Below are positions 1-64,000 of a DNA stretch of 64,000 bases, in pieces. Position numbers and translations under genes: made by a program. The stretch is from NCBI GenBank assembly GCA_947500575.1, contig CANMSI010000006.1, positions 124,001 to 188,000 on the forward strand, written 5' to 3'. Below the pieces are notes generated by a model. It did not search any database. It saw only the letters and a list, made by a program, of their open reading frames with translations, and was not told the origin of the DNA. The stretch's first letter is position 1. Each line of letters opens with the position of its first letter. This DNA comes from an uncultured Flavobacteriaceae bacterium (GTDB lineage: Bacteria; Bacteroidota; Bacteroidia; Flavobacteriales; Flavobacteriaceae).

Positions 1-43
1 GTTTTTTTATGGATTAGATACAAGTAAAAAATACATACTTTCC

Positions 44-74
44 TTGCGTATAAGTGCTGTGTAGTGTTTCTTTG
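44..74 (+). promoter_or_regulatory. Candidate Bacteroidota promoter for the metH-metF operon
   Basis: TTG at 44-46 and TTTCTTTG at 67-74 are 20 nt apart. This fits the Bacteroidota primary-sigma pattern TTG-N17-23-TAnnTTTG with one mismatch. A start about 5-7 nt downstream would place the whole riboswitch (from 100) in the transcript. The pattern is short and one base is off, so this is a suggestion. Confidence 0.4.
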
Positions 75-99
75 TAATCAGTTCATAGACATTATAATT

Positions 100-215
100 G
101 TTATCAAGAAAGGTGGAGGGATTAGACCCAGTGAAACCTTAGCAACCCTTTAGCTATAAAGAAGGTGCTACATTCTATCTATTATTGAAACCTATTCAAT
201 ATACAGGCAGATAAC
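100..215 (+). ncRNA. SAM-I (S-box) riboswitch
   Basis: The SAM-I core is seen directly. P1 is formed by GTTATC (100-105) and GATAAC (210-215). Between them lie the conserved AGGTGGAGGGA block (111-121), GTGAAACC (131-138), AGCAACC (141-147) and AAGGTGCTA (162-170), in the family order and spacing. SAM-I aptamers bind S-adenosylmethionine and shut off methionine-cycle genes. The genes downstream are the two metH parts and metF, which fits exactly. Confidence 0.95.
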
Positions 216-418
216 TCAAAAAAAGACATTTGGTCTTTACTTTTCCTTACTTGATATTTTTAATAACAGCGTTTTCTCCTTTTACTCTGCGCAAGCTTTG
301 AGTTCCGGAGAACCGGGCTTTTGGTAGTCGCTTCTTCCCAGCTTTGGCAAGGGAAGAGAGCTTCAATAATACCGCAATCCCTAACGCAAATGACCTGAAA
401 AGGTTAAATACAGATTTG
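216..418 (+). promoter_or_regulatory. Long expression platform between riboswitch and metH
   Basis: About 200 nt separate the aptamer from the likely metH start. Three small hairpins are visible: AAAGAC/GTCTTT at 222-238 followed by a T-rich stretch, CCGG/CCGG with loop AGAA at 305-316, and an 8-bp stem 332-339/351-358. None is a strong G+C-rich terminator with a long T run, so whether control acts on transcription or translation is not clear from sequence. No convincing gene is seen here. Confidence 0.4.
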
Positions 419-1420
419 ATGAAAAAGATTCAGGAGATATTGGAAGAACGAGTGCTAATTCTAGATGGCGCCATGGGTACCATGTTGCAACGCTATAAAT
501 TTACGGAGGCCGATTTTAGAGGAGAGCGGTTCAAGGACTGGAAACATCCGTTGCAGGGAAATAACGATTTGCTTTCGCTTACACAACCACAGGCTATTGC
601 CGAAGTACATCGAAAGTACTTTGAGGCTGGTGCAGATATTGTAGAAACCAATACTTTTTCTGGGACCACCATTGCCATGGCCGACTATCATATGCAAGAA
701 TTGGTGTACGAACTCAACTATGAATCAGCAAGAATTGCAAAAGAAGTTGCGAAAGAATTTACAGAAAAGGAACCACAAAAACCAAGATTTATAGCAGGTA
801 GTATTGGGCCTACCAATAAAACAGCAAGCATGTCTCCAGACGTAAACGATCCTGGTTTTAGAGCTATTTCTTTTGACGAATTAAGACTTGCTTATAAGGA
901 ACAAGTGGAAGCCCTATTAGATGGAGGCTGCGATCTACTCTTAGTAGAAACAATTTTTGATACCCTCAATGCGAAGGCAGCTTTGTTTGCTATAGAAGAG
1001 GTGAAAGAAGAAAGGGCTATTGAAGTACCCATTATGGTAAGTGGTACCATCACCGATGCTTCTGGAAGAACACTTTCCGGGCAAACCGCAGAAGCTTTCC
1101 TCATCTCCATTTCTCATATTCCTATTTTATCTGTGGGTTTTAATTGTGCCTTAGGAGCTAGCCAATTAGTACCCCATTTAGAGGTGTTATCGGCTCGAAC
1201 AGAAGCTGCGGTTTCTGCACACCCCAATGCCGGATTGCCTAATGCCTTTGGTGAATATGACGAGACACCAGAGCAAATGGCTAGTCAGATTAAAGAGTAT
1301 TTAGAAAAAGGATTGGTAAATATTGTAGGTGGGTGTTGTGGAACTACCCCAGAACATATAAGGGCTATCACGGATTTAGCAAAACAATATGACCCAAGGT
1401 CGTTTGCCCTTAATAGTTAA
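419..1420 (+). CDS. metH: Methionine synthase, homocysteine-binding part (split MetH, N-terminal module)
   Basis: This encodes the zinc-dependent homocysteine S-methyltransferase barrel of cobalamin-dependent methionine synthase as a separate 333-residue protein. The N-terminus has the LDGAMGTML block, and the zinc ligands are visible as C243 (FNCALG) and C306/C307 (GGCCGTT). It should activate homocysteine for methylation by methylcobalamin held on the partner protein encoded just downstream. The reading frame is open up to a TTG at 344, but ATG 419 gives an N-terminus that lines up with MetH proteins, so 419 is chosen. It lies behind a SAM-I riboswitch. A split MetH is, to my knowledge, usual in flavobacteria. 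Confidence 0.93.
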
Positions 1421-1452
1421 TTTTTTTTTGAGTGTCAAGGAGTAGAAAAATT

Positions 1453-4158
1453 ATGAATAAGATTCGCGAACAACATAGTACAGACGGTAAAGAACGACTT
1501 CTAAAACTATCGGGCTTAGAACCCTTGATAGTGACTCCAGAAAGTAACTTTATTAATGTAGGGGAGCGCACCAATGTAGCGGGGTCTAAAAAATTTCTTC
1601 GGTTAATAAAGGAAGAAAAATTTGAGGAAGCCCTAGAAGTTGCCAGACATCAAGTAGAAGGTGGGGCTCAAATTATCGATATTAATATGGACGATGGTCT
1701 TATTGATGGTAAAGAAGCCATGGTGAGATTCTTAAACCTCATTGTTGCAGAACCAGATATTGCGCGCGTACCAATCATGATAGACAGTTCCAAATGGGAT
1801 ATTATAGAAGCAGGTTTGCAGGTGGTGCAAGGGAAATGCGTAGTAAATTCTATAAGTCTTAAAGAGGGAGAAGCAGCTTTCATAGAACAGGCCAAATTGA
1901 TTAAAAGATATGGGGCAGCGGTTATTGTAATGGCTTTTGATGAGGTTGGGCAGGCAGATAATTATGAGCGTCGTTTGGAAATTTCAAAACGTTCGTATGA
2001 CATATTGGTCAATCAGGTAAATTTTGCCCCCGAAGATATCATTTTTGATCTCAATATTTTCCCTGTAGCTACCGGAATGGACGAGCATAAAAGAAATGCG
2101 ATCGACTTCATAGAAGCTACCCGCTGGGTGCGTCAGAACTTACCCCATTGCAGTGTTAGCGGGGGGGTAAGCAATGTTTCTTTTTCGTTTCGAGGAAACA
2201 ATCCGGTTAGAGAAGCCATGCATTCGGTATTTCTATACCATGCCATAAAAGCCGGAATGAATATAGGAATTGTAAACCCTACTATGTTAGAGGTGTATGA
2301 CGACATTCCAAAAGACCTATTGGAAAGAGTAGAAGATGTAATCCTCAATAGACGGGAAGATGCTACAGAACGTTTGTTAGACTTCGCAGAAACCGTGGTA
2401 GGAAAAGCCAAGGAAAATAAAGTAGACCTTTCTTGGAGAGAAGAATCCTTACAAGATAGAATTACCCGTGCCTTGGTCAAAGGAATCGATCAATATATAG
2501 AAATTGATACAGAAGAAGCAAGACAAAGTGTAGACAAACCTATAGAGGTGATAGAAGGGCATTTAATGACAGGGATGAATGTGGTAGGCGATTTGTTTGG
2601 AAGTGGAAAAATGTTTTTACCACAAGTGGTAAAATCGGCGAGAGTCATGAAAAAAGCAGTTGCATATTTACTGCCCTATATTGAAGAAGAAAAGAAGAAG
2701 AATCCGAAATCTCAAGATGCAAAAGGAGCTGGAAAAATATTAATGGCAACCGTAAAAGGCGATGTTCACGATATTGGAAAGAATATAGTGAGCGTAGTAC
2801 TTGCCTGTAACAACTATGAAATAGTTGATTTGGGAGTGATGGTGCCTCCAGAAAAAATTATAAATGTTGCCAAGGAAGAACGGGTAGATATTATAGGATT
2901 AAGTGGTCTTATTACGCCTTCCTTAGACGAAATGGTTTTCCTAGCCAAGGAAATGGAACGCCAAAATTTTAAGGTGCCCTTAATGATTGGAGGTGCAACT
3001 ACGAGCAAGGCGCATACGGCGGTTAAAATAGATACCCAATACAGCAATGCAGTGGTGCATGTAAACGACGCCTCTAGAGCAGTTACCGTAGTAGGCGATT
3101 TACTAAAAAAGGAAAGTGCAGGGAGTTACGTTAGGGAAATAAAATTGGACTATGAATCCTTTAGAAATAAGTTTCTAAAGCGGAGCAAACAGAAAGAATA
3201 TCTAAGCATACAAGCAGCTAGAGAAAATAAATTTCAAATAGATTGGAACAACTTTAAACCCACCGCGCCAAGTACCCTAGGGGTTCAAACGATAGAAGAA
3301 CAAGACCTTCAAAAACTGTTGCCCTTTATTGATTGGACTCCCTTTTTTAGAAGCTGGGATTTGCATGGAAAATATCCGGCAATACTAAAAGATGAAGTAG
3401 TTGGCAAACAAGCCTCGGAATTATTTAAAGATGCACAAAAAATGTTGTCTACGGTAATCAAAGAAAAGCAATTAAAAGCCAAGGCTGTTTTTGGGTTGTT
3501 CTCGGCAAATACAATTAATGAGGACGATATTGAAATAGATCATGGGAAGTTTGTCTTTCGTTCGCTACGTCAGCAACTTAAAAAGAAAGCAGGAGTCCCC
3601 AATTTTGCACTGTCAGATTTTATAGCCCCCAAAACTTCGGAACGTCAAGATTATATGGGCTGTTTTTGCGTAACAACTGGTTTTGGTACTGCAGAGTTAG
3701 CAGCTGCTTATGAAGCAGAATTAGACGATTATAGTTCTATTATGATCAAAGCGTTGGCAGACAGATTAGCGGAAGCTTTCGCTGAATATTTGCACAAAGA
3801 AGTACGTACCAAACATTGGGCTTATGTAGCAGATGAAAACTTATCCAACGATCAATTAATAGATGAAGTTTATAAGGGGATTAGACCCGCTCCGGGATAT
3901 CCGGCTTGTCCAGATCATTTGGAAAAAAAGACTATTTGGGAGTTGCTTCAAGTAGAAGAAAAAATTGGAGTACAACTTACGGAAAGTTTGGCCATGTGGC
4001 CTGCTGCTAGTGTAAGTGGGTATTATTTTGCACATCCAGAGGCGCGTTACTTTGGTTTGGGAAAAATTCAATTAGATCAAGTAAGCGATTTTGCTAAAAG
4101 AAAAGGCATTTCAGAAAAAGAGGCCGCCAAATGGTTAGCCCCTAATATAGTAGATTAA
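1453..4158 (+). CDS. metH: Methionine synthase, folate-, cobalamin- and AdoMet-binding part (split MetH)
   Basis: This protein of about 901 residues carries the remaining MetH modules. The pterin-binding barrel (about residues 25-290) includes [14 protein letters not shown]. The cobalamin-binding Rossmann domain carries D437-x-H439-x-x-G442, whose His is the lower axial cobalt ligand. The C-terminal reactivation domain has RPAPGYP starting near residue 811 and an [12 protein letters not shown] block. Together with the upstream gene it regenerates methionine from homocysteine and methyl-THF. ATG 1453 is preferred because AAGGAG lies about 10 nt upstream; an in-frame GTG at 1432 would add 7 residues. 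The gap after the first metH part is short, indicating one operon. Confidence 0.95.
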
Positions 4159-4177
4159 GAAGTTCAGAAAAACAAAG

Positions 4178-5131
4178 ATGAAAGTAACAGAACATATTAA
4201 AAAGGCTAAAGGTAAGACGCTATTTTCCTTTGAAATTATTCCACCTGTGAAAGGAAGAAGTATTCAGGAACTATATAATAATATAGATCCTCTAATAGAG
4301 TTTAATCCGCCTTTTATAGATGTAACTACCTCTAGAGAAGAATACGTGTATCTTGATAGGGATGGTTTATTAGATAAAAAATTGACACGGATGCGACCGG
4401 GCACCGTAGGGATTTGTGCCTCCATAAAACACAAATACGACGTAGATACCATTCCGCATGTGCTCTGTGGTGGTTTTACCAAAGAAGAGACAGAGTATTT
4501 GCTGGTAGATTGCCATTATTTAGGAATTGACAATATTATGGCCTTGCGGGGGGATGCTATGCGAGAAGAAAAATATTTTGAACCTTCTAAAGGCGGACAT
4601 GCATATGCATCTGATCTTGTAAAACAAGTAAAAAACTTAAATAATGGGGTGTACTTGCATGAGGTAATAGAAACCGATAATTGCTCAAATTTCTGTATTG
4701 GAGTGGCGGGTTATCCGGAAAAACACCTAGAAGCACCATCGCTAAAAACGGACCTTAAGTGGTTAAAGAAAAAAGTAGAATTGGGTGCGGATTATGTGGT
4801 AACTCAGATGTTTTTTGATAATAAGAAATATTTTGAATTTGTAGCTGCCGCAAGAGAAATGGGCATTACCGTGCCGATAATTCCTGGAATAAAGCCCTTG
4901 GCTATCAAACGCCATTTGCAGCTGTTACCGCAGGTATTTCGAATAGACTTACCACAAGATTTAATAGATGCTGTGGAAGATTGTAAAAACAACAAAGAGG
5001 TGCGCCAAGTAGGTGTGGAATGGGCCATACAACAGTCCAAAGAGTTGAAAGAAGCTGGGGTGCCGGTATTGCATTACTATTCTATGGGGAAATCAGACAA
5101 TGTAAAACAGATTGCGGAAGCTATTTTTTAA
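4178..5131 (+). CDS. metF: 5,10-methylenetetrahydrofolate reductase
   Basis: A 317-residue flavoprotein of the MTHFR family. Typical blocks are FSFEIIPP near the N-terminus, the folate/FAD segment DNIMALRGD (about residue 120), and GADYVVTQMFFD followed by PIIPGIKPL. The enzyme reduces methylene-THF to methyl-THF, the methyl donor used by the two MetH proteins just upstream. The 19-nt spacing from metH places it in the same riboswitch-controlled operon. Length and motif order are normal for the bacterial enzyme. Confidence 0.96.
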   Translation: MKVTEHIKKAKGKTLFSFEIIPPVKGRSIQELYNNIDPLIEFNPPFIDVTTSREEYVYLDRDGLLDKKLTRMRPGTVGICASIKHKYDVDTIPHVLCGGFTKEETEYLLVDCHYLGIDNIMALRGDAMREEKYFEPSKGGHAYASDLVKQVKNLNNGVYLHEVIETDNCSNFCIGVAGYPEKHLEAPSLKTDLKWLKKKVELGADYVVTQMFFDNKKYFEFVAAAREMGITVPIIPGIKPLAIKRHLQLLPQVFRIDLPQDLIDAVEDCKNNKEVRQVGVEWAIQQSKELKEAGVPVLHYYSMGKSDNVKQIAEAIF

Positions 5132-5139
5132 AAATCAAA

Positions 5140-5230
5140 GTCATTGCGAAGCTTCAAAGAAGTTGAAGTAATCTTATAAGTAGAACTCGGATTCAACAGA
5201 TTACTTCGTCGCTTTTCTCCTCGTAATGAC
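5140..5230 (+). repeat. 91-nt palindromic repeat, copy A
   Basis: Begins GTCATTGCGA and ends CTCGTAATGAC. These ends pair with each other apart from one wobble, and an inner arm GAAGTAATC pairs with GATTACTTC. It lies just after metF in the convergent gap before the AraC-type gene. Four more copies of the same orientation lie within 2.4 kb. Confidence 0.85.
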
Positions 5231-5260
5231 ACGTATTAACTTTTATAGTTTTCCAAAACT

Positions 5261-5351
5261 GTCATTGCGAGCTTTTGAAAAAAGCGAAGCAATCCCATGA
5301 ATAGCAATCAGATGTAACAGATTACTTCGTCACTACGCTTCTCGTAATGAC
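5261..5351 (+). repeat. 91-nt palindromic repeat, copy B
   Basis: Same family as copy A: GTCATTGCGAGC at the left end, GAAGCAATCCC inside, GATTACTTCGTC, and CTCGTAATGAC at the right end. The arms can fold into one long imperfect hairpin. It ends 7 nt before the stop codon of the AraC-type gene on the minus strand, so it could also act as that gene's 3' structure. Confidence 0.88.
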
Positions 5352-5357
5352 GTTTTA

Positions 5358-7073
5358 CTATGATCCTTTATTCAATCGTTTAATATAGTAAGAAGGATAA
5401 ATTCCTGTTTTTGCTTTAAAAGCTTTGGTAAAAGATTCTGGGTTGCCAAAACCTACTTCTGTAGCAATGGCTTTGATGGTGTATTTCCTTAAATTAGTAT
5501 TTGTTTTTAGTTCTTCTAAAACATAAACTATACGTAGATCTGAAATATAACTGCTAAAATTCTTTTGACGAGAAGCATTGATAATTTTGGATAAATAATT
5601 GCTATTGGTATCTAATAGTTTGGATAAATTTTGTAGGGAAAGATTACTTTTTAAATACCTTTGTTCCTCCTCAAACTGACTTAATTTCTCCAAAATTGCT
5701 GCTACCACTTCTGGGTCAATGTTCAAATCAGTAGCTTTGGTTATCTTATGTTTACTTTCTTGTTTTTCAGCATGCTGTTCTTTTATTAAAGCATCAAACT
5801 TCTTTTTATAACCCAAACGTTTGCGATAGTAGTAGATACCAAAAACTAAGGAAGTGCCCAAAGCAATGACCAAACCATACAACCATTTGGAATAATTGGC
5901 ATTTTTGTTTTCCAAGGTGTCAATTATCTCTTGGCGTTCTGCTATGAGTAAGGGGATATCGTATTGGTCCTTTATTTCCTTACTTAAATACAAAGCATCT
6001 GCATCCAAAATACTATCAACATGTATTAATTTGTTTATATAGGTCAGTTGCTTTTGGTAATTGCCTTCCGCTCCATAATGCTTGTTTAAAGTAGTATAGA
6101 CTTCCAAAATTTCAGGTGAATAATCTTGTAGGGTCCATAAAATTGAATCTGCTTTTTCATAGTCCAAAATTGCTTTTTCTTTATCACCCAAATCCCAATA
6201 GGATTTCCCACGAAAGGTATAAGCATTGGCCAAACTATAATCTTCAATTTTTGGAATGCATTCTGAAAATATTTCTATTGCTTTTGGGTAATTACCACTT
6301 CGATATTTTATTTCACCTAAGGTTGAATAATATTGATAGTAATTAACGGAATCACCAATATTTACGGATTCATAAATTGCAATATTAATGTATTTTTCAG
6401 CTTCTCTAACTTTATCGAGATATAAATAATCTAGCGATAGACTAAACAAAGTAGAAGAATAATCTTCATAAAATTTGGACTTATAATCCTGTTGAGATCG
6501 TATACTCTTTAATATATTTTGACTAATCTTAAAAGCTTCTCTGTGCTGACCAGCTCTATGTTTTAATGCTGAAATACCACTTTTAATATCCCATATTTGT
6601 TTTACATGAGCTGTATCCGTCCAACTTAAGGCAATCGAAAAATTGTCTAGGGCATCTTTATAATTTCCAATATTGAATTGAATACTTCCTTTTTTAAAAT
6701 ATCCATATGATAAATATTTATTTTCCTTTTTATTTTTTGTTAATTGAATTATACTATCTGAATACCTTAAACCTATATCAATATTAGAATTAGCAGAAAT
6801 ATTAAAATATCCCGAAGCTTGTTCTTTGATATTCTTCTCTAATTTTGCTTTTTTGATATGTGCATTTATATACAAAGTAGCATTGATAGTATCCTTCTTA
6901 TCTATAAAAGGGTAGTAAATATCACGTAATTCTTGGTAACTTAATTTTAGCAATGAATCTGGAATATTGCCATGACCTATGTTTTGTGCAGTGCTATTAA
7001 GACTCCATAGTATGCCAAGGATGATACATAACCATTGAGTTTTAATACCGTTAAAAGGTGTGGTTTTCTTCAT
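5358..7073 (-). CDS. Membrane-anchored TPR / AraC-type HTH transcriptional regulator
   Basis: The protein (about 571 residues) starts with a signal peptide or anchor ending near STAQ. A long TPR-like helical region follows (motifs such as SYGYFKKGSIQFNIGNYKDALDNF). One membrane segment (WLYGLVIALGTSLVFGIYYY, about residue 390) leads to a basic linker, a coiled region and a C-terminal AraC HTH domain (AIATEVGFGNPESFTKAFKAKTG). This layout suggests periplasmic sensing coupled to a cytoplasmic DNA-binding end. ATG at 7071-7073 is preferred; an in-frame ATG at 7086-7088 adds five residues. Hairpin repeats flank the gene on both sides. The signal and target genes are unknown; the divergent lipid A deacylase operon is a candidate. 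Confidence 0.85.
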   Translation of the reverse strand: MKKTTPFNGIKTQWLCIILGILWSLNSTAQNIGHGNIPDSLLKLSYQELRDIYYPFIDKKDTINATLYINAHIKKAKLEKNIKEQASGYFNISANSNIDIGLRYSDSIIQLTKNKKENKYLSYGYFKKGSIQFNIGNYKDALDNFSIALSWTDTAHVKQIWDIKSGISALKHRAGQHREAFKISQNILKSIRSQQDYKSKFYEDYSSTLFSLSLDYLYLDKVREAEKYINIAIYESVNIGDSVNYYQYYSTLGEIKYRSGNYPKAIEIFSECIPKIEDYSLANAYTFRGKSYWDLGDKEKAILDYEKADSILWTLQDYSPEILEVYTTLNKHYGAEGNYQKQLTYINKLIHVDSILDADALYLSKEIKDQYDIPLLIAERQEIIDTLENKNANYSKWLYGLVIALGTSLVFGIYYYRKRLGYKKKFDALIKEQHAEKQESKHKITKATDLNIDPEVVAAILEKLSQFEEEQRYLKSNLSLQNLSKLLDTNSNYLSKIINASRQKNFSSYISDLRIVYVLEELKTNTNLRKYTIKAIATEVGFGNPESFTKAFKAKTGIYPSYYIKRLNKGS

Positions 7074-7097
7074 TTTATTGTAATCCATGTAGCAGTC

Positions 7098-7188
7098 GTC
7101 ATTGCGAAGCTTCTAAGAAGCTGAAGCAATCTCATCAAAGTAACTCAGATGCAACAGATTACTTCGTCTCTGCGTTCCTCGTAATGAC
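7098..7188 (+). repeat. 91-nt palindromic repeat, copy C
   Basis: GTCATTGCGAAGC at the left, GAAGCAATC, AACAGATTACTTCGTC and CTCGTAATGAC at the right. It lies within 30 nt upstream of the likely start of the AraC-type gene, so it must fall in that gene's promoter or leader. Confidence 0.86.
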
Positions 7189-7275
7189 CCTGCATTAGTA
7201 GTTAAATATAGGAGTTTGCTTAAAAGAAATACAAATTACTAGATATTATGAAGACAAAGCTAGTTAAACCGTAAT

Positions 7276-7377
7276 GTCATTGCGAGCTTTTGAAAAAGCG
7301 AAGCAATCCCATGATTGGAACTTCAGATGTAACAGATTACTTCGTCTCCCGATAACTATCGGGATCCTCGTAATGAC
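7276..7377 (+). repeat. Palindromic repeat, copy D, with an extra 18-nt palindrome
   Basis: This copy is 102 nt long. It is longer because the right loop carries TCCCGATAACTATCGGGA (7347-7364), a perfect 8-bp inverted repeat around AC. The ends are the same as in the other copies. The same palindrome core recurs at 30949-30962. Confidence 0.85.
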
Positions 7378-7398
7378 ATCAAAACAACAATCCAGTCC

Positions 7399-7490
7399 GT
7401 CATTGTGAAGCTTCGGAGAAGTTGAAGCAATCCCATGATTGGAACTTCAGATGTAACAGATTACTTCGGCGCTATGCTTCTCGTAATGAC
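7399..7490 (+). repeat. Palindromic repeat, copy E
   Basis: GTCATTGTGAAGC to CTCGTAATGAC, 92 nt. Its middle (CAATCCCATGATTGGAACTT) is identical to copy D, so D and E are the closest pair. It lies upstream of the lipid A deacylase gene. Together, copies C, D and E fill most of the otherwise gene-free stretch 7089-7575. Confidence 0.86.
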
Positions 7491-7575
7491 AATTTTTCGC
7501 TGATTGTTTATGTACTGCGAATAGAAACAAGAATCCTCGCTTAAGTATCAAGGAGATTCCCTAATTTTACACCCC

Positions 7576-8676
7576 ATGAACCCCAAAGCATTTTTAGGAT
7601 CGTTTTTCTTTGCCGTAATAGCCTTTTCCCAAGAGATAGCACCACCTTCCAAATTCACCTTGGATGCCACCCCTTATTACGGGTCCATTCTCTTGCACAA
7701 TTCTGATATTTCTCATCTGATCAATTCTCATCCATCTGGTTTTATTCTAGGACTGAATAAAAAAACCTTTGGTTTTAAAGATTGGGAACATACCTATAAT
7801 TACCCAGATAGTGGGGTTTCTTTTATTTATCAAGACCTGAGAAATGAAACTTTAGGGAAAAACTACGGACTCTATGCCCATTATAATTTTTATTTTTTTA
7901 AAAGGAATGTGCAGTTTAGAATAGGGCAGGGAATTGCCTATAATACCAACCCTTATGATAAGAACCAGAACTTTAGGAACAATGCTTATGGTTCTCATTT
8001 ATTGAGTTCTACCTACCTAATGCTTAACTATCATAAGGAACGGCTTTTTGATAGGTTGGGTTTAAAAGCAGGTATCTCTGTAATTCATTATTCCAATGCT
8101 AATTTTAAAGCACCGAATACCTCTACCAATACCTTAGCATTTAATGCAGGACTTGTATATGATCTAAATGATTCTAAAGACGTAGCTTATGTTCCTAGAA
8201 CATTACAGGAAGTTAGCCTAGAACCTATAAAATATAATTTTGCGTTTAGAACTGGTTTAAATGAAAGCGATGAAATTGGCTCAGGACAGTTTCCTTTTTA
8301 CATTCTCTCTGCCTATGCAGATAAACAAATAGGGAAAGTAAGTGCCCTTCAAATCGGAACTGATATCTTTTTTTCGAATTTCTTAAAAGAACTCATCCGC
8401 TTTCAATCCATATCATTTCCTGAGTTAGAAGTTTCAGCAGATACAGATTTTAAAAGAGTAGGTCTCTTTTTAGGCCATGAATTGTTCATTAATAAAATGT
8501 CTGTCATTACACAATTGGGATACTATGTGTATTATCCATTTGATTTTGAAGGAAGGGTTTATAATAGAATAGGACTCAAACGCTATTTTGGCGATCAATG
8601 GTTTGGGGCTATTACTTTAAAGTCGCATGGAGCGGCGGCAGAAGCGGTAGAATTTGGTATTGGGGTGCGACTTTAA
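7576..8676 (+). CDS. Acyloxyacyl hydrolase / PagL-like lipid A 3-O-deacylase family
   Basis: A 366-residue predicted outer-membrane protein. It has a short signal peptide (cleavage near AFSQ), alternating beta-strand-like segments and a final strand ending in a hydrophobic residue plus Arg-Leu. The motif HYSNANF (H171, S173) matches the His-x-Ser catalytic signature of PagL-type deacylases. Such enzymes remove an acyl chain from lipid A in the outer leaflet and alter envelope properties. The protein is longer than proteobacterial PagL, with extra strands in its C-terminal half. It heads a + strand group with a DUF2807 lipoprotein and a serine hydrolase, and is divergent from the AraC-type regulator. 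Family assignment is fairly firm; activity is inferred. Confidence 0.72.
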
Positions 8677-8704
8677 TAACATAACCGTATTAGGAATTGA
8701 AACA

Positions 8705-9481
8705 ATGAAGCATTTGTATAGAAATTTAAAAACAAGAAATTTTATTCCTTTCATAGTCCTTTTTTTAGTGGCTTGTAACGGAGAAAATGCGCCTGATTGT
8801 TTTCAAAATGCCGGGGAGATTAGCAGAGAAGAAGTCCTAGTACCAGATTTCTCTACTATTACCGTATTCGAAAATGTAAGTTTGGTAGTGAGAGAAGGTC
8901 CTGAAATTCTTGTAGAAGTGGAGACAGGTGCTTTTTTAAGAGACGAGGTAAGTGTGGTGGTTGAAGGTAATAGACTTATTCTACAAGATACCAATGATTG
9001 TAATTTTTTTAGAGAATTTGGACTTACAAAAGTATTTGTAACTGCTCCCAATATCACTGAGATTAGAAGTAGTACAGGATTCCCAATAACTAGCGATGGT
9101 GTCTTAAGCTATCCTAATATTAGTCTCCTTTCTGAAAGTTTTGCGGTGCCAGAAGCGGCAACTACGGATGGCTCTTTTGATCTAGAAGTGGCCTCGGAAA
9201 ATATACGCATTGTAACCAATGGTATTGCCTTTTTTAAGCTGAGAGGGAGTACGCAAAATTTTAATATAACTATTGCTGCAGGAGACTCTAGAATAGAAGC
9301 GGAATCGCTTCTAGCACAAAACGTGAACCTAAATCATAGAGGGTCTAATGATATGCGAGTTAACCCGCAGGCATCCATTACTGGTATTATTAGAGGTACG
9401 GGCGATGTTATTAGTTTTAATAGACCCGCGGTAATTGAAGTAGAAGAATTGTTTAACGGACAACTTATTTTTAAAGATTAA
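8705..9481 (+). CDS. Head GIN domain (DUF2807) lipoprotein
   Basis: A 258-residue protein with a lipoprotein signal (lipobox FLVAC, Cys near residue 20). A beta-helix-like DUF2807/GIN domain follows, with the typical pattern ending in [28 protein letters not shown] 8705 is chosen; an in-frame TTG at 8654 lies inside the preceding gene and would hide the signal peptide. The function of GIN domains is not well established; they are common in Bacteroidota cell-surface lipoproteins. A second DUF2807 protein is encoded at 20204. Confidence 0.8.
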
Positions 9482-9485
9482 AGCC

Positions 9486-10583
9486 TTGAAATCTGTCTTT
9501 TCCTATTTGAAGAATCTATTTACTTCTCCTACGGTGTTGGAAACAAAAAAGGCCTTGGTAGGTGTATCCAAAGCAGATGCATTCTTGGAAGCTATGATTG
9601 CTGATAAGAAAGTGCCTGGGATGGCGGTAACGGTCTTAAGAGAGGGGAAGGTAGTATTGCAAAAAGGGTACGGTTATGCCAATATCAATAAGAAATTATC
9701 CGTAGATCCGGAACAAACCATTTTTAGAATCGCTAGTGTTTCCAAACCTCTTGCAGCTACTGCTCTGGCACATATGGTAGCTGATAAATCCATGGACTTG
9801 GATGCTTCTTTATATAGCTATGTGCCTTATTTTCCTAAAAAGAAATATGATTTTACAATTCGGCAATTGGCAAGTCATACCGCCGGTTTTAGAGGGTATA
9901 AGGGAAAAGAATATGCTTTAAACAAACCATATTCCATAAAAGAAGGAATTAAGGTATTCCAAGAAGATGCCTTGCTATTTCAACCTGGAACGGATTATTT
10001 GTATAATAGCTTTGATTGGTCATTACTTTCATTGGCAATGCAAGAAGCAGTGCAAACTCCTATTGAAGAATATATTGCTGAGAAGGTATTAGAACCTTTG
10101 GATATGAACGATACCTTCCCAGAAATTTCAGGAGAAATAGGAAGCAATTATGCTACCTTTTATTCTAAAAATCGTTTGGGTTTTAGAGAAGCAGTTCCCG
10201 TAAATAATTTTTACAAACTTGCCGGAGGGGGGTACTTGTCTACCGCTGCCGATGTGGCCCGTCTAGGACAAGCATATTTGGATAAAAAAATAAGTACTGC
10301 TGAGGTGCTAACAAGTTTTTTGACTTCGGAAAAGTTAAATGAGGTTCCTACCTATTACGGATTGGGATGGCAAGTAAGCGTAGATAAAAAAGGCAGACCT
10401 TATTATGGACATGTAGGAAACGGTGTGGGCGGTTATGCCAATTTTTATGTGTATCCCAAAGAACAAATGGTGTTTTCAATACTCATTAACTGTACCAATC
10501 CCTTAGTACAATCAGATTTGGATGACATCATAGATTTGATGATTGAATCTAAAGATGTCAACCAGGAAATCCTAGGGCATTAG
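9486..10583 (+). CDS. Beta-lactamase-family serine hydrolase (class C-like)
   Basis: A 365-residue protein of the beta-lactamase/penicillin-binding-protein-like hydrolase family. The nucleophile motif S84-V-S-K87 is clear, YLYNSFDWS fits the YxN position and HVGNGVGGY fits the third motif. This family includes esterases and D-amino-acid peptidases, so a role as a true beta-lactamase should not be assumed. The start is TTG 9486, only 4 nt after the previous stop, suggesting coupled translation. No clear signal peptide is seen, so a cytoplasmic location is possible, or the start is slightly wrong; ATG 9594 would remove 36 residues. Confidence 0.82.
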   Translation: MKSVFSYLKNLFTSPTVLETKKALVGVSKADAFLEAMIADKKVPGMAVTVLREGKVVLQKGYGYANINKKLSVDPEQTIFRIASVSKPLAATALAHMVADKSMDLDASLYSYVPYFPKKKYDFTIRQLASHTAGFRGYKGKEYALNKPYSIKEGIKVFQEDALLFQPGTDYLYNSFDWSLLSLAMQEAVQTPIEEYIAEKVLEPLDMNDTFPEISGEIGSNYATFYSKNRLGFREAVPVNNFYKLAGGGYLSTAADVARLGQAYLDKKISTAEVLTSFLTSEKLNEVPTYYGLGWQVSVDKKGRPYYGHVGNGVGGYANFYVYPKEQMVFSILINCTNPLVQSDLDDIIDLMIESKDVNQEILGH

Positions 10584-10637
10584 ATTGACACGGATGCTAA
10601 AAAAAGCTACATTAGTAGTTCGTTATTTTGGATATCA

Positions 10638-11621
10638 ATGATCAGGAAAGTATTCTTAGTCGCACTATTTTTTAATTGCCTGGGCCTATGGGCGCAACAG
10701 GCTATTTCGGGTTATGTGAATAGAGCAGATGCATCATCTTGGGAAACCACCATTCATTTATCCAAAATTTCCTTAAACACACTTCCCAATTACGAACAAT
10801 CTACTTTGATTGCTTCTTCAAAAATTGCTGCTGATGGTTTTTTTAGCTTTGATAAAAAAGTACTATCCAATACCAATCAGATATATTTGCTTCATGTAAA
10901 TCGTATTCAGCGCTTACAAAAAGAAAGAGCACAACATAAACAATTGTTTATCCTATCTGCTAAGGATACCATCCACTTTAAAAAAGGAAACTCATTCTTT
11001 GCCAAATATGAAACAACTAACATTGCAGATGCAGAATGGCAGCAGCTTCGAAATTTTGAATCTAAATTTTATACACAATTACAGGATAATAAGGTTACCA
11101 GAGGTACACTAAACCCCATGCGAAGCTATACCAAAGATTCACTTCAAATTTTACTGGTAAAACTATTGGGTATTAAACAACTAGAAAATAAGGCACTGTT
11201 GGATACAGATATTGATGCAAACCCTTCTTATTATATAGCGCTGCTTAGAGAATTAAAAGCAAGTGATTTACCAGCTTCGGAATATCAATTTTTAGAGCGT
11301 AGATTGGCTTTTCTTACGCAAGACGTGGTTGAAGAAAAGTATGCTTTGAGTAGATGGATAAATCTAGTTTTAGGAATTTTGCTAGTTGGCTTGTTATTCG
11401 TGTTTATGATTCCTAAAAGAAGAAAGCGACTTACAAATAATCCAGATCTCAGCAAACAGGAACGCGCTATTCAAGAGCTTATTTTAAGCGGAAAGACCAA
11501 CAAAGAAATTGCTGCTGCATTATTTATAAGTGTAAGTACAGTAAAAACCCATATTACCCATATTTATACCAAATTGAACGTAGGAAATAGACAGGAATTA
11601 CTTCGCAGATTTCAAAATTAG
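10638..11621 (+). CDS. Membrane-anchored LuxR-type HTH regulator
   Basis: A 327-residue protein with a signal peptide (cleavage near LWAQQ), a periplasmic domain of about 220 residues, one membrane segment (WINLVLGILLVGLLFVFMIP, about residues 240-260) and a short cytoplasmic LuxR/GerE HTH at the C-terminus (NKEIAAALFISVSTVKTHITHI). A one-component membrane-spanning regulator is inferred. It has no receiver domain. It follows the serine hydrolase by 54 nt and may respond to envelope state, as may the AraC-type protein at 5358. The ligand is unknown. Confidence 0.8.
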   Translation: MIRKVFLVALFFNCLGLWAQQAISGYVNRADASSWETTIHLSKISLNTLPNYEQSTLIASSKIAADGFFSFDKKVLSNTNQIYLLHVNRIQRLQKERAQHKQLFILSAKDTIHFKKGNSFFAKYETTNIADAEWQQLRNFESKFYTQLQDNKVTRGTLNPMRSYTKDSLQILLVKLLGIKQLENKALLDTDIDANPSYYIALLRELKASDLPASEYQFLERRLAFLTQDVVEEKYALSRWINLVLGILLVGLLFVFMIPKRRKRLTNNPDLSKQERAIQELILSGKTNKEIAAALFISVSTVKTHITHIYTKLNVGNRQELLRRFQN

Positions 11622-11710
11622 TACTGGTACTAGTCCTTAAATCAGACCTTTTATAATCGATAACAAAGGAGTACCATCCGTTCTTTGTAAGTACTATCTA
11701 GTATGTACTT

Positions 11711-14700
11711 ATGAATACGTCAAGTTTTAAAAAATGGGATATTTACCTTGGATGGTTCTGTTTTAGCATAGCCTTGCTGATCTATTCGTTAACGGTAGAA
11801 CCTACCAATAGTTTTTGGGATTGCGGAGAATATATTACTGCTGCGGCAAAATTAGAGGTAGCGCATCCGCCAGGAGCGCCTCTATTGCAGATGATAGGAG
11901 CCTTCTTCTCTATGTTTGCTTTGCATCCGGAGCAGATAGCTGTGATGGTGAACTACGTGTCCGTGGTGTCTAGCGCGTTTACCATTCTGTTTTTATTTTG
12001 GACACTTACCAATCTTACAAAAAAATTAGTAGGTGGAAATAAAAAGAAACTTCCACAAAGCAAGGCAGTAGCCATTCTGGGGAGCGGTCTTATAGGGGCC
12101 ATGACCTTTACTTTTTCGGATAGTTTTTGGTTTAACGCTGTAGAAACAGAAGTGTATTCAACCGCAAGTTTGGTAATGGCAGTGCTATTATGGTTAGGAT
12201 TAAAATGGATAGACACCATAGAAGATCCTAGAAGTCATCGTTGGTTAATTTTAATTTCCTTTATTGTTGGTTTAACCTTCGGTGTACAATTCATGGGTTT
12301 TTTAGCGATCCCCTCCATTACCCTTTTATATTTTTTCAAACGTTTTAAGAAATTAACGCTAAAAAAATTTCTGATTTCGAATGCAATTGCTGTGGTTCTG
12401 CTCATGGCCATCTATAAATTTTCTTTGACCTATGTATTAAAGCTATTTGGTTGGAGCGAGGTTTTTTTCGTGAATGAAATGGGCTTGCCTTTTAATACGG
12501 GCTCTTTACTTATGGGACTCCTTTTCTTGATGGTGTTCGTAATGAGTTTAAGGTACACGTGGAAAAGAAATTATAAGACGGCTAACACTACAATTCTTTG
12601 CATACTTTTTTTAGTGTTGGGCTTTTCTTCTTGGTTAATGCTGCCTATTAGAGCCAATGCAAATGTGGTCATTAATGAGAATAATCCATCCGATGCAAGG
12701 GCACTTTTAGCATATTATAATAGAGAACAATACCCAAGTACGGATAGCCCCTTTTATGGAAGTTATTATTCAGATGGTTTTGCTTCTGCGGGGGAAAGTA
12801 TTGATGAGAAGCCCAAATATGAAAAAGATACCATCCTAGGAAAATATAAAATTGTAAACGCATATAAAGATGCTTTAAGAGGACCAAATCCCAAGCATCA
12901 AGGGTGGTTTCCTAGAATGTGGAGCGATCAGAATGCGGAAAACTATATTCAGTTTTTTGGCGCTTTAAAATTCAAAATAAAGAGAAGCTATAGAGGAAAT
13001 AAAGAAGTTGTAAGCAGAGTAAATCAATTTAGAAATCAATATAATAACGGAGAAATAGATGCAGCTGGCTATGTTTCTTTCTTAAAAGATTTTGAGCGCT
13101 ATATTGAGGTAATACCGCCCACCTTAGGGGAAAACTTAAAATTCATGTTTCAGTTTCAATTTAATTATATGTACTGGCGATATTTTATGTGGAACTTTGT
13201 GGGAAGGCAAAATGATATTCAAGGTCGCTATGACGGTAATGGAGAATGGTTAAGTGGTATTTTATTTATAGATAATCTACGTTTGGAAACCCAAGAGAAC
13301 CTACCTTCCGATGTACTTCAAAATAAAGGACGCAACACCTATTTTTTTCTTCCTCTTATTTTAGGATTGATAGGTATTTTTTTTCAAATCTTAAAAAATC
13401 CTAAGCAGTTTTGGGTACTCTTTGTCTTTTTCTTGTTTACGGGAATTGCGATTCAATTTTATACCAATCCTACCATTTTTCAACCAAGAGAAAGAGATTA
13501 TTCTTTGGTAGGGTCTTTTTATATTTTTTCGCTTTGGATAGGTTTGGGAGTATATGGATTGTCTTGCAGTCTTCAGAAATGGTTGCAGCCCAAGATACTT
13601 TCTCCTGCAGTGATACTTATATGCTTGTTGGCTGTTCCAGGACTTATGGCTTTTCAGAATTGGGACGACCATGACAGATCTAATAAATACACTGCTAATA
13701 GCATGGCTAAAGCCTATTTAGATGGAACTCAAGAAGATGTAGGAGCTATTCTTTTTACCACGGGTGATAACGATACATTTCCGTTGTGGTATGTACAAGA
13801 AATAGAAGGATATAGAACCGATGTACGTATCATGGTTACTACCTATTCCAATACAGACTGGTACATAGATCAAATGAAGCGTAAAGCCTATGAAAGCGAT
13901 CCAATTCCTTCTCAACTCACACATGATGCATACAAATGGGGTACTAGAGATGCCATTTACTATCAGCCTCTTACAGATCGCAGATGGAGTATTCAAGACT
14001 TTATGAAATGGGTTGCAAGTGATGAACCCCAAACAAAGATTAGAAGTTTATTGGAAAAGAATGGGGCAAGTCTGGAAGGGTATTCTGAGAGCGATTTGGA
14101 AATGGTATTCTACCCTACTAATAAGATAAGAGTTCCTGTAAATAAAAAGAATGTCGTTGAACTGGGTTTGGTAAAAGAAAAAGATACATCGCTAATAGTA
14201 GATTATATGGATATTGATTTGCCTACTACAGGAATAGGAAAAAATAGTATAATTATGCTAGATATCCTTGCCAATAATGATTGGGAAAGGCCTCTATATT
14301 TTTCTGGGGGAAGCTTTGACGATTCCGAATATTTATGGCTTAAAGACTACTTACAGTTAGATGCTCTCGTATATAAACTGATACCCATAAAAACTGCTTA
14401 TTCAGGTGCTTTGAGCATGGGGCGTATAGACAATGATTTAATGTATGATATTGTAAATAAATGGGAATGGGGAAATGGCGGAGACCCTACAATTTATCAC
14501 GATCCTCAGACACGAAAACAGGCAGGGGTATCCCTAAGGCTTAGTCTTGCCCGTTTGCTAGAAAGTTTGCTAGCAGCGGGAGAAATACGAAAAGCAGCTA
14601 GGATCATCGAACTTGCAATGACGCATATCCCCGTAGAACATTACGGGTATTATGCATTTGTAGAACCTTTTCTAGATGGGTATTTTAAGGTGGGTGAGTC

Positions 14701-14950
14701 GGAAAAAGGGAATCAACTTTTTCAAAAACTTAAAAAAGTATATCAGGAGCAGCTCAACTACTATGCACATATGCCCTTGGATGAACAGTACCATAAGATA
14801 GAAATCATCATAGGGGAAATGGAAGGATATAGCAGAATTATTGACATACTAGCACATAATGATGTTCATGCTTTGGCTGAAAAGGAAACCTTGATTTTTA
14901 ATGAATATTTAGATCAGTTTCAACACTTTTTTAAACAAGATCAGAATTAA
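11711..14950 (+). CDS. DUF2723 family large membrane protein (GT-C glycosyltransferase-like)
   Basis: A 1079-residue protein. The N-terminal half holds many membrane segments and the DUF2723 start, with the acidic motif FWDCGEYITAA and AHPPGAPL. The C-terminal half is a large soluble domain. The acidic loop plus multi-spanning layout resembles PMT-type GT-C glycosyltransferases that use lipid-linked sugars; DUF2723 proteins are very common in Bacteroidota. A role in glycosylation at the membrane is inferred, with no donor or acceptor evident. Its stop overlaps the convergent gldA stop by 4 nt. Confidence 0.85.
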   Translation: MNTSSFKKWDIYLGWFCFSIALLIYSLTVEPTNSFWDCGEYITAAAKLEVAHPPGAPLLQMIGAFFSMFALHPEQIAVMVNYVSVVSSAFTILFLFWTLTNLTKKLVGGNKKKLPQSKAVAILGSGLIGAMTFTFSDSFWFNAVETEVYSTASLVMAVLLWLGLKWIDTIEDPRSHRWLILISFIVGLTFGVQFMGFLAIPSITLLYFFKRFKKLTLKKFLISNAIAVVLLMAIYKFSLTYVLKLFGWSEVFFVNEMGLPFNTGSLLMGLLFLMVFVMSLRYTWKRNYKTANTTILCILFLVLGFSSWLMLPIRANANVVINENNPSDARALLAYYNREQYPSTDSPFYGSYYSDGFASAGESIDEKPKYEKDTILGKYKIVNAYKDALRGPNPKHQGWFPRMWSDQNAENYIQFFGALKFKIKRSYRGNKEVVSRVNQFRNQYNNGEIDAAGYVSFLKDFERYIEVIPPTLGENLKFMFQFQFNYMYWRYFMWNFVGRQNDIQGRYDGNGEWLSGILFIDNLRLETQENLPSDVLQNKGRNTYFFLPLILGLIGIFFQILKNPKQFWVLFVFFLFTGIAIQFYTNPTIFQPRERDYSLVGSFYIFSLWIGLGVYGLSCSLQKWLQPKILSPAVILICLLAVPGLMAFQNWDDHDRSNKYTANSMAKAYLDGTQEDVGAILFTTGDNDTFPLWYVQEIEGYRTDVRIMVTTYSNTDWYIDQMKRKAYESDPIPSQLTHDAYKWGTRDAIYYQPLTDRRWSIQDFMKWVASDEPQTKIRSLLEKNGASLEGYSESDLEMVFYPTNKIRVPVNKKNVVELGLVKEKDTSLIVDYMDIDLPTTGIGKNSIIMLDILANNDWERPLYFSGGSFDDSEYLWLKDYLQLDALVYKLIPIKTAYSGALSMGRIDNDLMYDIVNKWEWGNGGDPTIYHDPQTRKQAGVSLRLSLARLLESLLAAGEIRKAARIIELAMTHIPVEHYGYYAFVEPFLDGYFKVGESEKGNQLFQKLKKVYQEQLNYYAHMPLDEQYHKIEIIIGEMEGYSRIIDILAHNDVHALAEKETLIFNEYLDQFQHFFKQDQN

Positions 14951-15843
14951 GATTGCGTTAGTTCCGTAAACAAACTCTCTAAGTTTTTATTTTTTCTGCT
15001 AAGTTGAAGCGTTTTTAATTCGTTATCATGGGCAAAATCAAAAACAGCAGGCCGCATGTCTTTGGAAGTATTAAAGGTAATATCATAAACAAAACCGCCC
15101 GTGTTTTTTACAGTTTTTACGTTTGGTAATTTTTGTAGTAATACTTCTTCAACTCTATAATCAAACTCTACTTCTATAATTTGCTCGTTTTCCTCGCGCA
15201 GATCTTCTAGTCTTTTATCCGCTACTAAAACACCTTTGTTGATAATAAGTACCCGATCACAAACCGCTTCTACTTCCTTCATAATATGAGTGGATAATAA
15301 AATGGTTTTCTCTTTTCCTATCGTCTTAATAAGCTTCCTGATTTCTAATAATTGATTTGGATCTAAACCTGTTGTGGGTTCATCTAATATTAATACCTCC
15401 GGATCGTGCAATAAGGCCGCTGCTAATCCAACTCTTTGGCGATACCCTTTGGAAAGTTGCCCAATTTTTTTATGAGCCTCGGGTGTTAAGCCTGTTTGCT
15501 CTATAACGGCTTCAATCCTATTTTTATCAGCTTTATATACATCTGCATTGAATCGTAAATACTCTTTTACATACATATCTAAATGTAGTGGATTGTGCTC
15601 TGGTAAGTATCCAACGCTTTGCTGTACACTTTTTTTATTTGTAAGCACATCAAAAGAGTTTACTGTTGCTATTCCTTCATCTGCCTGATGATAGGTTGTT
15701 AAGATTTTCATCATGGTAGATTTACCTGCTCCGTTGGGACCAAGAAAACCTACAATTTCACCTTTGTTTATCGAAAAAGAGACATCATTAAGGGCTTTTT
15801 GAGTGCCAAAAATCTTGGTAATGTTTGCAACGTCTATAGACAT
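14947..15843 (-). CDS. gldA: Gliding motility ABC transporter ATP-binding protein GldA
   Basis: A 298-residue ABC ATPase with Walker A GPNGAGKST (residues 35-43), signature SKGYRQ (from 131), Walker B LILDE (151-155) and the switch His in STHIMKE. The sequence from the N-terminus (MSIDVANITKIFG) through the C-terminal extension fits the GldA family, which is almost always about 297 residues. GldA works with GldF and GldG, which are not in this window, in flavobacterial gliding. It is convergent with the DUF2723 gene with a 4-nt overlap of stop codons. Confidence 0.9.
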   Translation of the reverse strand: MSIDVANITKIFGTQKALNDVSFSINKGEIVGFLGPNGAGKSTMMKILTTYHQADEGIATVNSFDVLTNKKSVQQSVGYLPEHNPLHLDMYVKEYLRFNADVYKADKNRIEAVIEQTGLTPEAHKKIGQLSKGYRQRVGLAAALLHDPEVLILDEPTTGLDPNQLLEIRKLIKTIGKEKTILLSTHIMKEVEAVCDRVLIINKGVLVADKRLEDLREENEQIIEVEFDYRVEEVLLQKLPNVKTVKNTGGFVYDITFNTSKDMRPAVFDFAHDNELKTLQLSRKNKNLESLFTELTQS

Positions 15844-15986
15844 ATCATCTAATTTTTGGTAAAAATAAGCAATTCGGCAGAGGAACCTACAATCGTATTA
15901 TTCATAATTTTTAAGCTGTTTTTTATTTAATTTATCAATAAAAAGTGCTTAAAACAGTGTTTTACAAAAAAATGTAGCAAAGCAAT

Positions 15987-16015
15987 TTGATATTTCATTT
16001 TAATAATTACCTTAG
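15987..16015 (+). promoter_or_regulatory. Candidate promoter of the aromatic amino acid operon
   Basis: TTG at 15987-15989 and TACCTTAG at 16008-16015 are 18 nt apart and fit TTG-N-TAnnTTTG with one mismatch. A start near 16021 would give a leader beginning about 12 nt before the leader peptide ATG. The rest of 15844-15986 is A+T-rich and shows nothing recognisable. Confidence 0.45.
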
Positions 16016-16033
16016 TCGCTCAATTGATTTGAA

Positions 16034-16105
16034 ATGAAGAATTTTTTCTGGAACAGCTTTTATTTTTACTTCTACTTTTTTAGTAGAGGCATGAGACTGT
16101 TGTAG
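16034..16105 (+). CDS. Aromatic amino acid operon leader peptide (attenuation control)
   Basis: A 23-codon reading frame, ATG 16034 to TAG 16103-16105. Residues 4-16 contain seven Phe, three Tyr and one Trp, including FYFYFYFF (residues 9-16). This is far beyond chance and lies directly upstream of genes for Phe/Tyr synthesis. The last codons overlap the left arm of an antiterminator (16090-16098). The peptide itself probably has no function; ribosome progress over the aromatic codons should sense charged tRNA-Phe and tRNA-Tyr. Confidence 0.9.
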   Translation: MKNFFWNSFYFYFYFFSRGMRLL

Positions 16106-16138
16106 ATAATATGAACATATTAATATCAAAGTCTCGTG
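16090..16138 (+). promoter_or_regulatory. Antiterminator stem of the aromatic attenuator
   Basis: CATGAGACT (16090-16098) can pair over all nine bases with AGTCTCGTG (16130-16138), with one G-U wobble. The right arm is also the left arm of the terminator, so the two structures exclude each other. A ribosome stalled on the aromatic codons leaves 16090-16098 free. One that reaches the stop codon at 16103 covers it. Confidence 0.85.
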
Positions 16139-16158
16139 AAAAACGAGGCTTTTTTTTT
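16130..16158 (+). terminator. Attenuator terminator upstream of pheA
   Basis: The 8-bp stem AGTCTCGT (16130-16137) / ACGAGGCT (16143-16150) has a five-base loop and runs into nine T residues (16150-16158). It sits 13 nt before the first structural gene, so it is a leader terminator and not the end of an upstream gene. The upstream gene, gldA, is on the other strand and points away. Confidence 0.92.
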
Positions 16159-16171
16159 GATCAATATTTAA

Positions 16172-16999
16172 ATGAGTTTAAAAATAGCCATTCAAGGAAT
16201 AAAAGGTTCCAACCACCATCAGGTGGCAAAGGAATGTTTTGGTAATACTGTAGATTTGGTAGAGTGCCTTTCTTTTGACGGGTTGGTACAAGAACTACTA
16301 AATGGGAATGCAGATCAAGGTATTATGGCCATAGAGAATTCCATTGCAGGTTCTATAATTCCTAACTACGCATTGCTTGATCAGAATAACTTGCACATTA
16401 TTGGAGAGCATTATTTAGGAATTCATCATAACCTGATGGTTACTAAAGGTCAGAAAATAACAGCGATTGAAGAAGTGCACTCACATCCAATGGCACTGTT
16501 GCAATGCAAGGATTTTTTTAAAAGCTATCCTAAGATAAAATTGGTAGAAGATGTGGATACTGCGGAGACTGCAAAAAGAATTCAAGAGCAGCGCTTACTG
16601 AATGTTGCCGCTATCGCACCAAAGGTGGCTGCGGAATTGTATGATTTGGAAATTATTGCGCATGAAATACAGACCATTAAAAATAATGCTACCCGATTCA
16701 TTATCGTGAAAACAAAAAATAGTGTACTCCCTGAGACAGAAATTAATAAGGCCTCTTTGAGATTTATTACAGAACACAAACGGGGAAGTTTAGCTGCAGT
16801 GTTAAATGTGATGAGCGATTGTAATTTAAATCTCACCAAGATTCAATCACTACCAGTTATAGAGCAACCATGGAAGTACTCCTTTTTTGTAGATGTTACC
16901 TTTGACTCCTACGAACATTATAAGAAAGCAAAATCCCTTTTGGGAATTATGGCGGAAGAATTGATGGTATTAGGTGAATATAAAAATGCACGTTTATGA
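16172..16999 (+). CDS. pheA: Prephenate dehydratase
   Basis: A 275-residue protein. It has an N-terminal prephenate dehydratase domain (IQGIKGSNHHQVAKECF; GIMAIENSIAGSI; NNATRFIIVK near residue 170) and a C-terminal ACT domain (about 190-270, with HKRGSLAAVLNVMSDCNLNLTKIQS). It converts prephenate to phenylpyruvate; the ACT domain usually gives feedback inhibition by Phe. It lacks a fused chorismate mutase, which is supplied by the last gene of the operon. It is the first gene after the aromatic attenuator and its stop overlaps the next start (ATGA). Confidence 0.95.
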   Translation: MSLKIAIQGIKGSNHHQVAKECFGNTVDLVECLSFDGLVQELLNGNADQGIMAIENSIAGSIIPNYALLDQNNLHIIGEHYLGIHHNLMVTKGQKITAIEEVHSHPMALLQCKDFFKSYPKIKLVEDVDTAETAKRIQEQRLLNVAAIAPKVAAELYDLEIIAHEIQTIKNNATRFIIVKTKNSVLPETEINKASLRFITEHKRGSLAAVLNVMSDCNLNLTKIQSLPVIEQPWKYSFFVDVTFDSYEHYKKAKSLLGIMAEELMVLGEYKNARL

Positions 17000-18144
17000 T
17001 AGCTACAGCAGATCGTCTACATACAGTGGAAGAGTACTACTTCTCTAAAAAACTAAGGGAAGTAAGAGGGCTTATAGGACAAGGAAAACCAATCATTAAT
17101 ATGGGAATTGGAAGTCCAGACTTGCTACCATCAAATAAGGTGTTGGAAGCGATAACACAAGCCTTAAGCGAACCAGGCGCACATCAATATCAGAGTTATC
17201 AAGGCCTACCCATATTAAGAGAAGCTATTGCTACCTTTTATAGAAGTAAATTCAATGTTGATGTAGACCCAAACAACGAAGTATTACCCTTAATGGGTTC
17301 AAAAGAGGGTATTATGCATATCAGCATGGCTTTTTTGAATGAAGGTGATGAGGTGTTAGTACCTAATCCGGGGTACCCTACGTATACATCTGTCACCAAA
17401 TTGTTAGGGGCAGTCCCTAGATACTACCACCTATGTTCTGACAAGGGTTGGTTTCCTGATCTCCAAACTTTGGAAAAGCAAGATCTTTCTAAAGTCAAAA
17501 TAATGTGGATCAACTATCCGCATATGCCAACGGGTGCATTGGCAAATAAGGAACAACTAGAAGAACTAGTGAATTTCGCATTACGCAATGAGATATTGTT
17601 GGTGAATGACAACCCCTATGGTTTTATACTAAATTCTAAACCTCTTAGTATATTGAGCGTAGCAGGGGCAAAAGAGGTTGCCTTGGAATTAAATTCACTG
17701 AGTAAAACTTTTAACATGGCTGGTTGGCGTGTTGGGATGGTCATAGGAAGTGCAGCCAATTTGAATGCAGTTCTAAAGGTAAAAAGTAATATGGATTCGG
17801 GCATGTTCTATGGAGTGCAAAAAGGCGCAGTAGCTGCTTTAAAAAGTGCAGATTCCTGGTTTACTCAATTAAATAAGGTGTATGCTTCCAGAAGAATTTT
17901 AGTTCATGAATTAGCAGATATACTTAATTGTAGTTATGATCCTAATGCAGCCGGGATGTTTGTTTGGGCAAAATTACCGACAAATCACGTTTCAGCAGAA
18001 GATTTCATAGATACGTTACTTCATGAAAAAGATATTTTCATTGCTCCTGGGACTATTTTTGGAAGTAATGGAGAAGGCTATATTCGTTTTTCACTCTGTG
18101 TAACAGAAGAAAAAATAAAAGAAGCCATTGAACGATTTAAATAA
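16996..18144 (+). CDS. Pyridoxal-phosphate aminotransferase, likely aromatic
   Basis: A 382-residue class I/II aminotransferase. The PLP lysine lies in SLSKTFNMAGWRVG (about residue 236); other family blocks are GIGSPDLLP, YQSYQGLPILREAIA and DNPYGF. Such enzymes include LL-DAP and aromatic aminotransferases. Its place between prephenate dehydratase and prephenate dehydrogenase suggests it makes Phe and Tyr from the keto acids. It starts within the last codon of pheA (4-nt overlap), so translation is likely coupled. Substrate preference cannot be read from sequence. Confidence 0.9.
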   Translation: MIATADRLHTVEEYYFSKKLREVRGLIGQGKPIINMGIGSPDLLPSNKVLEAITQALSEPGAHQYQSYQGLPILREAIATFYRSKFNVDVDPNNEVLPLMGSKEGIMHISMAFLNEGDEVLVPNPGYPTYTSVTKLLGAVPRYYHLCSDKGWFPDLQTLEKQDLSKVKIMWINYPHMPTGALANKEQLEELVNFALRNEILLVNDNPYGFILNSKPLSILSVAGAKEVALELNSLSKTFNMAGWRVGMVIGSAANLNAVLKVKSNMDSGMFYGVQKGAVAALKSADSWFTQLNKVYASRRILVHELADILNCSYDPNAAGMFVWAKLPTNHVSAEDFIDTLLHEKDIFIAPGTIFGSNGEGYIRFSLCVTEEKIKEAIERFK

Positions 18145-18161
18145 GTAGCAAAAGCATAAAA

Positions 18162-19028
18162 ATGAATGTATTTGTAATTGGTATTGGATTAATAGGCGGT
18201 TCTATGGCAAAGGATATAAAACGGTTATATCCTAGTGCTAAAATCTATGGAATAGATACGAACGATGCTCATTTGGAAGAAGCCTTGACCTTGGAATTAA
18301 TCGATGCTAAGTCTACATATGAAGAACTTTCCAAGGCAGATATGGTTATTGTAAGTATCCCTGTGGATGTCATGGTAAAAACGATGCCAAGGATTTTGGA
18401 AGCCATTCAGGATGATGCTGTGGTTATTGACGTAGGATCTACTAAGTCATTGATCTGTAAAACGCTTGAAAACCACCCAAGGAGGAGAAATTTTTTGGCA
18501 TGCCACCCCATCTCGGGTACAGAATTTTCAGGACCGTCGGCGGCAGAAGAAGGTTTATACATCGGGAAAACCAATATAATCTGTGAGGTTGAAAAAACGG
18601 CATTTAAATTACAGGAAAAAGCCTTGGAAGTATTCTCTAAAATGGGAATGCGGATACGATATATGAACCCAGATGCGCATGACAAACACATTGCTTACGT
18701 CTCGCACTTATCACATATAAGTTCTTTTATGTTGGGAAAGACCGTTATAGAAAAGGAAAAAAATGAGCGCGATATTTTTGATATGGCGGGATCTGGATTT
18801 GGGAGCACGGTTAGGTTAGCTAAAAGCTCTCCAGCAATGTGGACGCCAATTTTTAAGCAAAACAAGGAGAATGTTGTAGAGACCCTAGAAGAATACATCC
18901 AGAATCTAAAGGCATTTAAGCAATTGCTTTTAGACGATGATTATCAAGGCATTTTTAAAGAGATGGATAATACCAATAAAATAAAAGAAATATTAAACGG
19001 AATACCACAAAATAAATTAGAACAGTAA
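18162..19028 (+). CDS. tyrA: Prephenate dehydrogenase
   Basis: A 288-residue enzyme with an N-terminal NAD-binding GIGLIGGSMAKD motif (residues 7-18). The TyrA blocks are seen: VIDVGSTKS, ACHPISGTEFSGPSAA and the HDKHIAYVSHLSH segment with catalytic and substrate-binding His. It oxidatively decarboxylates prephenate to 4-hydroxyphenylpyruvate. The length fits a stand-alone TyrA without a chorismate mutase or ACT domain. It follows the aminotransferase by 17 nt and precedes the DAHP synthase by 1 nt. Confidence 0.94.
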   Translation: MNVFVIGIGLIGGSMAKDIKRLYPSAKIYGIDTNDAHLEEALTLELIDAKSTYEELSKADMVIVSIPVDVMVKTMPRILEAIQDDAVVIDVGSTKSLICKTLENHPRRRNFLACHPISGTEFSGPSAAEEGLYIGKTNIICEVEKTAFKLQEKALEVFSKMGMRIRYMNPDAHDKHIAYVSHLSHISSFMLGKTVIEKEKNERDIFDMAGSGFGSTVRLAKSSPAMWTPIFKQNKENVVETLEEYIQNLKAFKQLLLDDDYQGIFKEMDNTNKIKEILNGIPQNKLEQ

Positions 19029-19029
19029 A

Positions 19030-20112
19030 ATGGAGAATTCAAAACAAATGAGATCATGGTTAGACGATATGGGATTAGACCATCCTTTAGTGATAGCGGG
19101 GCCATGCAGTGCGGAAACAGAGGAGCAGGTGCTAAAAATTGCACATGATTTAAAAAATACGGATGTCAACTACTATCGTGCGGGTATATGGAAACCAAGA
19201 ACGCGCCCTGGTAATTTTGAAGGGGTTGGGGCTATTGGTTTAAAATGGTTACAAAGAGTAAAAGAAGAGACCGGTTTAAAAACGGCAACCGAAGTAGCAA
19301 ATAGGGCACATGTAGATTTGGCTTTGGAGCACGATATAGATCTACTTTGGATAGGAGCTAGGTCAACTGTAAGTCCTTTTATCGTGCAAGAAATTGCGGA
19401 TGCGTTAGAAGGAACGGATAAGGTTGTATTGATTAAAAACCCTGTAAATCCAGACTTATCGCTTTGGCTAGGAGCAGTGGAGCGCTTGTATTCTGCAGAC
19501 ATTAAGAAATTAGGAGTTATTCACAGGGGGTTTTCTACCTATGAAAAAACCAAGTATAGAAACATACCAGAATGGCAATTGGCCATTGAATTACAAACGC
19601 GTTTTCCAGATTTACCTTTAATTAACGACCCATCTCATATTACAGGAAAACGAGATATGATTTTTGACGTTTCCCAAACAGCGCTCGACCTAAATTTTGA
19701 TGGTCTAATGATAGAAACGCATCACGATCCAGATAATGCTTGGAGCGACGCAGCGCAGCAGGTAACCCCAGATAGGTTGGTGCAGATTATGGAAGATTTA
19801 AGGATTAGAAAAGAAACGAGTGAGGAAGCTGAATACAGCAGCAAATTAAATAATTTGAGAGCTCAAATAGATGTAATAGACAATCAAATTATAGAAACTT
19901 TAGGGAAACGAATGAAGGTGGCAGATGCCATTGGAGGTTTAAAAAAACAGCGAAACGTTGCGGTTTTACAAACCAATCGTTGGAATTCTATTTTGGGGAA
20001 TATGATTCTAGAAGGAGAGTCTAAAGGCTTAAGTGAAGAATTTGTTTTACGCATGTTTAAAGCAATTCATCAAGAATCCATTAACCATCAGGAAAAGATT
20101 ATCAAGGGATAA
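19030..20112 (+). CDS. Bifunctional DAHP synthase / chorismate mutase type II
   Basis: A 360-residue fusion. Residues 1-260 are a class I-beta (KdsA-like) DAHP synthase: IAGPCSAETEEQ, RAGIWKPRTRPGNFEG, LWIGARSTVSPF, NDPSHITGKRD and the metal-site segment MIETHHDPDNAWSD. Residues 275-355 are an AroQ chorismate mutase helix bundle (LRAQIDVIDNQIIETLGKRMKVADAIG). It runs both the first step of the shikimate pathway and the branch-point step to prephenate, so the operon has entry and exit enzymes together. A terminator follows directly. Confidence 0.94.
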   Translation: MENSKQMRSWLDDMGLDHPLVIAGPCSAETEEQVLKIAHDLKNTDVNYYRAGIWKPRTRPGNFEGVGAIGLKWLQRVKEETGLKTATEVANRAHVDLALEHDIDLLWIGARSTVSPFIVQEIADALEGTDKVVLIKNPVNPDLSLWLGAVERLYSADIKKLGVIHRGFSTYEKTKYRNIPEWQLAIELQTRFPDLPLINDPSHITGKRDMIFDVSQTALDLNFDGLMIETHHDPDNAWSDAAQQVTPDRLVQIMEDLRIRKETSEEAEYSSKLNNLRAQIDVIDNQIIETLGKRMKVADAIGGLKKQRNVAVLQTNRWNSILGNMILEGESKGLSEEFVLRMFKAIHQESINHQEKIIKG

Positions 20113-20115
20113 GAG

Positions 20116-20141
20116 AAAAGGCAGTTTTAAACTGCCTTTTT
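20116..20141 (+). terminator. Terminator of the aromatic operon
   Basis: AAAAGGCAGTTT pairs with AAACTGCCTTTT around a very short loop, ending in a T run, directly after the stop codon at 20112. It is a standard intrinsic terminator. Confidence 0.9.
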
Positions 20142-20203
20142 ATATGCTAACTGTAACAATTGCAGTTTTGAATTATCTTTAGATAAATTAAAAGAACACA
20201 ATC

Positions 20204-20878
20204 ATGAAAAGATTCATAGTAATTTGTTTAGTGCTTGCATCAGCACATACTTTTGGACAGCGTATTATTGACAAGGAAGTAGGAGATTTTGATACCGTTA
20301 AAGTTTTTGACCTCATTGAGGTAAATCTCATACAGTCCGAAGAGAACAAGGTATTAATTAAAGGAGAAAATGTAGATGATATTGAGATCATTAATAAAAA
20401 TGGAACTCTTAAAGTTCGAATGAAATTGGATAAAATCTTTCGTGGAGAAGATACTTTCGTAGAAGTACATTATACAAAGCTGGCTTTGATTGATGGGAAC
20501 GAAGGAGCAAGAATAACTTCGAATGCTCAAATAAAACAAAATACCATTGAATTAAAAACCCAGGAGGGTGCCAAAATAAAAGTTGGTTTGGATGTAAATC
20601 ATGTAATGATTAGGTCTGTTACCGGTGGAATAATTGAAGCATCTGGTTTAGCAAAAAATCAAGAAGTAGTTCTTAACACCGGCGGTATTTTTGAAGGGAG
20701 AGAATTACATGCAGAAACGGCGAGTGTAAAGATTATTGCGGCAGGAGAAGCAGAAGTATATGCTTCAGATAAACTAGATATTAAAGTAAAGGCAGGAGGC
20801 GATGTTTATGTGTATGGAAATCCAAAAGAGATTAATAAAAAGACCTTTGCTGGCGGAAGAATATATATGAAAGAATAA
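20204..20878 (+). CDS. Head GIN domain (DUF2807) secreted protein
   Basis: A 224-residue protein with a Sec signal peptide (cleavage after HTFGQ, about residue 19) and one DUF2807 domain. The repeated turns (GNEGARITSNAQIKQNTIELKTQEGAKIKV) look like a right-handed beta-helix. It has no lipobox, unlike the DUF2807 protein at 8705. It is monocistronic, between two terminators. The biochemical role is unknown. Confidence 0.8.
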   Translation: MKRFIVICLVLASAHTFGQRIIDKEVGDFDTVKVFDLIEVNLIQSEENKVLIKGENVDDIEIINKNGTLKVRMKLDKIFRGEDTFVEVHYTKLALIDGNEGARITSNAQIKQNTIELKTQEGAKIKVGLDVNHVMIRSVTGGIIEASGLAKNQEVVLNTGGIFEGRELHAETASVKIIAAGEAEVYASDKLDIKVKAGGDVYVYGNPKEINKKTFAGGRIYMKE

Positions 20879-20896
20879 GATCTTTGGTTATAAAAC

Positions 20897-20928
20897 AAAA
20901 AACCCGATAGTATCTATCGGGTTTTTTT
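20897..20928. terminator. Bidirectional terminator between convergent genes
   Basis: AAAAAACCCGATAG pairs with CTATCGGGTTTTTT around a 4-nt loop. A run of A on one side and T on the other lets it serve both the gene ending at 20878 (+) and the one ending at 20946 (-). Its CCCGATA/TATCGGG arms match the small palindromes at 7347 and 30949. Confidence 0.9.
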
Positions 20929-20945
20929 ATGTTCTTTATTGGCTA

Positions 20946-21380
20946 TTACTTTTTAAAAATATAGCGTGTAATAAAAATACCTGCATCTCCTTTCGTTGAA
21001 CTTTCTACGGCACTTGTTACAAAAGCTAATTCCCAACCTTCTGCAACCATTGTATTGATTTTTGAAGTAATTAAAGCATCATTGGCAGCAATATTCTGAA
21101 AACGAATTCCAGCAACATTATAGAAATTTAATAGCTTAGTTTCATCAAAATCTTTTACACGAATCTCACCTCTTTTAGACTTATTTCTAGTATTGTCTTC
21201 TGATGTTTGGGTACTGGTGTATTGCTTATAATCCTTTTCTTCATTGGCACTTATAATTCTTGAACGACCAAGTCCACTAGATACAATAGATTCTACGCTA
21301 GTAACAACTTTAAATTGTTGAGCACTTACATCTACCGTAGCTGCAAGAACAATGCATGCGATAATTAAAAGTTTTTTCAT
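20946..21380 (-). CDS. Secreted protein of unknown function
   Basis: I do not recognise this 144-residue protein beyond a clear signal peptide (MKKLLIIACIVLAATVDVSAQ). The mature part is polar, with a charged Ser/Thr/Lys-rich middle and a C-terminal block INTMVAEGWELAFVTSAVES that resembles the DUF4177-like pattern of short conserved proteins. It ends on a shared terminator and has about 240 nt of gene-free DNA upstream, so it is probably transcribed alone. Confidence 0.7.
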   Translation of the reverse strand: MKKLLIIACIVLAATVDVSAQQFKVVTSVESIVSSGLGRSRIISANEEKDYKQYTSTQTSEDNTRNKSKRGEIRVKDFDETKLLNFYNVAGIRFQNIAANDALITSKINTMVAEGWELAFVTSAVESSTKGDAGIFITRYIFKK

Positions 21381-21621
21381 TTGATTAAATTTTAGTGAAT
21401 GTTAGAAATACGATGTTTATTATAATCCCTAAAGTACTACGATTTTTTGTCTTAAAGAATCGATTTATTCAAATTCATAGAAAATAGGCTGATTGTTGGA
21501 TTGAAAACTTAAGAATTTCTGGGAATTATAGAAGTCTAAATTGTTCTAATAGATCTTTCTAAATGGCACTGATCCATTAGAATTGTGCTATTTTTGCGCA
21601 ACGCATTAAATAGCGCATTGC

Positions 21622-22572
21622 ATGATAGGGATTGTTTATAAATCTACCGGAAGCTGGTACACTGTAAAAGAAGAGGACGGTATATTTTATGAATGTAGAA
21701 TAAAAGGTAAGTTTAGAATTAAAGGAATTAAAAGTACCAATCCTATCGCTGTTGGAGATACTGTTGTTTTTGATATTGAAACAATCGGAGATGAAACTAC
21801 AGGGATTATTACCGAAATACAGGATCGAAAAAATTACATTATTAGAAAGTCGGTGAACCTATCAAAGCAAACGCATATCATTGCGGCTAATTTGGATCAG
21901 GTTTTTTTATTGATTACACTTAACAATCCTACTACATTTACCACCTTTATAGATCGATTTTTGGTTACTTGTGAAGCGTACGAAGTAACAGCAGTATTGC
22001 TGTTTAATAAGATTGACACCTATGAACCGGAAGAGCTCGATGAAATAAAATACCTAGCAGCTCTTTACAGAAAAATAGGATATACATGCATAGGCATTTC
22101 TGCAAAAACGGGAAAAAATGTAGACCAGGTAAAGACTTTAATGAAAGATAAAACAAGTATGTTTTCTGGTCACTCTGGTGTAGGAAAGTCTACCCTGCTC
22201 AACGGTATTGAACCAACATTGCAAATAAAAACTGCACAAATATCGCAACAACACTTGCAAGGACAGCATACTACTACTTTTGCAGAAATGTATGATATGG
22301 ATTTTGGGGCGCAAATTATTGATACCCCAGGAATTAAAGGTTTTGGCATTGTAGATATGGAAAAAGAGGAAATTGGAGATTACTTTCCAGAATTCTTTGA
22401 GCTAAAAAATAAATGCAAGTTCAACAATTGCATGCATTTGGATGAACCCAGTTGTGCTGTGAAGACCGCTTTAGAAGCTAATAGTATTGCTTGGAGCAGG
22501 TATAAAAGTTATGTTCAGATGGTTGCAGGCGAGGAAGAGAGTTATAGAACCGATATTTACGGAGAAAAATAA
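21622..22572 (+). CDS. rsgA: Ribosome small subunit-dependent GTPase A
   Basis: A 316-residue circularly permuted GTPase. It has an N-terminal OB fold, then G4 (LFNKID), G1 (GHSGVGKST) and G3 (DTPGIKG) in the permuted order, and a C-terminal zinc-binding segment CKFNNCMHLDEPSC. RsgA checks late 30S subunit assembly. A possible -7 box TATTTTTG lies at 21589-21596. The dtd start follows the stop directly (TAAATG), so the two genes are coupled. Confidence 0.95.
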   Translation: MIGIVYKSTGSWYTVKEEDGIFYECRIKGKFRIKGIKSTNPIAVGDTVVFDIETIGDETTGIITEIQDRKNYIIRKSVNLSKQTHIIAANLDQVFLLITLNNPTTFTTFIDRFLVTCEAYEVTAVLLFNKIDTYEPEELDEIKYLAALYRKIGYTCIGISAKTGKNVDQVKTLMKDKTSMFSGHSGVGKSTLLNGIEPTLQIKTAQISQQHLQGQHTTTFAEMYDMDFGAQIIDTPGIKGFGIVDMEKEEIGDYFPEFFELKNKCKFNNCMHLDEPSCAVKTALEANSIAWSRYKSYVQMVAGEEESYRTDIYGEK

Positions 22573-23025
22573 ATGAGGGCAGTAATTCAGAGGGTCATAG
22601 AGGCAAGTGTTGTTATTGATGGAACCTTGTTTTCAGAAATAAAAAATGGCGTACTTATTCTCTTGGGAGTGGAAGATTTAGATACTCATGAAGATATCGT
22701 ATGGCTATCTCGAAAAATTGCAAATCTTCGAATCTTTAATGACAAAGAAGGTGTTATGAATACTTCGCTAATAGATGTCGGCGGAAATGCTTTGGTGGTG
22801 AGTCAGTTTACTTTACACGCCTCCATAAAAAAAGGCAATAGACCCTCATATATAAAGGCGGCTAAGCCCAAAACTGCAATTCCACTATACGAGAGGTTTG
22901 TAGCACAATTAGAAAAAGATATTGGAAGTAAAGTAAGGACAGGTGTATTTGGTGCTGATATGAAAATACAGCTTGTAAATGATGGCCCCGTTACCATACT
23001 TATAGATACAAAGAACAAAGAATAA
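22573..23025 (+). CDS. dtd: D-aminoacyl-tRNA deacylase
   Basis: A 150-residue DTD with the two active-site motifs at normal positions: SQFTLHAS (about residue 77) and the cross-subunit GPVTILID near the C-terminus (Gly-cisPro). It removes D-amino acids, and glycine from mischarged tRNA-Ala. It directly abuts rsgA, with no gap between stop and start. Confidence 0.95.
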   Translation: MRAVIQRVIEASVVIDGTLFSEIKNGVLILLGVEDLDTHEDIVWLSRKIANLRIFNDKEGVMNTSLIDVGGNALVVSQFTLHASIKKGNRPSYIKAAKPKTAIPLYERFVAQLEKDIGSKVRTGVFGADMKIQLVNDGPVTILIDTKNKE

Positions 23026-23045
23026 TCGCTTTTAGTCGATTTTTT
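23024..23045 (+). terminator. Weak terminator after dtd
   Basis: AATCG (23024-23028) pairs with CGATT (23037-23041) and is followed by a T run to 23045. The stem is only 5 bp, so efficiency may be low. It overlaps the dtd stop codon. Confidence 0.4.
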
Positions 23046-23111
23046 GTTCAGAAAAGTAAGAAAATTATCTTTTTTGGTTTTTATTTGCAATAACCAAGCA
23101 AACCATTAACC

Positions 23112-25010
23112 ATGCGCACATTACTGCTATTCTGCGTGTTCCTCTCTTTTTCTTTTTTGAGCGGGCAAGAGACAAATTACCAAGCCAATACAATTGATAA
23201 AGTACTAACGGACAATGCCAATGCTGTTGTGTTTTTGGATGATACTGCTATTTCTTTGATTTCTAAGGAGAAAATGTTGGTGTCCAAAAAGCGTGTTGTA
23301 GCTGTTTTAAAGTCGGCCGGTCAGGGAATCATAAATCCATATGCCTATTATGATCCAATGACAAAGCTAAAACAGCTAGAGGCAATTGTTTATGATGCTA
23401 ACGGAAATCAAATAAAGAAAATAAAGAAAAAGGATTTTAAAGATGTGAGCGCAGTGGATGGCGGAACTTTGTATAGTGATTCCAGAATAAAATATTTTGA
23501 ATATGTGCCTACGGCATATCCTTATACTATTTCGTTTTCGTATAGTTTTGAAACTGCAAACACTGCTTTTTTACCTAAGTGGTCCCCAGTGGATGAATAC
23601 AAAGTGAGTACGCAGAAAAGTTCTTATACTTTTTCTTTCCCAGAAGGAATGGAGATTCGTAAAAAAGAAAAGAATTTTGAAGGCTATCCTATAACCAACT
23701 TTTCCAAAGGAAATACGCTTCACTATCAGATGGATAATATGCCCGCTACTCGCTATGAAATGTTAAGTCCGTCTTTTTTCGAAATTGAACCTCAATTATT
23801 AGTGAGCTTGAACAACTTTCATTTAGAAGGTTTAGACGGGCAAGGCAGTGACTGGGTGTCTTTTGGTAAATGGAGATATAAAAGTATGATACAGGAAAGG
23901 GATAAATTGCCTCCTACAACGGTTTCAAAAATAAGTTCACTTGTTGAAGGTATTGAAGACCCGATAGAGAAAGTGAAAATTATTTACGAATATGTGCAAG
24001 ACAATACTCGCTATATTAGCGTACAATTAGGAATAGGTGGTTGGATGCCTATTGCAGCCTCCGAAGTAGATGAAGTAAAATACGGAGACTGTAAAGGACT
24101 TACCAATTATACCAAAGCGCTTCTAAAATCTCAAGGGATAGAATCATACTATAGTGTGGTTTGGGCGGGTGCTTCGAAACGCAGTATGGAAACTGATTTT
24201 GCTTCAATGCAAGGAAATCATGTTATTTTAAACGTGCCCAACGATGGAGGAGACGTTTGGCTAGAATGTACAAGCCAAGATGCTCCATTTGGTTTTATGG
24301 GCAGTTTTACCGACGATAGAGAAGTATTGGTACTTACTCCAAATGGTGGCACTCTTAAACATACAACGGCTTATCTAGATGAAGATAATAAGAAAAGTAC
24401 CGCAGCTAGCTATCAACTAACATCTGAAGGAGTGCTTACAGCAGATGTGGCCGTTGTAAGTGAAGGAATACAATATGACAATCGTTCTTCAATAGCGAGT
24501 CTTTCCGACAAGAGAAAGGATGCATACTACAAGGAGTATTGGAGCCATATGAATGGGGTAAAAATAAAAGAAATGAATTTCTTAAATAATAAGCAAGAGG
24601 TTCAGTTTGTAGAACATATAACCCTAGAAGTACCTAATTATGGTGATCAAGCAGGGAATGATATGCTTTTTAAAGTGAACCCTTTCGATATTAACGACTT
24701 TGTACCAGATCGTTATAGAAATAGAAAACAACCTTTTGAAATTGCACGTGGGTATTTGCATGAAAATACCTATAAAGTGAAGTTGCCAGCATCCTATACC
24801 GTTTCTGTCTTACCAGCACCTATAGTAGTGGAAAGTAAGTACGGTAGTTATGAAGTAAGCATAGAAAAAGAATCAGATACCCAATTGGTTTATAAAAGAA
24901 AATTACTAATTAAAAAGGGAAGGTATCCAAAAGAAGAGTATAATGAATATCGAAACTTTAGACGAAAAGTAGCCAAAGGCGATAATCTTAAAATAGTACT
25001 AACCAAATAA
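23112..25010 (+). CDS. DUF3857 / transglutaminase-like secreted protein
   Basis: A 632-residue protein with a signal peptide (cleavage near LSGQ), an N-terminal DUF3857 domain and a central transglutaminase-like domain. The catalytic Cys lies in KYGDCKGLTNYTKALLKSQGI, followed by His in GNHVILNV and Asp/Glu in WLECTS. A beta-rich C-terminal part follows. All three catalytic positions look intact. Such proteins are common in Bacteroidota envelopes; whether they cross-link or cleave is not known. It is followed by a paralogue 11 nt downstream. Confidence 0.85.
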   Translation: MRTLLLFCVFLSFSFLSGQETNYQANTIDKVLTDNANAVVFLDDTAISLISKEKMLVSKKRVVAVLKSAGQGIINPYAYYDPMTKLKQLEAIVYDANGNQIKKIKKKDFKDVSAVDGGTLYSDSRIKYFEYVPTAYPYTISFSYSFETANTAFLPKWSPVDEYKVSTQKSSYTFSFPEGMEIRKKEKNFEGYPITNFSKGNTLHYQMDNMPATRYEMLSPSFFEIEPQLLVSLNNFHLEGLDGQGSDWVSFGKWRYKSMIQERDKLPPTTVSKISSLVEGIEDPIEKVKIIYEYVQDNTRYISVQLGIGGWMPIAASEVDEVKYGDCKGLTNYTKALLKSQGIESYYSVVWAGASKRSMETDFASMQGNHVILNVPNDGGDVWLECTSQDAPFGFMGSFTDDREVLVLTPNGGTLKHTTAYLDEDNKKSTAASYQLTSEGVLTADVAVVSEGIQYDNRSSIASLSDKRKDAYYKEYWSHMNGVKIKEMNFLNNKQEVQFVEHITLEVPNYGDQAGNDMLFKVNPFDINDFVPDRYRNRKQPFEIARGYLHENTYKVKLPASYTVSVLPAPIVVESKYGSYEVSIEKESDTQLVYKRKLLIKKGRYPKEEYNEYRNFRRKVAKGDNLKIVLTK

Positions 25011-25021
25011 CCAAAATCGGC

Positions 25022-26968
25022 ATGAATTTAAAAACAAGAGCTCTCATTTTTGTGTGTTTTCTTTGTATTGGTATGCAAGCACAACAACTAAAGTTTGGAA
25101 AGGTTTCCAAGGAAGAACTAGAGGAAAAAGTATATGCTAAAGATTCCTCTGCGGTAGCAGCTTATTTATATAAGCATAGGAATTCATTTTACCAATATTA
25201 TTCAGGTAGTGGATTGCAGCTGATCACAGAAATACACGAGCGTATTAAAATTTATGATAAAGCTGGGTTGGATTATGCTACCAAAACTATTAGCCTATAT
25301 AAAAGCGGGAGTACGGACGAGAAGTTTAGTAGTTTAAAAGCGATTACTTATAATTTGGAAAATGGAAAAATTTCCGAATCTAAATTAGGAAAAGATGGGA
25401 TTTTTAAATCGGAATATTCCAAAAATATCAATCAAGTGAAGCTTACGCTGCCTAATGTAAAAGAAGGCGCTGTTTTAGAATACAAATACCGAGTGACTTC
25501 TCCTTTTGTGCAAAGCATTGATGAATTTGTATTGCAAGAGGAGATACCTATTAAACGACTAAATGCCTCCATGAGAATTTTGGAATATTTTAAGTTTAAT
25601 CAGCGTCAAAAAGGCTTTTTTATGCTAAATCCAAAAGTTGAAAAAACAAGAGACAATCAATTAGGCATTGACGTAATAAAAACAGATTTTAACTTATCGG
25701 ATGTTCCCGCTATGAAACAAGAAAAATATGTTTCGAATATTGATAATTATAGATCGGCCGCAAAGTTTGAAATTGTTTCTTTAGAAATTCCTGGAAGCAC
25801 ATATGAAAATTTCTCTAAGACATGGGATGATGTTGTGGAAACCATTTATGATAACCCTTCTTTTGGGGGAGAACTTAAAAAGGGGAATTATTTTGAAGAT
25901 GATTTAAACACTGCATTAGAAGGGTCTACAAATGATGGGGAACGGATAGCTTCGACTATGAATTTTCTTAGAAAAAATGTGAAATGGAATTCGTCTAGAG
26001 GAGTGTATTGCGATGAGGGCGTAAAAAAAGCATTTAAAACTAAAACCGGGAATAGTGGTGATATGAATCTTATGCTTATTGCCATGTTAAAGCACGCTGG
26101 GATAGATGCCTACCCCGTACTTGTGAGTACTAGAGACAATGGTATTCCTCTATTTCCTACCTTACAAGGATTTAATTATGTGGTGGTAGCTGCTAAGATA
26201 GGAGATGGTTATGCTCTTATGGATGCAACGGATCCCTATAGCACTCCGAATGTGTTGCCTGTTAGGGCTTTAAATTGGTATGGCAGATTAATATCTGATA
26301 CCGGGAAATCTATATCCATAGATTTAATGCCCAAGCAGAAATCTGCAGAAGTGAATATGATGAATGTAACCATTAATGATGATGGCTCAATAAACGGTAA
26401 GTTCAGACAGCAATATACCAATCATAACGCTTTGTATTTTAGACAGAAATACAACCGAACCACAGAAGAAAGCTTTTTAGAAGAGCTGGAAAAAGAGAAT
26501 AGTGATATAGAAATATCTAATTATCAATTGAAAAATAACGAAAATATAGGAAAACCGATCGTGCAATCCTATGAATTTTACAAGGAAGATATGATCGATG
26601 TGGTAGGTGGTAAATTATATTTTTCACCCTTCTTTCATATAGTTACTTCTGAGAATCCGTTTAAATTGGAAAAGCGCGAATATCCGGTAGACTTTGGATA
26701 TCCCTGGATGGATAAGTTTACCATTAATGTGAAGGTTCCAGCAGGGTATAAGATAGAATCTATACCAGAGCCAATGGCATTGATGTTGCCAGAAGGGATG
26801 GGATCCTTTAAATACAATATTTCAGAAAATAAAGGAAATATTAGTATAAATGCAGCCGTGAGCATAAACTCAGCAATTATTGCACCTATGCAATACGATG
26901 CGTTGAAAGAATTTTACCGACAAATGGTGGAAAAAGAAACAGAAAAGGTAGTTTTATCCAAAATCTAG
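25022..26968 (+). CDS. DUF3857 / DUF3858 transglutaminase-like secreted protein with altered catalytic Cys
   Basis: A 648-residue paralogue of the preceding gene, with a signal peptide (cleavage near GMQAQ), DUF3857, a transglutaminase-like fold and a DUF3858-like C-terminal part. At the position of the catalytic Cys (GDCKGLTN in the neighbour) it reads KTGNSGDMNLMLIAMLKHAGI, with Ser-Gly-Asp in place of the Cys. The His/Asp region (NYVVVAAKIGDGYALMDATD) is also only partly like the active form. It is probably inactive as a transglutaminase and may be a partner of its neighbour. Confidence 0.82.
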   Translation: MNLKTRALIFVCFLCIGMQAQQLKFGKVSKEELEEKVYAKDSSAVAAYLYKHRNSFYQYYSGSGLQLITEIHERIKIYDKAGLDYATKTISLYKSGSTDEKFSSLKAITYNLENGKISESKLGKDGIFKSEYSKNINQVKLTLPNVKEGAVLEYKYRVTSPFVQSIDEFVLQEEIPIKRLNASMRILEYFKFNQRQKGFFMLNPKVEKTRDNQLGIDVIKTDFNLSDVPAMKQEKYVSNIDNYRSAAKFEIVSLEIPGSTYENFSKTWDDVVETIYDNPSFGGELKKGNYFEDDLNTALEGSTNDGERIASTMNFLRKNVKWNSSRGVYCDEGVKKAFKTKTGNSGDMNLMLIAMLKHAGIDAYPVLVSTRDNGIPLFPTLQGFNYVVVAAKIGDGYALMDATDPYSTPNVLPVRALNWYGRLISDTGKSISIDLMPKQKSAEVNMMNVTINDDGSINGKFRQQYTNHNALYFRQKYNRTTEESFLEELEKENSDIEISNYQLKNNENIGKPIVQSYEFYKEDMIDVVGGKLYFSPFFHIVTSENPFKLEKREYPVDFGYPWMDKFTINVKVPAGYKIESIPEPMALMLPEGMGSFKYNISENKGNISINAAVSINSAIIAPMQYDALKEFYRQMVEKETEKVVLSKI

Positions 26969-26972
26969 GAGG

Positions 26973-27299
26973 ATGAACATACAAAATGCGCAAAGTGCCG
27001 TTGATGAATGGATAAAAAATCATGGTGTTCGTTATTTTAATGAGCTCACCAATATGGCCCAGTTAACCGAAGAAGTAGGGGAGGTTGCCCGTATTATAGC
27101 TCGTAGGTATGGAGAGCAAAGTGAAAAGGAATCAGATAAAGAAAAAGATTTAGGAGAGGAGTTGGCAGATGTATTGTTTGTGGTACTCTGTTTAGCAAAT
27201 CAGACGGGGATTAATCTGCAAGAGGCATTTGATAAGAAATTGGATCTAAAAGCAAAGCGAGATCACGATAGACATCATCAGAATAAAAAGCTTAAATAG
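26973..27299 (+). CDS. MazG-like nucleotide pyrophosphohydrolase
   Basis: A 108-residue all-alpha NTP pyrophosphohydrolase. The metal-binding pairs are visible as EEVGE (about residues 31-35) and EELADVLF (about 62-69). The length fits a single MazG-like domain acting as a dimer or tetramer. It likely removes non-canonical or excess NTPs. It starts 4 nt after the DUF3857 gene, so it is probably co-transcribed. Confidence 0.88.
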   Translation: MNIQNAQSAVDEWIKNHGVRYFNELTNMAQLTEEVGEVARIIARRYGEQSEKESDKEKDLGEELADVLFVVLCLANQTGINLQEAFDKKLDLKAKRDHDRHHQNKKLK

Positions 27300-27365
27300 T
27301 CGTATATTTGTGGCTTAATTTTTTTTGAATGGTCCTTATTTTAGGACACCTTTACACTTTAGAAA

Positions 27366-28595
27366 TTGAAACTACGACTATCTTCACCTCCTACCAAAGT
27401 TTTAGAATCTAGTATTAAAATAACAGGCTCTAAAAGTGAGTCAAATAGACTGTTGCTTCTGCAGGCGTTATACCCGGCGATTTCTATTAAAAATCTTTCT
27501 AATTCAGACGATGCGCAAGTAATGAAGAAGGGATTGTCTATCAACCATGGAACGGTAGATATTCATCATGCGGGAACGGCTATGCGATTTTTAACAGCCT
27601 ATTTTGCTACCCAAGAGGGGAAAGAAGTGACTCTGACTGGGTCGCAACGGATGACTGAGCGTCCCATAAAAGTGCTAGTAGAGGCATTAAGATCTTTAGA
27701 AGCAGACATACACTATGAGCAAAAAGAAGGATATCCTCCAATTGCGATCAAAGGGAAAGTGTTAAGCAAGAATGAAGTGAGCTTACCAGCGAATATAAGC
27801 AGCCAGTATATCTCTGCTTTGCTTATGATTGCACCGCGTCTAAAGGAAGGGTTGAAAATGACTCTTATTGGAAAGATTACTTCAGTACCCTATATCAAAA
27901 TGACGTTAGCGCTCTTGGAACAGATAGGAGTCAGAACTTCTTTTGAGAAGAATGTAATTCAAGTACAGCCTCTAGTCCATACCGAAGAGAAAAGTATGGT
28001 GGTGGAGTCTGATTGGAGTTCTGCATCTTATTTTTATAGTATTGTAGCTTTAAGCGATGTTGGAACTCAGGTTGCGCTAAGCGCTTATAAAGAAAACAGC
28101 CTTCAAGGAGATAGCATTTTGGCAGAAATATATACAGCTTTTGGCGTTACAACTACTTTTAAAGAGCATCAGATTGTACTTCAAAAAGAACAACTCCATA
28201 CGACAACGCTTTTTGAATATGATCTGAGTAATGCACCAGATATTGCTCAGACCATTGCCGTTAGTTGTTTTGGATTGGGAATTGGATGTCATCTTACAGG
28301 ATTACATACCCTTAAAATTAAAGAGACAGACCGTTTAGAAGCATTGAAAACCGAACTCACTAAATTGGGGGCATCTATAAAAGTAAGTGGTATATCACTT
28401 ACTTTGCAGGCTTCTCACGAGTTTTTAGCCGAGGTTGGAATAGATACATATAATGATCATAGAATGGCAATGGCTTTTGCTCCTTTGGCCATGAAAACAC
28501 CCCTTATTGTGAATGACGCCGGAGTGGTTTCTAAGTCATATCCGGATTTTTGGAATGATCTTAAAAGTCTAAAATTTCAGATCAACACAATTTAA
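27366..28595 (+). CDS. aroA: 3-phosphoshikimate 1-carboxyvinyltransferase (EPSP synthase)
   Basis: A 409-residue EPSP synthase. The N-terminal block GSKSESNR binds phosphate, [15 protein letters not shown] matches the family GTAMRPL-type segment, and later blocks are [21 protein letters not shown] and [11 protein letters not shown]. It makes EPSP from shikimate-3-phosphate and PEP, between the DAHP synthase and chorismate mutase steps carried by the operon at 16172-20112. The start is TTG 27366; no ATG gives a complete N-terminus. It is separate from the aromatic operon and carries no aromatic leader peptide. Confidence 0.94.
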
Positions 28596-28607
28596 TAGCT
28601 CTTTTAC

Positions 28608-28639
28608 TTGACATCCCCTATATCAGGGTTGTATATTTG
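28608..28639 (+). promoter_or_regulatory. Bacteroidota-type promoter for queA
   Basis: TTG (28608-28610) and an exact TAnnTTTG box, TATATTTG (28632-28639), are 21 nt apart. Transcription from about 28645 would give a short leader to ATG 28676. The in-frame TTG at 28637 falls inside the -7 box and so cannot be the start codon. Confidence 0.75.
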
Positions 28640-28675
28640 CTGCCGCAAAAATTAGTTAAAAAACACACCTTATCT

Positions 28676-29725
28676 ATGAAATTATCACACTTCAATTTTG
28701 AACTTCCAAGTGAATTATTAGCTGAATACCCTGCAGAAAATAGGGATGAATCTAAGCTTATGGTTATTCACAGAGAGACTGGAAAAATAGAACATAAGAT
28801 GTTTAAAGATCTTATTGACTATTTTGAAGAGGACGATGTGATGGTGTTAAACAATACCAAAGTATTTCCAGCGCGTCTTTATGGAAATAAGGAAAAAACG
28901 GGAGCTCGTATTGAAGTTTTCTTGTTGAGAGAATTGAACGAAGAACAACGTCTTTGGGATGTTTTGGTAGATCCAGCTAGAAAAATAAGAATTGGCAACA
29001 AACTGTATTTTGGCGAAGATGAAAACCTTGTCGCTGAGGTAATAGATAATACCACTTCTAGAGGACGTACTTTACGTTTCTTATACGATGGATCCTATAC
29101 TGATTTTAGAAGAAAGTTAAGAGAACTTGGAGAAACGCCCTTGCCAAAGTATATAAAGCGTTCTGTAGAAACATCGGATGAAGAGCGTTATCAAACCATA
29201 TATGCAAAACACGAAGGAGCCGTTGCCGCCCCTACTGCAGGTCTTCACTTTTCCAAACACCTATTAAAGAGATTGGAAATAAAAGGGGTAGATTTTGCAG
29301 AGCTTACATTGCATGTAGGTTTAGGAACTTTTAATCCAGTAGAGGTAGAAGACCTTTCCAAACATAAAATGGATAGTGAGGAATTGGTGATTGATGAAAA
29401 AGCAACAGATATTGTAAACAATGCAAAGAAAGAAAAGCGTAGAATATGTGCAGTTGGAACTACTGCAATGCGTGGTTTAGAAAGTGCAGTATCTTCGGAG
29501 CATACCTTAAATACCTTTGATGGTTGGACCAACAAATTTGTTTTTCCTCCTTATGAATTTAGTATTGCAAATTGTATGGTCACTAATTTTCATTTGCCAA
29601 AGTCAACACTTTTAATGATGGTGTCGGCATTCATGGGGCACGATCTTATGAAAAAGGCTTATAAAGAAGCTATTTTGGAAGGATATAAGTTCTATTCTTA
29701 TGGAGATGCCATGTTAATTATCTAA
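28676..29725 (+). CDS. queA: tRNA preQ1(34) S-adenosylmethionine ribosyltransferase-isomerase
   Basis: A 349-residue QueA. It begins with the family N-terminus [11 protein letters not shown], followed by [24 protein letters not shown] (about residue 180), [11 protein letters not shown] and the C-terminal [17 protein letters not shown]. It transfers and rearranges the ribosyl group of SAM onto preQ1 in tRNA, the penultimate queuosine step. ATG 28676 is chosen because the promoter box lies just upstream. Confidence 0.96.
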
Positions 29726-29753
29726 AATAAGATTTTCATTAAATAAAATAGAG

Positions 29754-29797
29754 TCCCGTCTGTTTCCACTATATAGGATTGCAAGACGGGATTTTTT
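29754..29797 (+). terminator. Terminator of queA
   Basis: TCCCGTCT (29754-29761) pairs with AGACGGGA (29784-29791), followed by six T residues. It lies 28 nt after the queA stop. Its loop and right arm overlap the -33 region of the next promoter. Confidence 0.82.
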
Positions 29798-29810
29798 ATA
29801 GCTACCTTTG
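29779..29810 (+). promoter_or_regulatory. Bacteroidota-type promoter overlapping the rlmN start
   Basis: TTG (29779-29781) and an exact -7 box TACCTTTG (29803-29810) are 21 nt apart. The GTG start of rlmN is at 29815, only 4 nt after the box, so the transcript would have little or no leader. Confidence 0.68.
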
Positions 29811-29814
29811 AACT

Positions 29815-30858
29815 GTGGACTCAATAAAAAAGAAAGATATACGCAAGTTGAGCAAAGAAGATTTGCGCAATTTTTTTGTTGCCCAAGGAGACAAAGCTTT
29901 TCGTGGCAATCAGGTATATGAGTGGCTGTGGCAGAAAGGCGCGCATAGTTTTAATGCCATGACCAATATTTCCAAAGAAACACGCTTTCTTTTAGATACT
30001 TATTTTGTGATTAACCATATTGCGGTAGATCAAATGCAACGCAGTTCTGATGGTACCATAAAAAATGCAGTGCGTTTGCATGATGGACTCATAGTAGAAT
30101 CAGTATTAATTCCTACGAAGTCTAGAACAACAGCCTGTGTGTCGAGCCAGGTGGGATGTAGCTTGGATTGCAAATTTTGCGCTACTTCTCGCTTAAAACG
30201 AATGCGAAACCTAAACCCCGATGAGATTTATGATCAGGTAATAGCCATTGATAAGGAGAGTCGTTTGTATTTTGATCGCCCTTTGAGTAATATTGTTTTC
30301 ATGGGGATGGGAGAACCTTTAATGAACTATAACAACGTTCTAAAAGCAATTGATAAAATTACTTCCTCGGAAGGACTAAAAATGTCTCCCAAACGAATTA
30401 CGGTTTCTACCTCTGGAGTGCCTAAGATGATTAGAAAGATGGCAGATGAAGAAGTGAAATTCAAATTAGCAGTTTCTTTACATTCCGCTATAGATGAAAT
30501 ACGCACCTCCATAATGCCGTTCAATGCTACTTTTCCCTTAGCAGATTTAAGAGAGGCATTGCAATATTGGTATCAGAAAACCAAAAGTAGAATCACCTAT
30601 GAATATGTTGTTTGGAAAGGAATAAATGACACTCAAACAGATGTAAATGCTTTGATAGATTTTTGCAAGTTTGCACCTTCTAAAGTGAATCTAATAGAAT
30701 ACAATCCAATAGATGATGGAACCTTTCAGCAGGCCTCAGATGCTGCCATTAATATGTATGTAAAAGGACTAGAACGCAAGGGAATCACGGTTACGGTAAG
30801 AAGATCTCGCGGAAAAGATATAGACGCTGCTTGCGGACAATTAGCGAATAAGTCGTAA
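29815..30858 (+). CDS. rlmN: 23S rRNA (adenine-2503-C2)-methyltransferase, radical SAM
   Basis: A 347-residue RlmN. The radical-SAM CxxxCxxC motif is C115, C119, C122. The mCys position near the C-terminus is C340 (AACGQLA). FMGMGEPLMNYNNV is the GEPL block, and the N-terminal segment GDKAFRGNQVYEWLW is typical. It methylates A2503 of 23S rRNA and A37 of some tRNAs. The start codon is GTG 29815; the family N-terminus lines up there. The promoter box 4 nt upstream suggests a leaderless mRNA. Confidence 0.95.
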   Translation: MDSIKKKDIRKLSKEDLRNFFVAQGDKAFRGNQVYEWLWQKGAHSFNAMTNISKETRFLLDTYFVINHIAVDQMQRSSDGTIKNAVRLHDGLIVESVLIPTKSRTTACVSSQVGCSLDCKFCATSRLKRMRNLNPDEIYDQVIAIDKESRLYFDRPLSNIVFMGMGEPLMNYNNVLKAIDKITSSEGLKMSPKRITVSTSGVPKMIRKMADEEVKFKLAVSLHSAIDEIRTSIMPFNATFPLADLREALQYWYQKTKSRITYEYVVWKGINDTQTDVNALIDFCKFAPSKVNLIEYNPIDDGTFQQASDAAINMYVKGLERKGITVTVRRSRGKDIDAACGQLANKS

Positions 30859-30948
30859 GGAGTGGTTTTTTGCTTTTATGAAGCTTTCATTGAAAGGCTT
30901 TATTCCCCTTGTTATTTTCATTAAATTTACCATCCAGATTAATCCGTG

Positions 30949-30962
30949 CCGATAACTATCGG
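30949..30962. repeat. Short palindrome CCGATAACTATCGG
   Basis: A perfect 14-nt palindrome around AC, identical in core to the 18-nt palindrome inside repeat copy D (7347-7364). It lies just upstream of the polyprenyl synthetase start. It is not followed by a T run, so it does not look like a terminator. Confidence 0.6.
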
Positions 30963-30981
30963 GGATAGGAAATTGGTAGAT

Positions 30982-31959
30982 GTGAAAGTCGTAGCTCAAA
31001 TAAAAGAACCGGTAGAAAAGGAAATGGAACTTTTTGAAAAAAAGTTCCATGACTCCATGTCCTCAAAAGTAGCCCTGCTCAATAGAATTACCCACTACAT
31101 CGTAAACCGAAAGGGCAAGCAAATGCGTCCTATGTTTATTTTCTTGGTAGCAAAATTGCTCAATGACGGAGAAGTGAATGAGCGAACTTATAGAGGAGCT
31201 GCTATTATTGAGTTAACGCATACGGCTAGTTTGGTCCATGACGATATTGTAGACGAGAGTAGTAAAAGAAGAGGTTTCTTTTCTATAAATGCCCTTTGGA
31301 AAAATAAGATTGCTGTTTTGGTAGGGGATTATCTATTTGCGAAAGGCTTATTACTTCCATTAGAGCATGACGATTTTGATTTACTTAAGATTTTTTCAAA
31401 TGCAGTACGAGAAATGAGCGAAGGGGAGTTACTGCAGATGGAAAAAGCAAGACGTTTGGATATCACAGAGGAGGTATACTATGATGTGATTAGACAAAAA
31501 ACAGCAACCCTGATTGCCGCTTGCTGCAGCATTGGTGCCTGTGCAGTAAAACCTAATACGGATCATGTAGAAGTCTTTAGAAAGTTTGGAGAATTAATTG
31601 GAATGGCCTTTCAAATCAAAGATGATCTATTTGACTATGGAGAAGCGAAAATTGGAAAACCTACGGGGATTGATATTAAAGAACAAAAAATGACACTGCC
31701 ACTTATTTATGTGTTGAATAATTGTGCTACAGATGAACGCAAATGGCTCATAAACTCTATAAAGAATCACAATAAGAATAAAAAAAGAGTAAAGGAGGTA
31801 ATCCATTTTGTAAAGGAAAAAGGAGGACTTAGCTATGCAGAGGGTAAAATGAATGCATTTAAAACGGAAGCACTTGCTCTTTTGGAAGCGTATCCAGATT
31901 CGGACTATAAGAGTTCTCTTGAACTAATGGTGAACTATGTAGTAGATCGAAAAAAATGA
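30982..31959 (+). CDS. Polyprenyl (octaprenyl-type) diphosphate synthase
   Basis: A trans-isoprenyl diphosphate synthase of about 325 residues. Both Asp-rich metal sites are present: the first as LVHDDIVDES and the second as QIKDDLFDYGE; GKQMRPMFIF matches the substrate-binding segment. It likely makes the side chain of the respiratory quinone (menaquinone in this group). GTG 30982 is preferred because the protein then starts KVVAQIKEPVEKEMELFEKKF, typical of flavobacterial members. The frame is open further up to GTG 30946, but that stretch contains a repeated palindrome. Exact chain length cannot be predicted. Confidence 0.9.
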   Translation: MKVVAQIKEPVEKEMELFEKKFHDSMSSKVALLNRITHYIVNRKGKQMRPMFIFLVAKLLNDGEVNERTYRGAAIIELTHTASLVHDDIVDESSKRRGFFSINALWKNKIAVLVGDYLFAKGLLLPLEHDDFDLLKIFSNAVREMSEGELLQMEKARRLDITEEVYYDVIRQKTATLIAACCSIGACAVKPNTDHVEVFRKFGELIGMAFQIKDDLFDYGEAKIGKPTGIDIKEQKMTLPLIYVLNNCATDERKWLINSIKNHNKNKKRVKEVIHFVKEKGGLSYAEGKMNAFKTEALALLEAYPDSDYKSSLELMVNYVVDRKK

Positions 31960-32021
31960 TTTTTAAATAGCTGACTGTCAGTAATTTTTAAATTTTTTCA
32001 AAAAAAATATACCCTCTAGGC

Positions 32022-32045
32022 AACTAATTTTAATAGAGTGTCGTC
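32022..32045 (+). promoter_or_regulatory. Candidate ECF-type promoter upstream of the sigma factor gene
   Basis: AAC (32022-32024, within GGCAACT) and CGTC (32042-32045, within TCGTCT) are 17 nt apart. This is the AAC-N16/17-CGTC pattern recognised by many ECF sigma factors. It lies about 30 nt upstream of an ECF sigma gene, which suggests autoregulation. Confidence 0.55.
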
Positions 32046-32074
32046 TTTATACATAGAAGCCAATATCAAAACAC

Positions 32075-32638
32075 TTGAAGATCATTACTTTTTATAATAG
32101 CGAGAAACATCTGATTAAGAAAGCGGTATCAGGAAACCCAGAAGCGCAGCAACAGATCTATTCAAAATATGCACCTAAGATGCTCAGTGTATGCAGACAA
32201 TACATTAAAGATCTTCAGTTTGCAGAAGATGTAATGATTAACGGATTTGTAAAGGTGTTTCAACATTTAGAATCATTTAGAGGAGATGGAAGTTTTGAAG
32301 GTTGGATTCGTCGTATTATGATCCGTGAATCAATCTCCTATCTTCGAAAAAAACAATTTGTTGTTTTTGATGATGAACTTTATGAAAACAATACAACAAA
32401 CCACACTTCTATTTCTACAGAAATGGATGTAGAACATATACAATTGTTAATTGACAAATTACCAGAAGGGTATAAAATGGTTTTTGTGCTCTATGCAGTG
32501 GAAGGATATAAGCATGCGGAGATAGCAAAAATGCTGCAGATATCAGAGAGTACATCCAAATCACAATTGTTTAAAGCAAGGCGGATGTTGCAAGAAAAAT
32601 TAAAAGAACAAAACATTTTAAGTTATGGCACCCATTAA
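32075..32638 (+). CDS. ECF-family RNA polymerase sigma factor
   Basis: A 187-residue sigma-70 family ECF factor. Region 2 (about residues 20-90) includes PKMLSVCRQYIKDLQFAEDVMINGFVKVF and GSFEGWIRRIMIRESISYLR. Region 4 (about 125-180) has LPEGYKMVFVLYAVEGYKHAEIAKMLQISESTSKSQLFKARRML. The TTG 32075 start gives the usual N-terminus for flavobacterial ECF factors. The last 14 nt overlap the next gene, a likely membrane anti-sigma factor. A candidate promoter of ECF type lies upstream. Confidence 0.9.
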   Translation: MKIITFYNSEKHLIKKAVSGNPEAQQQIYSKYAPKMLSVCRQYIKDLQFAEDVMINGFVKVFQHLESFRGDGSFEGWIRRIMIRESISYLRKKQFVVFDDELYENNTTNHTSISTEMDVEHIQLLIDKLPEGYKMVFVLYAVEGYKHAEIAKMLQISESTSKSQLFKARRMLQEKLKEQNILSYGTH

Positions 32639-33401
32639 GTTTGAGGAACATATAAAGGAGAAGTTAGATGCGCGCGAGATTAAACCCTCTGATGCTAGTT
32701 GGAATACTATTTCAGATCGTTTATCAACATCAGAGAAGCCAAGAAAGAAAGGATATTTTTGGTATGGAATTGCGGCAAGTTTTATTGGTTTATTATTGAT
32801 CTCTATTCTTTATTTCAATAAAAAAGAACAGCAAGATCCCAAAGCAACTGAAATGGTAACTTCGCCAGCATCTGAGGAGCAACCTAAAGAGTCGGTTATT
32901 AAAAAAGACATACTGGTTCCTACTGAATTTCAAGAAGAAGTTGTAGTGCAGACAGATAAGAAACCTTCAATAAAAACACAACCCAAAGAGGAGAATGTGG
33001 TTAATGCATCTGCAACGGAGCAATCTTATAAGGATTTAGAGAAAAATACAGGAGATTTAGACAAAATAGCGATACATGATAATACCTTAGAAAAGGAAGT
33101 GGTAAAAACGCCTACAGAAGTTGCAATAGAAGCTAAAATTGCTGAGGTAATTGCCCAGGTAGAACAAAAAGATGGAACTTCTGAGGAAATGACCGATTTA
33201 GAAGTGGACTCCCTTTTGCGAAAAGCACAAAGAGAATTACTAACTAATAAGCTGTTTAGAGCAGATAATTCGGTAGATGCCAAAGCCTTACTAGCAGAGG
33301 CGGAAGGGGAGTTGGATAGATCTTTACGAGATCAGTTATTCGATGCTCTTAAAACAGGATATCTAAAGGTTAGAACAGCTGTTGCCGACAGAAATAATTA
33401 A
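32625..33401 (+). CDS. Membrane protein, candidate anti-sigma factor
   Basis: A 258-residue protein with a short N-terminal cytoplasmic part, a single membrane segment (YFWYGIAASFIGLLLISILYF, about residues 43-63) and a charged periplasmic region rich in Glu, Lys and Val. The layout and the 14-nt overlap with an ECF sigma gene point to an anti-sigma factor, but I see no zinc-binding anti-sigma motif. It may bind the sigma factor through its first 40 residues. This is inference from position and topology. Confidence 0.65.
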   Translation: MAPIKFEEHIKEKLDAREIKPSDASWNTISDRLSTSEKPRKKGYFWYGIAASFIGLLLISILYFNKKEQQDPKATEMVTSPASEEQPKESVIKKDILVPTEFQEEVVVQTDKKPSIKTQPKEENVVNASATEQSYKDLEKNTGDLDKIAIHDNTLEKEVVKTPTEVAIEAKIAEVIAQVEQKDGTSEEMTDLEVDSLLRKAQRELLTNKLFRADNSVDAKALLAEAEGELDRSLRDQLFDALKTGYLKVRTAVADRNN

Positions 33402-33571
33402 TCCAATCATAGTTTATTCATCAATTAAAAAGCCCCCTTTTCTTTGAGGGAAAGGGAAAGTACAATCAAAAATCATCAATCATTAATTAATCAAGTCTTA
33501 CATCCAGCGCTCTGTTATAGCATAGGATATGGTATAACGGAGGCGGGGGTAGGAGAAAAATCAAAAGAATT

Positions 33572-34651
33572 ATGAGAATCATTAGTTTATATCTTGCCGT
33601 TTTACTCATGTCACTTATTGCACACAGTTTACAGGCTCAGGATGAAAATTATCAGCAAAAAATAAAGGTGCTTCAGGAGCAGAAAGCACGTATTACTGCA
33701 CAGGAAAAGGAGGCGTTGAAAATTGAAATTAAGGATATTAATAAACGTTTGGATGCTAAGAAAATTTCTGAAGAAGAGGCTAAAAACTTAAAAGAAGCGG
33801 CTGCTGTGAAAAGAGCTGCAAATATTGAAAACAGAATAGCTATTCTAGATAATGAAATTGCATTGTTAGAGCGCAATGAAGGCAAGTGGCTAGAACTTGG
33901 ACAACAAGACACAACCAAGGTTACATGGCAACTGGGGATTGATTTTAGTGGCAAGGATAAGTCAGGATTTATTTGGAATGAAAAACAACAATGGAGACGC
34001 GATATTAAGTATGATAGACGCACTTATTCGGATTTGGTAATGGCAATAGGGTTTAACAATGCCATTGTGGATGGCCAATCCTTGGACGACTCTCCATACA
34101 AAATAGGTGGAAGCCGTTTCTTTGAACTGGGTTGGGCTTGGCGAACAAGAGTCTTTAAGAATACTAATTTTATGCGTTTTCATTATGGAGTATCTTTTCA
34201 ATTCAATGGTTTAAAACCAAAAGGCAATCAAATTTTTGTCTCTGAAGATGGACAAACGCAATTGGAGGAGTTTGAATTTGATCTAAGAAAATCTAAATTC
34301 CGAATGGACAATCTTGTATTTCCAGTTCATTTTGAATTTGGACCCTCTAAAGTCAAAGAAACGGAAAAAAAGATTCGTTATTCATTGCATAATCAGTTCC
34401 GAATTGGTGTTGGGGGATATGGAGGTTTTAATATAGGGAACCGCCAAAAACTAAAGTATACTAGAAATGGAGAGCGTGTCAAAGAAAAGCTTAAAAGAGA
34501 TTATAATACATCAGATTTGGTATATGGTTTAAGCGCGTATGCTGGTTTTGGCGATACTGTTTTGTATATGAAATATGATCTTAGTCCTATCTTTCAAGAT
34601 GCTGCTGTAGAGCAAAACAATATCTCTTTAGGATTGCGATTCGATTTGTAA
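33572..34651 (+). CDS. Secreted coiled-coil / outer-membrane beta-barrel-like protein
   Basis: A 359-residue protein with a signal peptide (cleavage near HSLQAQ). A charged coiled-coil region follows (about residues 25-110, rich in Lys/Glu/Ile, e.g. KEALKIEIKDINKRLDAK). A C-terminal part of alternating strands ends in NNISLGLRFDL, a typical outer-membrane barrel end. It follows the sigma/anti-sigma pair by 170 nt and may be a target of that sigma factor. No specific family is recognised. Confidence 0.72.
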   Translation: MRIISLYLAVLLMSLIAHSLQAQDENYQQKIKVLQEQKARITAQEKEALKIEIKDINKRLDAKKISEEEAKNLKEAAAVKRAANIENRIAILDNEIALLERNEGKWLELGQQDTTKVTWQLGIDFSGKDKSGFIWNEKQQWRRDIKYDRRTYSDLVMAIGFNNAIVDGQSLDDSPYKIGGSRFFELGWAWRTRVFKNTNFMRFHYGVSFQFNGLKPKGNQIFVSEDGQTQLEEFEFDLRKSKFRMDNLVFPVHFEFGPSKVKETEKKIRYSLHNQFRIGVGGYGGFNIGNRQKLKYTRNGERVKEKLKRDYNTSDLVYGLSAYAGFGDTVLYMKYDLSPIFQDAAVEQNNISLGLRFDL

Positions 34652-34663
34652 GCTAGCCATTAA

Positions 34664-34704
34664 ATAATCCGAGTGTTCTCTTTTAAGATGAGCTCTCGGA
34701 TTAT
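34664..34704. terminator. Hairpin between convergent genes
   Basis: ATAATCCGAG (34664-34673) pairs perfectly with CTCGGATTAT (34695-34704), a 10-bp stem around a 21-nt loop. It lies between the stops at 34651 (+) and 34709 (-) and can serve both directions. T runs are short. Confidence 0.6.
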
Positions 34705-34708
34705 AAGT

Positions 34709-35599
34709 TTATTCATGGAATTGTTTTAAATCGGTACTTTTAAACGTCCATTCCGGAGTCTTTAGTTCTTCATCAATTTCTGAAAGCTTATACCAAGGGC
34801 TTAAATTTTTGTTTTGCGGGTTATGTAGAAGTTGTATTTCTTGCGCAGGCATATAACTTTGAGCAAGAAGAAAGATTTTTTCTTTTGTTGTTTTATGGAT
34901 AGCTACATCTACAATGATCACCGCATGTCCGGGAAAACCTCCTTGGATAAAAACATCTCCAATGACGAGTTCGTTAATGGGTTTTTCCTGCATTTCTTTC
35001 GATAAGGAAGACGTACCTGCGTAGCTAAAAATAATTTCTAGGTACTGCCAAAAGATATCTGGATTGTTTGCCGCTGTTGTTTTTTGTTTCCACTGAACGG
35101 TATTTCCTTGAACTGAAATTCGTTTTCCTTTGATCCATTCAGAATAGTCTACTCTAAAACCATTGGTAAAGTTAAATTGAATATCCTTATATCTTTTCTG
35201 TTCATATAAATATGCTGCTCGCAAGCGCATTATAGCATCTGCGCATTGATGTAAGTTGCGCTTACCAATGGGAAGATCAATAACAGCTGCATAAACACCA
35301 TAATTTGGTTTTACTTCTCCATTGTAATACTTCACCTCAGAATTTGGGGTTTTAAGTGGTAAATTCCGTAAATAGGAAGCAAAAGACATGCTGTCCGTTT
35401 CCATCCTATAAAAATCTCTTGGAGTGTTGAAACGAGCTTGAATGGTAGTTCCTTCTTGGTTTATGGATAGATGCGGAAGCATTGAGGTTTGTTCAGCATC
35501 TTCTCTTGTTTTTTTTGAGGTAGAAGAAGAGCCTTGTCCACATGCCTTCAGTAACATGGACAATACTACGATGACAAACAAGGCTCTCTTCATAAACAA
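34709..35599 (-). CDS. DUF4846 domain lipoprotein
   Basis: A 296-residue protein with a lipoprotein signal (lipobox LLKAC, Cys near residue 20) and a DUF4846 domain. Blocks seen are YAAVIDLPIGKRNLHQCADAIMRLRAAYLY and a C-terminal GDVFIQGGFPGHAVIIVDVA, which resembles a papain-like fold with His in the second part. The function is not known. An in-frame ATG two codons downstream (35591-35593) may be the true start. Confidence 0.82.
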   Translation of the reverse strand: MFMKRALFVIVVLSMLLKACGQGSSSTSKKTREDAEQTSMLPHLSINQEGTTIQARFNTPRDFYRMETDSMSFASYLRNLPLKTPNSEVKYYNGEVKPNYGVYAAVIDLPIGKRNLHQCADAIMRLRAAYLYEQKRYKDIQFNFTNGFRVDYSEWIKGKRISVQGNTVQWKQKTTAANNPDIFWQYLEIIFSYAGTSSLSKEMQEKPINELVIGDVFIQGGFPGHAVIIVDVAIHKTTKEKIFLLAQSYMPAQEIQLLHNPQNKNLSPWYKLSEIDEELKTPEWTFKSTDLKQFHE

Positions 35600-35620
35600 C
35601 CAACTAAATAGTTCTATATT

Positions 35621-36226
35621 TTATAATAATTCAAAAGATACGCTAACTCCATATTGTTTGGAGTTCAATGCAGCGTTGTAGTATAGAGATTCGTTCAAAA
35701 TCTTATAGTTACTATCACTTATGCTGACTGCCTTGCCTACATTTCTACCTAATTTTTTTGCAATCGCTTCTGCCTTATTTTTAGCATCTTCAAATGCTGC
35801 TTTTGCATAAGTAGCAGTTTGTTCATTGGATAGCTCTGCTTTGGAAGTGATATCGGATTTTGTGACACCAATTGATTTTACAGATAGGATCTTTTTTACC
35901 ATTTCTAATGAGGTAGTTGTGTACACTAGTATAGTACCTTCTTTTTCGTACCCCACTAGTGCATAGGCTAGGGCGTCTTCTTTTATAGCGTTGGCTGGAA
36001 TACCAGCCTTCTCTAGCTTTTCTAGATAATTTGATTTGATCTCCTCAAAAGTCATGCGCTCATATTCATAGTACACGTTGTTGAGGCTAAGGATCATTTT
36101 GACCGTATATTCTGGCGCAACAGTATATTGGTGCACCCCACTTACCTTAATTGTATTTGGTACTTCTTGGGCAAATACGCCCATGGTCAGTACTAAAAAG
36201 ACTATGGAAGTCATTATTTTTTTCAT
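35621..36226 (-). CDS. SIMPL (DUF541) domain periplasmic protein
   Basis: A 201-residue protein with a signal peptide (MKKIMTSIVFLVLTMGVFAQ) and one SIMPL/DUF541 domain (IKVSGVHQYTVAPEYTVKMILSLNNVYYEY; TSKAELSNEQTATYAKAAFEDAKNKAEAIAKKLG). ATG at 36224-36226 is chosen because it starts the signal peptide. SIMPL proteins are often oligomeric envelope proteins of unknown role. Its upstream neighbour is a paralogue without signal peptide. Confidence 0.85.
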   Translation of the reverse strand: MKKIMTSIVFLVLTMGVFAQEVPNTIKVSGVHQYTVAPEYTVKMILSLNNVYYEYERMTFEEIKSNYLEKLEKAGIPANAIKEDALAYALVGYEKEGTILVYTTTSLEMVKKILSVKSIGVTKSDITSKAELSNEQTATYAKAAFEDAKNKAEAIAKKLGRNVGKAVSISDSNYKILNESLYYNAALNSKQYGVSVSFELL

Positions 36227-36266
36227 CGTTTTACATTTTATAATTGTATTCAATTTTACTTTGTTA

Positions 36267-36812
36267 TTATTGGAGTTCAAAGGTTACCGCAGCGTAATAG
36301 GTGCGCATCCCCAACGTATTGCCATAGTATAATGCTTCTGGAGAAGAAGTATAATTACTATCTTCAATATGAACAATATCTCCAATTTTTTTGCCAATGC
36401 TTTTAGCTACCATTTCGGCTTTATTTTTAGCATCCGTAATCGCTGCTTTAGCATATTTTTCTATTTGTGAATTGGACGTTTCTAGTTTAAAAGTGACGTC
36501 CGATTTTATAACTCCTTCTACTTTTACCTCCAAAAACTTTTGGAGCTTTTTTAATGAGGTAGTTATGTAACTCACAATGGTTCCTTCTTTTTCGTATCCC
36601 ATAAGTTGATATCCTAAGGGATCATCGCTAAGTTCACTTTTAGTGATTCCGGCGGCTGCTAGTTCTACTAAGTAGTTGTCAATAACTTCCGTAAAGGTCA
36701 TATACTCATGAGAGTACACATTGTTTAGGCTTACAATCATATTTGCCTTGTATTCTGGCTGTATGGCATATTCATGAGAGCCATTTACTTTAATGGTTTT
36801 TGTTGTAATCAT
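36267..36812 (-). CDS. SIMPL (DUF541) domain protein lacking a signal peptide
   Basis: A 181-residue paralogue of the preceding protein. It starts MITTKTIKVNGSHEYAIQPEY, directly in the domain, so no export signal is visible and it should stay in the cytoplasm. It keeps the same blocks (SNSQIEKYAKAAITDAKNKAEMVAKSIGKKIG). The two genes are tandem on the minus strand. The pair looks like a recent duplication with one copy losing its signal peptide. Confidence 0.84.
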   Translation of the reverse strand: MITTKTIKVNGSHEYAIQPEYKANMIVSLNNVYSHEYMTFTEVIDNYLVELAAAGITKSELSDDPLGYQLMGYEKEGTIVSYITTSLKKLQKFLEVKVEGVIKSDVTFKLETSNSQIEKYAKAAITDAKNKAEMVAKSIGKKIGDIVHIEDSNYTSSPEALYYGNTLGMRTYYAAVTFELQ

Positions 36813-36869
36813 GGTTATTTTGGTTTACAACCTAAAACGAATTTTATATCCTTTTCTTATTTAGCCTAT

Positions 36870-37295
36870 TTAGGCAATCGTAAATAAAAAGGAAGCCACA
36901 ATCATCCAAGCTCCTACGAAGATGCCTACAATTCCTAGTTTACCTTGCTTAGGAGCAATTTTTTCTCGCAGTGCTTCTGCCTTTTCTTTGGCTGCGTCAT
37001 TTTTGGATAAGAAAAACTTGTTAATAAGTCCAAAGCCAAGCATAAATCCTAAAGTAGCAGAGACAATATTTCCTATAAGATAAGTAGCCCATAAAATTGG
37101 CGCTACACTAATCCAACTTATAGTCAATACGGCACTTATGATACCCCAGACACCCCAAAAGCAACATATGAGACCAATCCAACCCTGATAAGGTTCTATC
37201 TTGGCTAATAATTCTTTTGCATTCGGTTTTTTGGAAAGGATCAATGATGGTACTGCAATAATGCTTAATAATACTAATGTAATTCCCCAGATCAT
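36870..37295 (-). CDS. Small multi-spanning membrane protein of unknown function
   Basis: A 141-residue protein with four likely membrane segments (about residues 3-20, 38-58, 62-85 and 120-140) and a Lys/Glu-rich cytoplasmic loop ([24 protein letters not shown]). Two similar segments (YQGWIGLI and [13 protein letters not shown]) suggest an internal repeat. I do not recognise its family. It lies upstream of the SIMPL pair on the same strand and may share their transcript. Confidence 0.7.
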
Positions 37296-37393
37296 AATGT
37301 TGTTTTTAAGTTATTAATCGGTTTATATTTTTATTTGATACAAAGATGTTGCAGAAGTAGTAGTTGTTTTACCCTTTCACTAGTGAAAAACAC

Positions 37394-37418
37394 CTCCCTG
37401 TAAACAGGGAGATTTTTT
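37394..37418 (+). terminator. Intrinsic-terminator-like hairpin in the dnaG leader
   Basis: CTCCCTG (37394-37400) pairs with CAGGGAG (37405-37411), followed by ATTTTTT. It sits between a divergent gene pair, 69 nt before the dnaG start, so there is no upstream + strand gene for it to terminate. Confidence 0.6.
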
Positions 37419-37486
37419 ATGAATATGGTTTTCGTTTTCGACTTATCTTTACGATATTGCCCCTTGCAGTAACAAACTCCTTTATT

Positions 37487-39466
37487 TTGATTTCAAAAAC
37501 TACAATAGATCAAGTATATGAAACCGCTCGTTTGGAAGAGGTGATAGGAGACTTTGTACAATTAAAGAAATCTGGATCTAATTTTAAAGGCCTTAGCCCG
37601 TTTTCGGATGAACGGACGCCTAGTTTTATGGTTTCCCCTGTAAAGCAAATCTGGAAAGATTTTAGTAGTGGTAAAGGAGGAAATGTGGTTGCTTTTTTAA
37701 TGGAACACGAACATTTTAGTTATCCAGAAGCTATTAAATACCTTGCAAAGAAATACCAGATTGAAATAGAGGAAACGGAGCAAACTAATGAGCAGAAAGA
37801 ACAGGCCAATGAACGAGAAAGCATGTACTTGGTATCTGAGTTTGCTCAAAAATATTTTGAAGAAACACTTTGGGAAAAAGAGTTGGGTAAAGCTATTGGA
37901 CTAAGTTATTTTAAAGAGCGTGGATTTACGGATGAGACCATTCGAAAATTTGGATTAGGGTATTGTTTAGATCAATGGGATGCCTTTACTACGGAGGCAC
38001 TTGCCAAAGGGTATCAGTTAGATTTTCTTCAGAAAACAGGACTCACAATTGTAAAGGAGAGTGCAACCGATGCTCAAAGCAAGCGGACGTTTGATCGTTT
38101 TAAGGGAAGGGTTCAATTTCCAATACACTCTATGAGTGGAAGAGTTTTGGGTTTTGGAGGACGTATTCTTACCAATGATAAAAAAGCGGCTAAATATTTG
38201 AATTCTCCAGAGAGCGATATTTATCATAAAAGCAAGGTGCTTTACGGGATTTATTTTGCTAAACAAGCAATTGCCAAAGAAGATAATTGCTACCTGGTGG
38301 AAGGTTATACAGATGTGATTCAATTATTCCAACGTGGGATTCAGAATGTGGTAGCTTCTAGCGGTACTGCATTGACTTCAGATCAAATACGGTTGATAAA
38401 CCGACTTACCAACAATATTACAGTACTATTTGATGGAGATGCAGCCGGATTAAGAGCGTCCATTCGTGGAATAGACCTCATTCTAGAACAAGGTATGAAT
38501 GTTAAAGTCTGTACCTTTCCAGAAGGTGAAGATCCAGATAGTTTTGCAAAAAATAATAGCTATGAAGATGTTGTAGCGTATTTAGAAGGGAATGCCAAAG
38601 ACTTTATTCAGTTTAAAACATCTTTGCTAGCTGAAGAAGCAGCCAATGATCCTATTAAGAAAGCAGATACCATACGAGATATTGTATATAGTATTTCTAG
38701 AATACCAGATCGTATAAAAAGAGAGATTTATATTCAGGAATGTGCTCGTATGATGCAGATTTCAGAGGAAGTGCTTTTTAATACGCTAGCGCAACTAGGA
38801 AAGAAAGAACTAGCAGATGCAGCCAAAAGGGAGAAGCAAGATCAAAAAGCTTTTGAGGTGGTTAGAAACGAACCTACACCTCAAAAGGTGGATGTTCAGT
38901 ATGAATTAGAACGTAAGATTATTGAAATGCTTTTGCTATATGGAAATGAACAACAGGAATTTGAAGATCTAATTTTAAAGGAAAACGAAAGTGGCGACCT
39001 AGTATTAGAACCGGAGCAATTGGAAGCTAAAGTATATGAAAAAATATATTTGGATTTGCAAGAAGATGAAATAGAACTTACCCACGAACGTTTTCGAAAC
39101 ATATATTATAAGCTGATAGAAGCGCTTAATGAAAAAGAGAATTTTACAGTGAATACTTTTGTTGCTGATTTGGAGCAGGAGGTGGTAGCAGAAGTTTCTT
39201 CCATTTTGATGGAGGAGGAAAAGTATATGCTCCATAATTGGGAACGCAAGGATATTTATCCAAAGGATAAGAAGAAGGGGATAGCGCAATTAGTAAGTGA
39301 AACAATACTTACACTTCGTGTTTTTTTAATTAAAAAAAGAATTGTGGCGTTGCAAGCAGATACAGAACATAAAACAGATGACAATACAGAAACCTTGGAG
39401 GAAATTGTAAATTACCTTCAATTAAATACGCTGCTCAATAAAAAGTTGAATAGGGTATTGTCCTAA
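37487..39466 (+). CDS. dnaG: DNA primase
   Basis: A 659-residue DnaG beginning (M)ISKTTIDQVYETARLEEVIGDF from TTG 37487. It has an N-terminal primer domain where the usual zinc-finger Cys residues are replaced: the block reads LKKSGSNFKGLSPFSDERTPSF. The TOPRIM domain (about residues 255-340) includes VEGYTDVIQL and DGDAAG, and a C-terminal helicase-interacting part follows. It makes RNA primers for replication. The frame is open upstream to 37364, but that part does not resemble DnaG. A perfect palindrome follows the stop. Confidence 0.93.
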   Translation: MISKTTIDQVYETARLEEVIGDFVQLKKSGSNFKGLSPFSDERTPSFMVSPVKQIWKDFSSGKGGNVVAFLMEHEHFSYPEAIKYLAKKYQIEIEETEQTNEQKEQANERESMYLVSEFAQKYFEETLWEKELGKAIGLSYFKERGFTDETIRKFGLGYCLDQWDAFTTEALAKGYQLDFLQKTGLTIVKESATDAQSKRTFDRFKGRVQFPIHSMSGRVLGFGGRILTNDKKAAKYLNSPESDIYHKSKVLYGIYFAKQAIAKEDNCYLVEGYTDVIQLFQRGIQNVVASSGTALTSDQIRLINRLTNNITVLFDGDAAGLRASIRGIDLILEQGMNVKVCTFPEGEDPDSFAKNNSYEDVVAYLEGNAKDFIQFKTSLLAEEAANDPIKKADTIRDIVYSISRIPDRIKREIYIQECARMMQISEEVLFNTLAQLGKKELADAAKREKQDQKAFEVVRNEPTPQKVDVQYELERKIIEMLLLYGNEQQEFEDLILKENESGDLVLEPEQLEAKVYEKIYLDLQEDEIELTHERFRNIYYKLIEALNEKENFTVNTFVADLEQEVVAEVSSILMEEEKYMLHNWERKDIYPKDKKKGIAQLVSETILTLRVFLIKKRIVALQADTEHKTDDNTETLEEIVNYLQLNTLLNKKLNRVLS

Positions 39467-39505
39467 ACGCAGAGAGCCCTTGCAATTGCAAGGGCTCTCT
39501 GCGTT
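39466..39505. repeat. Perfect 40-nt palindrome after dnaG
   Basis: AACGCAGAGAGCCCTTGCAA is followed immediately by its exact reverse complement, giving 20-bp arms without a loop. It starts at the last base of the dnaG stop codon, between convergent dnaG and the response regulator gene. There is no T run directly after it, so it is not a typical terminator, though it probably ends transcripts from both sides. Confidence 0.9.
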
Positions 39506-39531
39506 ATGAAGAAAAACGTATATCTTTTATA

Positions 39532-40161
39532 CTAGTAAAGCTCTAAAGCTTTGGCTTGCTGTAATAAATCTACTAAGTTGTCTACATTTAATTTTCTCAT
39601 CAAGCGAGCTTTGTACGTACTTACTGTTTTTTCATTTAAGTTAAGTCCAATAGCCACATCTTTGTTTCGCTTCCCGCTTGCTAAGAGTTTTAGTACTTCT
39701 ACTTCTCTTGTGGAAAGTTTTCTAAAGAATCTTCTAGGTTTTTGAGTGCCCTCATCAAAGGCCAAACGTTGTGCAAGCTCATTAGTAATAAACATATTAC
39801 CTTGACTTACTTTTCTAACCGCGGTAATTATATAATCTAAATCTGCAGTTTTAGAAAGGTAACCAAAAGCGCCTGCTCTAATAGTACTCAATGCATACAC
39901 GTCTTCAGACTGTCCACTATAAATTAACACTCTAATATCTGGATACTCTTGTTTGATTTTTCTTAAAGTTGCAATCCCATTAATTTCAGGAATATCCATC
40001 TCTAAAATAACCACATCTGGAGTAACTTTCTCTAATTTGTTAAATAGTTCTGAAGTAGTCGCTACATCATCAATAACCTCGAAGTCAGCAGCAGAAGCTA
40101 ACACATGTTTTATTCCCATTCTTACGATTGGGTGGTTGTCTGCAATTAAAACTTTAGTCAT
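39532..40161 (-). CDS. NarL/LuxR-type response regulator with Glu at the phosphorylation site
   Basis: A 209-residue protein with a receiver domain (about 1-120) and a LuxR/GerE HTH (about 145-209, LSTREVEVLKLLASGKRNKDVAIGLNLNEKTVSTYKARLM). In the receiver, D8-N9, S82 and K104 are at the expected places. The residue that should be the phosphorylated Asp is E54 (VVILEMDIPEING). Glu there often mimics the phosphorylated state, so this regulator may act without a kinase. No histidine kinase gene is nearby. The direct target could include its own promoter (dyad at 40205). Confidence 0.9.
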   Translation of the reverse strand: MTKVLIADNHPIVRMGIKHVLASAADFEVIDDVATTSELFNKLEKVTPDVVILEMDIPEINGIATLRKIKQEYPDIRVLIYSGQSEDVYALSTIRAGAFGYLSKTADLDYIITAVRKVSQGNMFITNELAQRLAFDEGTQKPRRFFRKLSTREVEVLKLLASGKRNKDVAIGLNLNEKTVSTYKARLMRKLNVDNLVDLLQQAKALELY

Positions 40162-40560
40162 TCTGTAATTTATTAGTTATAATTAGTCTATTTGTACAAT
40201 AATACTTACAAATATTGTAAGGTCTTTTGGGTTGTTTAATATGTCTATAATCCGTTAAAAATAAATAAAAAAAATATGGTATTCGGTATAATTAGGGCAT
40301 AATTATTCTTTTAACATTATTTTTCTTACAAAATATATATAAATAGTTGCAGTATTGTATTATAGAAGTACTATTATAGTTTCTGATTACTTCATCAATC
40401 AATGCAAAATTCATTTTTTATAGAGCTTTTCATACACCAAGTCATAAGACTTTCTTCTATTGTGTATAGGAACGAATTATTAATTCTGGAACAAATATGG
40501 AAACAAATTTTAAGTAAACTAATTATTTTCGAGGTAATAGCTTTATTTTCAGTTAAATGG
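40162..40560. other. Gene-free stretch upstream of the response regulator
   Basis: This 400-nt A+T-rich gap lies between the nadE stop and the response regulator start, both on the minus strand. It shows no open frame of note and no terminator. It contains one clear inverted repeat (40205-40221). Confidence 0.6.
40205..40221. promoter_or_regulatory. Inverted repeat, possible operator of the response regulator
   Basis: CTTACAA-ATA-TTGTAAG is a 7-bp dyad with a 3-nt spacer, 44 nt upstream of the response regulator start codon. Size and symmetry fit a dimeric HTH binding site. It is the only strong dyad in this gap. Confidence 0.45.
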
Positions 40561-41349
40561 TTATTTTAGGTTTTTAGGTATCTTACAAATTGGTATAGGA
40601 ATCATCTTATGTTTATTTGCAGAATTTAGTCTTTTGTATATACGAAAAACCTCTTTTTTTCTTTCTGAAAAATCATTGACTGTTTTTCCAATTTCATCCA
40701 TTTCCATTGCCCATTCCAATTCTGGATAAGAAGCTCCAATTTGATCTTCATCTGTTCTATCATCTCCCCAAAGGCCATCCGTTGGTGCTGCTTTTAGGAT
40801 ATTTTCATTTACACCCAGAAAGGAAGCAAGTTCATATACTTCTGTTTTTAGAAGATCTGCAATAGGGCTTAAATCTACTCCACCATCACCATATTTTGTA
40901 TAAAAACCGACTCCAAAATCTTCTACTTTATTGCCAGTCCCTGCAACTAGGTAACCTTCAATAGCAGCGAAATAATACAAAGTTGTCATTCGTAGTCTTG
41001 CTCTCGTATTGGCCAAAGACATAAATCGATCTTCTTCCTTTTCAACTTTGGGAAGTTGTTCTACTAGTCCATCAAAAACCGGTGTAAGCTCTACTTCCTG
41101 TCGTTTTACGTTAGGATAATTATTTTGCAACCAAGCTATATGATTAGCCGCACGCGAAACTTGACTTGTTGCCTGATGAATAGGCATTTCCAAACATAAA
41201 AGATCCAAACCAGTTTTTGCGCATAGGGTAGAGGTAAGAGCAGAATCTATTCCACCAGAAATACCAATGACGAAGCCTTTGATATTGGCATTGGTTGCAT
41301 AGTCTCTTAACCAGTTGACAATGTGATCTACAATTTTTTCTGTTTGCAT
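40561..41349 (-). CDS. nadE: NAD+ synthase (ammonia-dependent type)
   Basis: A 262-residue NadE. The ATP-pyrophosphatase P-loop SGGIDSA is near residue 28, and later blocks are GTGNKVEDFGVGFYTKYGDGGVDLSPIADL and PTDGLWGDDRTDEDQIGASY. It lacks the glutaminase domain of larger NadE proteins, so ammonia is the likely nitrogen donor. It makes NAD from deamido-NAD. It is divergent from gldB with a 66-nt gap. Confidence 0.95.
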   Translation of the reverse strand: MQTEKIVDHIVNWLRDYATNANIKGFVIGISGGIDSALTSTLCAKTGLDLLCLEMPIHQATSQVSRAANHIAWLQNNYPNVKRQEVELTPVFDGLVEQLPKVEKEEDRFMSLANTRARLRMTTLYYFAAIEGYLVAGTGNKVEDFGVGFYTKYGDGGVDLSPIADLLKTEVYELASFLGVNENILKAAPTDGLWGDDRTDEDQIGASYPELEWAMEMDEIGKTVNDFSERKKEVFRIYKRLNSANKHKMIPIPICKIPKNLK

Positions 41350-41415
41350 AGCTGTATTTTATTAGGTTAAAACTAGTAACTTAGCCGTGTAAAAATAAAG
41401 CCTAGGCGCTTAAAA

Positions 41416-42405
41416 ATGAAACTTAAAAGAAATTACTTTAAAATCTATATGCGACCTTTACTTTTTCTAGCGTTATTGCTGCTACTTTTTGGTTGTGGGA
41501 ATGACAATAAGACAGCTGAAGCCATTAGTAAAATAGATGTTGACTTAAAGATTTCTCGTTTTGATAGGGCTTTTGCAGTAGCAACTCCTTCTGATATTCC
41601 GGAATTAAAAAGGGAATATCCTTATTTTTTTCCTGCCCAATACGCGGATAGTGTTTGGGAAGCAAAATTAAAAGATACCATTCAAATTTCTTTGTTAGAA
41701 GAAGTGGATATGGTCTTTGGAGATTTTAAAGCTGAAAAGCAAAATTTACAAAGCCTCTTCAAGCATATTAAGTACTACTTTCCTAAGTATGAAATTCCTG
41801 AAGTTGTTACCGTAACATCAAACGTGGATTATGCTAATAGGGTTATATTAACTGATTCATTATTGCTGTTAGGCTTAGATAATTATTTGGGTTCTTCGCA
41901 TCGATTTTATGACAGTTTTGCACGGTATATAACTGCAGATCTGGATAAACAATATTTGGCGAGTGATGTGGCAAGTGCCTTTGTGAATAAGTCTTTGCGT
42001 TTTCCTACGGATCGTATTTTTTTATCACACATGATATATTATGGGAAGGAACTATACCTCAAGGATCAATTAATGCCAGAATTACAGGATGCTCAAAAAA
42101 TTGCATATACACAAGAACAATTGGATTGGGCTTTTGCAAATGAGGAACAAATTTGGCGCTATTTTATAGAAAAAGAATTGCTTTATAGTACAGATCATAA
42201 GTTGGGACCTCGGTTTTTAGATCCTGCACCCTTTTCTAAATTTCAATTGGAATTAGACAGTGAATCTCCTGGTAGGATAGGACGGTTTATGGGATGGCAA
42301 ATAGTAAAAGCTTTTATGGACAATAATGAAATCAGTTTAGCCGAATTATTAAGCCTTTCGGCAGAAGAAATATTTAAAGAATCGAACTACAAACCGAAAC
42401 GATAG
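41416..42405 (+). CDS. gldB: Gliding motility lipoprotein GldB
   Basis: A 329-residue lipoprotein. The lipobox LLLFGC is near residue 27, and the body matches GldB (KIDVDLKISRFDRAF; EYPYFFPAQYADSVW; RIGRFMGWQIVKAFM). GldB is needed for gliding motility in Flavobacterium. gldC follows with no gap, the known gldB-gldC arrangement. ATG 41416 is used; a second Met in MRPLLFLALLL (residue 12) would also keep the signal. Confidence 0.93.
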   Translation: MKLKRNYFKIYMRPLLFLALLLLLFGCGNDNKTAEAISKIDVDLKISRFDRAFAVATPSDIPELKREYPYFFPAQYADSVWEAKLKDTIQISLLEEVDMVFGDFKAEKQNLQSLFKHIKYYFPKYEIPEVVTVTSNVDYANRVILTDSLLLLGLDNYLGSSHRFYDSFARYITADLDKQYLASDVASAFVNKSLRFPTDRIFLSHMIYYGKELYLKDQLMPELQDAQKIAYTQEQLDWAFANEEQIWRYFIEKELLYSTDHKLGPRFLDPAPFSKFQLELDSESPGRIGRFMGWQIVKAFMDNNEISLAELLSLSAEEIFKESNYKPKR

Positions 42406-42738
42406 ATGGCAAAATTACATACATCTCAAATAAGTTTAACAGTTGGTCTAGATGAAAATAGAGTACCAGAAGAACTCACATGGTCTGCAGAGGACGGTGG
42501 AATAAATAATGAGGAAGCAAAAGCAATGTTGTTATCCGTATGGGATAGTAAAAATAAAGAATCCCTTAAGATTGATCTTTGGACAAAAGATATGCCTGTA
42601 GACGAGATGAAGATTTTCTTTCACCAAACCTTAGTCTCTTTATCTGATACGTTTATGAAAGCTACACAAGACGAAAAAATGACTGCAACTATGAAAGATT
42701 TTTGTGCTTATTTTGCTGAGAAGTTGGAATTGCAATAA
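42406..42738 (+). CDS. gldC: Gliding motility protein GldC
   Basis: A 110-residue cytoplasmic protein (ISLTVGLDENRVPEELTWSAEDGG; DLWTKDMPVDEMKIFFHQTL) that matches GldC in length and sequence. It starts directly after the gldB stop codon. GldC improves but is not strictly required for gliding in Flavobacterium johnsoniae. It is convergent with the MarR-type gene. Confidence 0.93.
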   Translation: MAKLHTSQISLTVGLDENRVPEELTWSAEDGGINNEEAKAMLLSVWDSKNKESLKIDLWTKDMPVDEMKIFFHQTLVSLSDTFMKATQDEKMTATMKDFCAYFAEKLELQ

Positions 42739-42754
42739 TCAAAACCCAATAAAA

Positions 42755-43354
42755 TTATAATTGTGCTTGGTGTTCTGGGCAGTCCAAGCGCAAATCTTTT
42801 TGTAGTAAGGGCATGTTTAATAACCTACAATATGCTGTTCCTTCTCCTTTTTCATAAAATCTGCATGAAAAACACATGCGTTGTGTTGTGACAATTTCTG
42901 CTTTTTGTAGTTTTTCGATGATTGTTATTAAATGCTGAAAAAGATGTTCTTTTTGATTCTTTTCTAAACCGTGTACAGCTTTCTCAATTGCTTCCGAAAA
43001 GGAACCCCCTTGAGAGACGATCTCTTTTCCTTTTGGTGTTAAATGAATTGTGAAACTACGAGTGTCTATAGCATCTTTTTCTTTGAAGACGTATTCCTTT
43101 TTAGTGAGCAGACGAATGGACTCGCTTATGGTTGCTTTGGTTACATTGAATTCTTGAGCAAGATAATTTACTTTGCAATAGTCGGAAGTGTGAAACTTAA
43201 TGAACACTAATAATTGCAATTGAAGAGGCGTTAGAGAATGTTCTTTGCCCTCTTGCCATAAAAGAACTTTAAAGGCTTCGGAAATTCGTTCAAGAGAGGC
43301 CACAATTTTCCCCTCAATATTTGCATTTTGATGATTTGGATCAAAACTTTCCAT
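42755..43354 (-). CDS. MarR-type regulator with a C-terminal four-cysteine cluster
   Basis: A 199-residue protein. Residues 20-150 form a MarR-like winged helix (LAQEFNVTKATISESIRLLTKKEYVF and the wing DTRSFTIHLTPKG). The tail contains C161-x2-C164-x11-C176-x15-C192, a spacing suited to zinc or Fe-S binding or to thiol sensing. Its own gene, the next gene and the thioredoxin-like gene each carry a matching TAGTT-N5-AACTA site upstream, so it probably controls this block including itself. The signal (metal, redox or other) is unknown. Confidence 0.85.
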   Translation of the reverse strand: MESFDPNHQNANIEGKIVASLERISEAFKVLLWQEGKEHSLTPLQLQLLVFIKFHTSDYCKVNYLAQEFNVTKATISESIRLLTKKEYVFKEKDAIDTRSFTIHLTPKGKEIVSQGGSFSEAIEKAVHGLEKNQKEHLFQHLITIIEKLQKAEIVTTQRMCFSCRFYEKGEGTAYCRLLNMPLLQKDLRLDCPEHQAQL

Positions 43355-43357
43355 TAA

Positions 43358-43403
43358 ACAAAAATAGCCCCAAATAATTAGTTGACCTAACTATTCAGGG
43401 GCT
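43358..43403 (-). terminator. Terminator with the MarR box in its loop
   Basis: On the minus strand, AGCCCC (43398-43403) pairs with GGGGCT (43366-43371), followed by ATTTTTG. It ends the lipoprotein gene at 43409. Its loop contains the dyad at 43379-43393, which can form an inner stem. Confidence 0.55.
43379..43393. promoter_or_regulatory. Predicted MarR-family operator, site 1
   Basis: TAGTT-GACCT-AACTA, 25 nt upstream of the MarR-type gene start. Same arms and same 5-nt spacer as site 2, and close to site 3. Confidence 0.65.
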
Positions 43404-43408
43404 TAAAG

Positions 43409-44143
43409 CTATTTTTTTTGTACCCTATATGGTAAGGATAGGTCTCCAGATGCTATACTATAAACACTATAAACACCTAACATTGGCCGCTCTGAGTCTG
43501 AAGTGTTTACTTGCATATATGCAGCTACCCCATCAAATTGAAAATCGGTTCTATGATTCATTCTGTAAAGCGGAACTATCACTTTTATTTGATTCCCTTT
43601 TGTAATTACGTTAAAGCCTGGAGAGTCCATATACATGGGCATCCCTGGATTTGTTGGAGGCAAATGTACCGTGGTATCGTTTGTATCAAACTGTTTTACC
43701 GCCAAACCACCTGCTACTCGTTTGTCTTCTTGCAATACCACCCAATGCGGATGCCATACAATACCATCATCTCCGTAATTTTTATTAGCATTTTCGTCCC
43801 ATAAGGGAGTATCATCGAAATCTGGATGCGATGTAAGTGCAAGAGCTACAATTCCTTCGGTTTTAGAAAACCCGACATCTTCTGATTTTAGACTAGTAGG
43901 GAAAACATAACCTAATACGGGAGCACCGTCCATGTTACCAAATTTTTCTGGCACACTTTTACCAGCTTCTCCCTTCACGGAAATAGTAAAAATTAATTGT
44001 TGTAGCTCCCTATCATGAGCTACCTCACTACCAATAATTTTGAGATTATCAGAGTTCTTGAATTCTATAGATTCATTGATTTGTTGCCCTTTGCAGGATA
44101 CCATACAAAGCATAAAACAACTTATAAGGATTATCTGTTTCAT
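43409..44143 (-). CDS. Lipoprotein of unknown function in the MarR block
   Basis: A 244-residue protein with a lipoprotein signal (lipobox CMVSC, Cys near residue 17). The body is beta-rich, with VWHPHWVVLQEDKRVAGGLAVK and a conserved-looking GMPMYMDSPGF. The His/Trp cluster might bind a ligand or metal, but I do not recognise a family. An operator-like dyad lies 10-24 nt upstream of its start. It lies between the MarR-type and thioredoxin-like genes on the same strand. Confidence 0.7.
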   Translation of the reverse strand: MKQIILISCFMLCMVSCKGQQINESIEFKNSDNLKIIGSEVAHDRELQQLIFTISVKGEAGKSVPEKFGNMDGAPVLGYVFPTSLKSEDVGFSKTEGIVALALTSHPDFDDTPLWDENANKNYGDDGIVWHPHWVVLQEDKRVAGGLAVKQFDTNDTTVHLPPTNPGMPMYMDSPGFNVITKGNQIKVIVPLYRMNHRTDFQFDGVAAYMQVNTSDSERPMLGVYSVYSIASGDLSLPYRVQKK

Positions 44144-44152
44144 AATTTTAAT

Positions 44153-44167
44153 TAGTTAAACTAACTA
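44153..44167. promoter_or_regulatory. Predicted MarR-family operator, site 2
   Basis: TAGTT-AAACT-AACTA, 10 nt upstream of the lipoprotein gene start. Arms and spacer length are identical to site 1. Confidence 0.68.
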
Positions 44168-44183
44168 CATGGATTAAATTTTT

Positions 44184-44420
44184 TTAAGACTTTACTTCTT
44201 CTATTGTAGCACCGTGATTTATGTGTAATACATTGCCATTCTCAAGAACCAATGCCGGTACAGAACGAACGCCGGCCTGCTCCGCATCTGGGATGAGATG
44301 AGCTTGTTCTCCTAGATGCACAATCGCTACGTCTACAGTAGCATCAAGAATGGTTACTAATTCGTTTTCCGCATGGATGCAAACTGGACATCCAGCATGG
44401 TAAAATGTTGCTTTTTTCAT
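44184..44420 (-). CDS. Small thioredoxin/glutaredoxin-like protein
   Basis: A 78-residue protein starting MKKATFYHAGCPVC, with the redox motif C11-P-V-C14 after the first strand and the cis-Pro segment SVPALVLENG. It resembles small cytoplasmic thioredoxin-fold proteins; no signal peptide is present. ATG at 44418-44420 is chosen over an upstream in-frame ATG because it gives a proper first strand. It is first in the minus-strand block controlled by the predicted MarR boxes, which points to a thiol-related response. Confidence 0.8.
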   Translation of the reverse strand: MKKATFYHAGCPVCIHAENELVTILDATVDVAIVHLGEQAHLIPDAEQAGVRSVPALVLENGNVLHINHGATIEEVKS

Positions 44421-44465
44421 AATGAAATAAATTTTAGGAGGCATCATTGCCTGTACAAATATAGT

Positions 44466-44480
44466 AAGTTTAACTAACTA
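44466..44480. promoter_or_regulatory. Predicted MarR-family operator, site 3
   Basis: AAGTT-TAACT-AACTA, 46 nt upstream of the thioredoxin-like start. It differs from sites 1 and 2 by one arm base and shares CTAACTA with both. It lies in the divergent gap to the channel gene at 44586 and could affect both. Confidence 0.6.
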
Positions 44481-44585
44481 TAATATAATTTTATATTATT
44501 TTTTACAATTGAGGGTGTTTAGAAATCTTTTTTTTAAAGATGTCGTATCTTTAAAGTACACTATAAACAGCCACTTACAACTCGT

Positions 44586-45659
44586 ATGCAAAAACCAATA
44601 CATTTTCTTTTATGCTTGTTTTTATATAGTATTGGAACCGCGCAAGTAACCACAGATACACTTAAAGTGGGGTACACATCGGCTCCTCCCTTTATCATTG
44701 AATCCAATGATCAGCTAACAGGTATCAATATTTGGCTCTGGGAACGAGTTGCAAAAGACTTGGACCTGACCTACGAGCTAATTCCAATGAGTTTTTCTCC
44801 AATGCTAGATTCTTTGAGAACGAGTGCCATAGATGTTAGTATTAATCCACTTACTATTACTGGTGAGCGGAGTAAATATATGGAATTTACGCACTCCTTT
44901 TTTGCTTCTAATTCTACAATAGCCGTTTCCGAAACCTCTTCCTTCCAGAAGTTTATTCAGTTTGTTGAAAGTTTTTTCAATATTAATTTTTTAAAAGGCA
45001 TGTTTATTCTCTTTATAATCATCTTTTTATTTGGTTTGGCTGCCTGGTTCTTTGAAAAAAATAAGAACCCAGAACATTTTAGACCAGGATATCGTGGTAT
45101 ATGGGATGGTCTATGGTGGTCTGCAGTAACACTATCTACTGTGGGCTATGGAGACAAAGCCCCTAAAAGTAGGAACGGAAAAGTGGTGGCCTTAATCTTA
45201 ATGTTTGGGGGTTTGTTATTTATTTCTGGTCTCACAGCAAGTATAGCATCTAGTCTTACCGTGAACAAGTTGAGTAGCAATCCAGATAGTTTTAATGAAT
45301 TCAAAGAGTTGCCAGTGGGTTCCGTAAAGAACTCTAGTGCACATGGCTTTTTAAAGGATCATTTTTTTAAACAGATTGAAGTATATGATGGTGTCTCTCC
45401 CGGACTTACAGATCTTAAAAAAAGGAACATTGATGCTTTTCTCTATGATGAGCCCATTCTAAAATACCGAATCAAACAAGATTCTACTTTGAATAAAATC
45501 CAACTCTTACCGGTAAAATTTGACGTACAATTTTATGCTTTTGGTCTTGCTAAAGATCGGGTGCTATTGGAACAAGCTATATCACAGCGCATACTAGAAT
45601 TAATGGAAACTCAAGAATGGCAAATTCTCTTAAATGAATTTGGACTTACAGAACTTTAA
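44586..45659 (+). CDS. GluR0-like ligand-gated potassium channel
   Basis: A 357-residue protein that combines a periplasmic binding-protein domain with a K+ channel pore. After a signal peptide (to about residue 20), lobe 1 runs from 25-117 with R95 (ITGERSKYM). Then come membrane segment 1 (137-155), a pore loop with the exact K+ filter TVGYGD (185-190), membrane segment 2 (199-221) and lobe 2 (230-357). This is the order of prokaryotic ionotropic glutamate receptors of the GluR0 type. R95 fits the conserved Arg that holds the amino acid carboxylate. The ligand is not known. A tetramer in the inner membrane is expected. Confidence 0.88.
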   Translation: MQKPIHFLLCLFLYSIGTAQVTTDTLKVGYTSAPPFIIESNDQLTGINIWLWERVAKDLDLTYELIPMSFSPMLDSLRTSAIDVSINPLTITGERSKYMEFTHSFFASNSTIAVSETSSFQKFIQFVESFFNINFLKGMFILFIIIFLFGLAAWFFEKNKNPEHFRPGYRGIWDGLWWSAVTLSTVGYGDKAPKSRNGKVVALILMFGGLLFISGLTASIASSLTVNKLSSNPDSFNEFKELPVGSVKNSSAHGFLKDHFFKQIEVYDGVSPGLTDLKKRNIDAFLYDEPILKYRIKQDSTLNKIQLLPVKFDVQFYAFGLAKDRVLLEQAISQRILELMETQEWQILLNEFGLTEL

Positions 45660-45682
45660 AGGGTTTTTTAGACGATCTTATT

Positions 45683-46771
45683 TTATTGATAATGATTCAC
45701 AATTTTTTTAGCAACTAGGTCATATTCGCTCAACCCGGATAACTTGCTCATATAAAAAAATGCACGCACTGTTTTTATAACATCGACTCCTTTTTCATTT
45801 CCTAGAAAAGTTTCCCCTCCTGGAAAGACCCGGGTATTTCCTTCCGTAGAAATTTCTCCGGAAGCTAGGATTCTGGATTTTTGCCAAGCCGCTGCACAAC
45901 TGAGAGCTTCTTGGAGTCTACTTTTTGTGGTTAAATCTGTGGTTGGAATTAAACTAAAGAATTCTAGTCCTAATTGGAGGGCTACTCCATTATAGCTAGA
46001 GTCCCATCCGCCTCCTTCAATAAAGTATCCTAAGTCTAGATCTCTTTGTGCCATGGCCTTATTCGCAAAGTCTAAGCCAATGTCTTGTGTATCTATTTGG
46101 TGCAAATACCTCCCTAAACTATAGAATGCTATTGCATTAAATAGTAGCCTATTTGGTGCCTTACTATCTACCATGTACAATACATCTTTGTTCTTTTTAA
46201 GATATGATAACATCCTTTCAATTTTGGGTTTTAAGGCTTCAATCTGTTGCCTTATTGGTTCAAGGAAAGAAGCAGTTTGATACCATTTAGATTCCATAAT
46301 ACTCTGTAAACTTATACCTAAACTATAGGCAAAGAATGCGGTGCCACTTGCTAAGGCTGCATCTGAGGGTGGCATATAATCGGGAGAGTTTAATAAGTAG
46401 TTAGGGGCACTAAATTGAAAATCACCCTCGGGTTTTTGAAATGAAAAGGCATATTCCACGCTTTTTATAAAAGAAGTAAGTGCCTCCGTACTTTCAAATT
46501 GAATGGCGTAATCTGTAAGTCGAGTTATATTTAATTGAAAACGGACATGGAAATAACCCTCTTTATTCCTTCCTAAGGCGCCAAGCGCATTCGGCTGTTC
46601 CGTTAATGCTGTAAATAGGTTAGAAGGTATACCTTCTAATAGGTCGGTATAACCATAGGTAGTATTAAGTGCTGTAATGATGCAATTCTCTGTTTCATTA
46701 GAACTACTATCTGAACCACAGGAAGCAAAAATGAATAGATTGAAAAAGAAAAAAATAGCTTTGTATTGCAT
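45683..46771 (-). CDS. Lipoprotein with predicted alpha-helical toroid, function unknown
   Basis: A 362-residue protein with a lipoprotein signal (lipobox FASC, Cys near residue 18, followed by GSDSSS). The rest is helical with repeated aromatic segments (FYSLGRYLHQID; YFIEGGGWDSSYNGVALQLGLEFF). The GGWDSSYNGVALQ block resembles (alpha/alpha) toroid glycan-active proteins, but no catalytic pattern can be assigned. A long inverted repeat lies 4 nt upstream of the start codon. Confidence 0.72.
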   Translation of the reverse strand: MQYKAIFFFFNLFIFASCGSDSSSNETENCIITALNTTYGYTDLLEGIPSNLFTALTEQPNALGALGRNKEGYFHVRFQLNITRLTDYAIQFESTEALTSFIKSVEYAFSFQKPEGDFQFSAPNYLLNSPDYMPPSDAALASGTAFFAYSLGISLQSIMESKWYQTASFLEPIRQQIEALKPKIERMLSYLKKNKDVLYMVDSKAPNRLLFNAIAFYSLGRYLHQIDTQDIGLDFANKAMAQRDLDLGYFIEGGGWDSSYNGVALQLGLEFFSLIPTTDLTTKSRLQEALSCAAAWQKSRILASGEISTEGNTRVFPGGETFLGNEKGVDVIKTVRAFFYMSKLSGLSEYDLVAKKIVNHYQ

Positions 46772-46774
46772 AGA

Positions 46775-46798
46775 TCTTATACTTAAGTATGTATAAGA
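46775..46798. promoter_or_regulatory. Inverted repeat TCTTATAC-N8-GTATAAGA
   Basis: An 8-bp dyad with an 8-nt spacer, 4 nt upstream of the lipoprotein start on the minus strand. The centre also contains the perfect palindrome ATACTTAAGTAT. It could be an operator or an mRNA hairpin at the ribosome entry. Confidence 0.5.
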
Positions 46799-46839
46799 CC
46801 ATTTAATGGGGCAAAGGGTTTAACTTCCTTTTGCAATAT

Positions 46840-47352
46840 TTAGGAATTTTCCTGATTCATCTGGAACAACAAAGCATCCATTCCTTCAAAGGCTTTTATC
46901 ATTCCTTCCTCAAAACCATATTGCAGGCTCGCTTCTAATTGTTCTAAGCTGGAATAGGTAGTAAGATGTTCTATACGGGTTTTAGCTTCTAGAGTTTTAA
47001 ATGAAACATGGTAATCTGACACTGGAAATTCATTATTTACTTGACCACTTTCATCAGAAAAGCAATCTTTCCCAGAAAAGCTGGTATGCAATAGGATGTT
47101 TTCATAAGTCGTAATTCCCCAATGTTCTTCGCCAGCAGGTCCTCGCATCACATAAAACCGTTGTCCACCTTCTTTAAATTCCATGGATTTTGTGGTAGAT
47201 ACCCATTCTTTTGAGCCCCACCATTGATCTACAATTTTAGGGATAGTCCATGCGTCCCAAACAAGCGCAAGTTCTGCTGCGAATTCTCGCTGTACAGAGA
47301 TGGTATTGGTTTTCTTATTCACAGAAAAGTTAAAAAGCAAGTCGTTGTTCAT
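46840..47352 (-). CDS. SRPBCC / AHSA1-family protein
   Basis: A 170-residue protein of the START-like SRPBCC superfamily (AHSA1 type). It has the typical [27 protein letters not shown] and a C-terminal helix [17 protein letters not shown]. These proteins form a hydrophobic pocket; the ligand is unknown. The start overlaps the ArsR stop by 4 nt (ATGA), the common ArsR-AHSA1 gene pair. Confidence 0.88.
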
Positions 47353-47675
47353 GATTTCTCTTTTTTAATGGTTTGCAATACCTGATCGAGTTCCTTAAAC
47401 CGCTGTTCCCAAATTTGTCTGAATTGATCCAGCCATATATCAATGGTCTTCATCTTTGAGACGTCGAGTTGATAATATATTTCACGCCCTTTCCGATCTT
47501 TTTTTACCAATTCGCATTCGGTTAAAATTTGAATGTGTTTAGAAACGGTAGGCCTTGCAGTGTCAAAATTAGCTGCAATTGCGCCAGCTGTCATGGACTG
47601 AGATGCCAGTAAGAGAAGTATAGATCGTCTTGTAGGGTCTGCAATGGCTTGGAAAACATCTCGTCTTAAATTCAT
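47349..47675 (-). CDS. ArsR-family transcriptional regulator
   Basis: A 108-residue winged-helix repressor ([45 protein letters not shown]). It lacks the metal-binding ELCVCDL motif of classic ArsR, so it probably does not sense arsenic. Such versions paired with AHSA1 proteins are widespread. Two tandem dyads lie directly upstream of the start codon, suggesting autoregulation of the ArsR-SRPBCC pair. Confidence 0.9.
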
Positions 47676-47678
47676 TAT

Positions 47679-47722
47679 GAAGTCATTTGGCTACAAATAT
47701 AACAAGAAGCCATTTAACTACA
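47679..47722. promoter_or_regulatory. Tandem ArsR operator candidate
   Basis: Two copies of GAAGYCATTTRRCTACA, at 47679-47695 and 47706-47722, 27 nt apart with three differences. Each contains an imperfect dyad (AGYCA/TRRCT). They begin 3 nt upstream of the ArsR start codon. Confidence 0.6.
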
Positions 47723-47751
47723 TAATATTTTTGATATTTTTTTTGGAGTCT

Positions 47752-48501
47752 TTATTCAGTAGTGCTAAAAAGAGATTTTGTATATGTCAGTAATGCTATA
47801 CCACCCACGCTTCCGTGTCCAGGGATAACTGTTTTAACACTTGGATATGCTTTCTGGATTTCTGTTATAGTTTGTGGCCATGCCAATACGTTGGCATCTT
47901 CTAAATTGCCTTTACCAGCTTTTAACGATTTTACCATACACCCACCAAATAAAAGCTGCTCTTGTGGTACGTAACAAACAATATTATCTTTAGTATGAGC
48001 TTCTCCAAAATACCGATTCACAATAGTGCTTTCTCCAACGGTAAGTTCCATAGTTTCGTCAAAACCAATTTGTGGTGGTGTAAATCCCTTTTTTGCTGCC
48101 ATTTGTAGTGTTTGGTTATGCCCAAAAGAAGGAATCCCTAATTTGTGAAATGCTGCTAAACCAGCTAAGCAATCTGCATGGAAGTGGGTAGTCACCACAG
48201 CGGTAACATCGGAAAGTTTTTGTTCAGCAACCCATTTTATTAGCTCCAGTGATACTTCTTCATTTATAGGTGTGTCTATAATCACTGCTTCTCTATTGTT
48301 TAAATATACCAAACCATTACAAGCTACTTTTCCGAAAGACTCGGTTTCCAAATATGAAATATGTACAAAACTATTAGGGGAAATTTCTAGTATTTTAAGA
48401 GTAGGAGAGTGATAGGCAATTTTTTTTTGCTGGGTCGTTTTACACTGTATCAAAATAAATGCAAAACAGAGCAAAACAGATGGTAGTAGTTTCTGGTGCA
48501 T
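47752..48501 (-). CDS. Subclass B1 metallo-beta-lactamase
   Basis: A 249-residue protein of the B1 metallo-beta-lactamase family. All zinc ligands are present: H106-x-H108-x-D110 (HFHADC), H169 (GEAH), C188 (GGCMVKS) and H229 (PGHG). K191, which holds the substrate carboxylate in B1 enzymes, is also kept. The signal region ends in FILIQC, so the mature protein may be a lipoprotein (Cys20), although Gln before the Cys is unusual. It likely hydrolyses beta-lactams including carbapenems. ATG at 48499-48501 is chosen; an upstream ATG adds 10 residues. No mobile element is nearby. Confidence 0.9.
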   Translation of the reverse strand: MHQKLLPSVLLCFAFILIQCKTTQQKKIAYHSPTLKILEISPNSFVHISYLETESFGKVACNGLVYLNNREAVIIDTPINEEVSLELIKWVAEQKLSDVTAVVTTHFHADCLAGLAAFHKLGIPSFGHNQTLQMAAKKGFTPPQIGFDETMELTVGESTIVNRYFGEAHTKDNIVCYVPQEQLLFGGCMVKSLKAGKGNLEDANVLAWPQTITEIQKAYPSVKTVIPGHGSVGGIALLTYTKSLFSTTE

Positions 48502-48569
48502 AAGGAGTAGAATTAGCAAGTTTGTTGACAATAATGAAGTCTTCCAATAATTAAAATTACCTTTAAAAA

Positions 48570-48944
48570 ATGGAAAAGCAGAAGTTAGAAAAACTTATTT
48601 TTATTTACAATGCAAATGCTGGTATTCGCAATGCGCTATTAGATGGTGCTCATAAGATAGTAAGCCCTGCTACTTATACTTGTAAACTATGCAGTATTAC
48701 GTATGGGGCTTTTAGGGAGAAAAAAATATGGAAACGATATAGAACGCAGCACGATCTCCCCATGGAGTTTTTATACAAGGACGGGTTTACGAAGGCATAT
48801 GCTTCTAAGTTTGGTAGTAAATTTACCTTCCCCATTGTGCTTGGAGTAACTGTAAACGGTCTAGAAGTATATATTAAAACGGAAGAATTAGTGTCAATGA
48901 ATAATACTGAAGATTTAATCAAATTGCTAGAAGAAAGAACTTAA
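48570..48944 (+). CDS. Conserved hypothetical protein
   Basis: A 124-residue cytoplasmic protein with no signal peptide. It has a CKLC motif (about residues 38-41) after LDGAHKIVSPATYT, and a block FTFPIVLGVTVNGLEVYIKTEELVSM. The sequence has the feel of a small conserved flavobacterial family, but I cannot assign a fold or role. It is divergent from the metallo-beta-lactamase with a 68-nt gap and convergent with engB. Confidence 0.72.
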   Translation: MEKQKLEKLIFIYNANAGIRNALLDGAHKIVSPATYTCKLCSITYGAFREKKIWKRYRTQHDLPMEFLYKDGFTKAYASKFGSKFTFPIVLGVTVNGLEVYIKTEELVSMNNTEDLIKLLEERT

Positions 48945-48958
48945 TTTATGAGTTATTT

Positions 48959-49570
48959 TTACTGTTGATTTCTAAATTCAGTATTTACAGCATCTATATA
49001 TTGTAGTACATGATCTCTACCAATGTACTTGGATGAAGAGGTAATAAAGTGATTAGGAGCTTCTGCCCAAACACCAGCTAAAAGCTCTTTCATATAGGCT
49101 TCTACATTTTTAACAATAACACTCGGTTTTAATTTATCAGCTTTGGTGAAAATAATACTGAACGGAATTTGATGTTCCCCCAACCACTCCATAAAATCTA
49201 GATCTACTTTTTGCGGTTCATGTCTAATATCAATTAAAACAAAAGCACTTACTAGTTGTTTGCGATGCTTAAAATAATCCGTGATGTATTTCTGAAATAC
49301 TTTTTTACTTCGCTTGGATACGCGCGCATAACCATAACCAGGTAAATCTACCAAAAACCAGTTTTCGTTTATTTTAAAATGATTAATAAGTTGAGTTTTA
49401 CCGGGTCTTCCAGAAGTTTTTGCTAAATTTTTTCGATCCGTTAGCATATTAATTAGGGAAGATTTTCCCACATTAGAACGACCTATAAATGCATATTCCG
49501 GAAGCAGTTCCTTAGGACATTTGTCTACATTGGAATTGCTCATTACGAAGTGGGCCGAAGTAATTTTCAC
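48959..49570 (-). CDS. engB: Ribosome biogenesis GTPase YsxC/EngB
   Basis: A 203-residue TRAFAC GTPase. G1 is GRSNVGKSS (about residue 31), G2/G3 are TSGRPGKTQ and DLPGYG, and G4 is TKAD. The length matches the single-domain EngB family. It acts in late assembly of the large ribosomal subunit. It lies 41 nt after the alpha/beta hydrolase gene on the same strand. Confidence 0.95.
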   Translation of the reverse strand: MKITSAHFVMSNSNVDKCPKELLPEYAFIGRSNVGKSSLINMLTDRKNLAKTSGRPGKTQLINHFKINENWFLVDLPGYGYARVSKRSKKVFQKYITDYFKHRKQLVSAFVLIDIRHEPQKVDLDFMEWLGEHQIPFSIIFTKADKLKPSVIVKNVEAYMKELLAGVWAEAPNHFITSSSKYIGRDHVLQYIDAVNTEFRNQQ

Positions 49571-49611
49571 TGTTTGGATATTTGGTATTGCTACGTATAA
49601 AAAGGCTAATC

Positions 49612-50376
49612 CTAGAATTTTCTTTTTTGCAACCAGTTGTCTAAAAGGACATTAAATTCTTCTGGATGTTCCATCATAGGGGCATGTCCACATTTTTTTA
49701 TCCAGAAAAGATCTGAGTCTGGGAGTAATTCGTGAAATTCAGTGGCTACATTTGGGGGGGTCACTGTATCATCTTCGCCCCAAATAATGCAGGTGGGTGT
49801 CTGCATATGAGGGAGGTCTTTGGACATATTATGTCGAATGGCGCTTTTAGCAATTGCTAATGTTTTTACTAGTTTCATTCGGTCGTTGACGGTGGCAAAA
49901 ACTTCGTCTACAATTTCCTTGGTTGCTACTGCTGGATCATAGAATACATCTTGGGCTTTCTTTTTAATAAATTCGTAATCGCCTCTTTTGGGATATCCAT
50001 CACCCATGGCACTTTCGTATAAACCAGAACTTCCAGTGATCACTAGCGCTTTCACCATTTCAGGGTACATCTTGGTGTGCAGTAAACCAATATGTCCTCC
50101 CAAAGAATTTCCTAACAAAATGACATCTTTTAGACCCTTAAATTCAATAAACCGTTCTAAAAACTTTGCAAAGCTTTTTACATTGGTTTTTATAAGAGGC
50201 ATATCATAAATTGGTAATTCCGGAACCAGCACTTTGTATCCTTTTTTTGGAAAATGCTCCATTACACCGTGGAAATTACTCAATCCGCCCATGAGTCCAT
50301 GTAATATAATTATAGGAGAACCTTCACCTACCTCTATATACCGATATTTTCCTTCTGTAATAATCTTTTCTTCCAT
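49612..50376 (-). CDS. Alpha/beta-fold hydrolase
   Basis: A 254-residue alpha/beta hydrolase. The nucleophile is in GNSLGGH (Ser about residue 91), the oxyanion segment is LHGLMGG, the acid is in WGEDD and the His in CGHAPMMEHPEEF. The triad is complete. Substrates of this broad family cannot be told from sequence. No signal peptide is seen. It shares a divergent upstream region of 270 nt with mraZ. Confidence 0.85.
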   Translation of the reverse strand: MEEKIITEGKYRYIEVGEGSPIIILHGLMGGLSNFHGVMEHFPKKGYKVLVPELPIYDMPLIKTNVKSFAKFLERFIEFKGLKDVILLGNSLGGHIGLLHTKMYPEMVKALVITGSSGLYESAMGDGYPKRGDYEFIKKKAQDVFYDPAVATKEIVDEVFATVNDRMKLVKTLAIAKSAIRHNMSKDLPHMQTPTCIIWGEDDTVTPPNVATEFHELLPDSDLFWIKKCGHAPMMEHPEEFNVLLDNWLQKRKF

Positions 50377-50573
50377 TCAGGATAACTTCTTATCTCAGTT
50401 GGCAAATATAGGCATTTCCGCCTAATAGCAATACCTTTGTGGGAATCGGTATTGGAGGCTTTAATAGCTTGATTTTTGCAAATAACGTGCGTCTTCTCCC
50501 ACGGTTTAATGGCTTCTTATTCTTCACTTTAGCGCTTCATTTGGTCTAATAAACAGATAATTTATCAACAAAG

Positions 50574-50600
50574 TGGTAAATTGTGGTAAATTGTGGTAAT
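50574..50600 (+). promoter_or_regulatory. MraZ box: three direct repeats
   Basis: GTGGTAA occurs at 50574, 50584 and 50594, that is three copies at exactly one helical turn (10 nt), upstream of mraZ. MraZ is known to bind short G-rich direct repeats of this kind in its own promoter and repress the dcw operon. Confidence 0.8.
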
Positions 50601-50609
50601 AATTTCTAT

Positions 50610-50617
50610 ATATTTGA
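50610..50617 (+). promoter_or_regulatory. -7 box of the mraZ promoter
   Basis: TATATTTG is an exact TAnnTTTG match, 30 nt before the mraZ start. The MraZ repeats occupy the place of the -33 element, and TTG occurs in each repeat, though at 15 or 25 nt spacing. Confidence 0.55.
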
Positions 50618-50646
50618 GTTATTAAACCAAAATCAACCACTTTAAA

Positions 50647-51111
50647 GTGATCAGTTTTATAGGAACATACGAGTGTAAGGCCGATGTTAAGGGTAGGGTA
50701 ATGGTCCCTGTGACCCTTAAGAATCAGATGTCTCCTATTTTAAATCAGGGTTTTGTTATTAAGCGATCGGTTTTTCAGCCTTGTTTAGAGTTGTATCCCA
50801 TGGAAGAATGGAATCTATTGATGCAGCAAATGAATAAGAAAAATAGATTCAAGAAAAAGAATAATGATTTTATACGCACATTTTCTGCGGGAGTTAAACC
50901 TATTGAAATTGATGCAACAGGGAGGTTACTCATTCCAAAAGATTTAGTAACCATCGCTAATATTAGTAAAGAGGTGGTGTTGAGTTCAGCGATCAATATT
51001 ATTGAGATTTGGGACAAGGATAGTTATGAAAAAGTAATTGAGGAAACCGCTGAAGATTTTGCGGCATTAGCAGAAGAGGTAATGGGAGATGATGGAGACG
51101 AACTATCATAA
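50647..51111 (+). CDS. mraZ: Division/cell wall cluster transcriptional repressor MraZ
   Basis: A 154-residue protein with two AbrB-like swapped-hairpin domains (FIGTYECKADVKGRVMVPVTLKNQ; FSAGVKPIEIDATGRLLIPKDLV). It forms ring-shaped oligomers that bind repeats in its own promoter. The start is GTG 50647. It is the first gene of the dcw cluster and its end overlaps rsmH by 23 nt. Confidence 0.95.
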   Translation: MISFIGTYECKADVKGRVMVPVTLKNQMSPILNQGFVIKRSVFQPCLELYPMEEWNLLMQQMNKKNRFKKKNNDFIRTFSAGVKPIEIDATGRLLIPKDLVTIANISKEVVLSSAINIIEIWDKDSYEKVIEETAEDFAALAEEVMGDDGDELS

Positions 51112-51994
51112 GCCGGTACTCCTAAAGGAGTCTGTTGCTGGTCTCTTGATAAAAGAAAATGGTATTTACGTAGATGTAACCTTTGGAGGCGGAGGACATT
51201 CAAAAGAAATACTAAAACAGCTTGGTCCAAAAGGCAGGTTGTTGGCATTTGATCAGGATGAGGCAGCTTTGGAAAATATAATTGATGATGAGCGTTTTCA
51301 GCTGATTCATGAAAATTTTAGGTACATCCAACAATTTTTAAAGTTCTATGGCATTCGGAAAGTAGATGGTATTTTGGCAGATTTTGGTGTTTCCTCTCAT
51401 CAGTTTGATACAGCAGAACGCGGATTTTCTACCCGTTTTGATGCAGCCTTGGATATGCGAATGACGCAACGAAATACCAAATCTGCGCATGAAGTGGTTA
51501 ACACTTATTCGTATGATGATTTAAGAAATGTATTATTTGGGTATGGAGATTTGCGGAATGCAAATGCCATGGCTAAAACGATTATAGCTGCAAGGGAAGA
51601 ACAATTGATTACAACCACTGCAGCTCTGAAAACAGTATTGCAACCTTTTTTGCCCCAGCATAAAGAGCATAAGATTTTGGCGCAGATCTATCAGGCAATT
51701 CGTATCGAAGTGAACCAAGAAATAGCGGTGATCAAGGAATTTTTAGCGCAAACTCCTGCCTTATTAGATCAAGGCGGGAGGCTTAGTGTAATAAGTTATC
51801 ACTCTTTGGAAGATCGCTTGGTAAAGCGTTTCATAAGAGCAGGGCAATTTGAAGGTGAGCCTGAAAAGGATTTTTATGGCAATATAGATGTGCCATTTAA
51901 GAAAGTTGGCGGACTTATAATCCCCTCCAAAGAAGAAATTAAACAAAATAATAGGGCGCGGAGTGCAAAACTCAGAATTGCGCAACGAATATAA
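51089..51994 (+). CDS. rsmH: 16S rRNA (cytosine-1402-N4)-methyltransferase
   Basis: A 301-residue RsmH (MraW). The SAM-binding motif is VDVTFGGGGHSKEIL near residue 30, and DFGVSSHQFD and ISYHSLEDRLVKRF are family blocks. It methylates C1402 in the ribosomal P site. The start at 51089 is followed by a second ATG at 51092, which may be the real start. It overlaps mraZ, as is common in dcw clusters. Confidence 0.95.
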   Translation: MMETNYHKPVLLKESVAGLLIKENGIYVDVTFGGGGHSKEILKQLGPKGRLLAFDQDEAALENIIDDERFQLIHENFRYIQQFLKFYGIRKVDGILADFGVSSHQFDTAERGFSTRFDAALDMRMTQRNTKSAHEVVNTYSYDDLRNVLFGYGDLRNANAMAKTIIAAREEQLITTTAALKTVLQPFLPQHKEHKILAQIYQAIRIEVNQEIAVIKEFLAQTPALLDQGGRLSVISYHSLEDRLVKRFIRAGQFEGEPEKDFYGNIDVPFKKVGGLIIPSKEEIKQNNRARSAKLRIAQRI

Positions 51995-52025
51995 AGTGCA
52001 TCGCTCTAGCGTCGGTAAGAAATAA

Positions 52026-52349
52026 ATGATGGTAAAAAAAGGAATTTTAGATGTTTTAAAAGGGCGGTTTTTAATTAGCGGAGATGCTCCTAAGAATTGG
52101 CTGTTTATCCTATTTGCTTCCTTTTTAGCTGCCGTAATGATTGCTAGTTCGCACAGTGCAGATAGGAAAGTACATAAGGTAGCTGCTATGAACGAAGAAG
52201 TAAAAGAATTAAGGAGTCAGTTTGTAGATGTAAGATATGATCTACAGCAGCTAAAACTAGAATCGACCATTTTAAAAACAGTGGCCGAAAAAGGGCTTGA
52301 GCCTTCCGAAACACCACCAAAAAAAATAAGAGTTAAAACACAGCAATAG
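52026..52349 (+). CDS. ftsL: Cell division protein FtsL (divisome bitopic protein)
   Basis: A 107-residue protein with a short cytoplasmic N-terminus, one membrane segment (NWLFILFASFLAAVMIASSH, about residues 24-43) and a coiled coil with leucine heptads (VKELRSQFVDVRYDLQQLKLESTILKTV). Sequence alone is weak for this family, but topology and the position between rsmH and ftsI identify it. Its stop shares one base with the ftsI start. Confidence 0.85.
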   Translation: MMVKKGILDVLKGRFLISGDAPKNWLFILFASFLAAVMIASSHSADRKVHKVAAMNEEVKELRSQFVDVRYDLQQLKLESTILKTVAEKGLEPSETPPKKIRVKTQQ

Positions 52350-54355
52350 TGCCGGTAACTGAAAAAAACATATTAAGCAGATTATACTTTGTAGCAGGAA
52401 GCCTCTTTCTATTTGCTATTGTCGTGGTAGTAAAGCTGGTGAGTCTTCAGATGGTGCATGGGGATAAGTACAAGCAACTAGCTATGGATAGGACAGAAAA
52501 AATGTTCACCATTGCTCCTAATCGCGGTAATCTATATTCGGATGATGGCAGTCTTTTAGCCACATCTGTAACTAGATTTACAATTCGTTTTGACGCCGTG
52601 ACTGTGGAAGATGCTGTGTTTAAAGAAAATGTAGTTCCCTTGGCAGATGCGCTAGCAAAGCTATTAGGAAAATCCTCATCGCACTACCAACAACTGCTTA
52701 GGAAAGCTAAAAGTAATAAGAATAGATATGCCTTAATAGCCAGAAAACTTGACTATTCCGATTATATGGAAGTCAAAAAGTTCCCTTTGTTCTCCTTAGG
52801 ACCTAATAGGGGTGGTTTTATTGTTGAACAGCAAACTGTAAGAGAGCACCCTCTTGGAAAAATTGCTGAGCGCAGTGTTGGGTATGAGCGCAAAGATGCT
52901 AACGGTTATTATACAAGAGTAGGTTTAGAAGGTGCTTTTGGTCAATATTTAAGAGGAGTAGAGGGTAAACGCTTGAAGCAGAAAATTGCAAAAGGACAAT
53001 GGAAGCCTATCGGTCAGGAAAATATTATTGAACCTAAAGACGGATACGATGTAATTTCTTCCATAGATATTAATGTGCAAGATATTGCGCATCATGCATT
53101 GCTAGGTCAGTTGGAAAAATACAAAGCAGATCACGGTTGCGTTATTGTGATGGAAACCAAAACTGGGGAAGTAAAAGCTATTTCTAATTTGGGGAGAACC
53201 ACAGATGGGAAATATTACGAGCGCCTAAACTACGCCATTGGAGAATCGCACGAACCAGGTTCTACTTTTAAGTTAATGTCTTTGGTAGCTGCCTTGGAGG
53301 ATGAAGTTATAGATACCAGTACCGTAATTGACACCGAAAAAGGAAAATGGAGAATCTATGATAGGACGGTACGCGATTCCAAACACGGAGGATATGGAAA
53401 AATATCTGTAGGTGAAGCATTCAAGGTTTCTTCCAATACTGCTTTCGCCAAGATGATTCACAATAATTATAAAGACAAACCTGAAAAATTTGTGAATAGA
53501 CTAATGCGAATGAATTTGCATGAAGAATTGGGAATGCCTATCAAAGGAGAGGGAAAACCAGTAATTAGGTATCCTGGAGATGAAGGTTGGTCTGGTATTT
53601 CTCTAGCTTGGATGTCACATGGTTACGAAGTTTCTATGACCCCGTTGCAGACCCTAAGCTTTTATAATGCTATTGCCAATGATGGGGAGATGGTACGACC
53701 ACGATTAATTAAAGAAGTAAAGGAATGGAATAAAACCATTCATAAGTTCGATAAAGATGTAATTAATGAGGCAATTTGCTCTAAAGAAACGGCGGCAAAA
53801 GTAAAACAACTGCTAAAAGATGTTGTAGAGAAGGATAGAGGCACCGGGCATGGTTTATATTCTGCGAACTACTCCATGGCTGGCAAGACAGGAACAAGTC
53901 AAAAGAATTATGTTTCTAAAGACCCGGATAAATTAAAATACATTTCCAGTTTTGCAGGCTATTTCCCTGCAGAAAACCCAAAATACTCATGTATCGTAGT
54001 AATACATGAACCCGATAAAAGTGTTGGCTACTACGGGGCAGATGTCTCTGGACCGGTATTCAAATCAATTGCACGTAAAATCTATGCTACCTCTCCCATA
54101 ATTGATGAGGTAGATTCTTTGAAACCAGCTACTAAAAAGCTGGATAAAGCTTATGAAACTTTCTACGCAAATGCTCAGAAGGAGCATAGTAAAGTTCCTA
54201 ATGTAAAAGGGATGAGCGGTATGGATGCTATAGCAATCTTAGAAAACCTAGGATTACAAGTAGAAGTTAGAGGAAACGGAAAGGTCCAAAAACAATCCAT
54301 TTCTCAAGGAACGGACTTAGATAAGGTAGATAAAATAGTACTAGAACTCTCATGA
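52349..54355 (+). CDS. ftsI: Penicillin-binding protein 3 (septal transpeptidase) with a PASTA domain
   Basis: A 668-residue class B PBP. It has an N-terminal membrane anchor (about 12-30), a dimerisation domain and a transpeptidase domain with SxxK (PGSTFKLMS, about residue 310), SxN (SSNTAF) and KTG (AGKTGTSQ). The last 60 residues form a PASTA repeat (KVPNVKGMSGMDAIAILENLGLQVEV). It cross-links septal peptidoglycan with FtsW. The start is GTG 52349, overlapping ftsL by one base. It overlaps murE by 4 nt. Confidence 0.95.
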   Translation: MPVTEKNILSRLYFVAGSLFLFAIVVVVKLVSLQMVHGDKYKQLAMDRTEKMFTIAPNRGNLYSDDGSLLATSVTRFTIRFDAVTVEDAVFKENVVPLADALAKLLGKSSSHYQQLLRKAKSNKNRYALIARKLDYSDYMEVKKFPLFSLGPNRGGFIVEQQTVREHPLGKIAERSVGYERKDANGYYTRVGLEGAFGQYLRGVEGKRLKQKIAKGQWKPIGQENIIEPKDGYDVISSIDINVQDIAHHALLGQLEKYKADHGCVIVMETKTGEVKAISNLGRTTDGKYYERLNYAIGESHEPGSTFKLMSLVAALEDEVIDTSTVIDTEKGKWRIYDRTVRDSKHGGYGKISVGEAFKVSSNTAFAKMIHNNYKDKPEKFVNRLMRMNLHEELGMPIKGEGKPVIRYPGDEGWSGISLAWMSHGYEVSMTPLQTLSFYNAIANDGEMVRPRLIKEVKEWNKTIHKFDKDVINEAICSKETAAKVKQLLKDVVEKDRGTGHGLYSANYSMAGKTGTSQKNYVSKDPDKLKYISSFAGYFPAENPKYSCIVVIHEPDKSVGYYGADVSGPVFKSIARKIYATSPIIDEVDSLKPATKKLDKAYETFYANAQKEHSKVPNVKGMSGMDAIAILENLGLQVEVRGNGKVQKQSISQGTDLDKVDKIVLELS

Positions 54356-55815
54356 AGCTATTAAAAGACATATTGTATGGGGTTCGGCTTTCTGCTGTTA
54401 GTGGAGCTACTAGCATCATGGTAAATAGGCTGTGTTTTGATTCTAGAAAGGTTGGAAAGAATGATGTCTTTATTGCCATTAAGGGTACCTTAACGGATGG
54501 GCATAAATTTATTGACAAAGCTATAGCTGCTGGTGCAAACGCCATTGTTTGTGAAGAAATGCCAGAAAAAATGATCGATGAAGTTACCTATGTAGAGGTG
54601 GATCATGGTAATACTGCCCTGGCTATTATGGCTTCTAATTTTTATGGCAATCCTTCTAAGAATTTGAAACTTGTTGGTATAACAGGGACCAATGGAAAAA
54701 CCACTATTAGTAGTCTTTTATATCAATTGTTTAAAAAAGCTGGATATAAAGTGGGACTCCTATCTACCATCAAAATTATGGTAGATGAAAAGGAATATAA
54801 AACCACTCATACCACTCCAGATGCGCTTACAATAAACAAGCATTTGCAATTGATGAATGACGAGGGAGTAGAGTTTTGTTTTATGGAGGTTAGTTCGCAT
54901 GGAATAGATCAAAAAAGAACGGAGGGATTGGTCTTTGAAGGGGCTATTTTTACCAATCTTTCTCATGATCATTTGGATTACCACAACAGCTTTGCGGAAT
55001 ATAGAGATATTAAAAAATCCTTATTCGATCATTTACCTAAAAAGGCTTTTGCACTTACCAATATAGATGATAAAAATGGCTTGATTATGTTGCAAAACAC
55101 CCAAGCTAAAAAATATACTTACGCCCTTAAATCATATGCGGATTATAGAGCTCAAATTCTAGAAAACCAATTTAGTGGACAACTTTTAAAGATAGAGGAT
55201 AATGAGCTTTGGACTCGATTAATTGGTCATTTTAATGCCTATAACATGCTGGCAATTTATGCTACTGCAGATCTATTGGGTTTAGAAAGATTAGAAACGC
55301 TGCAATTGCTAAGTGAATTAGAAAATGTAGACGGAAGATTTCAATATTATATATCCAAAGAACAAATAACGGCCATTGTTGATTATGCTCATACGCCGGA
55401 CGCTTTAAAAAATGTACTTGATACAATCAACACATTAAGGACTGGAAATGAAAATGTCATTACCGTAGTGGGGTGTGGTGGTGACAGAGACAAGTCTAAG
55501 CGTTCGGTTATGGGGCATATCGCATCAGAGTTAAGTAATAAGGTGATTTTTACATCAGACAATCCTAGAACAGAATCTCCTGAGGCTATTATTGAAGAAA
55601 TGGAAGCAGGTGTTGAGCCCCAAAATTCCAATAAAGTTTTAGCCATTGAAAATAGAAAGCAAGCCATTAAAACAGCCTGTCAGCTTGCGCTTGCTAATGA
55701 TATTATTTTGGTAGCTGGCAAAGGACATGAAACCTATCAGGAAACCAATGGTAATCGTATAGATTTTGATGATTTTGAGATTGTAAAAGAGGTTTTAATT
55801 GGTTTAAATAAATAG
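54352..55815 (+). CDS. murE: UDP-MurNAc-tripeptide synthetase, meso-diaminopimelate type
   Basis: A 487-residue Mur ligase. The ATP-binding loop is GITGTNGKTT (about residue 108), and HDHLDYH and DYAHTPDAL are central blocks. The DNPR motif (SDNPRTESP) marks meso-DAP as the added residue. The start overlaps the ftsI stop (ATGA), so translation is coupled. Confidence 0.96.
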   Translation: MKLLKDILYGVRLSAVSGATSIMVNRLCFDSRKVGKNDVFIAIKGTLTDGHKFIDKAIAAGANAIVCEEMPEKMIDEVTYVEVDHGNTALAIMASNFYGNPSKNLKLVGITGTNGKTTISSLLYQLFKKAGYKVGLLSTIKIMVDEKEYKTTHTTPDALTINKHLQLMNDEGVEFCFMEVSSHGIDQKRTEGLVFEGAIFTNLSHDHLDYHNSFAEYRDIKKSLFDHLPKKAFALTNIDDKNGLIMLQNTQAKKYTYALKSYADYRAQILENQFSGQLLKIEDNELWTRLIGHFNAYNMLAIYATADLLGLERLETLQLLSELENVDGRFQYYISKEQITAIVDYAHTPDALKNVLDTINTLRTGNENVITVVGCGGDRDKSKRSVMGHIASELSNKVIFTSDNPRTESPEAIIEEMEAGVEPQNSNKVLAIENRKQAIKTACQLALANDIILVAGKGHETYQETNGNRIDFDDFEIVKEVLIGLNK

Positions 55816-55853
55816 CGGGCAGATACTGCCTAGAGTAAAATAGATATTAAAGT

Positions 55854-57074
55854 ATGTTATACTACCTATTTGAATATTTAGAGAAGGAATATCAATTTCC
55901 CGGAGCGAGTCTTTTCGGATTCATCACCTTCCGTGCGGCATTGGCAGTAATTCTTTCTTTGCTAATTGCTACCGTATATGGAAAGCGTATCATTCTTTTT
56001 CTAAGAAAAAAACAGATTGGAGAAACCGTGCGCGACCTAGGACTTGACGGACAAAAGCAAAAATCTGGGACTCCTACCATGGGAGGACTCATTATTATCA
56101 TGTCTACCTTAATTCCTGTATTACTTTTTGCCAAACTGGACAATATTTATGTGCTCCTTTTGATTGTAACCACCATTTGGATGGGGATCATTGGTTTCGT
56201 AGATGATTACATTAAAGTATTTAAAAAAGACAAGGCAGGACTTAAAGGACGTTTCAAAATTTTGGGACAGGTGGTGTTAGGGCTTATCGTAGGGTCTGTT
56301 TTATATTTTCATCAAGGAGTAACGGTAAAGGAGCGAGATTCCACCCGTATCAATGAAAACTACGAAGTGGTAGAAGTAAAAGGAAAGGAAGTGAAGTCTA
56401 CCAAAACTACCGTACCCTTTTTTAAGAACAATGAACTGGACTATACCAGTTTTATTTCATGGGCTGGAGAAGGAACCGCAAAGTATGCCTGGCTAATCTT
56501 TATTCCCATCATAATAATCATAGTAACCGGAGTTTCAAATGGAGCTAACCTTACTGATGGAATTGATGGTCTTGCTGCAGGAACATCGGCCATTATTGTA
56601 CTTACCCTTGGGATTTTTGCATGGGTTTCTGGTAATATCGTATTCTCGGATTACTTAGATATCATGTTTATCCCAAGGGCTGGTGAATTGGTGATTTTTA
56701 TTGCTGCTTTTGTAGGAGCCTTGGTTGGATTTTTATGGTACAATGCATTTCCGGCTCAAGTATTTATGGGAGATACAGGTAGTTTAACCATTGGTGGGGT
56801 AATTGCTGTGATTGCCATTATTGTTAGAAAAGAGTTATTGATACCTCTCTTATGTGGAATTTTCTTTGCAGAATCTATTTCGGTGATGCTGCAGGTAGGG
56901 TATTTTAAATATACAAAGAAGCGATTAGGAGAGGGGAAGCGTATTTTTTTAATGGCTCCCTTGCATCACCATTATCAGAAGAAAGGATACCATGAAAGTA
57001 AGATAGTAACTCGTTTTTGGATTGTGGGTATTCTATTGGCTATCGTAACCATAGTGACCTTAAAGGTGCGCTAA
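55854..57074 (+). CDS. mraY: Phospho-MurNAc-pentapeptide translocase
   Basis: A 406-residue integral membrane enzyme with about ten membrane segments. The active-site blocks are seen: [26 protein letters not shown] and MGDTGSL, and the His-rich [10 protein letters not shown] near the C-terminus. It makes lipid I on undecaprenyl phosphate. It has an insert of about 40 residues near positions 155-200, common in Bacteroidota MraY. Confidence 0.96.
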
Positions 57075-57075
57075 T

Positions 57076-58410
57076 ATGAAAAAACTGGTAGTACTAGGAG
57101 GAGGAGAAAGTGGAGTAGGTACTGCCATATTGGGAAAGCAGCAGGGATACAGTGTTTTTGTATCTGACAAAGGAAAGATAAAAGAAAAGTATAGGAACGT
57201 TCTTGCACATTTTGGAATTGATTGGGAAGAAGAGCAGCATACAGAAGTGCTTATTTATAATGCCGATCTGGTAATGAAAAGTCCAGGGATCCCGGACTCC
57301 GTGCCGCTTGTAAAGCAACTCGTAGAAAAGGGTATTCCAGTAATTTCGGAAATAGAGTTTGCATCAAGATATACAACAGCAACGCTTATCGGAATTACAG
57401 GTAGTAATGGAAAAACTACCACTACGATGTTAACAAATCATATTTTGAAAGAAGGGGATATGGTAGTGGGCATGGCAGGAAATATTGGTGATAGCTATGC
57501 GAAGATGGTAGCGGAAACAAAACCGGATTACTACGTATTGGAGATTAGTAGTTTTCAGTTAGACGGAATTGTAGATTTTAGACCACACATAGCAATTATC
57601 ACCAACATAACACCAGATCATTTGGATCGATATGATTATGAATTTACCAACTATATCGCTTCAAAATTTCGGATTGCTCAAAACCAAACGAAGGAAGATT
57701 ATCTTATTTACGATGCGGATGACAAAGTAATTGTGAATTGGTTAAGAGAACACCCGGTCGAGTCCAACCTAATCCCTTTTTCATTGGAAAATGAAATGGA
57801 AGAAGGGGTTTTTCTGCGAGAAAATAACATAATAATTAGAATTAAAAATAATACCATAGAAATGAAAACAGACGCCTTAGCACTGGAAGGGAAGCACAAC
57901 CTTAAAAATACAATGGCCGCATCCGCAGCTGCTACTCTGATTGGAATCCGCAAGGAAACCATACGTGCTAGCATACGAAACTTTCAAGGTGCAGAGCATC
58001 GCTTAGAGAAGGTGTTAAAAATTCATCATGTGCAATATATCAATGATTCAAAAGCAACCAATGTAAACGCTACGTACTATGCATTAGAAAGTATGAAAAC
58101 ACCTACGGTCTGGATTGTAGGTGGTGTTGACAAGGGCAATGATTACAGTGAATTAATGCCTTTCGTAAGAGAAAAAGTAAAGGCCATTATTTGCCTTGGT
58201 ATGGATAGCTCTAAAATAGTGGATGCCTTTGGGAATATAGCAGATTTAATGATAGAGACCTATGCTATGGAGGAGGCAGTTAAAGTAGCTTATAAGATTG
58301 CGGAACGTGGAGATACTGTTTTGCTATCACCAGCTTGCGCAAGTTTCGATTTATTTGATAATTATGAAGACAGAGGAAATCAATTTAAGGAAGCGATAAA
58401 AAATTTATAG
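57076..58410 (+). CDS. murD: UDP-N-acetylmuramoyl-L-alanine--D-glutamate ligase
   Basis: A 444-residue MurD. The N-terminal UDP-binding GGGESGVG, the P-loop GITGSNGKTTT (about residue 112) and the C-terminal LLSPACASFDLFDNYEDRG are clear. It adds D-Glu to UDP-MurNAc-L-Ala in the cytoplasm. It begins 1 nt after the mraY stop, in the same transcript. Confidence 0.96.
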   Translation: MKKLVVLGGGESGVGTAILGKQQGYSVFVSDKGKIKEKYRNVLAHFGIDWEEEQHTEVLIYNADLVMKSPGIPDSVPLVKQLVEKGIPVISEIEFASRYTTATLIGITGSNGKTTTTMLTNHILKEGDMVVGMAGNIGDSYAKMVAETKPDYYVLEISSFQLDGIVDFRPHIAIITNITPDHLDRYDYEFTNYIASKFRIAQNQTKEDYLIYDADDKVIVNWLREHPVESNLIPFSLENEMEEGVFLRENNIIIRIKNNTIEMKTDALALEGKHNLKNTMAASAAATLIGIRKETIRASIRNFQGAEHRLEKVLKIHHVQYINDSKATNVNATYYALESMKTPTVWIVGGVDKGNDYSELMPFVREKVKAIICLGMDSSKIVDAFGNIADLMIETYAMEEAVKVAYKIAERGDTVLLSPACASFDLFDNYEDRGNQFKEAIKNL

Positions 58411-58416
58411 AAGTAA

Positions 58417-59613
58417 GTGATACAATTTTTTAAAAATATCAAAGGGGATAAAGCGATATGGGGCGTGGTGGCACTATTGGCTTTATTTTCATTTTTACCC
58501 GTCTATAGTGCCAGTAGTAATTTGGTGTATGTAGTAGGGAAGGGAACTACCATGGGGCACTTGGTGAAACACGGTCTTCTGCTATTTTTAGGATTTGGAA
58601 TCATTTATGGAGTACATAAAATACCTACACACTTTTTTAAAGGTCTATCTATAATCGCCATGCCTATTGTATTAGGTTTGTTGGTATATACCCTTGCTCA
58701 GGGAACCACCATAGACGGTGCTAATGCCAGTAGGTGGATTCGTTTGCCTTTGGTTGGTTTTACTTTTCAAACTTCCAACTTAGCTGCCGTTGTGTTAATG
58801 ATATGGGTGGCTAGGTATTTGGCAAAGATCAAAGACAAGACCATCACCTTTAAAGAAAGCATTCTCCCTTTATGGTTACCTGTATTTTTAGTTATCGTGT
58901 TAATTCTCCCAGCAAACTTTTCTACTGCTGCTATCTTGTTTTTTATGGTATTGGTTTTGTGCTTTTTAGGAGGCTATCCTATAAAGTATCTCTTAGGGAT
59001 TGTTGGAAGCGGAGTTCTGTGTTTAACTTTTTTTATTCTAGTGGCTAAGGCGGCTCCAGATCTTTTTAGCAACCGGGTAGATACTTGGGAGCGAAGAATA
59101 GATAGTTTTTTAAATGGCGCAGATACAGAAGCGGATTATCAAATAGAACAGGCAAAGATTGCAATTGCCAGAGGAGGTATTATGGGAAGCGGGGCAGGAA
59201 AGAGTAGGATGAAAAACTTTTTGCCTCAGAGTTCTTCTGATTTTATTTATGCAATTATTATTGAGGAGTATGGTTTGGTAGGGGGACTTGTATTACTCTT
59301 TTTCTATTTGCTACTGCTGTTTAGAATTGTGGTTGTTGCAAATGCAAATACGAGCATTTTTGGAAAATTACTAGTGGTGGGTGTAGGCTTGCCCATTGTG
59401 TTTCAGGCCTTTATTAATATGGCGGTCGCAGTAGAGTTATTTCCCGTAACAGGGCAAACCTTGCCCTTAATAAGTAGTGGGGGAACTTCCATTTGGATGA
59501 CCTGCTTAGCCATTGGTGTTGTGCTAAGCGCTAGTACTAAAAATGAGAAAGAACAGAGCAGTGTCAAAGAAGATGAAACCAATCCTTTAGCAGTATTAAG
59601 TGGGCAATTATAG
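58417..59613 (+). CDS. ftsW: Septal peptidoglycan glycosyltransferase FtsW
   Basis: A 398-residue SEDS protein with about ten membrane segments and the family blocks [11 protein letters not shown] and [33 protein letters not shown]. The C-terminal [12 protein letters not shown] segment is also typical. It polymerises glycan with FtsI at the septum. The start is GTG 58417; the end overlaps murG by 14 nt. Confidence 0.95.
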
Positions 59614-60697
59614 ATTTATACTTTCAGGAGGGGGAACAGGAGGTCATATTTATCCGGCAATTGCCATTGCAAATGAATTAAAAAAAAGATACCCTGATGC
59701 AGCGTTTCTGTTTGTTGGAGCCAAAGACAGAATGGAGATGGAGAAAGTACCGCTCGCGGGATATAAAATAGAAGGATTATGGATTAGTGGGTTACAGCGA
59801 AAATTGACATTTAAAAACATGCTGTTCCCAATTAAATTGATTAGTAGTTTGATAAAAGCAAGGAGCATAGTTTCTAGATTTCAACCCGATGTAGTTATTG
59901 GTACCGGTGGGTTTGCTAGTGGTCCTCTTTTAAAAATAGCATCTGGGAGAGGAATTCCATGTGTGCTGCAAGAGCAGAATTCATATGCTGGCATGACCAA
60001 CAAGCTATTAAAGAATAAAGTGGCTAAAATTTGTGTAGCCTATGATGGGATGCAGGAATTTTTTCCTGCCGATAAAATAATAAAGACCGGAAATCCAGTA
60101 CGTGAGGATTTAATGAAAGGAGAAGATAACAGACAAGAAGCTTTGCGGTTTTTTGAATTAAACGAGAATCAAAAAACTCTTTTAGTACTGGGAGGTAGTT
60201 TGGGCGCTAGACGGGTAAATCAATTAATAGAAAAGAAGCTTGCATTCTTCTCATCTCATAATATTCAATTGATATGGCAGTGTGGAAAGGGGTATTACCA
60301 AACATATAAAAAACACCACGGAAGTAGCGTAAAAGTGCACGCTTTTTTAAATCAAATGGAATTCGCTTATGCAGCTGCTGATATTATTATTTCTAGGGCA
60401 GGAGCTGGTTCGGTATCAGAGTTATGTATCGTAGGAAAGCCGGTACTATTTATACCATCTCCAAACGTAGCAGAAGATCATCAAACCAAGAATGCGAATG
60501 CGTTGGTTTCCAAAAACGCAGCTTTAATGGTAAGAGAGCCAGATTTGGAAACAAATTTTGAATCTATTTTCACTTCCCTTTTACAGGATGAGAATCTGCA
60601 GCAATTGCTTGGGAAGAATATGAAAACATTGGCAATGCCAAAAGCAACAGAACATATTGTGGATGCCATTGCGGTTTTATTGAAAGAAATAAAATAA
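59600..60697 (+). CDS. murG: UDP-GlcNAc--undecaprenyl-PP-MurNAc-pentapeptide GlcNAc transferase
   Basis: A 365-residue GT-B enzyme. The N-terminal loops are [12 protein letters not shown] and TGGFASGP, the middle has [11 protein letters not shown] and the C-terminal nucleotide-binding part has [11 protein letters not shown] and [14 protein letters not shown]. It makes lipid II at the inner face of the membrane. The start is GTG 59600, within the end of ftsW. Confidence 0.96.
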
Positions 60698-60699
60698 GA

Positions 60700-62052
60700 A
60701 TGAACTTAAAAGAAATACATAGCGTCTATTTTATTGGCATTGGTGGTATTGGTATGTCGGCCTTGGCGCGCTATTTTAAGTTTGTTGGGAAGCAAGTGGC
60801 AGGTTATGATAAAACAAGCACTCCACTGACCATTGTACTAGAAGATTTAGGTATTGATGTGCACTATGAAGATAATACGGCATCTATAGCAGCTCCGTAT
60901 TTGGATCCAAAAAAGACCTTGGTGGTATTTACCCCTGCGGTTCCTCAAGATCATACAGAGCTTAACTACTTTAGGACTCATGGGTTTGAAGTGAAGAAGC
61001 GATCAGAAGTATTAGGTATGATTACCAAAGATACCTTTTGCTTTGCGGTAGCAGGTACGCATGGGAAAACAACCACCTCTAGCATTCTCGCTCATTTACT
61101 AAAAGAGACAAATACACCACTAATTGCCTTTTTAGGAGGTATATCGGAAGACTTTAATAGCAATTTTTTGTTAGAGGGAACTGATTTTTCGGTGGTAGAA
61201 GCAGATGAGTTTGATAGGTCTTTCTTGCGACTATCTCCCAATGTGGCATGTATTACTTCTATGGATGCAGATCACTTGGATATTTATGGCACTGGCGATG
61301 AGTTGCACGAATCGTTTGAGGCATTTACAAAATGTTTAAAGCCAAATGGGAAATTATTTGTTCGCAATGGTTTGCCAATAAAAGGTATCACCTATGGAAT
61401 AGAAGACGATTCGGATTATTGTATTCGAAATTTAAAAATAGAACATGGAACCTACATTTTTGATTTGGGAACCCCTGAGACTACTATTGAAGGGGTTAAG
61501 TTCAACCAACCGGGAAAGCATAATTTGCTAAACGGATTAGTCGCTTTTGCAATGGCGATACAAGCAGGACCCCCGCAGTATCGCCTTGTTAAGGCATTAG
61601 AGAGTTTTAAAGGAGTACAGCGTCGTTTTTCTTACAAAATAAAAGAAGATCACTTTGTATTTATAGATGATTATGCACACCATCCAACCGAAATTAATGC
61701 GGTTTATGATGCGGTAATGGAAATGCATCCGAATAAAAAAGTACTTGCAGTTTTTCAACCCCATTTATTTTCTAGGACTAGGGATTTTATTGAAGATTTT
61801 GCAGAGAGCCTATCAAAATTTGAGAGTGTCTTGTTATTAGATATCTATCCAGCTAGAGAGCAACCCATAGAAGGAGTTACTTCCAAATGGTTATTGGAAA
61901 AAATGAATAATGGCAAAAAAAAATTGGTACAAAAAAGAAATTTAATAGAAGAAATAAAAAAACAAAATCCAGAAGTTCTAGTGACCATGGGAGCTGGAGA
62001 TATTGGATTGGAAGTGATTAAAATTAAAAGAGAGTTTGATTATGCGGGTTAA
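60700..62052 (+). CDS. murC: UDP-N-acetylmuramate--L-alanine ligase
   Basis: A 450-residue MurC. The N-terminal GIGGIGMSALA, the P-loop GTHGKTTTSS (about residue 120), EADEFDRSF and DDYAHHPTE are all present. It adds the first L-Ala to UDP-MurNAc. It follows murG by 2 nt and overlaps the ftsQ frame by about 10 nt. Confidence 0.96.
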   Translation: MNLKEIHSVYFIGIGGIGMSALARYFKFVGKQVAGYDKTSTPLTIVLEDLGIDVHYEDNTASIAAPYLDPKKTLVVFTPAVPQDHTELNYFRTHGFEVKKRSEVLGMITKDTFCFAVAGTHGKTTTSSILAHLLKETNTPLIAFLGGISEDFNSNFLLEGTDFSVVEADEFDRSFLRLSPNVACITSMDADHLDIYGTGDELHESFEAFTKCLKPNGKLFVRNGLPIKGITYGIEDDSDYCIRNLKIEHGTYIFDLGTPETTIEGVKFNQPGKHNLLNGLVAFAMAIQAGPPQYRLVKALESFKGVQRRFSYKIKEDHFVFIDDYAHHPTEINAVYDAVMEMHPNKKVLAVFQPHLFSRTRDFIEDFAESLSKFESVLLLDIYPAREQPIEGVTSKWLLEKMNNGKKKLVQKRNLIEEIKKQNPEVLVTMGAGDIGLEVIKIKREFDYAG

Positions 62053-62761
62053 TTGGAATAAAATAAAGTTTATAGCGCTAATGCTTATTGTCATTGGCTT
62101 GTACGCGTTTGCAGATCATAGAAGTAGTGAAAGAAAAGTGGGAGAAATGCAGATTGAGTTCGTAGGAGACCAGAATTTATACATCACGCAAGAGGCGGTT
62201 AATAAATTGTTAATACAAAGTTATGGAAGCTTCGCAAACGTGCCCAAAGAAAAATTAGTTTTGAATACTATAGAGAAGGCCATTGAGGCCAATGAAATGG
62301 TGAAAGATGCCCAAGTTTATCTTACTGTAAATGGGGAGCTTAGAACTGAAATTGTTCAACGGCAACCAATCGGACGAGTAGAGGGAAATACAAAATTCTA
62401 TGTGGATGATGAAGGAAAACGCATGCCTTTATCCAAATATCATTCAGCAAGAGTGCCGATCATTACAGGTAAAATAACAGGAAGAAGTTTGGAAGATGTG
62501 TATGTGATTTTGAAACACATTAACCAAGATAACTTTTTGCGTAAAAATGTGATAGGAATTCACATTGAAGGTGAAGAAATGTACCAGTTAAAGTTTCGCT
62601 TAGAGAACTTTGTAGTGCATTTAGGAAGTATCAAGGATTTGGACGAGAAGTTTAGCAATTTTAAAGCTTTTTATGCCAAAGCTGCTAAAGATCAGACATT
62701 AGAAGATTTTAATATCGTAAGCCTGGAATTTAATAATCAGGTAGTATGCACTAAAATATAA
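62042..62761 (+). CDS. ftsQ: Cell division protein FtsQ/DivIB
   Basis: A protein of about 239 residues with a short cytoplasmic part, one membrane segment (IKFIALMLIVIGLYAFA, about residues 8-24), a POTRA-like domain (IEFVGDQNLYITQEAVNKLLIQSY) and a beta domain with PIGRVEGNTKFYVDDEGKRMPLS. ATG 62042 is preferred to the in-frame TTG 62036. Sequence identity in this family is low, but topology and location between murC and ftsA make the call secure. Confidence 0.9.
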   Translation: MRVNWNKIKFIALMLIVIGLYAFADHRSSERKVGEMQIEFVGDQNLYITQEAVNKLLIQSYGSFANVPKEKLVLNTIEKAIEANEMVKDAQVYLTVNGELRTEIVQRQPIGRVEGNTKFYVDDEGKRMPLSKYHSARVPIITGKITGRSLEDVYVILKHINQDNFLRKNVIGIHIEGEEMYQLKFRLENFVVHLGSIKDLDEKFSNFKAFYAKAAKDQTLEDFNIVSLEFNNQVVCTKI

Positions 62762-62764
62762 AAT

Positions 62765-64000
62765 ATGGAAGTGGGTAAGTATTCAGTTGGATTAGACATT
62801 GGAACCACCAAAATCGTTGCCATAATTGGTAGAGAAAACGAGTATGGTAAAATTGAGATTTTAGGAATAGGGAGATCCAAAAGCCTTGGTGTTCATCGAG
62901 GTGTGGTAAATAACATTACGCAAACCATTAAATCTATTCAGCAAGCAGTAGAACAGGCTGAAGTAAATTCAGGATTAAAGATTGGTTCGGTGGTAGTGGG
63001 TATTGCTGGCCAACACATTAGAAGTTTGCAGCACAGTGATTATATCACTAGAAGCAATTCTGAAGAAGTCATTGATGAAGACGATTTGGATCGTCTTTGC
63101 AATCAAGTATACAAACTGGTTATGTTACCAGGGGAAGAGATTATTCATGTATTACCTCAAGAATATAAAGTAGATGGGCAAGCAGAAATTAAGGCTCCTA
63201 TTGGCATGTATGGGGGTAGATTGGAAGCCAATTTTCATGTGGTAGTAGGACAAGTATCTTCTATTAAAAATATTGGACGCTGTATTAAAAGTGCGGGCTT
63301 GGATTTAGGAAATATTACCCTAGAACCGTTGGCATCTTCAGATGCGGTATTAAGTCAGGAAGAGAAGGAAGCTGGTGTAGCGTTGATAGACATAGGAGGT
63401 GGTACCACTGATTTAGCCATTTTTAAAGATGGTATAATTAGACATACCGCTGTAATACCTTTTGGTGGCAATGTAATTACAGAAGATATCAAAGAGGGTT
63501 GCTCTATTATAGAAAAACAAGCAGAACTTTTGAAGATGAAGTTTGGATCTGCATGGCCTGGAGAAAATAAAGACAATGAAATTGTTTCTATTCCAGGATT
63601 AAGAGGAAGAGATCCAAAAGAAATCACCTTAAAGAACCTTTCTAAAATTATACATGCGAGAGTTGTAGAAATTGTAGAACAGGTATATGTAGAAATTAAA
63701 AACTACGGTCACGAGGAGCAAAAGAAAAAGCTCATTGCAGGGATTGTTCTTACAGGCGGCGGAAGCCAATTAAAACACCTTAAACAGTTAGTAGAGTACA
63801 TTACAGGAATGGACACCAGAATTGGCTATCCTAATGAACACTTAGCAGGAGATTCCGATCAGGAAATTGCAAGCCCCTTATATGCAACTGCAGTTGGTCT
63901 TCTAATGAATGCTTTGGAGAACGAGGCAAAAGGGAAAAGTACTGAGGAAGAGCAAGAAGAAGGTTTGGTAGAAGAGACAGTGATGGAAGCGCATGGGGAA
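62765..64000 (+). CDS. ftsA: Cell division protein FtsA (3' end beyond window)
   Basis: An actin-like ATPase, 412 codons visible and still open at the window edge. The phosphate-1 motif is GLDIGTTKIVAIIG (about residues 9-22), phosphate-2 is LIDIGGGTTDLAIF (about 207-220) and the adenosine motif is LTGGGSQLKHL (about 330). The SHS2 (1C) insert is in the usual place. It anchors FtsZ to the membrane. The start is ATG 62765, 3 nt after ftsQ. ftsZ would be expected next, outside the window. Confidence 0.94.
   Translation, partial: MEVGKYSVGLDIGTTKIVAIIGRENEYGKIEILGIGRSKSLGVHRGVVNNITQTIKSIQQAVEQAEVNSGLKIGSVVVGIAGQHIRSLQHSDYITRSNSEEVIDEDDLDRLCNQVYKLVMLPGEEIIHVLPQEYKVDGQAEIKAPIGMYGGRLEANFHVVVGQVSSIKNIGRCIKSAGLDLGNITLEPLASSDAVLSQEEKEAGVALIDIGGGTTDLAIFKDGIIRHTAVIPFGGNVITEDIKEGCSIIEKQAELLKMKFGSAWPGENKDNEIVSIPGLRGRDPKEITLKNLSKIIHARVVEIVEQVYVEIKNYGHEEQKKKLIAGIVLTGGGSQLKHLKQLVEYITGMDTRIGYPNEHLAGDSDQEIASPLYATAVGLLMNALENEAKGKSTEEEQEEGLVEETVMEAHGE

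Follow-up and report, generated by a model that had tools for sequence, protein, structure and literature searches.

The operon for aromatic amino acid synthesis that begins with pheA in an uncultured Flavobacteriaceae bacterium appears to be preceded by a classical four-region, ribosome-mediated transcription attenuator which answers to charged tRNA-Phe and tRNA-Tyr, and we put the probability of this reading at roughly nine in ten. The element lies in a 64,000-nucleotide stretch of contig CANMSI010000006.1, hereafter the window. A preliminary description of this DNA had proposed translation-coupled attenuation here, and comparison with relatives lends that proposal strong support through the reading frame, the leader-specific match between regions 2 and 3, the spacing of the parts and their conservation.

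In the proposed mechanism, transcription would start near 16020, a short distance ahead of the leader frame. With ample Phe and Tyr, the translating ribosome would reach the stop codon and cover region 2, so that regions 3 and 4 could pair and RNA polymerase would stop at the T tract before pheA. When either amino acid is short, the ribosome would stall in the aromatic run and open the 1:2 stem, leaving region 2 free; region 2 would then capture region 3, the terminator would not form and the operon would be read. The frame, the stems, their spacing and their conservation come from the comparison, and from these we infer stalling, a choice of structure during transcription, control of read-through and the part played by Tyr. 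Attenuators of this kind are already known, and the pheA leader is a well-supported further case. It is also rather likely that a wider reading applies, in which the element is a two-input switch (Phe or Tyr) over the entry to the shikimate pathway and both terminal branches, its Trp codon serves RNA structure only, and it has been widely inherited in Bacteroidia, the class of this genome, within a set of leader-peptide attenuators for phe/tyr, trp, his and probably ilv.

Leader frame, promoter and operon

The leader frame and the terminator are situated inside a 328-base gap (15844-16171) that separates divergent genes (Table 1). Because the upstream ATPase gene is divergent and on the minus strand, the terminator can serve only a transcript which starts within this gap. 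Aromatic residues occupy codons 4, 5, 6 and 9-16 of the frame. The preliminary description had noted these 23 codons with 11 aromatic ones among codons 4-16 before the pheA operon, and this was confirmed: 11 aromatic codons in 13 were found in none of 5000 dinucleotide shuffles of 15844-16171 (the best had 10, once), and among frames of 8-45 codons on both strands of the 64 kb window no other had at least nine. Judged by its sequence, the locus has the short frame rich in codons for the operon's product amino acid that an attenuator of this type would require.

A promoter of flavobacterial type likely precedes the leader frame. Its two candidate elements, TTTG at 15986 and TACCTTAG at 16008, were assigned from the Bacteroidetes/flavobacterial promoter consensus. 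Of 150 relatives, 137 have the TAnnTTwG motif at a distance of 3-40 nt upstream of the leader ATG, whereas only 5 have it at a control site located another 120 nt upstream. A TTG was located 15-23 nt before the -7 motif in 85/150 relatives, a figure that stands without a control.

Downstream, the gene order pheA, aminotransferase, tyrA and DAHPS/chorismate mutase was found in 77 of 80 relatives' loci, the other three being short loci which show its beginning. For the aminotransferase, none of the NCBIfam models shown was above its cut-off. The operon would make chorismate precursors as well as Phe and Tyr, the two end products, and a switch with two inputs would suit it.

Table 1. Coordinates of the pheA leader, its putative promoter and the neighboring genes in the window
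Feature	Coordinates	Strand	Description
ABC transporter ATPase, upstream neighbor	14947-15843	-	Divergent from pheA
Likely -33 element, TTTG	15986-15989	+	18 nt before the -7 element; read from sequence
Likely -7 element, TACCTTAG	16008-16015	+	TAnnTTwG motif common in relatives
Leader peptide frame, MKNFFWNSFYFYFYFFSRGMRLL	16034-16105	+	23 codons; ATG at 16034, stop TAG at 16103-16105
Aromatic run, codons 4-16	16043-16081	+	11 aromatic codons: 7 Phe, 3 Tyr, 1 Trp
Region 1	16048-16060	+	13-pair stem with 16093-16105 in alignment A1; 11 of 13 positions pair in the window itself
Region 2	16090-16105	+	16093-16105 pairs with region 1; 16090-16098 pairs with region 3
Region 3	16128-16138	+	Terminator left arm 16128-16137; partner of region 2 16130-16138
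Region 4	16143-16152	+	Terminator right arm
T tract	16150-16158	+	Nine T, from sequence
pheA, prephenate dehydratase, first operon gene	16172-16999	+	PF00800, 191.7 bits
Aminotransferase class I/II	16996-18144	+	PF00155, 219.3 bits; 4-base overlap with pheA
tyrA, prephenate dehydrogenase	18162-19028	+	NF006307, 388 bits against a cut-off of 295; PF02153
DAHP synthase fused to chorismate mutase type II	19030-20112	+	PF00793 and PF01817

RNA regions of the leader

Both the sequence and the computed structure place an intrinsic terminator between the leader frame and pheA. Its stem has 10 bp and runs into the T tract; the terminator and nine T of the preliminary description were thus retained, whereas its boundaries of 16130-16150 had to be extended to 16128-16152. 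The pairing of the last codons with 16130-16138, also described there, was borne out as an antiterminator of 9 bp, one of them G-U, between CATGAGACT (16090-16098) and AGTCTCGTG. In contrast, the 1:2 stem (16048-16060 with 16093-16105) was absent from that description. Folding energies were well below those of shuffled sequences for both the antiterminator stretch (z -4.16) and the terminator (z -4.15). The antiterminator shares the left arm of the terminator. In the computations, with an assumed ribosome cover, a ribosome that has reached the frame's end would mask it, and one still in the aromatic run would not.

Survey of pheA upstream regions in Flavobacteriaceae

A PheA match was detected in 268 of 299 genomes of the family, and 140 of these were sampled (30 with the best matches, 30 from the weaker ones and 80 others). 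Together with 80 loci of a second collection, which overlaps the first in species, this gave 220 upstream regions. A script found a leader, a terminator and a pairing partner of at least 5 bp for the terminator left arm in 216 of the 220; a 5-bp partner arises easily by chance, so that the evidence for pairing is carried by the permutation test below and not by this count, and leaders were chosen by aromatic density, so that the frame, spacing, pairing and joint presence of Phe and Tyr are independent evidence and aromaticity is not. Removal of sequences with at least 90% likeness left 150 of the 216 positives as a non-redundant set.

Only one of the four misses was a real absence (L116, which has kept pheA without a leader). 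One locus (L139) is at a contig edge with almost no upstream sequence. Another (L205) has kept region 2 and the terminator by eye, with the leader start beyond the fetched stretch, and in the last (L209) all parts are complete by eye, the script having overlooked the terminator. Thus, nearly all of the Flavobacteriaceae examined share, by sequence, the arrangement of leader and terminator before pheA. Repeated stretches were observed before pheA in L116 and L205, and in the latter the end of the attenuator is about 600 bases upstream.

In 10 more distant loci (L111, L112, L114, L143, L153, L162, L171, L191, L196 and L212), the stop codon of the frame falls upstream of region 2, at its edge or inside it, and the run and the stems are kept. 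A ribosome at the stop codon of these leaders would cover less of region 2.

Coding signature and covariation of the stems

Three alignments, designated A1, A2 and A3 (71, 28 and 15 rows, respectively), were built from 114 of the 150 leaders, which were picked by eye on peptide type; the other 36 were left unaligned. Pairs were counted for 1:2 in A1 and A2, for 2:3 in A2 and for 3:4 in A3 only. MAFFT placed region 3 of A1 in two registers, and for this reason 2:3 and 3:4 were not counted on A1 and an alignment-free permutation test was used.

The preliminary description had proposed that leaders of relatives be aligned, with conserved aromatic runs and covarying stems as support and with stems kept beside a lost frame or lost aromatic codons as counterevidence. 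The aromatic runs proved to be conserved, and no row of the latter kind occurred among the 71 of A1. The four indels seen in the A1 frame (codon 4 to stop, relative to L031) each span three bases. Diversity across codons 9-16 (L031 numbering) was 0.08 at position 1, 0.055 at position 2 and 0.244 at position 3. The low diversity at the first two positions and the three-base indels indicate that, as judged from this alignment, selection acts on the amino acids of the aromatic run.

Pairing between regions 2 and 3 was specific to each leader. In the 150 leaders, the score of region 2 with its own region 3 was 17.36, compared with 14.07 for permuted partners (sd 0.194; the maximum of 2000 permutations was 14.75) and 10.22 for shuffled windows. 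A 2:3 helix of at least 6 bp could be formed by 144 of the 150, and variants occurred with matching partners, such as CGGGAC/GTCCCG, CGAGAC/GTCTCG, CCGGGTT/AACCCGG and GCCGGGACT/AGTCCCGGC. In A2 this helix is nearly invariant (99.4% paired) and is therefore uninformative by covariation.

The 13-pair 1:2 stem was paired in 92.0% of the cells of A1, compared with at most 57.3% when slid. Its covariation score was reached by none of 500 shuffles, although relatedness may inflate this result; the number of pairs changed on both sides was matched by 20 of 500 shuffles and that of pair types by 4 of 500. In A2 the stem was paired in 87.4% of cells (at most 63.9% when slid), and its covariation in this alignment was not above that of shuffles (score reached by 96/500). 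The bases of the 1:2 stem and those of 2:3 do not overlap in A2. In the distant relatives of A3, the covariation score of 3:4 was reached by 0/500 shuffles. A role of the 1:2 stem as protector is only partly supported.

Amino acids probably sensed by the leader

Every one of the 150 non-redundant leaders has at least one Phe and one Tyr codon within the final six codons of the run. Within the core of 12 codons, Tyr occurred at least twice in 148 of the 150. These observations speak against the possibility that the same attenuator senses Phe alone and that the Tyr codons are tolerated neighbors without regulatory weight, as does the presence of tyrA, by which the operon serves Tyr synthesis too. 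In favor of Phe alone, the core contains roughly two Phe codons for each Tyr codon (means of 5.63 and 2.92, respectively), and most leaders closely related to that of the window have Phe codons at the end of the run; on balance, we consider such a single-input attenuator unlikely.

Trp was examined as a third sensed amino acid and was judged less likely. It was found among the last six run codons in only 37/150 leaders. In favor of a Trp input, it occurs somewhere in the core in 117/150 and inside the run in 14 of 15 leaders of the A3 group. At the Trp place of A1, which falls within the 1:2 stem, 53 of 71 rows have Trp, 17 have Tyr or Phe and one has Gly, so that 18 rows are without Trp. The presence of Trp in A1 tracked a final pyrimidine in the last codon (35 and 18 versus 3 and 15; Fisher p 0.0003, uncorrected for relatedness), an association that fits the demand of the 1:2 stem. 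It looks, from these sequences, as if the Trp codon would mainly serve the 1:2 RNA structure.

The genome has a separate leader of the type MKLTTVNTWWWNSLRQTS before trpE, with its own Trp codons. Since Trp thus appears to have its own sensor, Phe and Tyr are the most likely inputs of the pheA leader. Of the several tRNAs that the preliminary description had suggested might be sensed at once, those for Phe and Tyr fit the comparison and that for Trp fits it less well.

Leaders before other amino acid operons

The trpE leader (L242, G000:C4) is situated 220 to 163 bases before the match to the trpE domain. In the same genome, a leader MRNRNTHHHFYTGTLAG precedes the match to the HisG domain by 305 to 251 bases (L241, G000:C2), and an Ile/Val-rich leader MKVNFNIISVVIIIPSGG precedes that to the IlvD domain by 442 to 385 bases (L243, G000:C2). 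By eye, each of the three is followed by a terminator-like hairpin. Flavobacteria more widely have a leader rich in Trp codons ahead of trpE and one rich in His codons ahead of hisG: in the family sample, WWW was found at 28 of 30 trpE loci and WW at the other two, and at least three His in seven codons at 27 of 28 hisG loci, with T runs following in both cases.

These leaders bear on an alternative in which the aromatic peptide itself would arrest the ribosome on an effector, independent of codon hunger. In TnaC-like leaders, the peptide stalls the ribosome in response to an effector. The peptide of the window's close group is indeed strongly conserved, with the consensus, drawn by eye, of MTKQYFWNGFYFYFFFKRGTGLF. 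However, the order and number of Phe and Tyr and the flanks of the peptide vary widely across the family, with only the Phe/Tyr run kept, the conserved end of the A1 peptide falls in RNA stems, and the leader runs consist of Trp at trpE and of His at hisG. Arrest by the nascent peptide is therefore very improbable.

Ribosome position and computed folding

The distance between the aromatic run and region 2 is tightly kept, the run ending 7-12 nt before region 2 in 192 of the 216 leaders. A negative distance was obtained for 17 of the 216; among those inspected (L128, L146, L149 and L158), the script had chosen another pairing.

The probability that region 3 pairs upstream was computed with a transcript that ends before region 4, on the assumption that the ribosome covers 11 nt beyond its A-site codon. 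In 150 leaders, this probability was 0.73-0.82 as long as the ribosome had not passed the penultimate codon of the aromatic run (0.80 at that codon), 0.69 at the last aromatic codon, 0.28 one codon later and 0.15 two codons later. The drop shifted with the assumed cover: a cover of 8 nt delayed it by about one codon, and a cover of 14 nt advanced it by one. The sharp drop was gone when the linkers were shuffled (both in 60 of the 150 leaders). The position of the drop just past the run and its loss in shuffled linkers indicate that, in the model, the aromatic run reaches about as far as ribosome stalling is useful.

With no ribosome and region 4 not yet made, the upstream pairing of region 3 was still 0.69, and the 1:2 stem did not strongly block 2:3 at equilibrium. 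With region 4 present, the mean equilibrium probability of the terminator was 0.93 without a ribosome and 0.82 with a ribosome at the aromatic codons. The terminator won at every ribosome position in many leaders and did not in some, including that of the window. We also considered equilibrium folding as a direct readout of switching, and it failed, the terminator being dominant at all positions in many leaders. As the terminator wins on average at equilibrium, the switch of the attenuator would have to be kinetic, with antitermination dependent on timing. The dominance of the terminator in these computations might also suit a partial, unregulated terminator whose sole effect is to reduce operon expression, with an incidental aromatic frame, but this is hardly credible given that none of 5000 shuffles gave such a frame, that the run appears to be under selection at the amino acid level, that region 2 matches its own region 3 and that the spacing between run and region 2 is tight.

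Distribution in the class and relation to known attenuators

The class-level table comprised 40 loci, a subset of the matches, of which 37 were in the class outside the family and three outside the class. An aromatic leader was detected in 24 of the 37 fetched genomes, and in 20 of the 24 the script also found a terminator. In the other 13 no leader was found by the script, and none of the three genomes outside the class reached the leader threshold. By this distribution, the attenuator is probably old in the class, with losses; convergence is the alternative. The comparison provides strong evidence that flavobacteria and many members of the class would control aromatic amino acid synthesis by leader attenuation.

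The pheA leader of E. coli encodes a Phe-rich peptide and follows the scheme of 1:2, 2:3 and 3:4 pairing. As in E. coli, pheA is the first gene here and the leader peptide is rich in Phe. In contrast to E. coli, Tyr codons are as constant as Phe codons here, and the operon additionally includes the aminotransferase, tyrA and DAHPS/chorismate mutase. The E. coli ilvGMEDA and thrABC leaders resemble the pheA leader in that the regulatory codons of a single leader represent several amino acids, although these are branched-chain amino acids or threonine and isoleucine there and Phe and Tyr here. The best Rfam match to the window's leader was the Phe_leader of E. coli pheA (RF01859), which spanned the whole model with 27.0 bits, below the gathering threshold of 55. 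The terminator part matched best, and of the 22 pairs shown for the model's first stem, 12 are nonstandard in the window. Among 20 relatives, none reached the RF01859 threshold; one (L145) had 33.9 bits, and there was no other match with E up to 0.05.

The preliminary description knew of no described case for this operon in flavobacteria, whereas earlier hints do exist. An attenuator was predicted in 2005 before pheA > hisHb > aroA-aroQ > tyrA of Bacteroides thetaiotaomicron (PMC1173090, Table 7), which belongs to the same phylum and has the same gene set; there it is a website-derived prediction, and the text of that paper does not use the term 'leader peptide'. A 2021 transcriptome of Flavobacterium psychrophilum reported structured 5' elements before pheA and hisG that are found in other genera, together with clues to leader-peptide attenuation before amino acid operons in general (PMC9723704). 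The element before pheA is very likely the same as ours, and the accessible parts of that paper give no anatomy, codons or leader-peptide assignment for pheA. In a B. thetaiotaomicron transcriptome, sORFs reminiscent of leader peptides were described in general terms (PMC7366714). Among open-licence papers, we found no account of the detailed anatomy of the pheA leader, its mixture of Phe and Tyr or its breadth. The anatomy obtained here is precise, is unmatched at threshold by any Rfam family and is directly testable in a tractable flavobacterium.

In the Rfam scan, the pheA leader had no match to a T-box or other riboswitch, and the only match over threshold in the window was a SAM riboswitch (RF00162) at 98-217 on the plus strand, with 67.3 bits against a threshold of 44.4. 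Among the relatives, a Flavo-1 RNA (RF01705, 78.6 bits) was observed upstream of pheA at L153:446-523:+, on the strand opposite to pheA.
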